Below are positions 1-37,181 of a DNA stretch of 37,181 bases, piece by piece. Source of the DNA: Pseudomonadota bacterium (lineage in GTDB: Bacteria; Desulfobacterota; Syntrophorhabdia; Syntrophorhabdales; Syntrophorhabdaceae). The DNA is taken from assembly GCA_026388275.1 (NCBI GenBank), contig JAPLKB010000045.1, positions 1 to 37,181 of the forward strand. The letters are read 5' to 3'. Each line of letters starts with the position of its first letter. Positions within the stretch are counted from its first letter, which is position 1. A program made the position numbers and the translations under genes. Under the pieces are notes generated by a model. The model saw only the letters and a program-made list of their open reading frames with translations. It made no database searches and was not told where the DNA came from.

Positions 1-1776
1 GCTTTGCACCTGACTTTCAATCCGTGTGAGCTTTTCATAATGGGGATGGGATGGATCGAACTCCATCAGCATAAGTGAAGCATAGCCGCGGATCCCCATG
101 AGGAGGTTGTTGAAGTCGTGGGCAATGCCTCCTGCAAGGGTACCTATAGCTTCCATCTTCTGGGCATGCATGAGTTGTGCTTCCAGCCTTTTCCGCTCGG
201 TAATATCCTGGATGACACCGAAAACTACGTTTCTATCGCGATCATATTCTGCAATGGAATAGATATCGATGATCTCCCCGGTATCAGGACGTTGTATTTT
301 GAACTCTACACTATACGGGCGGTTCTCTTTGATCAGTCCCATGAGGGCATCATCAAGCATGCCTCTGTACTCGGAAAGAGGTATCTTTTGTACCTCCGGA
401 ATCGTCCACTCCTGGTCTTGGAGTCCGTATATTCTTCGAGCCCCTTCCGACGCAAACACTCTTTGCAGCTCAAGATCGAACTCCCAATTCCCACAGTGGG
501 AAATGATCTCAGCCCTGGACAAACGATTTCTGCTTACGACAAGTTCTTCCTCTACTCGCTTCCGCTCAGTGATGTCCCTCAAATAGGCAAGCGAGCATGG
601 TTCTCCGCGATATATTGTCATGGTCGCAGATACTTCAATAAAGATCTTTGTCCCGTCTTTTTTGATAGCTTTATATTCGTACCGCGATGTAGCAGGTTCT
701 CCTTTTTGTCTTTTTCGGTTATACTCCATAACCATTTCTCTGTCATCAGGGTGTACCGTAAAGAATACAGGGTTTCCGATAATATCATCCGTTTTATCAT
801 AACCAAACATTTCCAGGAACTTCTTATTGACATATATATGCCGGCTTCCCCTGACAAGGGCTACCCCGTCATTGGAGTGCTCTATCGCAATACGGTAACG
901 TTCTTCAGATTCGATCAGGTTTTCTTCTGCCTTTTTGTATTCAGTGATGTCTCGCCAGACACAATGATACAACACATGTCCGGAGATATTTGTCATCTGT
1001 GCTGTTACATGGATATTCCTGATTTCACCCTGTTTTGTACGATGCATTGTATCAAAATCATCCCTGCCTTCACGTACCACATTCTCGATATGTTTCATGG
1101 TCTCTTCAGGACTTTCAATAATTTCAATATCGGTTACGCTTAGTCCTGCGAACTCTTCATGTGAATAACCAAGCTGTCGATGAGCCTTTTCGTTGAATTC
1201 CACGAAACGCGCTGTAGCAGGGTCAATAATCACAATACCGTAAGGTGCATAATCAAACATCAGGCGATAACGAGCCTGAACGTCTCTCCGCTCTTCCTCG
1301 GCCAGCTTGTAGGCGGTGATGTCCCTGAAAATCCCCTGGACTAAAGTTTTTCCGTTATATTCAATGGGGGCTCCTGTTATATCAACAGGTACCAGCCTGC
1401 CATCTTTTCTTAATATCCTGGTATCGTAACAGGAATGCATTTCTCCTGCTGCCATCCTCGAGAAATCATGTATTATTCTTTTAAGCTCTTCCTTGGGGTG
1501 AATATGTCGTGGATTCATGCCCGCTAATTCTTTCCTCGTATAGCCCAGAAGTTCCTCTGCTTTTTTGTTTACTTCAAGGAAATTTCCTTTGGAGTCAGTA
1601 ATAATTATTGCATCACTCGCATGTTCTACTAAAGTACGGTATTTTTCTTCACTATGCCAGGGTATCTCTTTTTCTTGCTTTAGCTCAGTTTCAGAGTTTT
1701 CCAGTTCGGCAATTTTCTGGCGCATTGCGGCAAGCTCATTGATGAGTTGTGCTTTTGTTTTATTCTTGTCTTTCAT
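1..1776 (-). CDS. multi-PAS sensor histidine kinase (partial, C-terminus beyond window)
   Basis: The minus-strand frame is open from an ATG at 1776 to the window edge, giving 592 residues without a stop. Residues 6-36 look like a short coiled coil. Four PAS/PAC units follow, at about 43-155, 168-280, 290-405 and 420-528; each ends in a PAC-like RDIT or QDIT motif. A HisKA-type H-box ([11 protein letters not shown]) has the phospho-acceptor His at residue 553. No transmembrane segment or signal peptide is visible, so it is probably a cytoplasmic sensor. The ATPase domain, and any receiver domain, lie outside the window. An in-frame stop at 1780-1782 makes ATG 1776 the only reasonable start; its ribosome-binding site is weak. 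The signal and partner regulator are unknown. Confidence 0.9.
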
Positions 1777-1817
1777 TCGTTAGCTGCCTGTGTACAAATA
1801 TTTATTACCAAAATAAA

Positions 1818-1833
1818 TATACAACTTTGTATA
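1818..1833. promoter_or_regulatory. AT-rich inverted repeat upstream of the PAS kinase
   Basis: TATACAA and TTGTATA form perfect 7-bp arms separated by 2 bp. The repeat lies about 40 bp upstream of the kinase start, in the 143-bp gap after the symporter gene. It could be an operator or part of the promoter; no specific regulator is implied. Confidence 0.3.
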
Positions 1834-1919
1834 AAATATTACATCTGATAATCTCGGGAAGATATTTGCGCTTCAGGCAAAAACTGCGAAGCGTGATTTT
1901 AGACTTTTCTACGAAACCA

Positions 1920-3500
1920 TCAAATGTGCCTGAAGGCTTTTCGTATTGTTTCTTCCCCTATTGGTGATGTGATAAGTGAAACAACTACAAACACAACAAA
2001 GGATATGGGCAATGCAATTACCTGCGGGTCTATCATGTTCCAGGGATGGCCGAGCAAGGAATCTCTGCCCGAAAGAAGCTTGCATAACCCTATCGCCTTT
2101 GACTCATTTTCATGGATAAATAACATCCACAAAAGCGAGATAAAAAAACCGCACAAAATGCTCGTCTTTGCACCAATCTTTGTTCCGCCTCTCCAGTAAA
2201 GTGCAAACAGATACGACGGGATAAATGTGGCACCGCAGAGGCTGAAGAAAAATGCAGTTGCAATGGCAACAACACCCTCAGGTAACACAAGCCCGAGTAT
2301 AAGGGTTGCAAAAATGCTGAATACAATGCCTATCCTTGTTACAACGGTGGTTTCAATGACAGACTTACCCCGGAGCAGTGCCTGCTCAAATATATCCCTG
2401 CTTAAAGATGTTCCGAGCGTATGAAAAAGGCTGCTGTTGGCGCTCATTGCCACTGCCATTAGTCCAACAAGAAATACGGCAACGAACCACTGTGGATAGA
2501 ACCGGTCAATATAAAGAGGCATGATTTTATCAATATTACCCTGAACAGCCTGTATGGAAAGTTCTAAATACTTGTTATAAAAAACAACATTTGTAAGCGC
2601 CCCGACTGCAAAGGCTATTCCGCTTGTCAGGAGGATAAAAATGGCGGTAAAGGGAATAGACCTGTTCAGCTCCCTGTCGGATTTGAGCGTCATAAACCTT
2701 ACGTTAAGCTGAGGCTGCCCTATTACCCCGATGCCCACTCCCATGACCATTGTTGTAATAATAAACCACCAGAGGGATGATCCGGTCACGGGCATTGAGG
2801 TGAATCCTCTGTGGCCCATTTCCGTTAAGTGCGGCGGGACGAGAAGTGTAAGGTCTGTGAGTGCTTTGTGGGCATCTATAATACCTCCGGAAAAGGCGTA
2901 TGTTGAAATACCCATTGCAAGCATGACAGCTATAATGATAATGCCCTGAAATGCGGAGGTATATAAAACGCCTTTGAGACCACCCCATATAACGTAACAG
3001 GCATTAATCAGAAGAAATGCGAGAAGGGCAGTAGAAAAGGGGATATTTATATATACTTCGATGAACCGTGCGATGCCTATCAGGATAGCCGCTGAATATA
3101 CAGGCATAAAGATAAGAATGACGAGTCCCGAGAAACCCTGGATGAATCTTGAATTGTATCTTCTCCCCAGAAGCTCCGGAAAGGTATGCGCGTCAAGGGC
3201 TTTACCCATTTTCCGCGTCCTTTTTCCGAAAACAACAAAGGCAACCCATACCCCCATCATAATATTAAGAAATGCCAGCCATGAGAGGCTGAAACCATAA
3301 AGGGCGCTGATGCCTCCAAAGCCGATGATTGCCGATGTGCTGATATAGGTGGAACCATAGCTTAGCGCCATCAAAACAGGATGAACCTGCCTTCCGGCAA
3401 GCATGTAGTCGGAAACGGTTGTGGTCCGCTTGTATCCGAGATAACTCAGATAAATTGTTATTACAAGGTAGATAACGATGAATGTGATAAGATAAAACAT
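1920..3500 (-). CDS. sodium:solute symporter (SSS family)
   Basis: This 526-residue protein has about 13 hydrophobic segments spread over its whole length, typical of the SSS family (TC 2.A.21), which uses a Na+ gradient to import solutes. Recognisable features are the N-terminal hydrophobic helix, the YMLAGR-type loop near residues 32-37, the GGLKGV motif near 170, and the NSSLFHT segment in the later half. It is the last gene of the minus-strand group starting with trpB2 and lies 4 bp after the small accessory gene, so the two are probably translationally coupled. The substrate cannot be read from sequence. Its position in a Trp-attenuated unit makes an amino acid or aromatic solute possible, as inference only. 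Confidence 0.88.
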   Translation of the reverse strand: MFYLITFIVIYLVITIYLSYLGYKRTTTVSDYMLAGRQVHPVLMALSYGSTYISTSAIIGFGGISALYGFSLSWLAFLNIMMGVWVAFVVFGKRTRKMGKALDAHTFPELLGRRYNSRFIQGFSGLVILIFMPVYSAAILIGIARFIEVYINIPFSTALLAFLLINACYVIWGGLKGVLYTSAFQGIIIIAVMLAMGISTYAFSGGIIDAHKALTDLTLLVPPHLTEMGHRGFTSMPVTGSSLWWFIITTMVMGVGIGVIGQPQLNVRFMTLKSDRELNRSIPFTAIFILLTSGIAFAVGALTNVVFYNKYLELSIQAVQGNIDKIMPLYIDRFYPQWFVAVFLVGLMAVAMSANSSLFHTLGTSLSRDIFEQALLRGKSVIETTVVTRIGIVFSIFATLILGLVLPEGVVAIATAFFFSLCGATFIPSYLFALYWRGGTKIGAKTSILCGFFISLLWMLFIHENESKAIGLCKLLSGRDSLLGHPWNMIDPQVIALPISFVVFVVVSLITSPIGEETIRKAFRHI

Positions 3501-3504
3501 ACTG

Positions 3505-3687
3505 TTATGGAAGCTTTTCGATCAATTCGATTTCCTCTTTTTCCCACCGGATCTCTTCCCTGTAGTCGCCGTCCTTCTCTTCCACTCCCCTATGCCAGTT
3601 GATGATGCCGTAAACAATACAAAATATTGCGGCCAATATGGTAAGCAAATATCCTGCAAATATCCAAAAATCAGGAAAACCGAGCAT
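3505..3687 (-). CDS. small symporter accessory membrane protein
   Basis: A 60-residue protein with one hydrophobic helix (about residues 7-27) and a highly charged, Glu-rich tail. The start MLGFPDFWIF and the single helix resemble the small accessory proteins commonly encoded immediately before SSS symporters. I chose the ATG at 3687 because it matches that family's N-terminus; a GTG at 3705 would add six residues. Neither start has a good ribosome-binding site. Only 4 bp separate it from the symporter, which supports a joint role in the membrane. Confidence 0.7.
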   Translation of the reverse strand: MLGFPDFWIFAGYLLTILAAIFCIVYGIINWHRGVEEKDGDYREEIRWEKEEIELIEKLP

Positions 3688-3721
3688 TATGTTATCTGAT
3701 AGCACGGAGATTTTTCAATTG

Positions 3722-3955
3722 TCAAGAGCTAAATGCCTTTTCGGCAGATTCGATTATTCGCTCAATTTTTGATTTCGGCAGGTTGCTGAAAACTTTCTTC
3801 AGATCATCCTCTGTAAATTTTTCCTTTAAAAAGGCATATATATCCATTCTGCCTTGCCAGCACCCGATGGTATTTCTGCATGGCAGCCCATCATTCACGG
3901 ATATACAATAATTGATATCAATGACCATGCCAAGTTGTGTACAGTAAATTTCCAT
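3722..3955 (-). CDS. small four-cysteine protein, unknown function
   Basis: A 77-residue soluble protein that I cannot name. Cysteines at 5, 17, 26 and 32 sit in the N-terminal half and could bind a metal; the C-terminal half is charged and probably helical (KEKFTEDDLKKVF). The start at 3955 is chosen because a strong GGAGGG lies 6 nt upstream; a longer reading from 3988 adds 11 residues without such a site. It lies between trpB2 and the symporter pair, with a 16-17 bp gap to the downstream gene, so it is probably co-transcribed with them. Confidence 0.6.
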   Translation of the reverse strand: MEIYCTQLGMVIDINYCISVNDGLPCRNTIGCWQGRMDIYAFLKEKFTEDDLKKVFSNLPKSKIERIIESAEKAFSS

Positions 3956-3993
3956 AATTACCCTCCGGGTTAATCGCTCATATCTCATAGATT

Positions 3994-4042
3994 ATGACAG
4001 AGAGCTGCGAGCAGACAATTTTTGCTTGCAGCTCTCTGTCAT
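3994..4042. repeat. perfect 15-bp inverted repeat after trpB2
   Basis: ATGACAGAGAGCTGC (3994-4008) is exactly complementary to the segment at 4028-4042, with a 19-nt loop. It fills the gap between trpB2 and the small Cys protein. There is no U-run after either arm, so a classical terminator is doubtful. It may act as an mRNA-processing or stability hairpin that reduces expression of the downstream genes. Confidence 0.6.
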
Positions 4043-4050
4043 CTGTTTCC

Positions 4051-5412
4051 CTATACCGGTTTAGGATACTTCTCCAATTCTTTGACCAGCTTCGCGATCT
4101 CTTCATCCGGCAACGCATAGTCCTCAAGCTTCCCGGACAGATATGCATCGTATGATGCGAGGTCAATAATGCCATGACCACTCCAGTTCATCAGTATTAC
4201 CTTTTCTTTTCCTTCTTCTTTAGCCTTTTTTGCCTCATCAATCACACATGCTATGGCATGGTTTGTCTCCGGTGCAGGGATAAAGCCTTCTGTCCTGGCA
4301 AACGTGAGACCTGCGGCAAAGGTTTCCAGTTGAGAATATGCCCTTGCCTCTATGAGTCTGTCCATGACCAGCCGGCTGACAAGCGGAGCCATTCCATGAT
4401 ATCGCAGGCCCCCGGCATGAATCGGAGCAGGGACAAAATCATGGCCGATTGAATACATAGGCAGAAGCGGCGTTGTCTGGGCAGCATCGCCAAAATCATA
4501 TACATAGGGGCCTTTTGTCATAGTCGGGCACGAAACCGGCTCTGATGCAATAATCTTTACTTCTTTACCATGAATCTTATCCCTTACAAAGGGGAATGAG
4601 ACACCGGCAAAATTGCTGCCCCCGCCTGCGCAGCCGATCACAACATCGGGATACTCCCCGGCCATGGCAAGCTGTTTCTGCGCCTCAAGGCCTATGATTG
4701 TCTGGTGCATCATTACATGGTTCAAAACACTGCCGAGAGAATATTTTGAGTTCTCTGTGGTCACCGCATCTTCTATGGCCTCGCTTATAGCAATGCCAAG
4801 GCTGCCCGGGTGGTTTTCATTTCCTTCCAAATACTTCCGGCCGGCATTTGTATCAGGGCTTGGGCTTGGCACACATTTGGCGCCCCATGTCTCCATCATG
4901 ATTTTCCTGTAAGGTTTCTGGTTGAAACTCACCCGTACCATGTAAACTTTCAATTCAAGGCCGAACTGGTTGCATGCAAAGGCAAGCGCGCTTCCCCATT
5001 GTCCCGCACCGGTCTCTGTTGTAAGCCTCTTCGTGCCGAAGACCTTGTTGTAGTATGCCTGTGGAATAGCGGTATTGGGCTTGTGACTGCCGGGAGGGCT
5101 TACGCCCTCGTTCTTGAAATATATGTGAGCCGGAGTTTTGAGAAACTTCTCCAGGGCATATGCTCTGTATAGGGGAGTTGGCCGCCACATAAGAAGTTTT
5201 TCTACTACTTCATCGGGAATATCAATCCACCTCTCAGCGCTTACTTCCTGTTCAATCAGGTTCATGGGGAAGATGGGTGTAAGCATATCAGGCGTAATTG
5301 GTTCCCCTGTCGCAGGATTTAAAGGCGGGGGGAGAGGGTTAGGCAGATCAGCCTGAATGTTATACCATGCCCTTGGCATATCCTGTTCACTTAAAATAAT
5401 TTTCCTGTTCAT
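4051..5412 (-). CDS. trpB: tryptophan synthase beta chain-like protein (TrpB2 type)
   Basis: A 453-residue PLP enzyme of the TrpB2 subgroup, which condenses indole with serine (or O-phosphoserine in some members) to make tryptophan. The PLP Schiff-base lysine is K111 in GSHKPNTA. The phosphate-binding glycine loop is CAGGGSN at 261-267, and GAGQWG at 135-140 matches the family. The length and the extended N-terminus (about 75 residues before WRPTPLY) are typical of TrpB2 rather than the roughly 400-residue TrpB1. A strong AGGAGG precedes the ATG. No trpA is adjacent, consistent with a stand-alone indole-salvage enzyme. Transcription is apparently controlled by the Trp-rich leader and attenuator at 5431-5587. 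Confidence 0.93.
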
Positions 5413-5430
5413 GTGCTCCTCCTTTTTTTA

Positions 5431-5471
5431 GTAAATAAAAAGGCCATGGTCTTAATCAATCCCATGGCCTT
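5431..5471 (-). terminator. trpB: trp leader hairpin 2 (terminator-like)
   Basis: On the minus strand AAGGCCATGG and CCATGGCCTT form a 10-bp stem around a 12-nt loop, followed by TTTTTATTT. This is a good intrinsic terminator, about 20 bp before the trpB2 ribosome-binding site. Its 5' arm GCCATGG can also pair, with one G-U, with the 3' arm CCGTGGC of hairpin 1, so the two hairpins are mutually exclusive. Confidence 0.75.
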
Positions 5472-5478
5472 TTATAAC

Positions 5479-5513
5479 AAAAAAGCCACGGACGGTGTGA
5501 ATCCGCCCGTGGC
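5479..5513 (-). terminator. trpB: trp leader hairpin 1 (attenuator)
   Basis: An 11-bp stem (GCCACGGGCGG with CCGTCCGTGGC, one G-U pair) is followed by six T residues on the minus strand. Its loop region contains TTCACACC (5494-5501), complementary to GGTGTGAA (5527-5534) just after the leader-peptide stop codon. A ribosome finishing the leader would mask GGTGTGAA and let this terminator form. A ribosome stalled at the Trp codons would leave it free to disrupt the hairpin. The pairing is seen in the sequence; the switching is inferred from known trp attenuators. Confidence 0.75.
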
Positions 5514-5533
5514 CGGTTATTACGGTTTCACAC

Positions 5534-5587
5534 CTACGTCACCTGCCACCACCATACCCATATATTTTTTGCGGCTGCTTTTTCCAT
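5534..5587 (-). CDS. trpL: trp operon leader peptide
   Basis: A 17-codon ORF, MEKAAAKNIWVWWWQVT, ends in TAG at 5534-5536. Four of its 17 codons are UGG, three of them consecutive, and it sits directly upstream of mutually exclusive hairpins and trpB2, which is the classical layout of ribosome-mediated trp attenuation. Upstream in-frame stops leave ATG 5587 as the only start. No clear Shine-Dalgarno is present; the inferred transcription start is only about 3 nt before the ATG, so translation may be leaderless. The peptide itself is probably only a sensor of charged tRNA-Trp. Confidence 0.8.
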   Translation of the reverse strand: MEKAAAKNIWVWWWQVT

Positions 5588-5596
5588 ATTGTGTAA

Positions 5597-5625
5597 TCTT
5601 TAGCACGAAGATAATTTCATGTCAA
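5597..5625 (-). promoter_or_regulatory. sigma70 promoter of the trp leader
   Basis: Minus-strand TTGACA (5620-5625), a 17-bp spacer and TAAAGA (5597-5602) give a near-consensus promoter. Transcription would begin near 5590, a few bases before the leader-peptide ATG at 5587. Confidence 0.7.
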
Positions 5626-5712
5626 GGTTTTTCATTTTTATTGATTTACAATAACAGGGTTTTTTAACACTTTGAATTGCAACATCAAAATATCTGTGGT
5701 ATACCAGTGGGC

Positions 5713-6954
5713 ATGTTCACACGTAAAAGGCTCATAATATTGCTTTCACTCATAGGCCCTGGAATAATTACCTCTAATATAGATAACGATGCAGGCGGTA
5801 TTGCCATATATTCTATTGCCGGGGCGCACTACGGATACAACCTTCTGTGGACCCTGATCCCTATAGTTTTTTTTCTTATAGTATACCAGGAAATGTCTGC
5901 CCGGATGGGAGTAGTCACAGGTAAGGGTCTTGCCGATCTTATACGTGAGAAATATGGAATAAGAACCGCCTTCTGGGTTATGGTATGCCTCTTTTTCACA
6001 AACCTCGGCAACACTATGGCTGAATTTTCAGGATGGGCGGCGAGCATGGAACTTTTTAATGTATCCAAATACATTTCCGTGCCTCTGGGGGCTGTTTTTG
6101 TATGGTTTTTAGTCCGAAGGTGGAATTACAGCATATTTGAAAAAATATTTCTTTTTGTCTGTTTAATATATCTTACCTATATTTTTTCTGCATTCTCTGC
6201 AAAACCCGACTGGAAAGAGGTAATGGTCAAGACGGTAACGCCTTCCATACAATGGAACATGGATTACCTGATTATCGTAGTCAGTATTATAGGCACATCT
6301 ATTACTCCATGGCAGCAATTTTATCTCCAATCAAACGTCGTAGAAAAAGGTCTTAGTGAAAAGTACCTCTGGGCATCAAGATTTGACGTAATTTTCGGTT
6401 CTATTATGATGGGAGTCATTGCGTATTTTATTATAGTAGCCTGCGGTGCCACATTGTTTCCCGCAGGCATCAAGATAGATTCGGCAGAAAACGCGGCGCT
6501 ATCATTAAAGCCCCTGGCAGGAAAATATGCCTATATCCTTTTTGCTGTCGGCCTTGCTAATGCTTCGCTGTTTTCGGCATGTATTCTCCCGCTTGCCACA
6601 ACTTATTATATTTGTGAGGCCTTTGGCTGGGAAGCAGGCATAGGAAAAAGCTTTAAGGAAGCCCCCCAGTTTATGTCCATATTTACAATAATTGTAATAC
6701 TGGGCGCTTCATTTATACTGTTGCCGAATCTTCCCCTTATTAAAGTGATGTGGTTTTCTCAGATCATAAACTGTCTTCTTCTTCCGGTGGTTTTAGTATT
6801 TATGCTCCGGCTCATCAACAATAAAGATCTTATGGGTGAATTCAAAAACTCATTATGGACAAATATTATCTCATATATAAGCACAGCTCTCCTGATCATT
6901 TTAAGCGTCACGCTTCTTTTAAACACAATAGCCGATTTTTTCCGTGTCCATTGA
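5713..6954 (+). CDS. Nramp-family divalent metal transporter, non-canonical
   Basis: A 413-residue polytopic membrane protein with about 11 hydrophobic helices. The first helix (GPGIITSNIDNDAGG) aligns with the Nramp/SLC11 metal-binding TM1, but the usual DPGN is replaced by a DNDAGG-type sequence at 24-29. In the equivalent of TM6, GTSITPWQQF takes the place of the canonical region carrying the MPH motif, so the methionine that favours transition metals is absent. This resembles divergent Nramp relatives, some of which carry Mg2+ or other substrates. I prefer ATG 5713; a TTG at 5677 would add 12 residues and neither has a strong ribosome-binding site. It is transcribed divergently from the trp leader. 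Confidence 0.82.
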   Translation: MFTRKRLIILLSLIGPGIITSNIDNDAGGIAIYSIAGAHYGYNLLWTLIPIVFFLIVYQEMSARMGVVTGKGLADLIREKYGIRTAFWVMVCLFFTNLGNTMAEFSGWAASMELFNVSKYISVPLGAVFVWFLVRRWNYSIFEKIFLFVCLIYLTYIFSAFSAKPDWKEVMVKTVTPSIQWNMDYLIIVVSIIGTSITPWQQFYLQSNVVEKGLSEKYLWASRFDVIFGSIMMGVIAYFIIVACGATLFPAGIKIDSAENAALSLKPLAGKYAYILFAVGLANASLFSACILPLATTYYICEAFGWEAGIGKSFKEAPQFMSIFTIIVILGASFILLPNLPLIKVMWFSQIINCLLLPVVLVFMLRLINNKDLMGEFKNSLWTNIISYISTALLIILSVTLLLNTIADFFRVH

Positions 6955-7093
6955 CATTTTACTGTTAATACTATAAGTTTAACTATACAAATTTAAACAG
7001 TAAGAATGTTGCAGTTGTTATTGCTTTTAAGCTATCAGCGCAACTTCACATAGTATTTGCAAATGTTTTTAAAAATGTGAAACAGGGGGAAAC

Positions 7094-7531
7094 ATGTCAA
7101 GTGTAAATAAAGTAATACTTATCGGAAGGCTCGGTGGAGACCCGGAACTGCGGTATACCGCTGATGGATCACCTGTTGCAACATTTAATGTGGCGACCTC
7201 GGAAGTCTGGAAGGACAAGGGCGGCAATAAACAGGAAAGGACGGAGTGGCACAGGGTAGTGGCCTGGAGAAAACTCGGCGAGATTTCCGCAGAATATCTA
7301 AAAAAAGGTAAACTTGTTTATATAGAGGGTAGAATCCAGTCACGTGAATTTGAAGGGAAAGACGGATTAAAAAGAAAGATGTATGAAATAATTGCCTCAA
7401 ATATGAAGATGATCGGGGGCGGCGCTCAAACTGAAGGGGGCGGCGGAAAATGGAAGTCAGAAGAAGGCCCTCCGGCTGTACGTGATGATGATTTCATCCC
7501 TGAAATAGAGGAAGATGATTTAAAGATGTAA
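7094..7531 (+). CDS. ssb: single-stranded DNA-binding protein SSB
   Basis: A 145-residue protein with the bacterial SSB OB fold at about residues 3-108 (SVNKVILIGRLGGDPELR, WHRVVAW, KGKLVYIEGRIQSREF). A Gly-rich linker follows. The acidic C-terminal tail DDDFIPEIEEDDLKM is longer than the usual DDDIPF tip: the hydrophobic pair lies about eight residues before the end. SSB protects single-stranded DNA and recruits replication and repair proteins through this tail. A strong GGGGGAA precedes the ATG by a few bases. It stands alone on the plus strand. Confidence 0.95.
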   Translation: MSSVNKVILIGRLGGDPELRYTADGSPVATFNVATSEVWKDKGGNKQERTEWHRVVAWRKLGEISAEYLKKGKLVYIEGRIQSREFEGKDGLKRKMYEIIASNMKMIGGGAQTEGGGGKWKSEEGPPAVRDDDFIPEIEEDDLKM

Positions 7532-7539
7532 TAATCCCA

Positions 7540-7557
7540 TATTTTCCATTAGGATAA
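7540..7557 (+). repeat. left copy of an 18-bp direct repeat flanking the TRAP cluster
   Basis: TATTTTCCATTAGGATAA here and TATTTTCCCTTAGGATAA at 11421-11438 differ at one base and have the same orientation. They bracket the TRAP/TatT genes almost exactly. They may mark an insertion boundary or be a shared regulatory element. Confidence 0.5.
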
Positions 7558-7660
7558 GCATCGGTGTCGGGCTGTCCTCCCGCAGGGAGGGTCAATTCCT
7601 TCTCGTTGCCCGGGTGCTCTCTGTGTGCTATCAATGAATCCTGATTTGTATCAGTCGGTT

Positions 7661-8923
7661 TTATTTTAAGAAGGCAAGGCTCAACCAGGGAAGATAGGTG
7701 ATGATCGCAAGCCCGATAAGGAGGATGCCGATGAATGGAAGCGAAGCAAAGTAAAGGCTTAATATTGGTTTGTTGAAACGGATACTGGAGATGAAGAGGT
7801 TTATCCCCAGGGGGGGTATGGATGCTCCGATCTCCAAATTAGCAAGGAAGATGATTCCAAGGTGAACAGGATGAATCCCATAGGCCTGGGCAACAGGGGT
7901 AATAAGAGGAACCACAACAGTCAGCGCGGGGAACATGCCCATAATGCATCCGACCGCTAAAAGGAAGAAGTTGAGCATGATAAGAAAAAGGAAGGGGCTG
8001 GTAATATGGGCCTTTAGAAAATCCAATGTCATCATGGGGAGTTCTGCATCGATTAGATAATTTGTCAGACCGAGGGCTGCCCCCAAGATGATTAGAATCC
8101 CCCCTACCAGTACCATGCTTTTTTTCATAATCTGCGGCAGCTCTCTCCACTTAATATCCCTGTAGATAAATACCTCCACCACAAGCACATAGGTCGCGGT
8201 AATAGCGGCTGCTTCACTTACCACAAAGTATCCGCCATAGATGCCTCCCAGTACCACAATAGGGAGCGGGAGTTCCCAGATTGAATCCTTCACTGCCCTG
8301 AAAACCTCCGGTACATTAAAACCGGTGCGCGGAACCTTGACTGCAATCGCCTTGTTGAAACAAAACACAGCAAGGAGCAGGATCAGGAGTATTCCAGGCA
8401 AAATGCCGCCCAGAAACAGTTCATCAATTCTTACCTTTGCCACAATGGCATAAATGATCAAAGGGAGACTTGGGGGAAAGAGAAGACCCAATGTACCTGA
8501 TGTAGTTAAGAGTCCGAGAGAGAATGATTCCGGGTATTTTCCTTTTAACATGGCAGGTAAGAGAATGCCTCCCATGGCAATGATAGTTAGGCCTGTTGCG
8601 CCTGTGAGAGCGGTAAAAACAGCACAGGTTAAAAGCGCGATCATCGATACTCCGCCAGGCAGCCAACCTAATATTGCGTTGGAAAGTCTGATCAATCTCT
8701 TTGGCGCACCGCTCTCGGAAAGAAGATATCCGGCAAAGGTGAAGAGGGGGATCGCAACAAGGATCGGGGTTGTCGCCATTCGATACATTTCAATGATTAT
8801 GGCCGAGGAGTCAATCTGACCGGAAAACAGCAGACAGAGTGTCAGGCCGGAAATAACGATAAAAAGAGGAACGCCGAGCAACATCAAAATGAAAAGGGCA
8901 AGGACAACTAAAAAGAGGATCAT
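7661..8923 (-). CDS. dctM: TRAP transporter large permease (DctM family)
   Basis: A 420-residue integral membrane protein with 12 or more hydrophobic segments. It is the DctM subunit that forms the Na+-coupled transport channel of tripartite ATP-independent periplasmic transporters. The motif GATGLTIIAMGGILLPAM and the N-terminal hydrophobic run match the family, and the length is normal. It overlaps the small-permease gene by 4 bp, indicating translational coupling. The genes are ordered tatT-dctP-dctQ-dctM in the direction of transcription. The substrate is unknown. Confidence 0.93.
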   Translation of the reverse strand: MILFLVVLALFILMLLGVPLFIVISGLTLCLLFSGQIDSSAIIIEMYRMATTPILVAIPLFTFAGYLLSESGAPKRLIRLSNAILGWLPGGVSMIALLTCAVFTALTGATGLTIIAMGGILLPAMLKGKYPESFSLGLLTTSGTLGLLFPPSLPLIIYAIVAKVRIDELFLGGILPGILLILLLAVFCFNKAIAVKVPRTGFNVPEVFRAVKDSIWELPLPIVVLGGIYGGYFVVSEAAAITATYVLVVEVFIYRDIKWRELPQIMKKSMVLVGGILIILGAALGLTNYLIDAELPMMTLDFLKAHITSPFLFLIMLNFFLLAVGCIMGMFPALTVVVPLITPVAQAYGIHPVHLGIIFLANLEIGASIPPLGINLFISSIRFNKPILSLYFASLPFIGILLIGLAIITYLPWLSLAFLK

Positions 8924-9420
8924 TCTTCTCTTTCCTTTTGGATGATCATATGGACACTCTTAAGGAAATAAAAAAAATATCGGAAGGCCATCAGACCGAA
9001 AGTAAGAGGAAGAATAATTTCTGAGGCCCAGGACGGAATGCCAAGAAAAGCTACGCTCTTCATCTGAAACTCATTATGAATGAATTTCAATGCGGCATAG
9101 GTAAGAAAGCAACAAATCAAAAACGAAGAGGCATCGATGATAATCGCCACAATCTTCTTTCCCTTCGATGATAACCATCGAGTAACGACATCGATACAAA
9201 TGTGTTTGCCTTCCAGCACTGCAATGGTGGCCCCGACAAACCCTGTCCATAAAACAAGGACCCTTACAAGGGCATCTCCCCAGGCAATACCTGTGGAAAA
9301 AATATTTCGAAGTATAATCTGAGAGAATGCGACGAGAATCAGAGCGCTTAACAGAATTACAAGGAGAATCTGCTCCACCCGACCGATGGCTTCATCGATC
9401 TGTTCCCATCGAACCGTCAT
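8920..9420 (-). CDS. dctQ: TRAP transporter small permease (DctQ family)
   Basis: A 166-residue protein with four hydrophobic helices (about 17-37, 49-67, 89-110 and 131-152), as expected for DctQ. The segment GIAWGDALVRVLVLWTGFVGA is characteristic of the family. It pairs with DctM in the inner membrane. It overlaps dctP by 4 bp and dctM by 4 bp, so all three subunits are tightly coupled. Confidence 0.92.
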   Translation of the reverse strand: MTVRWEQIDEAIGRVEQILLVILLSALILVAFSQIILRNIFSTGIAWGDALVRVLVLWTGFVGATIAVLEGKHICIDVVTRWLSSKGKKIVAIIIDASSFLICCFLTYAALKFIHNEFQMKSVAFLGIPSWASEIILPLTFGLMAFRYFFYFLKSVHMIIQKEREE

Positions 9421-10442
9421 TTCAAGCCCTTTCGGTAATTTGTCAACTGAGAAGTCACATCATCCACGGTTGTCCGTGAAAAGGCTTTTCCGCTAATGCG
9501 GCCCATTGCATCATTAGACAGTTTTCTGAGCTCATCAATCTGGTCCTTTGAAGGGGTTACGATTTTTACCCCTTGTTTCACCATTATTCTGGTTGCCTCC
9601 TTGTTTTCATTTCGGGTTGTTGCCTTTAACTGGCTCAAATGACGCTGGGAGCTTTCAAGGAGAATAGCCTGATAGGCAGGCGGCAAACGGTTAAATACAT
9701 CTTTGCTGATGACTATAGCGCCTGCCACATAGGCGAGGGGAACATTAGTCAGGTACTTCATTTTAGTAAACCACTGGAGTGAGATGGCCCCGGTAGGAGG
9801 GATATAAACAACATCCACCAACCCGGTTTGGAGACCCACCAGAACATCAGGAATAGAAAGAGGAATAGCTGTCACTTTGGCTGCATCAAAGACTGCCTTG
9901 GCCATGTGAGATTCTTCCTGGATCCAGACTTTCCCCTTTTTAATGTCCGCTACGCTGGAGATAGGAATAGTGGAGGACATGAGATAGACAAACCCTACCT
10001 CGGAAAAACCCAGTAGTATGTATCCATTATCTTCAAAGCCTTTTTTGAGAAATGTATCCATTTTTTTCAAAATGAGGTCAACTTCATCATAATTTTGAAA
10101 GAGAAAAGGGATTTGCAGGACATTGATCTCTTTGAATATCGATGAGAGACTTGTTGAGGTCAGGGCTGCAGCCTGAATCTGGCCGATCTTCATTTTTCGA
10201 AGCATATCATTCTCATCGCCCAGCACTCCTCCGGCATAAATCTTAAGCTGAACATTGTTTTCGGTCTTTTTCATCACTTCAGCATTTAAGGCATGAAGCA
10301 TCTTAACCCAGGAATTTCCCTGCGGGGCCAAGGTGGCCAGTTTTATGATAACCCCTTTCTCAGCTCCCTGAACCGGTCCGGTAAAAAAAAGACATGCCAG
10401 CAACAAGAGTCCAATAAATTTTATTACACTGCGAGTGTTCAT
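9417..10442 (-). CDS. dctP: TRAP transporter substrate-binding protein (DctP family)
   Basis: A 341-residue periplasmic protein with an N-terminal signal peptide (hydrophobic core about residues 9-24, probable cleavage after VQGA). The mature part begins with IIKLATLAPQGNSWVKM and carries the DctP-family organisation, including IQEESHMAKAVFDAAKV and the QTGLVDVVYIPP segment near the ligand pocket. It captures the solute and hands it to DctQM. Eight bases separate it from tatT upstream, and it overlaps dctQ. A TatT partner suggests a TPAT-type system, possibly for hydrophobic or organic-acid ligands; the ligand cannot be assigned. Confidence 0.92.
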   Translation of the reverse strand: MNTRSVIKFIGLLLLACLFFTGPVQGAEKGVIIKLATLAPQGNSWVKMLHALNAEVMKKTENNVQLKIYAGGVLGDENDMLRKMKIGQIQAAALTSTSLSSIFKEINVLQIPFLFQNYDEVDLILKKMDTFLKKGFEDNGYILLGFSEVGFVYLMSSTIPISSVADIKKGKVWIQEESHMAKAVFDAAKVTAIPLSIPDVLVGLQTGLVDVVYIPPTGAISLQWFTKMKYLTNVPLAYVAGAIVISKDVFNRLPPAYQAILLESSQRHLSQLKATTRNENKEATRIMVKQGVKIVTPSKDQIDELRKLSNDAMGRISGKAFSRTTVDDVTSQLTNYRKGLK

Positions 10443-10450
10443 AGATGCTC

Positions 10451-11326
10451 CTATTCGAAAATTTCCTCTTTATGATGCAGCAGATCCTCTGCTTTCTTCC
10501 TGGCAACCGCATTAAGGAGCGTTATCTCCGGTAATATGTCAACAGGAGCATCCAGAACCTTTTGAAGGGTTGAGACAAAAAGGTCTTTGTCGAGGATTTG
10601 CCGTGCATAAAAGTTCGCATAATAGACATAGGTCATTAAAAATTTACCCTGCCCTATCTGTAAAGCCTTCTGAAAATGTTTTTGAGCCTTTTTCAGGTCT
10701 CCCCCGGCGTCCTTGGGCCAGGAGGCAAACCATATTCCCATAAAGATGTGAGGCCCGCCATAATAAAAACCTTCGTCGAGTTCAAGTACTTTTTTCATCA
10801 TCAGTTCAACTCTTGGAAGTTCAGCAAGTGCCTCCATTGAATCAAGATTCAGCTTGATCCAGTTTCCCCACGAAGTAGCTGCCCAAAACAAATAGGGGAC
10901 ATCCTTCTTGCCGCAGTTCTTAACGTCTTCCCCGAAATCGTCAAACAGGCTCTGAGCAGGGTCCTTGAACCCCCTTATCTCCAGGGATCGCAGAGAGTAG
11001 TACCTTGCTTTTCTGTAGAGCAGTTTCGCATATTCCGGATCGGTTTCCTCCATAAAAGCCGAGGCAAAGGAAGAATAGGTCTGGGCAGCATTAATGAGTA
11101 ACTGCTCATTATCCGGCACCGACTCAATCATACCGTCCATCAGCATCAGATAGGCGGGAATTCCTTCACGTACCAGCTTAAGGTCTGATTGTTGAAAAGC
11201 TGATTTTGCCACCCCTTCCAGCAATGTCGCCGTCGCTGCAACAGTCAACTTCTTATTCGGCAGACAACCGGTTAACAGAAGAAGCCATATTACACAAAGT
11301 AGAATACGGATTTGCAAAGGTTTCAT
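10451..11326 (-). CDS. TRAP-associated TatT lipoprotein (TPR repeat protein)
   Basis: A 291-residue protein with a lipoprotein signal: a hydrophobic stretch ending in LLLTGC, with the lipid-attachment Cys at 21. The rest is alpha-helical with TPR-like repeats and fits the TatT family first described in Treponema pallidum (TatT/TatP), where a lipidated TPR trimer docks with the DctP-like protein. It is the first gene of the TRAP unit, 8 bp before dctP, and probably works with it in the periplasm. No strong ribosome-binding site precedes the ATG. Confidence 0.88.
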   Translation of the reverse strand: MKPLQIRILLCVIWLLLLTGCLPNKKLTVAATATLLEGVAKSAFQQSDLKLVREGIPAYLMLMDGMIESVPDNEQLLINAAQTYSSFASAFMEETDPEYAKLLYRKARYYSLRSLEIRGFKDPAQSLFDDFGEDVKNCGKKDVPYLFWAATSWGNWIKLNLDSMEALAELPRVELMMKKVLELDEGFYYGGPHIFMGIWFASWPKDAGGDLKKAQKHFQKALQIGQGKFLMTYVYYANFYARQILDKDLFVSTLQKVLDAPVDILPEITLLNAVARKKAEDLLHHKEEIFE

Positions 11327-11420
11327 ATCTTTGGTGTGAATGTATACATAAATTCAATAAAATCTTATCTATAACGTGTTACCATAAAATCTTTTTAAAG
11401 GCAATGTTTACTTAAACCTG

Positions 11421-11438
11421 TATTTTCCCTTAGGATAA
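11421..11438 (+). repeat. right copy of the 18-bp direct repeat flanking the TRAP cluster
   Basis: TATTTTCCCTTAGGATAA matches the copy at 7540-7557 with one mismatch. It lies between the tatT start and the end of the YacP-like gene. Confidence 0.5.
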
Positions 11439-11446
11439 ATATGGAA

Positions 11447-11953
11447 TTATATTTTGCCTATAGTTTTCGTGGATTTTCTCAATTTTTTAGGAAGTTTTCT
11501 CGGATTGCCCTTCTTCTTTGCAGACTGCCGGTCAGTTTCATCCGATTCCCCATCTTTTCCGGACACATCGTTGACCATCAATGCTTCCATACCTGGCGGG
11601 GTCAGAAAAGCAACACCGTGCCTTTTTGCCTCATCAATGATTGCCCGGTCTGAGCTTACTGCCACAATACCGGCCCTTTTCTCCCTTATCCAACCGATAA
11701 TAACATCGTCCGCAGTCTCTTTCTCCCCGGAATATACCACGTCAATGCCTTTATAATTCTCTCTTTGCCTGCCAGGCGAAAAGCTGTTATATGCATCAAA
11801 AACTACTGTTAATTTAACACGTTTCAGTTTTTTATATTGCACAAACCTGTCAAGTAAAGACCTCCTCAGCATATCAAGGTTCGATCCCTCCCCTGCCGGG
11901 GATGTCCTTATTCTGTTGATGTAATTATATCCGTCAATAATTAAGTGAGTCAT
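11447..11953 (-). CDS. NYN-domain ribonuclease, YacP-like
   Basis: A 168-residue protein. The N-terminus MTHLIIDGYNYINRI carries the first Asp (D7) of the PIN-like NYN nuclease fold. Further acidic positions appear in VVFDAYN, ETADDVIIGWI and AVSSDRAI. The family (DUF901/YacP) includes Rae1-type, ribosome-associated endoribonucleases. The C-terminal 35 residues are rich in Lys and Arg (SAKKKGNPRKLPKKLRKS) and could bind RNA. It is separated from nusB by about 150 bp. The target RNA is unknown. Confidence 0.85.
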   Translation of the reverse strand: MTHLIIDGYNYINRIRTSPAGEGSNLDMLRRSLLDRFVQYKKLKRVKLTVVFDAYNSFSPGRQRENYKGIDVVYSGEKETADDVIIGWIREKRAGIVAVSSDRAIIDEAKRHGVAFLTPPGMEALMVNDVSGKDGESDETDRQSAKKKGNPRKLPKKLRKSTKTIGKI

Positions 11954-12107
11954 GGTAATTTTTGGTTGCAGCCAATAGCCGGCAGCAAAAAATCAAGGTT
12001 ATGAGTTATGGGACAGTTAAAGATACGTCAGCCAATCATTGTATTGCGGGTATACCCACGATCACTTCAAAGAATTTCTTCAGAATTATCAATCTCCTGG
12101 TCAAGGC

Positions 12108-12530
12108 TTACCGCTGCGGATCTTTCTGCCCATAGTGGTCTTTTAAAATCCTGTCGAGCACTCCGTTGATAAAATCGCCGGAATCTCCGTGTCCGTACTT
12201 TTTCCCCATTTCGATTGCCTCATCAATTGCAACCTTTGGCGGCACATCCTGGGAAAACAGCATCTCATATACACCAATCCTCATGACATTCTTATCAACA
12301 AAGGCAATTCTGTCTATTTTCCAGTTTTCACTTGCAGAAGCAATAAATCTGTCTATCATCTCTTTTTCTTTTTTAACACCGGAAAGGAGTAACATCGCAT
12401 AATCCGTAATATCTTTTTGATAGGGGAAGGTTTCGCAGTACTTATCAAGGGCAAGTTCGGCGTCTTCGTTATTTGTTTCCAATTGATAGAGCATTTTTAA
12501 TGCTAACTCTCTTGCTTTTCTTCGACGCAC
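12108..12530 (-). CDS. nusB: transcription antitermination factor NusB
   Basis: A 140-residue all-helical RNA-binding protein. [17 protein letters not shown] at the N-terminus and the C-terminal [16 protein letters not shown]...[14 protein letters not shown]...FINGVLDRI are diagnostic of NusB. With NusE (S10) it binds boxA of rRNA leaders and promotes antitermination. It overlaps ribH by 28 bp and is the last gene of the riboflavin block, a common bacterial ribH-nusB arrangement. Confidence 0.95.
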
Positions 12531-12991
12531 AAAGCATTTTCCCTTATGAGATTAACCATTTCTACTGCACTTAAGGCAGCATCATAGCCTTTATTGCCTG
12601 ATTTTGTTCCTGCCCGCTCTATTGCCTGCTCAATGTTTTCACTCGTAATAATACCAAAGACAACCGGCTTTTCATACTCAAGAGAAACCTGTGCAATGCC
12701 CTTTGTAACCTCTGATGCAATATAATGAAAATGTGGGGTAGCACCTTTTATTACAGTACCAAGACATATTACACAGTCTATATTTTTTTTCTTCGCGAGG
12801 AGTTTTGCAATCAGAGGTATTTCAAAAGCACCCGGAACTTTGTATACATCAATCTGTTTATCCTCTGCCCCATGTCTTTTTAAACCATCAAGAGCGCCTT
12901 CAAGAAGCCTCTCCGTGATAAAGCTGTTAAACCTGCTTACAATTATTGCAAACTTAAAACCCTTTGCGCTAAGCTTTCCTTCACGTATCAT
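12503..12991 (-). CDS. ribH: 6,7-dimethyl-8-ribityllumazine synthase
   Basis: A 162-residue enzyme that condenses ribityl-aminouracil with dihydroxybutanone phosphate in the penultimate step of riboflavin synthesis. Family motifs are [24 protein letters not shown], and [14 protein letters not shown] with the catalytic-region histidines at 87 and 89. The length is typical of subunits that form the icosahedral 60-mer. It lies 12 bp after ribBA and overlaps nusB. Confidence 0.96.
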
Positions 12992-13003
12992 AATATATGC
13001 TCC

Positions 13004-14209
13004 TTATATGTTGTTAAGGATATGACCCATCTTTTTCTGCTTAGTCTTAAGATACACAATGCTGTCTTTTGTCGGTGATATTTCGAGCGGCACCCGCTCT
13101 ACAATGGTAAGACCATATCCTTCAAGCCCTATTATCTTTGTCGGATTATTTGTAAGCAGTCTCATCTTCCTGACGCCGAGGTCGTTTAAAATCTGAGCAC
13201 CTATTCCATAATCCCTCAAATCAGCCGAAAAACCAAGGGCTAAGTTCGCCTCAACCGTATCGTGTCCATGATCCTGCAGGTTATACGCCTTCAGCTTGTT
13301 TAGCAAACCAATCCCTCTGCCCTCCTGTCTCATGTACACAAAAACACCTTTCCCCTCTTTTTCAATCATATTGAGGGCAACACGCAACTGCTCTCCGCAA
13401 TCGCACCTCATGGAACCGAGTACATCTCCTGTAAAGCATTCTGAATGCACTCTTACAAGCACACTGTCATCAGGTTTAATGTCACCCTTAACAAGCGCTA
13501 AGTGTGTTTTTTTATCTATATCATTTTCATAGCCTATTACTGTAAATTCACCGCCATACCGTGTCGGAATTCTTGTTTCCGTCACCCTTCTTACAAGCTT
13601 TTCAGTTTTTGTCTTATACCTGATCAGGTCTGCCACGGTGCAAATCTTTAGTCCGTGTTGTGCTGAGAAAGCTTCAAGATCAGGCAGGCGTGCCATTGTT
13701 CCATCTTCCTTCATGATCTCGCATATAACACCTGCAGGTTTTAATCCTGCAATCCTTGCCATATCAACAGATGCTTCTGTATGTCCCACTCTGACAAGGA
13801 CACCGCCCTGCAGCGCAATAAGCGGAAATATATGGCCTGGCCTTACAAGATCATTAGATGTTGCGTTGTCATCTGTAGCAACCTGTATTGTCTTCGCCCT
13901 GTCATAGGCTGAAATGCCCGTTGTTACTCCATCCCTTGCTTCTATTGATACTGTAAAAGCCGTATTGTGCCGCGAAGTGTTTTCCTGGACCATTAGAGGA
14001 AGATCCAATGCCCTTGCTTTTTCTTCTGTTAAGGAAAGACATATAAGACCGCAAGCATACCGTGCCATAAACGTTATAGCTTCAGGAGTTACTTTTTCAG
14101 CGGCAATCATTACATCGCCTTCATTTTCCCGGTCTTCATCGTCTATGATGATGACCATCTTGCCTTCACGTATATCGGGGATCACATCTTCTATGCTTGA
14201 AATTGCCAT
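13004..14209 (-). CDS. ribBA: bifunctional DHBP synthase / GTP cyclohydrolase II
   Basis: A 401-residue fusion. Residues 1 to about 200 form the RibB domain ([10 protein letters not shown] acid motif, [21 protein letters not shown]), which makes 3,4-dihydroxy-2-butanone 4-phosphate from ribulose 5-phosphate. Residues from about 205 form the RibA domain, with zinc cysteines in [17 protein letters not shown] and the [10 protein letters not shown] motif; it opens GTP to start the pathway. Both active sites look intact. It lies 4 bp after ribE. Confidence 0.96.
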
Positions 14210-14213
14210 ATCT

Positions 14214-14861
14214 TTATACCCCTTTTATAAATCCTTGTTCATAAAGAAAGCCCATGGTTACGCCCTTTTTGCTGGATTTATCTATAAAACTCTCTATGTA
14301 TTTTCCGATAATATCAGTCTCTATGTTAACCTTATCACTCATTCTTTTTTCGCCAATTGTGGTTTTAGACACTGTGAAAGGAATTACATTTACAATAAAC
14401 ATATTATCATGTTGCTCGTTGACTGTCAAACTTATTCCATTTATTGCAACAGAACCCTTTTTTACAATATAACGTGATAAATCAGACGGTATTTCAACTT
14501 CTATTTTTATTGAATCGCCTGCTTTACTGATACTTGTTATTGTGCCGATTCCGTCCACATGTCCCATAACAAAATGACCTCCGAACCTGCCGTCGGATGC
14601 CATTGCTCTTTCAATATTTACCCGGCTCCCTGTCTTTTTATCTTTCAAGGTAGTCAGACTGAGTGTTTCAAGTGAAGCATCTGCATAAAACATTCCTTTT
14701 TCAAGCCTTGTGGCCGTCAAACAAACTCCGTCAATAGCAATGCTATCGCCTTCATGGATGCCCCGGTCGCTTATGTTTGTTTTGATACAGAACTCCCACT
14801 TACCTCCGGACTTCCTGATGTCTGATATCGAACCTATGTCTTCAATAATCCCTGTGAACAT
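14214..14861 (-). CDS. ribE: riboflavin synthase alpha chain
   Basis: A 215-residue enzyme that dismutates two lumazines into riboflavin. It starts with the diagnostic [10 protein letters not shown]. The sequence is an internal duplication: two lumazine-binding barrels, with [11 protein letters not shown] and MGHVDGIG in the first half and [12 protein letters not shown] in the second. It overlaps ribD by 20 bp. The last dozen residues ([13 protein letters not shown]) form a short tail. Confidence 0.95.
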
Positions 14862-15945
14862 AGCCCTCTACATATATATCTTCTTTAAATCTTTTAATTA
14901 AAGAGATATCTATTTTGTAAGCATCCTTTAAAAAATCGATACCGCGTCCTCCGATAATATTGAGAGCGTTTTTCCCTCCGATAAGGATCGGTGCATAAAA
15001 TAATACCACCTTATCCAACAGACCTTCTTTCAGGAGGCTGCTGTGTGTTTCACCGCCGCCTTCCACGAGCACGCTGATAATCTCCCTTTTGTACAGCTCT
15101 TCACACACATGCCTGATTGAAACTCTCCCGTTCTCTTCTCTGGGAACCTTTATAACCTCTATCCCAAGGGATTTCAGCTTGGCTTCCTTGTCTGAACGTG
15201 CATCTTCCGAAGCAAAAACCAATGTTTTGTATTTTTCGGATGTCTTTACCATATCGCTTGCAAGGGGTATCCTGAGTTTGGAGTCAAGGATAATGCGGAT
15301 AGGGTATTTCTTGGGACGCAGCATCCGCGGAACAAGGATAGGGTTGTCAGTAATTACCGTATTGATGCCTACCATTATGCCGTCCATTGTTGATCTCAGT
15401 TTATTCGCATGACTTCTTGATTCTTCATTGGATATCCACTTAGAGTCGCATGTTTTCGTTGCAATCTTTCCATCAAGACTGGCTGCTGCTTTCATTACAA
15501 AGAAAGGTCTCTTTTTTTCCATATATACCACAAAGGCCTCGTTGAGTTTTCTTGCCTCGTCCTCAAGAAGACCTACTTTTACACTTATATTAGCTTTTTT
15601 CAGAGCATCAATACCTTTCCCGTTCATATCCGGGTTTGGGTCAAGCATAGAAGCAACTACTTTTTTTATACCCGCTTTCTTTATTGCGTCCACACAGGGA
15701 GGTGTTCTTCCGAAATGAACGCATGGCTCAAGATTCACATAAAGGGTTGAACCAAGAGCATTTTCCTTTGCATCATTTATAGCCATAATCTCAGCATGAG
15801 GAAGGCCCGGTTTCTTATGGTACCCTCTTCCCACAATATGCGTACCCTTAACAAGAACTGCGCCTACCATAGGATTGGGAGATGTTGTGCCAAACCCTCT
15901 CCGTGCAAGTGAAATCGCCATTTTCATATAATCTTCTTCTTTCAT
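14842..15945 (-). CDS. ribD: bifunctional pyrimidine deaminase/reductase RibD
   Basis: A 367-residue protein with two domains. The N-terminal deaminase has TSPNPMVGAVLV, the zinc-binding and catalytic HAEIMA, and PCVHFGRTPPC. The C-terminal reductase, from about residue 147, starts with FFVMKAAASLDGKIAT and contains LVEGGGETHSSLL. It performs the second and third steps of riboflavin synthesis. It follows nrdR by 18 bp, as in many Deltaproteobacteria. No FMN riboswitch is visible upstream, consistent with its position inside a long operon. Confidence 0.96.
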   Translation of the reverse strand: MKEEDYMKMAISLARRGFGTTSPNPMVGAVLVKGTHIVGRGYHKKPGLPHAEIMAINDAKENALGSTLYVNLEPCVHFGRTPPCVDAIKKAGIKKVVASMLDPNPDMNGKGIDALKKANISVKVGLLEDEARKLNEAFVVYMEKKRPFFVMKAAASLDGKIATKTCDSKWISNEESRSHANKLRSTMDGIMVGINTVITDNPILVPRMLRPKKYPIRIILDSKLRIPLASDMVKTSEKYKTLVFASEDARSDKEAKLKSLGIEVIKVPREENGRVSIRHVCEELYKREIISVLVEGGGETHSSLLKEGLLDKVVLFYAPILIGGKNALNIIGGRGIDFLKDAYKIDISLIKRFKEDIYVEGYVHRDY

Positions 15946-15963
15946 TCACTCACCCCTATTCCA

Positions 15964-16452
15964 TTAACTCTTCTTCTCTTCTCCGTTGATCCATTCCTCC
16001 TTTTTCAGCAACAGACCCTTAAGTTCATTCATAAACTCATTAATGTCCCTGAACTGCCGGTAAACGGATGCAAAACGAACATAGGCTACCTCGTCAAGCT
16101 TTTTCAATTCCTCCATAACCATTTCCCCTATTTCTGCACCTCTGGTCTCTCTTTCACCTCCCTCCAGCAGATTATATTCAATCCTTGAAACAATTTTTTC
16201 AATGTTTGCAATGCTTATAGGTCTTTTTTCACAGGCCTTTTTTAACCCGTTCAATATCTTTGTTCTATCAAAAACTTCTCTTCTCCCGTCTTTTTTTATG
16301 ACCAGCGGTAATCCCTCTTCAAGTCTTTCGGCTGTTGTAAATCTTTTGCCACAGCTAAGGCATTCCCTCCGCCTGCGGATAGCATCCATCTCCTTGCTTA
16401 CCCTTGAATCAAGGACTTTACTCTCTACAGAATCACAGAAAGGACATTTCAT
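15964..16452 (-). CDS. nrdR: transcriptional repressor NrdR
   Basis: A 162-residue regulator of ribonucleotide reductase genes. The N-terminal zinc ribbon has CPFC at 3-6 and CLSC further on, around [15 protein letters not shown]. An ATP-cone domain follows (about 48-138, [14 protein letters not shown]...). It represses nrd genes when (d)ATP is high. It overlaps the dCMP deaminase gene by 4 bp, linking two nucleotide-metabolism functions. Confidence 0.96.
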
Positions 16453-17003
16453 AATTTTTTCGCGGAGCGAGGTTTTATTTTTTTTGTTTTTGAATCATAT
16501 AATTTTGAGTTCCGGGTACCTGCAAGCTGATGCCCCGATTCCTGATTTACGTTCATGTCTACCTTCACGAGTGTAACACCTGACTCTTCTATCATCTCCA
16601 TGGACAGATTGTCAGGATAACCATTAACATAGAACACCCTCGTAATTCCTGCATTAATAATCATTTTGATACATATTGAGCACGGTAAGTGGGTTGAATA
16701 GATATCGGCACTACTGATGGAAACACCGTGATGCGCAGCCTGAATAATAGCGTTTTGTTCAGCATGAAGACCCTTGCATAGCTCATGTCTTTCGCCGGAT
16801 GCAATATTGAGTTTTTCCCGCAGACATCCCGCTTCAATGCAATGTTTTAACCCTGTTGGCGCGCCATTGTAACCTGTAGACAGTATTCTCTTTTCTTTTA
16901 CGATTAATGCCCCTACATTCCTTCTTTTACATGTTGACCGCTTTGAAACAATTTGTGCAATCTCCATAAAATAGGAATTCCAATCAGGGCGATTATTTAT
17001 CAT
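16449..17003 (-). CDS. deoxycytidylate (dCMP) deaminase
   Basis: A 184-residue zinc deaminase of the ComEB/dCMP deaminase family. The HAEQNAI motif supplies the zinc ligand and catalytic Glu, and PCSIC supplies the two zinc cysteines. It converts dCMP to dUMP for thymidylate synthesis. A basic C-terminal tail of about 35 residues ([18 protein letters not shown]) exceeds the core domain. It overlaps glyA and nrdR by 4 bp each, so it is translationally coupled to both. The glyA product supplies methylene-THF for the next step, dUMP to dTMP. Confidence 0.92.
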
Positions 17004-18247
17004 ATTTCATATATACGAGAATAAAAAGGGAATCTTTTACATAATGCTTTAACGTTTTCTTTTATTTCAAGATGGAGCGATTCATTTTCAAGATCACTGA
17101 GGGCTCTATCAATAAAATCACGGATGAGCTCCATTTCATGCTCCTTCATGCCCCGTGTAGTAACTGCCGGAGTACCTATTCTGATACCGCTTGTGACATT
17201 TGGACTCTTTGAATCGAAAGGAATCAGGTTTTTGTTGATCATGATCCCGCTTCTCTCGAGGACTTCCTGTGCCTGTTTCCCTGTTACCCCTCTGGGTGAC
17301 AGATCAACAAGGAACAGATGGTTGTCTGTACCTCCGGAGACTATACGAAAACCGCACTTCTCCATACTGGCGGCCAGGTGTTTGGCATTCTTGATAATCT
17401 GCCTTTGATATTCTCTGAATTCGTCACTCATGGCATTTTTCAACGCCACAGCTTTTGCCGCAATAACATGCATAAGCGGCCCGCCCTGAATACCGGGAAA
17501 AACAGCAGAGTCAATCTTTTTTGCAAATTCCTGTTTACAAAGTATTAATCCGCCTCTTGGTCCACGGAGTGTCTTATGGGTGGTTGTAGTTACAAAATGT
17601 GCATGTTCCACCGGACTCGGGTGCAGTCCTGCAACGATAAGTCCGGCAATATGGGCAATATCTGCCGTCAAATAGGCGCCCACTTCATCGGCAATCTCTC
17701 TGAACTTTTTGAAATCTATAACTCTCGAATACGCGCTGGCACCTGCAATAATCATATTCGGTTTTTCATCATGGGCAATTTTCCTGATCTCATCATAGTC
17801 GAGTTCTTCATTCGCACTTGAAACCTTATAGCCAACAGAGCGGTATTGCTTGCCGGAAAAGCTTACACGAGCGCCATGGGTCAGGTGCCCTCCATGATCT
17901 ATATCCATACCGAGGATTGTATCGCCTAATTTGAGAGCACCGTAAAAAACAGCCATATTTGCAGCAGAACCTGAATGAGGCTGGACATTTGCATGTTCAG
18001 CATGAAAAAGAGCTTTCGCCCTGTCTATGGCTATTTGTTCTATCTGATCAATATAGCCGCACCCGCTGTAATATCTTTTGAAAGGGTAGCCTTCCGCATA
18101 TTTATTTGTAAGGACAGAGCCTTGCGCTTCAAGAATCTCCTCATCAACATAATTCTCCGATGCAATCAGGATAAGGCTGTACTCCTCTCTTTCAATCTCC
18201 TGCTTTACAAGCCCATAAATCTCTTTATCTTTTTCTGCCAGTTTCAT
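17000..18247 (-). CDS. glyA: serine hydroxymethyltransferase
   Basis: A 415-residue PLP enzyme interconverting serine and glycine with transfer of a one-carbon unit to tetrahydrofolate. The Schiff-base lysine lies in [45 protein letters not shown] and [11 protein letters not shown] are all intact family motifs. The length is typical. It follows rpiB after a 64-bp gap and begins a sub-group with dCMP deaminase and nrdR. Confidence 0.97.
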
Positions 18248-18311
18248 AATTATTTCACCAGTCCGTATAATATAAAACCTGGAAGGTTGAACAATTTTTT
18301 CTATTCACCTT

Positions 18312-18764
18312 TCACTTATTCAGGTGTTTCTCCTCCCACTGCCTTATCTTTTCTACCCGTTTTTCGTGCCTTCCGCCTTCAAAAGATGTTCCGAGCCATG
18401 CTTTCACAATTTCTTCCGCCATTCCTTTGCCGATTACCCTTTCGCCGAGCACAAGTACGTTGGCATCAAGGTGTTTTCTGCTCTGGATCGCCGTATATAT
18501 ATCTTGTACGAGAGCTGCACGTATCCCTTTCACCTTATTGGCAACGACATTCATTCCAATACCGGTACCGCAAATAAATATACCTTTGTCTGCTTCTCCG
18601 GTTGATAAAAGTTCTGCAGCCTTAAAACCATAATCAGGGTAATCAACAGAGTTTTCTGAGTGTGTCCCGATATCAACAAAGGAATAACCTTCCTTCTCAA
18701 TAATACTTTTTATGTGTTCTTTCAACTCAAAACCGGCATGGTCTGAGGCAAGGACAATTTTCAT
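18312..18764 (-). CDS. rpiB: ribose-5-phosphate isomerase B
   Basis: A 150-residue RpiB/LacAB-family sugar-phosphate isomerase. [13 protein letters not shown] at the N-terminus and the [14 protein letters not shown] loop with its catalytic cysteine are characteristic. It interconverts ribose 5-phosphate and ribulose 5-phosphate; the latter feeds RibBA encoded downstream. It overlaps fabF by 4 bp. Confidence 0.95.
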
Positions 18765-20011
18765 CCACTAAATCTCCGGAATACAAGGGTCGAGTTCGTA
18801 CCGCCAAAACCGAATGAATTTGACAATGCAACATCTACCTTATGGCTCCTTGATTCATTGGGTACATAATCAAGATCACACTGCGGGTCAGGTGTCTCAT
18901 AGTTGATTGTAGGAGGGCAGATATTATCCCTTATGCTCAGCAGGGAAAATACTGCCTCTATCGCTCCCGCAGCGCCCAGCAAATGGCCTGTCATAGATTT
19001 GGTAGAGCTTACCGGGATCTTGTATGCTTTCTCTTTGAATACCTCTTTTATTGCAAGCGTCTCCGTATAGTCGTTCAATTCTGTTGATGTCCCATGGGCA
19101 TTAATATAATCTACATCTTCCGGCGACATTCCGGCGTCTTTCAATGCCATTTTAATGCAGCGGATAAACCCCTCTCCGTCCGGACATGGAGCAGTGATAT
19201 GGTATGCGTCCCCGTTATATCCGTAACCGGCTATTTCTCCGTATATCTTTGCTCCTCTTTTCAGGGCATGTTCAAGCTCTTCGAGAACTACAATACCCGA
19301 ACCTTCAGAAACAACAAAACCGTCCCTGTCCTTATCAAAGGGGCGCGATGCCTTCTGCGGTGCATCATTCCGTGTGGAAAGCGCCTTCATTGCATTAAAC
19401 CCGCCGACAGTAAGGGGGGTGAGGTTCGCTTCAGTTCCTCCAGCCACCATCACATCGGCATCCCCGTATATGATTATCCTGGATGCCTCTCCAATGGAGT
19501 GCGAGCCCGTTGCACATGCCGTTACAATGGACAGGTTCGGGCCTTTCAGGCCGTACCGGATCGCAATATGTCCCGGCGCCTCATTTGCTATCAGCATAGG
19601 GATAAAAAAGGGCGTAATTCTGCTGGGACCACGTTCCAGAAGAACACTATGGTACTTTTCAATGGTCGGCAGACCTCCGAGCCCCGTACCTACTACTACG
19701 CCCGCCCTTTCGGCGTCCTCTTTGTCCATGTCAAGGCCGGCATCTTCCATTGCTATCTTGGAAGCTGCAAGGGCATACTGGATAAATAAGTCAATCCTTT
19801 TAATCTCTTTTGGAGAAATATAATCTTCAGGTTTGAATTCCTTAATCTCACCGGCAAATTTTGTTTCATGCAGGGTAGTATCAAAACGGGTGATCGGGGC
19901 TATCCCCGATTCACCGTTTAAAATACGCTGCCATACATTTTCTAACCCGACACCGAGAGGCGTTGCAAGACCTAAACCAGTGGCAACCACCCTTCTTTTC
20001 AATGTATTCAC
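18761..20011 (-). CDS. fabF: 3-oxoacyl-ACP synthase II
   Basis: A 416-residue condensing enzyme that elongates acyl-ACP with malonyl-ACP. It shows the Cys-His-His triad: the nucleophilic Cys in [14 protein letters not shown], one His in [11 protein letters not shown], and the second in [13 protein letters not shown]. The C-terminal [10 protein letters not shown] is diagnostic. It follows acpP by 8 bp in the conserved fab cluster. Confidence 0.97.
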
Positions 20012-20019
20012 CTCGTTGG

Positions 20020-20259
20020 TTATTTTTCTGCCATACGCTGTTCTATATATTTGATTGCATCGCCCACTGTCTCCATCTTCTCTGCATCTTCATCCGGAAT
20101 TTCAATCCCGTATGCATCTTCCAGCGCCATGATGAGTTCAACAATGTCAAGCGAGTCAGCTCCAAGGTCATCAATAAACTTTGCTTCAGGAATGACTTCG
20201 GACTCGTTTACTCCGAGCTGTTCAACAATCATCTCTTTTACCTTTTCTGTTACTGTCAT
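20020..20259 (-). CDS. acpP: acyl carrier protein
   Basis: A 79-residue acidic four-helix protein with the phosphopantetheine-attachment serine in [12 protein letters not shown]. It carries growing acyl chains between the Fab enzymes. The length and C-terminal AIKYIE are normal. It has a good GGAGG ribosome-binding site and an 85-bp gap to fabG upstream. Confidence 0.97.
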
Positions 20260-20344
20260 CTAAGAATCACCTCCTCGATTTATTAACACTGACACTATAT
20301 TGCCAGTTATCAGCGGTCGCCAATAAAATCTGCAACTTAAAACA

Positions 20345-21070
20345 CTACATATATAAGCCACCGTTGACGTTTATCGTTTCTCCCGTAATGTAACCCCCGT
20401 ATTCGGAAAGCAGGAAGTATACAACACGGGCTATGTCTATGGGTTCGCCGTATTTCTTTAAGGGAATTGCCTTACGCATTTCCTCCTTATATTTATCGTC
20501 CAGTATCTCCGTCATTTTTGTGTTGATAAAACCCGGGGCAACAGCATTTACCCTTATGCCCCTCTCTCCATATTCTTTTGCTGTGCTTTTTGTAAAGCCT
20601 ATAATGCCTGCTTTGCTTGCAGCATAATTTGACTGACCTGCGTTGCCCATCACCCCGGCAATCGACGAGATATTTACAATAGAGCCGCCTGTTTTCAGCA
20701 TATGCCTTATAACTGCTCTTGTACAGTTAAAAACGCTCTTCAGGTTCACCCGGATTACCCTGTCCCAGTCTTCTTCCTTCATCCTTAACAATAATTTATC
20801 AATCGTAATACCGGCATTGTTAACAAGGTTGCTGATCTGTCCCATGTTTTTTACTACACTGTTGACAGCCTCTTCAACGGCTGTGAAATCTGACACATCA
20901 ACTTGATAAAATTCAGCCTTTCTTCCTTTATCCGTAATTGCATTCAGCACTTCATTGCCATCAATGATATCAAATATAACAATATCTCCACCTTTATCCG
21001 CTAAAAATTCCGCTATTGTCCGGCCAATGCCCTGTGCACCACCGGTAACTATTGTTACAGTGTCCTTCAT
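20345..21070 (-). CDS. fabG: 3-oxoacyl-ACP reductase FabG
   Basis: A 241-residue short-chain dehydrogenase that reduces 3-oxoacyl-ACP with NADPH. TGGAQGIGRTIA is the cofactor-binding loop, NNAGIT is conserved, and the catalytic Ser, Tyr and Lys lie in VNISSIAG and YAASK. The C-terminal YITGETINVNGGLYM is typical of FabG. It overlaps fabD by 4 bp. Confidence 0.96.
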   Translation of the reverse strand: MKDTVTIVTGGAQGIGRTIAEFLADKGGDIVIFDIIDGNEVLNAITDKGRKAEFYQVDVSDFTAVEEAVNSVVKNMGQISNLVNNAGITIDKLLLRMKEEDWDRVIRVNLKSVFNCTRAVIRHMLKTGGSIVNISSIAGVMGNAGQSNYAASKAGIIGFTKSTAKEYGERGIRVNAVAPGFINTKMTEILDDKYKEEMRKAIPLKKYGEPIDIARVVYFLLSEYGGYITGETINVNGGLYM

Positions 21071-22005
21071 ACAAGCAACCCCTTCACCGCCTCGATATCT
21101 TCAAACTCTTCCACATTATAGCATGGAATATCAGGTTCTATTCTCTTTATCAGGTTTGAAAGCACTTTCTGAGGTCCTACCTCCAGGAATGCCTCAACGC
21201 CTTCTTTTGCCATTCGCATTATACAACTTTCCCATAAAACAGGCGAAAACATCTGTCTGTAAAGCTTGCCCGGTATGGCATTCTTATCTTTCTCAGGACA
21301 GGCATCTACATTGCAAACAACCGGGGTCTCTATATTGCTGCCCGGGATTTTACGCAATTCTTCTTCTAATCCTTCTGCCGCCTCCCTCATCAGGGGGCTG
21401 TGGAAGGGTCCTGAAACATTTAAGAATATGGCTTTTTTATACCCTATACCCTTAAGTTTTTCAACAGCCTCTTTTAAAGCGTCCACATTACCCGACAAAA
21501 CCACCTGTTCTTTGGAATTAAGGTTTGCCGGCACAGCCACATAATCATCATGGGAGATTTCCCGTAAAACAGGCTCTATCTTCCCCATATCAGCACCGAT
21601 AAGAGCTACCATACCGCCTTTGCCCTTCGGACAAGCTTCTTCCATAAGGAGGCCTCTTTTTCTCGTAATCTTCAGGGCATCCTCAAATTTAAAAAAACCT
21701 CCGGCAAGTAATGCTGTGTACTCACCAAGGCTGTGCCCTGCAACAAGGTACGGGGAAATACCTGTCTCTGTTTTGAGTACCTTATATACAACATAGCTCG
21801 CAAGGAGCAGGGAAGGTTGAGTATTGTATGTCTGCCGTAATTCATCTTCGGGTCCTTCGAAACAAAGCTTTGTTATGGGAAAGCCAAGCGTTTCATCGGC
21901 TGTTTTAAACAGGTCTCTCACATATTCAAACCGGTCATAGAGTCCCTTACCCATGCCCACACGCTGGGAACCCTGACCCGGAAAAACAACGCCAATTTTT
22001 TTCAT
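21067..22005 (-). CDS. fabD: malonyl-CoA:ACP transacylase
   Basis: A 312-residue enzyme loading malonate onto ACP. FPGQGSQRVGMG begins the protein; the nucleophilic serine is in AGHSLGEYTAL; the catalytic His lies in SGPFHSPLM. The length is normal. It overlaps fabG and follows the acyl-CoA dehydrogenase by 76 bp. Confidence 0.96.
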   Translation of the reverse strand: MKKIGVVFPGQGSQRVGMGKGLYDRFEYVRDLFKTADETLGFPITKLCFEGPEDELRQTYNTQPSLLLASYVVYKVLKTETGISPYLVAGHSLGEYTALLAGGFFKFEDALKITRKRGLLMEEACPKGKGGMVALIGADMGKIEPVLREISHDDYVAVPANLNSKEQVVLSGNVDALKEAVEKLKGIGYKKAIFLNVSGPFHSPLMREAAEGLEEELRKIPGSNIETPVVCNVDACPEKDKNAIPGKLYRQMFSPVLWESCIMRMAKEGVEAFLEVGPQKVLSNLIKRIEPDIPCYNVEEFEDIEAVKGLLV

Positions 22006-22081
22006 TTAAATCCTCTTTTCTTGTTGAATTATTAATTCTATCCAATAACCCAACATTCAAAACTTAAAACTCAACACTGCT

Positions 22082-23245
22082 TTATCTCTTCTTTCTCGAT
22101 GCCGCCTCTTTCACAAGCTCAAGGGCAATTACATTCCTCTGGATCTGGTTTGCCCCTTCATATATCTGAAGTATTTTTGCATCTCTCATCATCTTTTCAA
22201 CCGGGTATTCTTTCATGTACCCGTATCCTCCAAAGATCTGAATGGCATCAACAGTTACCTTCATCGCTACGTCACTCGGAAAGACCTTGGCCATAGCCGA
22301 AACTTTTGAAAAATCCTTCGGGTTGCTGTCTATATATCGCGCAACAGCATATATAAGGGCGCGGGCAGCTTCGACCTGCATAGCCATGTCGGCAAGCATA
22401 TGTTGCAAAGCCTGGAACGTGATGATCTTTCTTTCAAATTGTTCCCTCTCTCTGGCATAATGAACCGCTTCATCAAGGGCGCCCTGCGCAACCCCGACGG
22501 CCTGTGCGCCGATACCAGGCCTTGTCCTGTCGAATGTCTTCATAGCGAGAATAAAACCCATCCCCTCTCTACCTATAACATTTTCTTTAGGAACTTTGCA
22601 ATCCTGAAATACAAGCTCTCTTGTCGCAGAAGCCCTTATGCCAAGCTTCTTCTCTTTTTTGCCGAAGGAAAAACCTTCCATACCCTTCTCAAGAATAAAA
22701 CCTGTTGCACCCCTGCCGCCCTTGCTTCTGTCGGTCATTGCAATAACACTGTATATTTCAGCTTCACCGCCGTTTGTTATCCATTGTTTTGTCCCATTCA
22801 GGATGTATTCATCCCCTACTTTTTTCGCCTCAGTTCTGATTCCCTGGGCATCACTCCCTGCATTAGCTTCTGTCAGGGCAAAGGCGCCGAGCCTATTACC
22901 GCTTGATATTTCCGGCAGATATTTCTTCTTCTGTGCCTCAGAACCGCCGAGCAGGATCGGATATGCGCCAAGAAGGCTTGCTGCATAGCTTACCGAAATG
23001 CCAAGACAACCCTTACTCAACTCTTCAACAACAATACAGTTTTCAAAAACTCCCCCTCCTGTCCCGCCATATTCCTCAGGGATATTTACACCAAAAAGAC
23101 CGGTTTCAGCACATGCCTTCATCACAGTCCAGGGAAATTCCTCCTTTTCGTCAAGCTCTGCCCTTACAGGGATTATTTTATCTTCAGTAATTCTTCGAGC
23201 CAATGCCTGAATCTGCCTCTGATCTTCCGTTAAAAAATAATCCAT
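22082..23245 (-). CDS. acyl-CoA dehydrogenase
   Basis: A 387-residue FAD enzyme of the acyl-CoA dehydrogenase superfamily. Signatures are GAFALTEANAGSDAQG (about 125-140), QWITNGGEAEIY, and IFGGYGYMKEYPVEKMMRDAKILQIYEG with the catalytic-base Glu in IYEG, as in short-chain (butyryl-type) members. It normally makes 2-enoyl-CoA, passing electrons to ETF. It sits between plsX and fabD, where fabH is usually found, and overlaps plsX by 16 bp. It may serve beta-oxidation or syntrophic acid metabolism, or a reductive role in lipid synthesis. The substrate cannot be read from sequence. Confidence 0.93.
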   Translation of the reverse strand: MDYFLTEDQRQIQALARRITEDKIIPVRAELDEKEEFPWTVMKACAETGLFGVNIPEEYGGTGGGVFENCIVVEELSKGCLGISVSYAASLLGAYPILLGGSEAQKKKYLPEISSGNRLGAFALTEANAGSDAQGIRTEAKKVGDEYILNGTKQWITNGGEAEIYSVIAMTDRSKGGRGATGFILEKGMEGFSFGKKEKKLGIRASATRELVFQDCKVPKENVIGREGMGFILAMKTFDRTRPGIGAQAVGVAQGALDEAVHYAREREQFERKIITFQALQHMLADMAMQVEAARALIYAVARYIDSNPKDFSKVSAMAKVFPSDVAMKVTVDAIQIFGGYGYMKEYPVEKMMRDAKILQIYEGANQIQRNVIALELVKEAASRKKR

Positions 23246-24258
23246 TTCTTCTTCTCCTTTTTCTTCTGAAGTGATTGGTGGCTCTGCATTGTCTCTTTTA
23301 TAAATTCGTTCAGATTTTTTTCAACGAATCCTTTTGCTAAGGCTATTGCGTTTTTTATCGCTTTACCATTGGATTTTCCGTGGCATATGATACATACGCC
23401 GTCAACCCCCAGAAGGGGTGCGCCGCCTGTTTCAGAATAATCGATCTTCTTGGCAATTTCCTTAAACACATCTTTAATAAAAAGATAGCCTATCTTACGC
23501 AGTAATTTTTTTTCAATACCCTCTTTAAGTAATACCATTAAAGCATCAGCTACTCCCTCGCTTACCTTCAATGCTACGTTTCCAACAAAACCGTCGCTTA
23601 CCACAACATCGGTACTGCCGTCATGCACATTCGTACCTTCTACATATCCGACATAATTAAGCCCCAGTTTTTCTAACATGGCGTGTGCTTCTCTTGTTAA
23701 TTCGTTTCCTTTTGTCTCTTCTTCGGCGTTGCTCAGGATACCGACTTTCGGAGCCTTTATACCCAGGGCACACTTTGCAAAAACATCTCCCATCAGGGCA
23801 AATTGAACAAGGTTTATAGGCTTGCAATCAACGTTACCACCCGAATCGATAAGGATTGTTGACCCTCCCTTTGCATTCGGATTCAGCGTTGCTATCGCCG
23901 GCCTGTCCACAGATGCCAGCCTTCCCAGGGTAAAAATAGCAAAGGCCATTGCTGCTCCGGAATTACCTGCTGTAACGACAGCCTGAACCTTCCCGGATTT
24001 CATCAGCTCAAAGGCCCTGTTAATGGAAGAATCTTTCTTTCTTCTCAAGGCATTTGAAGGGGATTCATCCATCTCGACACAGGTCGGTGTATGAACAATC
24101 TCAATGCCTTCAGGGTTTCTTATCAGCGGTTTTATAGCATTTTCATCACCAAGAAGAATGATATCCGCTATCTTTTCACTGCAAGCAAGCTCCACCCCTT
24201 CAACTACGGCACGGGGTGCGAAGTCTCCTCCCATTCCGTCAACCGCTATCTTTATCAT
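23230..24258 (-). CDS. plsX: phosphate acyltransferase PlsX
   Basis: A 342-residue enzyme forming acyl-phosphate from acyl-ACP for phospholipid synthesis. IAVDGMGGDFAP at the N-terminus, VVTAGNSGAAMA, ILIDSGGNVDCKP and GVDGVCIICHGKSN are diagnostic. The C-terminus is highly basic (QKKKEKKKW) and overlaps the acyl-CoA dehydrogenase start by 16 bp. It follows rpmF by 6 bp, the usual rpmF-plsX order. Confidence 0.96.
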   Translation of the reverse strand: MIKIAVDGMGGDFAPRAVVEGVELACSEKIADIILLGDENAIKPLIRNPEGIEIVHTPTCVEMDESPSNALRRKKDSSINRAFELMKSGKVQAVVTAGNSGAAMAFAIFTLGRLASVDRPAIATLNPNAKGGSTILIDSGGNVDCKPINLVQFALMGDVFAKCALGIKAPKVGILSNAEEETKGNELTREAHAMLEKLGLNYVGYVEGTNVHDGSTDVVVSDGFVGNVALKVSEGVADALMVLLKEGIEKKLLRKIGYLFIKDVFKEIAKKIDYSETGGAPLLGVDGVCIICHGKSNGKAIKNAIALAKGFVEKNLNEFIKETMQSHQSLQKKKEKKKWIIF

Positions 24259-24264
24259 AACTGT

Positions 24265-24447
24265 TTATGCTTCTTTGACCTTTAAAAACTGTTTACCCCT
24301 GTAAAATCCGCACTTAGGGCATACAATGTGCGGTAATTTAGGTTCTTTACAGTTCGGACAAAGCCCAACATTAACAGCCGTTAATTTATAATGTGTTCTT
24401 CGTTTGTCCCTTTTTGACTGAGAAGTTTTTCTTTTTGGAACTGCCAT
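24265..24447 (-). CDS. rpmF: 50S ribosomal protein L32
   Basis: A 60-residue ribosomal protein. [17 protein letters not shown] is the L32 start, and CPNC...CPKCG (four Cys) forms the zinc ribbon of the C+ type. AAGGAG lies 7 bp upstream of the ATG. Its first 62 bp overlap the 3' end of yceD in another frame. Confidence 0.96.
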
Positions 24448-24973
24448 AATTATCTCCTTGGCGCGCTAAAAAAGCGTTTAATTTTTCCTCCAGCAACTTA
24501 TTTGCAACTTTATTACAATGACACTCTTCAATATTATTGTTCTTTCCGCATACAGGACATAGTCCCCTGCAATCTTCTCTGCAAAGGGGTTTGATAGGTA
24601 TGCTCAGTAACACCTCTTCATATATCAACGGATTTATGTCTATCTCGTCGCCTTCATAATAATAGACTTCCAGATCTTCCTCGGCAAGCTCAAGCTCTGT
24701 GTCCGGTACAGAGATTTTTTTTTGAAGCCCCACATCGAGAAAGGTCTGTATTATAAAAGGAAATACATCCGTACACCTGCCGCACATAAGGGAAAGGGAA
24801 CAGCCGATAGAACCTTCCAGCCTCACATTGTTTTCAAACTTCCGGACAACCAATTCATAATCAACAGGAGCAAGAAAAGAAAACTCATTTTCTATCGTTC
24901 CTTTTAGCTGTGAGCCATCTATCTTTCCTTTTAATACAGCTCCATCTTCTATCTCTGAAAGCCTTATAAACAT
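24386..24973 (-). CDS. yceD: YceD family (DUF177) protein
   Basis: A 195-residue protein of the YceD/DUF177 family, which almost always precedes rpmF and in plants and E. coli is linked to 23S rRNA maturation. The C-terminal third has the usual metal-binding cysteines ([16 protein letters not shown], then ECHC) after the acidic [21 protein letters not shown]. Family members normally end near LEEKL; here about 27 extra residues read through the rpmF ribosome-binding site and 62 bp into rpmF. A consensus promoter lies just upstream, so this is probably the first gene of the lipid operon. Confidence 0.92.
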
Positions 24974-24996
24974 ATCTCCCTTCTTTTGAGTGTGAT

Positions 24997-25026
24997 AATA
25001 TAATTGGTTTATCCTTTAATTGTCAA
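24997..25026 (-). promoter_or_regulatory. sigma70 promoter of the yceD-rpmF-plsX-fab operon
   Basis: Minus-strand TTGACA (25021-25026) is followed after 17-18 bp by TTATAT/TATATT at about 24997-25003. This near-perfect promoter lies about 25-50 bp upstream of yceD. It probably drives the long minus-strand run of lipid genes and perhaps the genes beyond. Confidence 0.7.
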
Positions 25027-25031
25027 GGAAA

Positions 25032-25304
25032 TTAACCCGTTGTAACTGTTGTGGTTTTGCCTGCTACTTTTTCTATCATTGCTTCATCAACAGGTATTGA
25101 AACAAGTTTTTTCTTGTCCTTATCTCCCCTTATTATCTTAATTTCAGATTTTTTCACACCAAAAATATCTGACAGATAACCGACAAGTTCCTCATTCGCT
25201 TTACCTTCAACGGGCAGTGATATGAGCTTCACCTTCAAGCCTGCCCCTTCCCGAACAAACCCCCTCTTTTTTGCATTGGTTATAACTTTTATTTCAATAT
25301 TCAC
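25032..25304 (-). CDS. DUF167 (YggU-like) family protein
   Basis: A 90-residue protein of the DUF167/YggU family. The segments VEGKANEELVGYLSDIFGVKKSEIKIIRGDKDKKKLV match the family core (conserved GKAN and GxxSRxK-like loop). The biochemical role is not established. It is separated from yggT by 190 bp and from yceD by the promoter region. The repetitive tail GKTTTVTTG is family-atypical. Confidence 0.85.
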   Translation of the reverse strand: MNIEIKVITNAKKRGFVREGAGLKVKLISLPVEGKANEELVGYLSDIFGVKKSEIKIIRGDKDKKKLVSIPVDEAMIEKVAGKTTTVTTG

Positions 25305-25460
25305 GGCATCTTTCCTGTATTATCTCTGCTCCGCACTTTGTTGAATCTGTTCTTTGCATCGTTTTATTTCATTATTGTTCAGTTTTCCTGATTTAAAAAA
25401 CCTTAATTGTTCCCATGCGATCTATTACAATAATATTACTTTTGCCCTCTTCCGTCCCAT

Positions 25461-25499
25461 AAATAGTTGCCAACCGGGGTTTCAGGATGGCAACTATTT
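25461..25499. terminator. 12-bp inverted repeat at the end of yggT
   Basis: AAATAGTTGCCA (25461-25472) pairs perfectly with TGGCAACTATTT (25488-25499). The 3' arm contains the yggT stop codon. It could terminate yggT transcription, but the U-run is short and lies within the stem. Confidence 0.5.
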
Positions 25500-25793
25500 C
25501 ATCCTCATGCCCATATCGAAAAGGGTTGATACAAGGAACTTTTGAATAAAAATAACAGCCAACATTAATATAAAGGGCGCCACATCAACCATGCCAATCC
25601 TTGTAGGAATGATCTTTGAGATTCTGTACGTCAGAGGATCTACAAGCATACAGATAGTTTTGACAATAGGGTTAGAGGGGTCAGGTCTTATCCATGACAG
25701 GATAGCTCGTGCAAAGATTACCCAGAAATACAGATCAAGCAAAAGATTTAATACATAAGCAATGCCTGAAAACAGATTGCCGAAAACAAACAT
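25494..25793 (-). CDS. YggT family membrane protein
   Basis: A 99-residue protein with two hydrophobic helices (about 4-30 and 66-86) separated by ARAILSWIRPDPSNPIVKTICMLVDPLTYRISKIIP, the conserved YggT core (W-[IV]-x-P-x-x-x-NP and DPxxxRxxxxxP). The family is linked to cell division, osmotic shock or plastid thylakoid biogenesis, with the mechanism unclear. It lies 40 bp downstream of mtaB on the same strand. Confidence 0.9.
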   Translation of the reverse strand: MFVFGNLFSGIAYVLNLLLDLYFWVIFARAILSWIRPDPSNPIVKTICMLVDPLTYRISKIIPTRIGMVDVAPFILMLAVIFIQKFLVSTLFDMGMRMK

Positions 25794-25833
25794 AATATCC
25801 TCCCGGATAAATAAGGCGCAAATTTTTCACTGC

Positions 25834-27102
25834 CTACTTCTTCACTTCTCCAAGCAGCAGATTTTCCTTAATTTCTTTTATTTTAACCATTACCAGCTTA
25901 TTTTCAAGATTTTTCTGATATGGAATATATACAGGCATATAGTTATCGGTATAGCCCCTCATGTATACCCCTTTATAGAGCTTGCCTTCCGGTATAATGA
26001 TCTGTTCTGTGCCAATAAACTGCCGATAAAAAACCAGTCTTTTTTCAGCGTCAAGCATCTTTAACCTGCGCACCCTTTGCTTTTTTAGTGATTCAGGGAT
26101 GCTTCCTGCTATTGAAAAAGCTGCTGTTCCTTTCCGGGCTGCAAATGGAAAGACATGGAGATAATATATCGGCAATGATTCAAGGAACCGGTACGTCTCT
26201 TCAAATAACCCTTCATCTTCTCCGGGAAACCCTGCTATTACATCCATACCGATGCCGACACCTTTTATCCTGTTTTGGATATTATCAATGATATCCATCA
26301 TATAGGCACTATTATACCGTCGCCCCATCTTTTCAAGTATTGCATCAGACCCGCTTTGGAGCGGGATATGGAGGCTTTTTGTAATCTTTTTAGAACCGGC
26401 TATAATTTCAATAAATTCTCCATCAATATAAAGGGGATCAATGGAGCTTATCCGTATCCGGTCAGGTGTTTCGCTTGTTTCAAGGAGCGTTATCAAATTC
26501 TTTAAATCCGTATTTGACGCCGAATCCCTGTAAGAGGCTATCTCTATACCGGTGAGAACAACCTCTTTTATCCCTTTTTCCTTCAGTGCGCCAAGGGTCT
26601 CCAGAATCTCCGCTGCCGGTTTACTTCTCGGCTTCCCTCTTGCAAAGGGGACCACGCAATAGCTGCAAAATTTGTCGCAGCCGTCCTGAATCTTGAGAAA
26701 AAACCTGGTTTTACCAATGGGCAATGTGTCAACAATACATGCTTCCAGGGAAAACAGCGCCCTCTCCGACACAAAAACACCTTTTTTATCGAGGAAATCA
26801 ACGATACGGAACTTTTCAGCCTGACCCAGGATAAGGTCAGCACCAAATGAGCGCTCAGGGTAGACCTGTCCGTGACAACCGGCAATGATGATTTTTGCCT
26901 TATCATTCTCCCTGCGGCTCCGGTTTATAAATCTCCTGATATCCCTTTCTGCCCCGTCTGTTAATGTGCAGGCATCAATGATAATAATATCGGCATGAGA
27001 CATGGGGGATCGTGCCAATCCGGCGTTTTCAAGATTACTGGAAATTACATAAGAATCCCATTGGTTTGCCTTACAGCCGGTGGTATGGATGAAAAAGTTC
27101 AT
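25834..27102 (-). CDS. mtaB: tRNA t6A37 methylthiotransferase MtaB
   Basis: A 422-residue radical-SAM enzyme of the MiaB/MtaB family that adds a methylthio group to t6A37 of tRNAs reading ANN codons. The N-terminal UPF0004 domain has three cysteines for the auxiliary [4Fe-4S] cluster (TTGCKANQ, DACTLTDGA, IAGCHGQVYPE). The radical-SAM motif is DGCDKFCSYC, followed by FARGKPRSK. A TRAM-like domain lies at the C-terminus (about 360-420). I chose ATG 27102 (MNFFIHTTGCKAN) because family members start there and AAAGGA lies upstream; ATG 27138 adds 12 residues. Confidence 0.92.
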   Translation of the reverse strand: MNFFIHTTGCKANQWDSYVISSNLENAGLARSPMSHADIIIIDACTLTDGAERDIRRFINRSRRENDKAKIIIAGCHGQVYPERSFGADLILGQAEKFRIVDFLDKKGVFVSERALFSLEACIVDTLPIGKTRFFLKIQDGCDKFCSYCVVPFARGKPRSKPAAEILETLGALKEKGIKEVVLTGIEIASYRDSASNTDLKNLITLLETSETPDRIRISSIDPLYIDGEFIEIIAGSKKITKSLHIPLQSGSDAILEKMGRRYNSAYMMDIIDNIQNRIKGVGIGMDVIAGFPGEDEGLFEETYRFLESLPIYYLHVFPFAARKGTAAFSIAGSIPESLKKQRVRRLKMLDAEKRLVFYRQFIGTEQIIIPEGKLYKGVYMRGYTDNYMPVYIPYQKNLENKLVMVKIKEIKENLLLGEVKK

Positions 27103-27173
27103 GTATAACGTTTGTCCTTTATCATATTTATTGTTCATGTGAACAACAATAAGGTGTAACTATATCATCCAGT

Positions 27174-27400
27174 TCAATTAAAGGTCAATTGAAAGAAATT
27201 ATCTATTGCAATCAGATAGTTAGGCTGAAACAGGTCAAGAGAGCTTTTTGGGGCGTTTTTCATGCATCGCATAACGTGGTTATAGATCATGGTTGTCTCT
27301 ACATTCTTATGACCGTGTACTCCTGCACTTTGCCTGATTTAAACAGGAGTGTCTGAAATTCGCTCAGCAAGCCGGCTCCTTTTGATTAAAACTGAGCAAT
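27174..27400 (-). pseudogene. intI: remnant of an integron-type tyrosine recombinase
   Basis: Translated on the minus strand, 27323-27174 reads GVHGHKNVETTMIYNHVM, then KSSLDLF and a stop. This is the C-terminal end of an integron-type tyrosine recombinase, including the LGH-like box and the nucleophilic tyrosine in TTMIYNH. Just upstream (about 27400-27330, other frame) is AGLLSEFQTLLFKSGKVQE, similar to the N-terminal SAM-like start of such enzymes. The central catalytic domain is gone and the two parts are out of frame, so this is a decayed gene. Its minus orientation opposite the cassettes is the standard integron layout. Confidence 0.72.
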
Positions 27401-27494
27401 TACTGCATATCTTCTACTGTAAACCATAGCTATTATTTTTTGTATCTATGTAATTTTATGTGTATTATCTTTCAATGTCTAATTATTTACTTTG

Positions 27495-27523
27495 TTGACA
27501 ACTTTCATGGCAAATACTAATAT
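27495..27523 (+). promoter_or_regulatory. cassette promoter (Pc-like)
   Basis: TTGACA (27495-27500), exactly 17 bp, then TAATAT (27518-27523): close to sigma70 consensus. It points from the integrase remnant into the cassette array, as integron Pc promoters do. Confidence 0.65.
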
Positions 27524-27554
27524 TTCGCAAATTACTGCTTGCAGTAGATTACTT

Positions 27555-27561
27555 GTTATGC
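27555..27561 (+). other. attI-like core site / first cassette boundary
   Basis: GTTATGC fits the R' core (GTT followed by mostly purines). It is exactly complementary to the R'' site GCATAAC (28061-28067) of the attC at the end of the first cassette, as expected where a circular cassette was inserted. It lies about 30 bp downstream of the predicted Pc start. A perfect TACTGC/GCAGTA inverted repeat lies just upstream (about 27535-27548). Confidence 0.55.
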
Positions 27562-27619
27562 ATGACGATCTTATGAACAAAAAGTTACAATTATATTCAG
27601 AACATGGTAAGATTAAACC

Positions 27620-27857
27620 ATGAAATGCACCCAATACTTCCTAGTTCGTAAGACACCGCCCTGACAGGGAAGGTATCAAGGAAGGGTGGATACTTGACAC
27701 CATTAGTAATCCTTCAAAGATTGTAAGACAGTCTGATGGGCAAATAAGAAAGTGGAAATATATTGAGGAAGCGGGAAAATATCTGAGAGTTATTCTGTTG
27801 GAAGACGGAGAGACAGTTCATAACACCTTTTTCGACAGAGGCTATAAGGAGGAGTAA
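27620..27857 (+). pseudogene. frameshifted small protein upstream of DUF2283
   Basis: ATG 27620 begins MKCTQYFLVR and then hits a stop. Moved by one base, the frame reads FVRHRPDREGIKEGWILDT... through to GETVHNTFFDRGYKEE and TAA at 27857. The second part matches a small protein family (RPDR, then a DGxIRxWK stretch, YLRVVxLEDGxTVHN, FFDRxFK) commonly encoded just before DUF2283 genes. A one-base frameshift separates the halves, and no start codon lies in the second frame. Either the gene is broken or the sequence has an indel. It overlaps the DUF2283 ribosome-binding site (AAGGAGGAG). Confidence 0.65.
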
Positions 27858-27859
27858 CC

Positions 27860-28066
27860 ATGAAAATCCGCTATTTTGCAGACACAGACACGGCACTCAT
27901 TGAGTTTTCAAATGAATCCATTCTGGAAACAAAAGAAATATCGGAAAATCTTTATATTGATCTGGACGGCAGAGGCAATCTTGTCAGCATGACCATTGAA
28001 CATGCAAAGGAGAAAGCCAACATTCCAGAAGTTTCTTATCTGCAAATGGAAAAAATTGTTGCATAA
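27860..28066 (+). CDS. DUF2283 family protein
   Basis: A 68-residue protein with the DUF2283 pattern: MKIRYFADTDTALIEFSNESILETKEISENLYIDLDGRGNLVSMTIEHA (the DTDxLYI/xxFS, DxxGxIVxIEI motifs). Function unknown; such genes are often paired with small toxin-like partners. It has a strong AAGGAGGAG and starts 2 bp after the disrupted upstream gene. Its TAA lies inside the R'' site of attC1, typical of compact integron cassettes. Confidence 0.85.
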   Translation: MKIRYFADTDTALIEFSNESILETKEISENLYIDLDGRGNLVSMTIEHAKEKANIPEVSYLQMEKIVA

Positions 28067-28127
28067 CATATCATTGAAGCCAATCATCAACAAAGAACGT
28101 TGCCTATGGCTCAATTCCACGTTATGC
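28061..28127 (+). repeat. attC1 recombination site
   Basis: R'' GCATAAC (28061-28067) and R' GTTATGC (28121-28127) are exact complements. The inner boxes TTGAAGCCA (28074-28082) and TGGCTCAA (28107-28114) pair with one unpaired A, the extrahelical base that orients attC folding. The 67-bp size is normal for attC. Confidence 0.75.
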
Positions 28128-28177
28128 AGATAAAAATTGACATGAAAGCATAAAGAATTTAAAATAGTTAGCATATT

Positions 28178-28448
28178 ATGGGTAGTTTTGAAAAATTGCT
28201 GTTTAAAATTCTATCCGGCACATCCGATGCCAATATATCCTTTGTAGATACCTGTATGTAATTTGCTTAAGAAGTTCGGTTTTGAAGAACAGATTAGAGG
28301 AGATCATCATATTTTCACAAAGGGTAACATTGAAGAAATATTGAATCTACAACCAAAAGGACCAAAAACAAAACCGTATCAAACAAAACAGGTTCGTAAC
28401 CTTATAGTCCGCTATAAGTTTACTCTGGAGGAAAGCAATGACAAATAA
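28178..28448 (+). pseudogene. hicA: HicA-like toxin gene, frameshifted
   Basis: ATG 28178 reads MGSFEKLLFKILSGTSDANISF, the typical HicA N-terminus (double-stranded-RNA-binding-like fold), then a stop. After a one-base shift near 28250-28260 the frame resumes as CNLLKKFGFEEQIRGDHHIF with the catalytic His region (GDHH) and ends at 28448 with LNLQPKG and YQTKQVRNLIVRYK. The length of 271 bp leaves one extra base. An internal TTG at 28263 could yield a truncated 61-residue product. HicA is an mRNA-cleaving toxin; here it is probably inactivated. Confidence 0.75.
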
Positions 28449-28650
28449 ATATGAAATAATAATTTATTGGAGCCAGGAAGACCGGTCATTTATTGCTGAA
28501 GTTCCAGAGTTACCTGGTTGTATGGCAGACGGAAAAACCTATAAAGAAGCACTTTCAAACATTGAAATCATCATAAATGAGTGGATAGATACCGCTATGG
28601 AATTAAAACGTCCAATTCCACAACCCAAGGGAAGATTAATGTATGCATAA
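28438..28650 (+). CDS. hicB: HicB family antitoxin
   Basis: A 70-residue protein with the HicB partial RNase-H-like fold: YEIIIYWSQEDRSFIAEVPELPGCMADGKTYKEALSNIEIIINEWIDTA. It is the short form without an added DNA-binding domain. It overlaps hicA by 11 bp and has a good GGAGG site, so the two were co-translated. Its stop codon lies in the R'' site of attC2. Confidence 0.9.
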   Translation: MTNKYEIIIYWSQEDRSFIAEVPELPGCMADGKTYKEALSNIEIIINEWIDTAMELKRPIPQPKGRLMYA

Positions 28651-28701
28651 CAAGTCAATTCAGCGCATCCGCATAGCGTCGCGCTGAATTTTTAGTTGGA
28701 A
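28645..28701 (+). repeat. attC2 recombination site
   Basis: R'' GCATAAC (28645-28651) is exactly complementary to GTTATGC at 28121, the 5' end of its own cassette. The inner arms AATTCAGCGC and GCGCTGAATT are perfect. R' is GTTGGAA (28695-28701), which begins the next cassette. It is 57 bp long. Confidence 0.65.
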
Positions 28702-29035
28702 CATAAAGATGATAAACAGTCATAAATCTTCAAAAATGAGATTTTGCTGACATTGTGTCAGCAACATAACGGAAACAGTTTCCGTTGAAATTAATCTTTA
28801 CCGCAGAGCCAATACAGGCTTTGTTTTGGACAATTAAGTAATTTTTTCGTTCACTGTGAACGAAAGCATAGAATCCATTTTATAAATGTCTTTTATGGAG
28901 TACAGTAAAGTAAAAAAAAATTCATAGAAATGTTGGGTTTTCATAGTACTGAAAGTTGAGATAAGAATAAAGACAAAAAACAGATAGAAGCTATAATAAA
29001 ACAAAAACATGGAAAGACCGATAGAAGCAAAAGAG
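28702..29035 (+). other. ORF-less cassette body with three perfect inverted repeats
   Basis: This cassette, between attC2 and attC3, holds no convincing ORF. It has three perfect inverted repeats: GCTGACA-3 nt-TGTCAGC (28746-28762), AACGGAAAC-1 nt-GTTTCCGTT (28768-28786), and TTTCGTTCAC-1 nt-GTGAACGAAA (28845-28865). Possible roles are a small RNA, operator sites, or transcription terminators for the upstream hicAB. A minus-strand ORF (28834-29091) is hydrophobic and low-complexity and begins inside the attC; I do not count it. Confidence 0.45.
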
Positions 29036-29104
29036 TTCCAAGGAATCGCTGGAGCCAATCGGCGGAAAAAGGCACTCCGCCTCTGGCTCAATTTTTCGTT
29101 ATGG
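29036..29104 (+). repeat. attC3 recombination site
   Basis: R' GTTATGG lies at 29098-29104. The segment TGGCTCAATT before it is identical to that in attC1. The inner arms GAGCCA...GGCGGA pair with TCCGCC...TGGCTC. R'' TTCCAAG (29036-29042) is complementary, with one mismatch, to GTTGGAA at 28695, the start of its own cassette. Confidence 0.6.
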
Positions 29105-29130
29105 AAAAAAAAATTAGGAGTAATTTATAT

Positions 29131-29763
29131 ATGGATAGCCTGGAAAAATCAGGGTTAGAAATTGTTGCCAAATTAATGTCAATATCTGCTAGAACTGCGC
29201 CGAAATCCGGCGGTATTGACCATATTCACATAATGATTGCGCATCCCAATAAACAAAAATCTATCGCTGCCATGATGATAAAAATTGGAGAAGAAATTTA
29301 TCAAAAACTACCAAATCAAAAGCTTGGAAATGCAATAAAAGAAGATTGGGAAAGTGATGCAAAAACTATAATAGAATCCGGCCTTTTGGTACTAATAGGG
29401 GTTGAGGGTAGAAAAGCAATAGGCCTGAATTGTGGGGGATGTGGATTTTCTACATGTTCAGAAATGTTAAAGCATCCTCGGATTTCCTTAACAGAAAATA
29501 GCCTCCCTGGTCCTTATTGTATTTTTAAAGTAATGGATTTTAGTATTGCGTCAGCATCAGCAGTTAAAACTGCGATGGAACACAATGTTGATAACCGTAT
29601 GATGCATAAAGCAGGAGTTGCTGCATTAAAATTAGGTATTTTAAATCCATGTGATTTAATAATGGGGATACCACTATCAGCGACAGGAAAAAATATTTAT
29701 TTTGATAGAGCCGATAAGCTCGACGCTTGGAAGATAATCAAACCAAATAATAAAAAGCCATAA
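29131..29763 (+). CDS. DUF2148 ferredoxin-domain protein
   Basis: A 210-residue protein of the DUF2148 family. Cysteines at 101, 104 and 109 (NCGGCGFSTCSEM) and at 130 (PGPYC) form the predicted iron-sulfur or metal centre. Downstream FSIASASAVKTAMEHNVDNRMMHKAGVAALKLGIL is also typical. Members are common in anaerobes but their reaction is unknown. ATG 29131 is chosen because AGGAG lies 10 bp upstream; the longer reading from 29101 starts inside the attC R' site. It is the sole gene of its cassette. Confidence 0.85.
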   Translation: MDSLEKSGLEIVAKLMSISARTAPKSGGIDHIHIMIAHPNKQKSIAAMMIKIGEEIYQKLPNQKLGNAIKEDWESDAKTIIESGLLVLIGVEGRKAIGLNCGGCGFSTCSEMLKHPRISLTENSLPGPYCIFKVMDFSIASASAVKTAMEHNVDNRMMHKAGVAALKLGILNPCDLIMGIPLSATGKNIYFDRADKLDAWKIIKPNNKKP

Positions 29764-29814
29764 TCTGGCAATCCAGCCGACGGCTTACAGCTACGGCTGA
29801 TTTTGCAGTTAGAA
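29758..29814 (+). repeat. attC4 recombination site
   Basis: R'' CCATAAT (29758-29764) is complementary, with one mismatch, to GTTATGG at 29098, the start of its own cassette. The inner boxes AATCCAGCCG and CGGCTGATT pair with one extrahelical C. R' GTTAGAA (29808-29814) starts the next segment. Confidence 0.6.
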
Positions 29815-29826
29815 GTTGGAGATGTA

Positions 29827-29964
29827 ATGAAAATCAGTGGGGTTGTTGCATATATTCAAGATACGGAAAATGATAAAATCACTCTTACTTATGATAATGT
29901 ATCTTCGGATAATCAATTACCAATAAGCCAGCGTTGCGAAGATCTCTTTACAAAAAATTCTTAG
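29827..29964 (+). CDS. 45-residue small protein, unknown
   Basis: ATG 29827 is preceded by TTGGAG at a suitable distance and begins 13 bp after the R' core site. The protein begins MKISGVVAYIQDTENDKITLTYDN and ends in SQRCEDLFTKNS with a TAG at 29964. It is polar with one cysteine, and no family is recognised. Its position directly after attC4, as the first ORF of a fifth cassette, and its good ribosome-binding site are the main support. Confidence 0.45.
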   Translation: MKISGVVAYIQDTENDKITLTYDNVSSDNQLPISQRCEDLFTKNS

Positions 29965-29986
29965 TAAGATGGCACGGGAGGCAGCT

Positions 29987-30226
29987 ATGGATGTTCGAGA
30001 CATGAAAGGCAATCCGGGAATCTGGGAAAAATTGTTGTGGGAAGATCTGAGTAGCAAAGAAAAAGAACTCTGGACCCTTCTCGGGTGGCAACAAGATAAA
30101 TGGGATAGGAACGAAGCACCAGCAAGTGCCGATAAAGATTGGAAGGACTTGAACTATCAAGAACAAAGCGCCGCGATGAACCTTGGATTTACTGAGGATA
30201 TCTGGAATAATTTTGATGATGAATAA
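29987..30226 (+). CDS. tryptophan-rich two-repeat small protein
   Basis: A 79-residue acidic protein made of two copies of a W-x2-L-x5-E-x-(x5)-LG-(x5)-W motif: WEDLSSKEKELWTLLGWQQDKWD at about 18-40 and WKDLNYQEQSAAMNLGFTEDIW at about 52-73. Similar short repeats occur in small bacterial and some algal proteins; I know no assigned function. GGGAGG lies 5 bp before ATG 29987, so this start is preferred to ATG 29969. The downstream attC of this fifth cassette was not found. Confidence 0.65.
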   Translation: MDVRDMKGNPGIWEKLLWEDLSSKEKELWTLLGWQQDKWDRNEAPASADKDWKDLNYQEQSAAMNLGFTEDIWNNFDDE

Positions 30227-30316
30227 CGATGACAGGGGGTTTGCTAAGCCGGGCATTCAACCACATATTGCAAAGAACGGTCAATTATTCTTTTCAATAA
30301 TCAAGCGAGTTTAAGA

Positions 30317-31027
30317 TTGAAGAACAAGACGATCGTAATCGATAAGCGGTTCCAGGGACCTCCGACATCCGGCAACGGAGGCTACGTTTGCGGGCTTCTT
30401 TCGCAGTTCGTTGATGGCCCCGCTGCCACCGTTCGACTCCTGCTGCCGCCACCGCTCGATACCGAGTTGGAGGTTCGAGAAACAGAAGGGGGTGTCGTTC
30501 TGCTCAACGGCGGCATCGTTCTCGCCGAGGCACGACCCACAGAGGTTGTGATCGAACCGCCTGCTTGCCCGAGCTACGAAGAGGCGGTAGCGGCATCGTG
30601 CCGCTACCGGGGACTCACGTCACACTGGTTCCCCTCCTGCTTTGTATGCGGTCCGGACCGTGATCCGGGTGATGGTCTTCGTGTATTTCCAGGACCCGTC
30701 AAAGGGGGAAAACTGGTCGCCTGCCCCTGGATTCCAGATGCGTCCGTCGCCTCAGCAGGGGGTTCTGTATCTGCCGAGTTCTTGTGGGCCGTACTTGATT
30801 GCCCGGGAGCTTTCACCTTTACCCAGCCTGCAGGTGAAGTGATTCTCCTCGGAGAAATCCAAGCGGAACTCCTTGGAGACGTGTCCGTAGGTGAGCGTTG
30901 TGTGCTTGTCGCATGGCATATTGCCAGTCATGGCCGTAAACACCACACTGCCACAGCCCTTTTCGGCGAGTCCGGGGCATGTCGCGCTCTCGGTCTAGCG
31001 ACTTTCCTTACGGTTCCCGTCTGGTAA
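30317..31027 (+). CDS. hotdog-fold thioesterase-like protein
   Basis: A 236-residue protein beginning with a TTG start (weak ribosome-binding site, no upstream ATG in frame). It resembles PaaI/hotdog-type proteins common in actinobacteria: RFQGPPTSGNGGYVCGLLSQF at about 11-31, FPSCFVCGPDRDPGDGLRVFPGPV at about 106-130, and SAEFLWAVLDCPGAF. It may act on acyl thioesters, but the catalytic residues are not clear. The gene is visibly richer in G and C than its AT-rich neighbours, suggesting recent transfer. No attC could be linked to it. Confidence 0.6.
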   Translation: MKNKTIVIDKRFQGPPTSGNGGYVCGLLSQFVDGPAATVRLLLPPPLDTELEVRETEGGVVLLNGGIVLAEARPTEVVIEPPACPSYEEAVAASCRYRGLTSHWFPSCFVCGPDRDPGDGLRVFPGPVKGGKLVACPWIPDASVASAGGSVSAEFLWAVLDCPGAFTFTQPAGEVILLGEIQAELLGDVSVGERCVLVAWHIASHGRKHHTATALFGESGACRALGLATFLTVPVW

Positions 31028-31191
31028 TCGAGGCACTCACTTGCCTATTATTCAGCTTTTTGACAACTATTGAAACTTCTTTTTCCTCGATGTTGCGGAA
31101 ATCAGTTATGGCAAATTGCCGACACTATGTCAGCCGATTCATAAATAGCCACAAAACCAATATTGGCGATATTTCCTGTATGGGTTGTTTC

Positions 31192-31935
31192 TCAATACAG
31201 CTTTTGGCAGGGTATGCCTGTCTTCTTGAATGCGGTGCTCAATTCCTCCCCTTTTTCCTGGAAGAAATCCTCTTTCATAGCCCATTCCACTCCATATTTT
31301 TTGTAAGTCCGGTCGGCATAATGATAATTGTATCTGTCGATCAAAACATGGTCTACTTTATCCTTGAGCATTTCAACAAGTTCCCAGCCCCGGGGAAGCA
31401 TAGGCGCAATCATGACAAAAGTTCTGATCCCCGCTGCATGAAGAATGCCCAATGCCTCAATACGTTTTTCTATTGGCGGAGCACCTGGTTCGAAGATCTT
31501 ACGTACTTTTTCGTCGGCAGTGGTTATGGTAAATCCTACCTCAGCATTCTCTGATATCTTCAATATATCCATGTCCCTCAGAACCAGAGGAGATTTTGTC
31601 TGGATTGTAACCTGCCAGCCTCCTTCCACGAGGATTTCAAGACACCTTCTGGTAAGCATATACTTTTCTTCCACATATTGATAAGGATCGCAGACCCCGC
31701 TTATCCAGACAATTCCTTTTTTCTTTTTTCTCAATTCCCGAATCAGAAGTTCGGCAGCGTTCATCTTCATGTCTACGAATTCTCCCCATTCTTCACGGTG
31801 TCCCGTAAATCTCTTCATAAACTTTGCATAACAGTAGATACAGCCGTGGCCGCATCCCACATAGGGATTCACGGCGTAGTCGTAAATCTGTGATTTGGAA
31901 AGAATAGTCTTTGCCTTGATCTCTTTGACGATCAC
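31192..31935 (-). CDS. radical SAM protein, SPL family
   Basis: A 247-residue radical-SAM protein of the SPL (spore photoproduct lyase-related) family. The iron-sulfur motif is CGHGCIYC (C28, C32, C35), preceded by NPYVGC. Downstream GVCDPYQYVEEKYMLTRRCLEIL and TIQTKSPLVLRD are typical. Such proteins are widespread outside spore formers with unknown substrates, so repair of spore photoproduct is not claimed. The start is a GTG at 31935, fixed by an upstream stop; TATAAT lies 5 bp before it, so translation may be leaderless. Confidence 0.85.
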   Translation of the reverse strand: MIVKEIKAKTILSKSQIYDYAVNPYVGCGHGCIYCYAKFMKRFTGHREEWGEFVDMKMNAAELLIRELRKKKKGIVWISGVCDPYQYVEEKYMLTRRCLEILVEGGWQVTIQTKSPLVLRDMDILKISENAEVGFTITTADEKVRKIFEPGAPPIEKRIEALGILHAAGIRTFVMIAPMLPRGWELVEMLKDKVDHVLIDRYNYHYADRTYKKYGVEWAMKEDFFQEKGEELSTAFKKTGIPCQKLY

Positions 31936-32007
31936 AGCTTATTATACAGCAGAAACAGCATGGAGGGAAGAAGTGTAATGAAATTGAAGCAGGAACGGTT
32001 ATTATTG

Positions 32008-32036
32008 TTGACAATAAAAGCATTTCCTATTATAAG
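32008..32036 (+). promoter_or_regulatory. sigma70 promoter of tRNA-Leu
   Basis: TTGACA (32008-32013), 17 bp, TATAAG (32031-32036). The tRNA begins 10 bp further on, an ideal distance. Confidence 0.75.
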
Positions 32037-32045
32037 AATTAGGAT

Positions 32046-32130
32046 GCCCGGGTGGCGGAATAGGTAGACGCAAGGGACTTAAAATCCCTCGGTCCTTGCG
32101 GCTGTACGAGTTCGATTCTCGTCCCGGGCA
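32046..32130 (+). tRNA. tRNA-Leu (anticodon UAA)
   Basis: The 85-nt sequence folds as a class II tRNA. The acceptor stem is GCCCGGG with CCCGGGC, with discriminator A at 32130. The anticodon stem GGGA/TCCC encloses a loop with TAA, a long variable arm (CGGTCCTTGCGGCTG) follows, and the T loop is TTCGATT. The CCA end is not encoded. Confidence 0.95.
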
Positions 32131-32168
32131 TTCTCTTAGACCACACGCCCGCTCCGAGTGAAACCGTG

Positions 32169-32183
32169 CTCGTCCCGGGCATT
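32169..32183 (+). repeat. duplicated 3' end of tRNA-Leu
   Basis: CTCGTCCCGGGCATT repeats the last bases of the tRNA and its flank (32118-32132), 51 bp apart. Duplicated tRNA 3' ends are the usual scar of integrative elements. Here the interval is too short to hold a mobile element, so this may be an att scar or a terminator-like fold with GCCCG upstream. Confidence 0.6.
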
Positions 32184-32479
32184 AATAATATTCAATAGTT
32201 ATAACTGACTTCCCATTACCTTCCTTTTGATTCGCGAATAGTATCCTGTTTTCGTAAACAAACTATACGTATATTTATTTTACAGCTGAAACATGCCGTA
32301 ATTTAAGCAAGTTAATCAAATATAGCTCGACAGTGTAAAGAGTAAAGAATTTTAACAGTATCATAACATCCCTACATTATTGCTTTTTCTGCATGTTATC
32401 CTCTTTTCCTTAACACAGGACCGAAAGCTGAATGCACCTTATATATTACAACTTACTGTTAATACAAGCTATTTATCAA
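32184..32479. other. intergenic region before the response regulator
   Basis: About 300 bp of AT-rich DNA with no convincing gene. A longer reading frame starting at 32380 merely extends the response-regulator frame upstream of its promoter. Activator-binding sites for the sigma54 promoter would be expected here, but no clear inverted repeat was identified. Confidence 0.4.
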
Positions 32480-32495
32480 TGGCACAAACTTTGCT
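32480..32495 (+). promoter_or_regulatory. sigma54 (RpoN) promoter of the first response regulator
   Basis: TGGCAC-AAACT-TTGCT matches the -24/-12 consensus TGGCAC-N5-TTGCW exactly. The predicted transcript would begin near 32507, 35 bp before the ATG at 32542. Confidence 0.8.
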
Positions 32496-32541
32496 TTTAA
32501 AAGGTATGAGCATGAAAAACCATCCAGAAAGGAGACAGACA

Positions 32542-33312
32542 ATGGAAAAAAAGGTATTGGTAGTCGATGACGAGGGTTCTTTACGGCGGATGGTTGCTTT
32601 TGGATTAATGCAGCGTGGTTACGACGCAGAGCTCTGCGAAAACGGTATGAAGGGATTGCAGGCTCTCGAAACATATAAAAAGAGGAATATACCACTCGAT
32701 TTTGCTATCGTCGATGTCCGGTTGCCTGATATTGATGGCCTGAAGCTCCTGAAGGCAATCAAGTTTAGCTACCCTGACGTTCCGGTCGTAATCATTACCG
32801 GTGCCGGAACGGAGCGGATAGCAGAAGAGGCGAAAAATGCAGACGGATATCTGGAAAAACCCTTCCATATGGATGATCTCGCCAAGCTTCTTGAGGAGAT
32901 ACCGAAGGCAAAGGCACAAAACGCTGTTGCGCCTCAGCCACTGCCCAGCCACCCATACAGCGCCTATGTACTGGTGACCCTCGACCCAACGGCAAACCTG
33001 ATGGACGTCTACCGGAAGGTCAATTTAGCTCAAAACATGGTCTACTGTGATGCGGTCAAAGGGGAGGACCTGATGCTTCTGGTCCAGGCAGAAAGCCCCG
33101 AGAAGGTAGCGGCCATTATCGACGAGCAGGTGAAAACTGTCCCCGGAGTGGCGGAGGTGGCAACACTTAATGTTAACACTCCTATTGTTGCCAATAACGT
33201 GGCTGATATTATCGCTACAGTGGACAAGGCTCTCGGGCCGGACAAATCACACCTGAAAAACCGCTTTGTATTAAGTCTTCTCGAATTCTTCGATTTTCTG
33301 CATACGAGATGA
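32542..33312 (+). CDS. response regulator: receiver plus one RAM-like domain
   Basis: A 256-residue protein. Residues 3-120 form a CheY-like receiver with DD at 9-10, phospho-acceptor D58 (AIVDVRLPD), T86 and K106 (LEKPF). Residues about 140-211 (AYVLVTLDPTANLMDVYRKV, then GEDLMLLVQAESPEKV and VPGVAEVATLNV) resemble the RAM/Lrp-AsnC ligand-binding domain. No DNA-binding domain is present, so output may be through protein or ligand interaction. ATG 32542 is chosen for its AAAGGAG and because the sigma54 promoter lies inside the longer frame. The tail RFVLSLLEFFDFLHTR is unlike its paralog downstream. Confidence 0.85.
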   Translation: MEKKVLVVDDEGSLRRMVAFGLMQRGYDAELCENGMKGLQALETYKKRNIPLDFAIVDVRLPDIDGLKLLKAIKFSYPDVPVVIITGAGTERIAEEAKNADGYLEKPFHMDDLAKLLEEIPKAKAQNAVAPQPLPSHPYSAYVLVTLDPTANLMDVYRKVNLAQNMVYCDAVKGEDLMLLVQAESPEKVAAIIDEQVKTVPGVAEVATLNVNTPIVANNVADIIATVDKALGPDKSHLKNRFVLSLLEFFDFLHTR

Positions 33313-34037
33313 AGGCATACCGGAGCGTGGCGGGGCAGAATGGCTACGACTCTGAGTTGCACCTCTTATTGAAGAAAACGACGTTTTACAGAACAACGTA
33401 CTACCCCCCCCTGGAAAGCGGTCATTTTTCTGAAGGCTGCTGCTGACTAGCGTGTTGTCAGGCTGTTTTCTGTCAGCTGCATTGTATGCAGGGTGACTGA
33501 ATACCATTTATAATCTGGTATGTCCTCGATAATAAACTCCCCCTATCAAACATGACACCTTTCTAACTTACTTAATGTTCTCCTGTGTTCCCTTGGCGAT
33601 TTAATTTTCAATCCCTTATGGGGATGATATTCTTTATAATCCCCAAACCGGAAAGGGGGTTGTTCCATTACCGTTCGTACATCTTATATATATCATTTTA
33701 TCTGTATGTAATCCCGTTCCAAGGCTTGATCAGCTTGATGTGCAAGGACAGGCCAACCTAATACCGGGTCGGGTACCAACTATGGTACCATCTTTCAATC
33801 TGAACAATATCACTGTACACAATCGGTACGTTAATTAATTTAACACCAGTAATCCATTGATAATAATAGGTTTATTGAGCCATGAGAGAGAAGTGATAAC
33901 TGTAATATTAATTAACAGTGGCTAACAACATGCTATTATTAGCTTTATTGAATATTATGTAATTTATTTATCAGTGGCAACGGGGTCTGCAATATCCATT
34001 AAAGTCTAACCTATTGAAATATAAGGCATGTGAATAA
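33313..34037. other. long intergenic region between the two response regulators
   Basis: About 725 bp without a convincing gene. It contains alternative hairpins around 33614-33643 (ATCCC-TTATG-GGGAT and GGGGAT with ATCCCC), two GGTACC sites 12 bp apart (33772-33777 and 33784-33789), and two TTAATTAA-containing AT-rich stretches near 33830 and 33910 that could bind the sigma54 activator. The first 200 bp may be degraded coding DNA. Confidence 0.4.
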
Positions 34038-34053
34038 TGGTACATTTATTGCT
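34038..34053 (+). promoter_or_regulatory. sigma54 (RpoN) promoter of the second response regulator
   Basis: TGGTAC-ATTTA-TTGCT differs from the -24/-12 consensus by one base (C to T at a tolerated position) with exact spacing. The transcript would begin near 34065, so an ATG at 34067 is probably not used. Confidence 0.75.
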
Positions 34054-34111
34054 TTAGAATATAGTTATGATGGAACATAACCTGAATACTTTAAAGAAAG
34101 GAGAACATACA

Positions 34112-35122
34112 ATGGAAAGAAACGTATTGTTGATCGACGATGAAGCATCTTTGAGAAGACATGTGTCGATGGGATTAATGCAGAAAGGGTATCATACCGA
34201 GCCCTGCGAGAATGGAATGAAGGCATTACAAACACTGGAGACGTTGAAAAAGAGGAATGTCCCCCTTGATTGTGCAATTGTTGATGTCAGGCTCCCTGAT
34301 ATTGATGGGTTGAAGCTCCTGAAGGTGATTAAGTTCAATTATCCCCAGCTTCCTTTAATTGTTATAACCGGATACGGAACCCAAACAATAGCCGATGCAG
34401 TAAAGACAGAACATGTGGCTGCCTATCTGGAAAAACCCTTCACCATGGAAGACCTGACCGAAGCTCTTGAGACAATACCACAGGAAGCCCAGGAAGCCGA
34501 GGTTACAAAGCCAGTTCCAATAGAACGTCCGTCTACAGCACAGTTTATGACAGCCTATGCAATGGTTACTCTTGATACATCTGCGAATCTGATGAAAGTG
34601 TACCGCCAGCTCTACTTTCATGAAAACGTCCTTTACTGCGACGCTATCAGGGGCGATTACGATCTGATCCTCCTGCTGCATGCCGATACCCTGGAGGCAA
34701 TTGATAACATAATGGAGAATGAAATTAAGACTATTGCAGGCGTGGCGGATACATCGCTTCTCTTCGTGGAGACACCCATATTCGAGGAAAATGTCCATTC
34801 CATAATTGGTTCAGTTGACAAGGCATTGGGCCGTGATAAAGGTGAAAGTGAGGTCGATGCAAACCAGACGGCTCGAATCAGGGCATCTTCTTATGTAACC
34901 CTCGAGATCGAGAAAGAGAAGCTTGAGGCTATTTACCCGGCTCTCTATTTCAACGATCAAGTAGTTAATTGTGACTGTACAAGAGGAAAATATGATATTA
35001 TGTTGCTGATGAAGGGTAGCAGCTTTAGTGAGATCGGCAACACTATAAAGAATAAATTCAAATCACTTGACGGTGTGTTGCGGATCAAGGAATGGCCTAT
35101 AATTACCCTCTTTGAGACGTAA
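34112..35122 (+). CDS. response regulator: receiver plus two RAM-like domains
   Basis: A 336-residue paralog of the upstream regulator. The receiver (3-120) has DD 9-10, D58, T86 and K108, and shares CENGMK, LPDIDGLKLLK and YLEKPF with its neighbour. Two RAM-like domains follow at about 148-220 (AYAMVTLDTSANLMKVYRQL, GDYDLILLL) and 257-333 (SSYVTLEIEKEKLEAIYPAL, GKYDIMLLM), suggesting tandem duplication. No helix-turn-helix or ATPase domain is seen. ATG 34112 has AAAGGAGA upstream; ATG 34067 lies at the predicted transcription start. The nuoE-like gene follows after 150 bp, so control of that module is plausible. Confidence 0.85.
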   Translation: MERNVLLIDDEASLRRHVSMGLMQKGYHTEPCENGMKALQTLETLKKRNVPLDCAIVDVRLPDIDGLKLLKVIKFNYPQLPLIVITGYGTQTIADAVKTEHVAAYLEKPFTMEDLTEALETIPQEAQEAEVTKPVPIERPSTAQFMTAYAMVTLDTSANLMKVYRQLYFHENVLYCDAIRGDYDLILLLHADTLEAIDNIMENEIKTIAGVADTSLLFVETPIFEENVHSIIGSVDKALGRDKGESEVDANQTARIRASSYVTLEIEKEKLEAIYPALYFNDQVVNCDCTRGKYDIMLLMKGSSFSEIGNTIKNKFKSLDGVLRIKEWPIITLFET

Positions 35123-35161
35123 TACCTGATAGTAACTATTCAGTGCTACTTGACCCTGGTG

Positions 35162-35191
35162 ACCCCGGCCCTCTCCGCGGGATACCGGGGT
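35162..35191 (+). terminator. GC-rich hairpin between the regulator and nuoE
   Basis: ACCCCGG (35162-35168) pairs with CCGGGGT (35185-35191) around a 16-nt loop. Only TTT follows, so it is a weak terminator or a processing hairpin separating the regulator from the nuoEF genes. Confidence 0.45.
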
Positions 35192-35274
35192 TTGGCTGTT
35201 AAGGGCTTCAGCTTCCATATTGCCGAACCCATGCAAAACATGCAGGAGAGAATACATTATGAGGGAGATTATTT

Positions 35275-35790
35275 ATGCTACAGAATGAAACCATGAAACA
35301 AGAAGAATATGGCGCAAGCAAGTTCTCCAATTTCAAGATTGAGTTATGGAAGTATCAGGGCGAATTGGGCGCACTTATCCCGCTTCTTCAATCTGCCCAG
35401 GAGACATACGGGTATATACCTGAATCGGCGATTGATTACATAAGTGAGATAGTAGGCATACCTTCAGCCGACATTTACGGAGTAATTACTTTTTATGCAC
35501 AGTTCCGGTTAAAACCGCAGGGAAAAAACATTATCAAGGTTTGTGACGGGACTGCATGTCACGTGAATTCCTCCACCGCTATTATCAGGACTCTTGAGAA
35601 TGAGTTGCAAATAACGAATGATGAGACAACAGAAGACGGCCTTTTTACGTTGCAGAAGGTTGCCTGCCTTGGCTGTTGCTCCCTTTCACCGGTTATTATG
35701 GTTAATAGTGAGACATATGGGCTCCTTACTCCGAAAAAGGTCCAGGAGATCCTAAAGGAGTATAAAGAAAACGGCAAGGGAGAACACTGA
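35275..35790 (+). CDS. nuoE: NuoE-like 24-kDa [2Fe-2S] subunit
   Basis: A 171-residue protein of the complex I 24-kDa/HoxE/HndA family. An N-terminal helical part precedes a thioredoxin-like fold whose [2Fe-2S] ligands are C90 and C95 (CDGTACH) and C131 and C135 (CLGCC). YGYIPESAIDYISEIVGIPSADIYGVITFYAQF is characteristic. It passes electrons with the NuoF-like subunit in NAD(P)H-linked hydrogenases, formate dehydrogenases or complex I. GAGGGAG precedes the ATG. It ends 1 bp before the nuoF-like gene. Confidence 0.93.
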   Translation: MLQNETMKQEEYGASKFSNFKIELWKYQGELGALIPLLQSAQETYGYIPESAIDYISEIVGIPSADIYGVITFYAQFRLKPQGKNIIKVCDGTACHVNSSTAIIRTLENELQITNDETTEDGLFTLQKVACLGCCSLSPVIMVNSETYGLLTPKKVQEILKEYKENGKGEH

Positions 35791-35791
35791 C

Positions 35792-37181
35792 ATGAACGAG
35801 GAGAAGAGGATGAAAACAATCAAAGTGGGGCTTGGAACCTGCGGTGTATCAGCAGGCGCTGAAAAGACCTATGAGGCAATAAAGCTTGAGGTAGAGAGAA
35901 AGAACATCCAGGCTGTTTTGAAAGAGACGGGATGCAACGGTATGTGCTACCGTGAACCGCTTGTTGAGGTTATTGATGAGGATAATCACTCTTTCATATA
36001 TGGTGAGGTCACGCCGGAGAAGGCAAAAAGGATCATGGACGAACACGTCCTGGGGAACAAACCTGTTCATGAATGGGTTGTACGGAATTCAGGACCGACT
36101 GATGATGACTCTTTTTTTCAGAAACAGCGGCGCATCGTGCTTCGGAACTGTGGGATTATCGACCCTAATTCTATTGAAGAGTATATAGCTGCAGGAGGTT
36201 ATCAGGCAATCCAGAAGATATTGAAAGAACATACGCCTGAAGATGTAATAGACATGATAACCAAATCCGGGTTGCGTGGAAGAGGCGGCGGCGGATTTTT
36301 AACCGGTGTAAAATGGGGCTTCTGCCGGCAGGCTGAAGGAAACCATAAGTACATTATCTGTAACGCAGACGAAGGTGATCCCGGCGCATTCATGGATCGG
36401 TCCACTCTGGAAAGCGATCCCCATGCCGTATTAGAGGGGATGATGATTGGAGCTTATGCCATCGGGGCCGAAGATGGGTATGTTTATGTCCGTGCCGAAT
36501 ATCCTAAGGCTGTCCAGCGCTTGAAAGATTCTATCAGGAATCTCCTGGCAAAGGGATTTCTCGGAAAAAATATTTTCGGCTCGAATGTAAATTTTTTCAT
36601 AAAGATCAAAGAGGGCGCCGGTGCATTTGTATGCGGTGAGGAGACAGCCCTTATTGCTTCAATAGAAGGCAAGCGGGGTATGCCGCGTTTCAGACCCCCA
36701 TTTCCTGCCAATAAAGGGTTATGGGACAATCCTACCAATATCAATAATGTTGAGACTTTTGCCAACGTTCCCTGGATCATTATGAATGGACCGGAAGCTT
36801 TTTCCTCTATGGGAACAGAAAACAGCAAGGGCACCAAGGTATTTGCCTTGTCGGGTAAGATCAAGCGCGGCGGGTTAGCGGAAGTGCCTATGGGTATCAC
36901 TATAAATGAGATTATTTACGACATCGGCGGCGGCATAAAAGAAGACAAAAAGTTTAAGGCAGTGCAGATGGGAGGCCCCTCGGGCGGTTCTATTCCAGCT
37001 TCCATGGGTGATCTCCAGATCGATTACCAGCAGATCAACAAGACAGGGGCCATTATGGGATCCGGCGGTCTTGTGGTCATGGACGAAACTACATGCATGG
37101 TGGATATGGCCAAGTTCTTCCTCCGGTTCACACAGGACGAATCCTGTGGAAAGTGCACCTTTTGCCGCATAGGCACAAAAC
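35792..37181 (+). CDS. nuoF: NuoF-like NADH-binding flavoprotein subunit (partial)
   Basis: At least 463 residues, cut by the window end. An N-terminal thioredoxin-like [2Fe-2S] domain has C17, C48 and C52 (GLGTCGVSAG, TGCNGMC). The NADH/FMN domain begins with LRGRGGGGF at 161-169, followed by CNADEGDPGAFMDR and GAGAFVCGEETALI. The C-terminal [4Fe-4S] motif CGKCTFCRIG has cysteines at 452, 455 and 458 just before the edge. The added N-terminal domain is typical of hydrogenase or formate-dehydrogenase diaphorase subunits (HndC/HydB-like), often electron-bifurcating, rather than plain complex I. ATG 35810 is an alternative start. The partner catalytic subunit is outside the window. Confidence 0.93.
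   Translation, partial: MNEEKRMKTIKVGLGTCGVSAGAEKTYEAIKLEVERKNIQAVLKETGCNGMCYREPLVEVIDEDNHSFIYGEVTPEKAKRIMDEHVLGNKPVHEWVVRNSGPTDDDSFFQKQRRIVLRNCGIIDPNSIEEYIAAGGYQAIQKILKEHTPEDVIDMITKSGLRGRGGGGFLTGVKWGFCRQAEGNHKYIICNADEGDPGAFMDRSTLESDPHAVLEGMMIGAYAIGAEDGYVYVRAEYPKAVQRLKDSIRNLLAKGFLGKNIFGSNVNFFIKIKEGAGAFVCGEETALIASIEGKRGMPRFRPPFPANKGLWDNPTNINNVETFANVPWIIMNGPEAFSSMGTENSKGTKVFALSGKIKRGGLAEVPMGITINEIIYDIGGGIKEDKKFKAVQMGGPSGGSIPASMGDLQIDYQQINKTGAIMGSGGLVVMDETTCMVDMAKFFLRFTQDESCGKCTFCRIGTK

Follow-up and report, generated by a model that had tools for sequence, protein, structure and literature searches.

The stand-alone tryptophan synthase gene trpB2 in the window, that is, in the whole 37,181-nucleotide stretch of DNA analysed here, is very probably controlled by a predicted ribosome-mediated transcription attenuator, which would make its expression dependent on charged tRNA-Trp. 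All of the attenuator elements lie on the minus strand inside positions 5431-5625, with the leader reading from high to low coordinates. The sequence holds an ORF with a run of Trp codons, a terminator-like hairpin ahead of the gene, and an alternative antiterminator pairing predicted to be gated by the ribosome. We consider Trp attenuation very well supported, because the Trp run, the covariation of the antiterminator, and the geometry of the stop and Trp codons are all conserved. The initial annotation had already proposed attenuation of the classical trp type, and this proposal stood up in an alignment of 30 trpB2 leaders, in which the Trp run, terminator, antiterminator and ribosome geometry are retained.

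The controlled gene (4051-5412, minus strand) encodes a 453-aa protein with a GSHKPNTA motif. Among curated models, the protein scored 741.8 bits with NF009057 (cut-off 366) and 666.9 bits with TIGR01415 (cut-off 518.85), and stayed under the cut-off of the TrpB1 model TIGR00263. Its nearest solved chains (6hul, 4qys and 6hte) are tryptophan synthase beta chains 1 or 2. Judged by its sequence, the gene is a TrpB2 of the stand-alone COG1350 type (PRK12391/TIGR01415), and the earlier description of a TrpB2 without an adjacent trpA was indeed correct: trpB2 lies outside the trp operon, while trpA and trpB1 sit elsewhere in the genome, within an aro-trp operon on contig C64 (aroE-aroA-aroC-trpE-trpG-trpD-trpC-(213-aa ORF)-trpB1-trpA). 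Just upstream of this run lies a DAHP synthase gene with a leader of its own, MQENINKYFGWWYFNASLHPRPH. Since the C64 run is separate, the usual Trp route is available to the cell, and trpB2 is additional. Named close relatives include Syntrophorhabdus sp. PtaB.Bin027, a genus placed in Thermodesulfobacteriota by NCBI, and several deltaproteobacterial bins. A strong Shine-Dalgarno sequence, AAGGAGGAG, can be read ahead of the gene (5416-5424, minus strand) and is kept in relatives.

Upstream, the putative promoter (5597-5625, minus strand) consists of a perfect -35 element TTGACA (5625-5620), a 17-nt spacer, and an extended -10 element TGC-TAAAGA (5605-5597), of which the TAAAGA hexamer (5602-5597, preceded by TGC) is weak. 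Most relatives carry TTGACA-N17-TG(T)GCTAA at an equal distance from the leader ATG. The initial annotation had called this a consensus promoter, which is accurate for the -35 element, the spacing and the conservation, but not for the weak -10 element, and a simple promoter scan of the window did not list it. Since the -10 element ends about 9 nt ahead of the leader ATG, the leader mRNA probably has no 5' untranslated region, or hardly any, and transcription is predicted to start at the AUG or a few bases from it.

The leader peptide ORF, MEKAAAKNIWVWWWQVT, comprises 17 codons and a TAG (5534-5587, minus strand; ATG at 5587-5585, stop at 5536-5534). Its four Trp codons, three of them consecutive, as had been noted before, are read directly from the sequence at 5560-5558 and 5554-5546 (TGG GTA TGG TGG TGG = WVWWW), and every aromatic codon of the leader is Trp. 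When the 300 nt ahead of trpB2 were shuffled 20,000 times with dinucleotide content kept, a short ORF with four Trp among five codons appeared once, so the cluster is not due to chance. Among the 27 family-level trpB2 loci for which upstream sequence was available, counting that of the window, 26 have a Trp-run leader ahead of the gene, as in MKKDTVKIQWIWWWQAM, MIKTAKRTNWAWWWLV and MTNAATNNWWWWRRL; the N-terminal part of the peptide varies, and the Trp run is constant. More distant trpB2 loci of the same order have WIWW, WWWW or a single Trp (L112, L114, L117, L121), and those in two other families have WHW (L119) or WAW (L128). A few trpB2 relatives have no recognisable Trp leader upstream (L017, L029, L111, L113 and others), which counts against Trp attenuation. 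In L017 (G005), the tandem hairpins are present with both facing arms changed (GGTC/GACC) and without a Trp run, and the leader seems to have been lost. In L004, L010, L013 and L015, about 80-360 nt of extra, partly repeat-like sequence separates the attenuator, which is kept, from trpB2.

Between the leader and the gene lie two hairpins on the minus strand. HP1 (5484-5514), with a 12-bp stem and a T-run at 5484-5479, is a putative first intrinsic terminator; HP2 (5438-5473), with 12 pairs and a T-run at 5441-5437, is a second, tandem terminator-like hairpin. A scan for terminator-like sites found 2, against 0.3 expected, both within HP1. The two hairpins had been described as mutually exclusive, a view open to checking by RNA folding. 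The region indeed folds far better than shuffled sequences (z-scores of -5.7 for 5600-5413 and -6.6 for the hairpin region), but HP1 and HP2 coexist in the minimum-energy fold, and the claim of exclusion has to be given up. HP1 is instead excluded by a pairing upstream, and HP1 and HP2 are predicted tandem terminators. This upstream pairing had been noticed in part, as GGTGTGAA with TTCACACC; it is real and extends to the antiterminator 5' strand A, GGTGTGAAACCG (5534-5523, minus strand), and the 3' strand B, CGGATTCACACC (5505-5494, minus strand), with one A.A mismatch. The first G of strand A is the last base of the stop codon, and strand B, placed by covariation and growing-RNA folding, spans the HP1 loop and its flanks.

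The alignment across relatives, which had been suggested as a check on the leader, confirmed both the conserved Trp codons and compensatory changes in the stems. Over the 30 trpB2 leaders, 98.3% of the A:B cells form a pair, and at 6 of the 12 pairs both partners have changed. Covariation as strong as this arose in 0 of 500 shuffles, and it vanished when one strand was shifted by 1-3 columns. HP1 is likewise paired in 98.3% of cells, with double changes at 6 pairs, and HP2 is paired in 94.9%. The geometry is conserved as well: the stop codon overlaps or abuts strand A in all 30 leaders, starting at -2 relative to A in 23 of them, at +4 in six and at -7 in one, and the last Trp codon ends 11 nt before A in 20 of the 30 and 8, 10 or 14 nt before it in the rest. 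If a ribosome covers some 15-16 nt counted from the P-site codon, as in the standard footprint, its edge should lie near 5535 when UGG-14 occupies the A site and near 5523, the exact end of A, when it has reached the stop codon.

We then folded the growing RNA at equilibrium with the ribosome in either position. With the ribosome at W14, A:B formed with a probability of 1 for emerged ends 5496-5488 and of 0.68 at 5486, whereas with the ribosome at the stop codon, HP1 formed with probabilities of 0.97 at 5488 and 1.00 at 5486. When charged tRNA-Trp is short, the ribosome would thus stall on UGG codons 12-14 with its front edge just before 5534, leaving strand A free to pair with B; A:B would disrupt HP1, and transcription would continue into trpB2. 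When Trp is plentiful, the ribosome would reach the stop codon and cover A, and HP1 would form and terminate the RNA polymerase. At equilibrium on the full RNA, HP1 is favoured over A:B, a point against attenuation. Since HP1 becomes the more stable structure once more RNA has emerged, the switch would have to be kinetic and depend on co-transcriptional timing. Classical attenuators are likewise understood to be kinetic, co-transcriptional switches.

Two other readings would dispense with a translated leader. Control of trpB2 by a tRNA-binding T-box, a TRAP-protein site or a tryptophan riboswitch has general precedent, since such systems control trp genes in other bacteria. However, all 4227 models of Rfam 15, run on the whole window, returned only a tRNA at the gathering cut-off, and no T-box or known Rfam leader, including RF01692, was thus matched there; 18 representative loci of the phylum yielded no Rfam leader family at that threshold either. 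Such systems would moreover not need a translated Trp-run ORF, and we regard this kind of control as highly unlikely. Alternatively, another transcript might end at the hairpins, or the hairpins might terminate transcription in both directions, and the Trp codons would be incidental. HP2 is a near-perfect palindrome between A and T runs and could therefore terminate from both sides, and the plus-strand neighbour (5677-6954, NRAMP-like) is divergent. Yet no minus-strand gene ends into the region from upstream, the Trp cluster is as improbable as the shuffles indicated, and the Trp run, stop codon and antiterminator keep a fixed spacing in the 30 leaders, making this explanation extremely improbable.

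Within Trp attenuation, the part played by HP2 is less settled. The HP1 3' arm D (5484-5491, minus strand) is complementary to the HP2 5' arm E (core 5469-5462; 3' arm core F, 5449-5442) and able to pair with it alternatively, so that an antiterminated HP1 could also block HP2. We propose such a relay because an unconditional HP2 would silence trpB2 even in starvation, because D and E are complementary, and because E is more conserved than its hairpin partner: E is nearly invariant (3 changes), whereas F carries 25 changes, sometimes with mismatches. A:B would open HP1, the freed D would capture E, and HP2 would be delayed or blocked, placing two terminators in series under the control of a single ribosome. 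Indeed, D:E is paired in 240 of 240 cells of the trpB2 set, and with A:B fixed, the growing RNA held D:E at a probability of 1 until an emerged end of 5444. D:E covariation was significant over 72 leaders, also at one leader per family (0/5000). The alternative is a plain single-terminator trp attenuator, which opposes only the relay and not Trp attenuation: HP1 would be the only regulated terminator, HP2 a fail-safe or leftover, and the D:E match a product of hairpin duplication or a shared lineage preference, either of which is possible. In line with this, native D:E pairs (253 of 256) hardly exceed partners swapped within a genome (250 of 256), permutations within single gene classes were mostly not significant, and in some relatives (L011, L014) HP2 is not followed by a good U-run. 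Against it stand the unequal conservation of E and F, the pairing of D:E in every cell, and the block that a constitutively strong HP2 would impose in starvation unless opened. Since little D:E signal remains within gene classes or against swaps, the relay is plausible but not proven; we hold its chance to be even or a little better, and that of the single-terminator attenuator to fall somewhat short of even.

We next searched 395 genomes of the phylum with a covariance model of the trpB2 leader that comprises the two hairpins and their flanks and nothing else. Matches at E < 1e-20 were confined to the window's family and a second family of the same order; many weaker ones followed, and 78 matches were read in all. 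About 70 of these precede amino acid genes with a fitting leader, and L169, L181, L186 and L191 were unconvincing. We therefore rejected the view that the weak matches are all chance tandem terminators. Since the model contained the hairpins and flanks only, the fit of codons to genes speaks largely independently for the weak matches being genuine. In one order within the phylum, 8 of 21 genomes gave matches. Checks of representatives with NCBIfam and Pfam identified the genes behind the matches. Leaders with Trp runs are found ahead of trpE, trpD, trpB2 and DAHP synthases of one kind. Those with Phe/Tyr(/Trp) runs stand before DAHP synthases of other kinds, before the DhnA-type ADH synthase (DhnA aldolase) and before aminotransferases. 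Leu-run leaders stand ahead of leuA, and two of them (L178 and L182, both FLAELLL) have the tandem-terminator layout, showing that this layout is not confined to aromatic amino acids.

Other targets concern uptake and activation. Phe-run leaders precede phenylacetate-CoA ligase (L195/L230, L204/L231, L218), which in L230 and L231 is followed by a LivK/LivH-type ABC transporter; this suggests that arylacetates may be taken up and activated for phenylalanine synthesis rather than degradation. Tyr/Phe-rich leaders also precede periplasmic binding proteins of the LivK/LivH type. Two of the strong matches (E < 1e-20), L133 (G004:C99:23243-23357) and L139 (G024:C4:38179-38289), have leaders ending in WAWWWRT and WRWQQIL, each before a TRAP transporter gene. 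A further Trp-rich leader with the same or a related attenuator, L202 (G001:C76:10795-10882), also precedes such a gene, and the TRAP genes behind all three are of the DctQ/DctP type. The Trp-rich leaders suggest that these transporters may serve tryptophan- or indole-related uptake. The homologue of the TRAP leader in the window's own genome (L187/L221, C11:20468) has neither a Trp run nor a second hairpin and appears to have decayed. Taken across the phylum, we regard as evenly balanced the wider proposal of a family of relay attenuators in which a single leader ribosome would control both terminators, the freed HP1 3' arm would capture the HP2 5' arm, the codon run alone would set the amino acid sensed, and the targets would be genes for making Trp, Phe/Tyr and Leu, for activating arylacetates and for uptake.

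Some leaders stand before genes of less obvious function. A Phe/Tyr-rich leader precedes an otherwise unknown GNAT-domain protein in the window's own genome (L226/L233, C38:42957-43064) and in L173, and the former gene is followed by one resembling an ADP-forming acyl-CoA synthetase; the GNAT-domain gene is a candidate for an unrecognised aromatic amino acid gene. The weak match L228 (own genome, C1:8073-8207) has an alternating Tyr-Cys leader, YCYCYCYC, before an acyl-CoA synthetase-like gene with CoA-binding and succinyl-CoA ligase-like domains.

Stand-alone TrpB2 was once proposed to be a serine deaminase (discussed in PMC1854888), and control by a Trp leader is regulatory evidence that the cell uses TrpB2 for making tryptophan. 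Furthermore, the RNA module is absent from Rfam, and the amino acid it senses can be read directly from the leader codons, so that, throughout a poorly cultured phylum, the substrates of unannotated genes and transporters become predictable, as with the Trp leaders before TRAP transporters and the Phe leaders before phenylacetate-CoA ligase and its ABC transporter. The tandem-terminator relay, if true, would offer a simple way to tighter off-states from one sensor.

Ribosome-mediated attenuation itself is a textbook mechanism. Both Proteobacteria and Actinobacteria are known to have trp genes preceded by Trp leaders (PMC1262725), and the window leader shares with E. coli trpL and S. meliloti trpLE(G) a short peptide with consecutive Trp codons, an antiterminator competing with a terminator, and a sensor of ribosome position (PMC7298713). 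The S. meliloti leader RNA begins at the AUG, a documented leaderless trpL (PMC7298713), as is likely for the window leader. Unlike classical trpL, however, the window attenuator targets a stand-alone COG1350 trpB2, has two tandem terminators with cross-complementary arms, and has an antiterminator strand that starts at the stop codon. In Bacteroidota, a Trp leader before trpB2 fits the described Bacteroid-trp leader RNA (Rfam RF01692), a predicted Trp leader (Weinberg et al. 2010, PMC2864571): the Bacteroidota trpB2 leader L100 scored 49.2 with this model (gathering 49), whereas the window leader and its relatives do not match. The Bacteroidota trpB2 loci L058, L098, L100, L110, L047 and L050 all have W-rich leaders and a terminator; since L100 alone reaches gathering, the RF01692 model may be too narrow. 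Among actinobacterial predicted attenuators with UGG runs, one lies ahead of the Corynebacterium diphtheriae operon trpB2A (Seliverstov et al. 2005, PMC1262725), where the gene that carries the name trpB2 shares its operon with trpA, unlike in the window.

A second terminator in tandem is common to the window layout and the rimP-leader, which, in the accessible part of its description, is not presented as a leader-peptide amino acid attenuator or with a relay pairing (Naville and Gautheret 2010, PMC2965389). In Geobacter, a related lineage, an RNA element was predicted 5' of the DAHP synthase gene Gmet_0346, and like the phylum leaders it precedes an aromatic-pathway gene; the passage that describes it names no mechanism (PMC2700814). 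It may be one of the tandem leaders of the phylum. Neither Rfam 15 nor the openly accessible papers searched yielded a described family matching the phylum leaders, and searches of the open literature gave no paper on leader peptides of trp genes in deltaproteobacteria, on those of tryptophan synthase in Bacteroidetes, or on tandem-terminator attenuators. We therefore rate the attenuation mechanism as already known and trpB2 as an attenuator target as mostly new outside Bacteroidota, while the tandem interlocked layout and the phylum-wide regulon look new.
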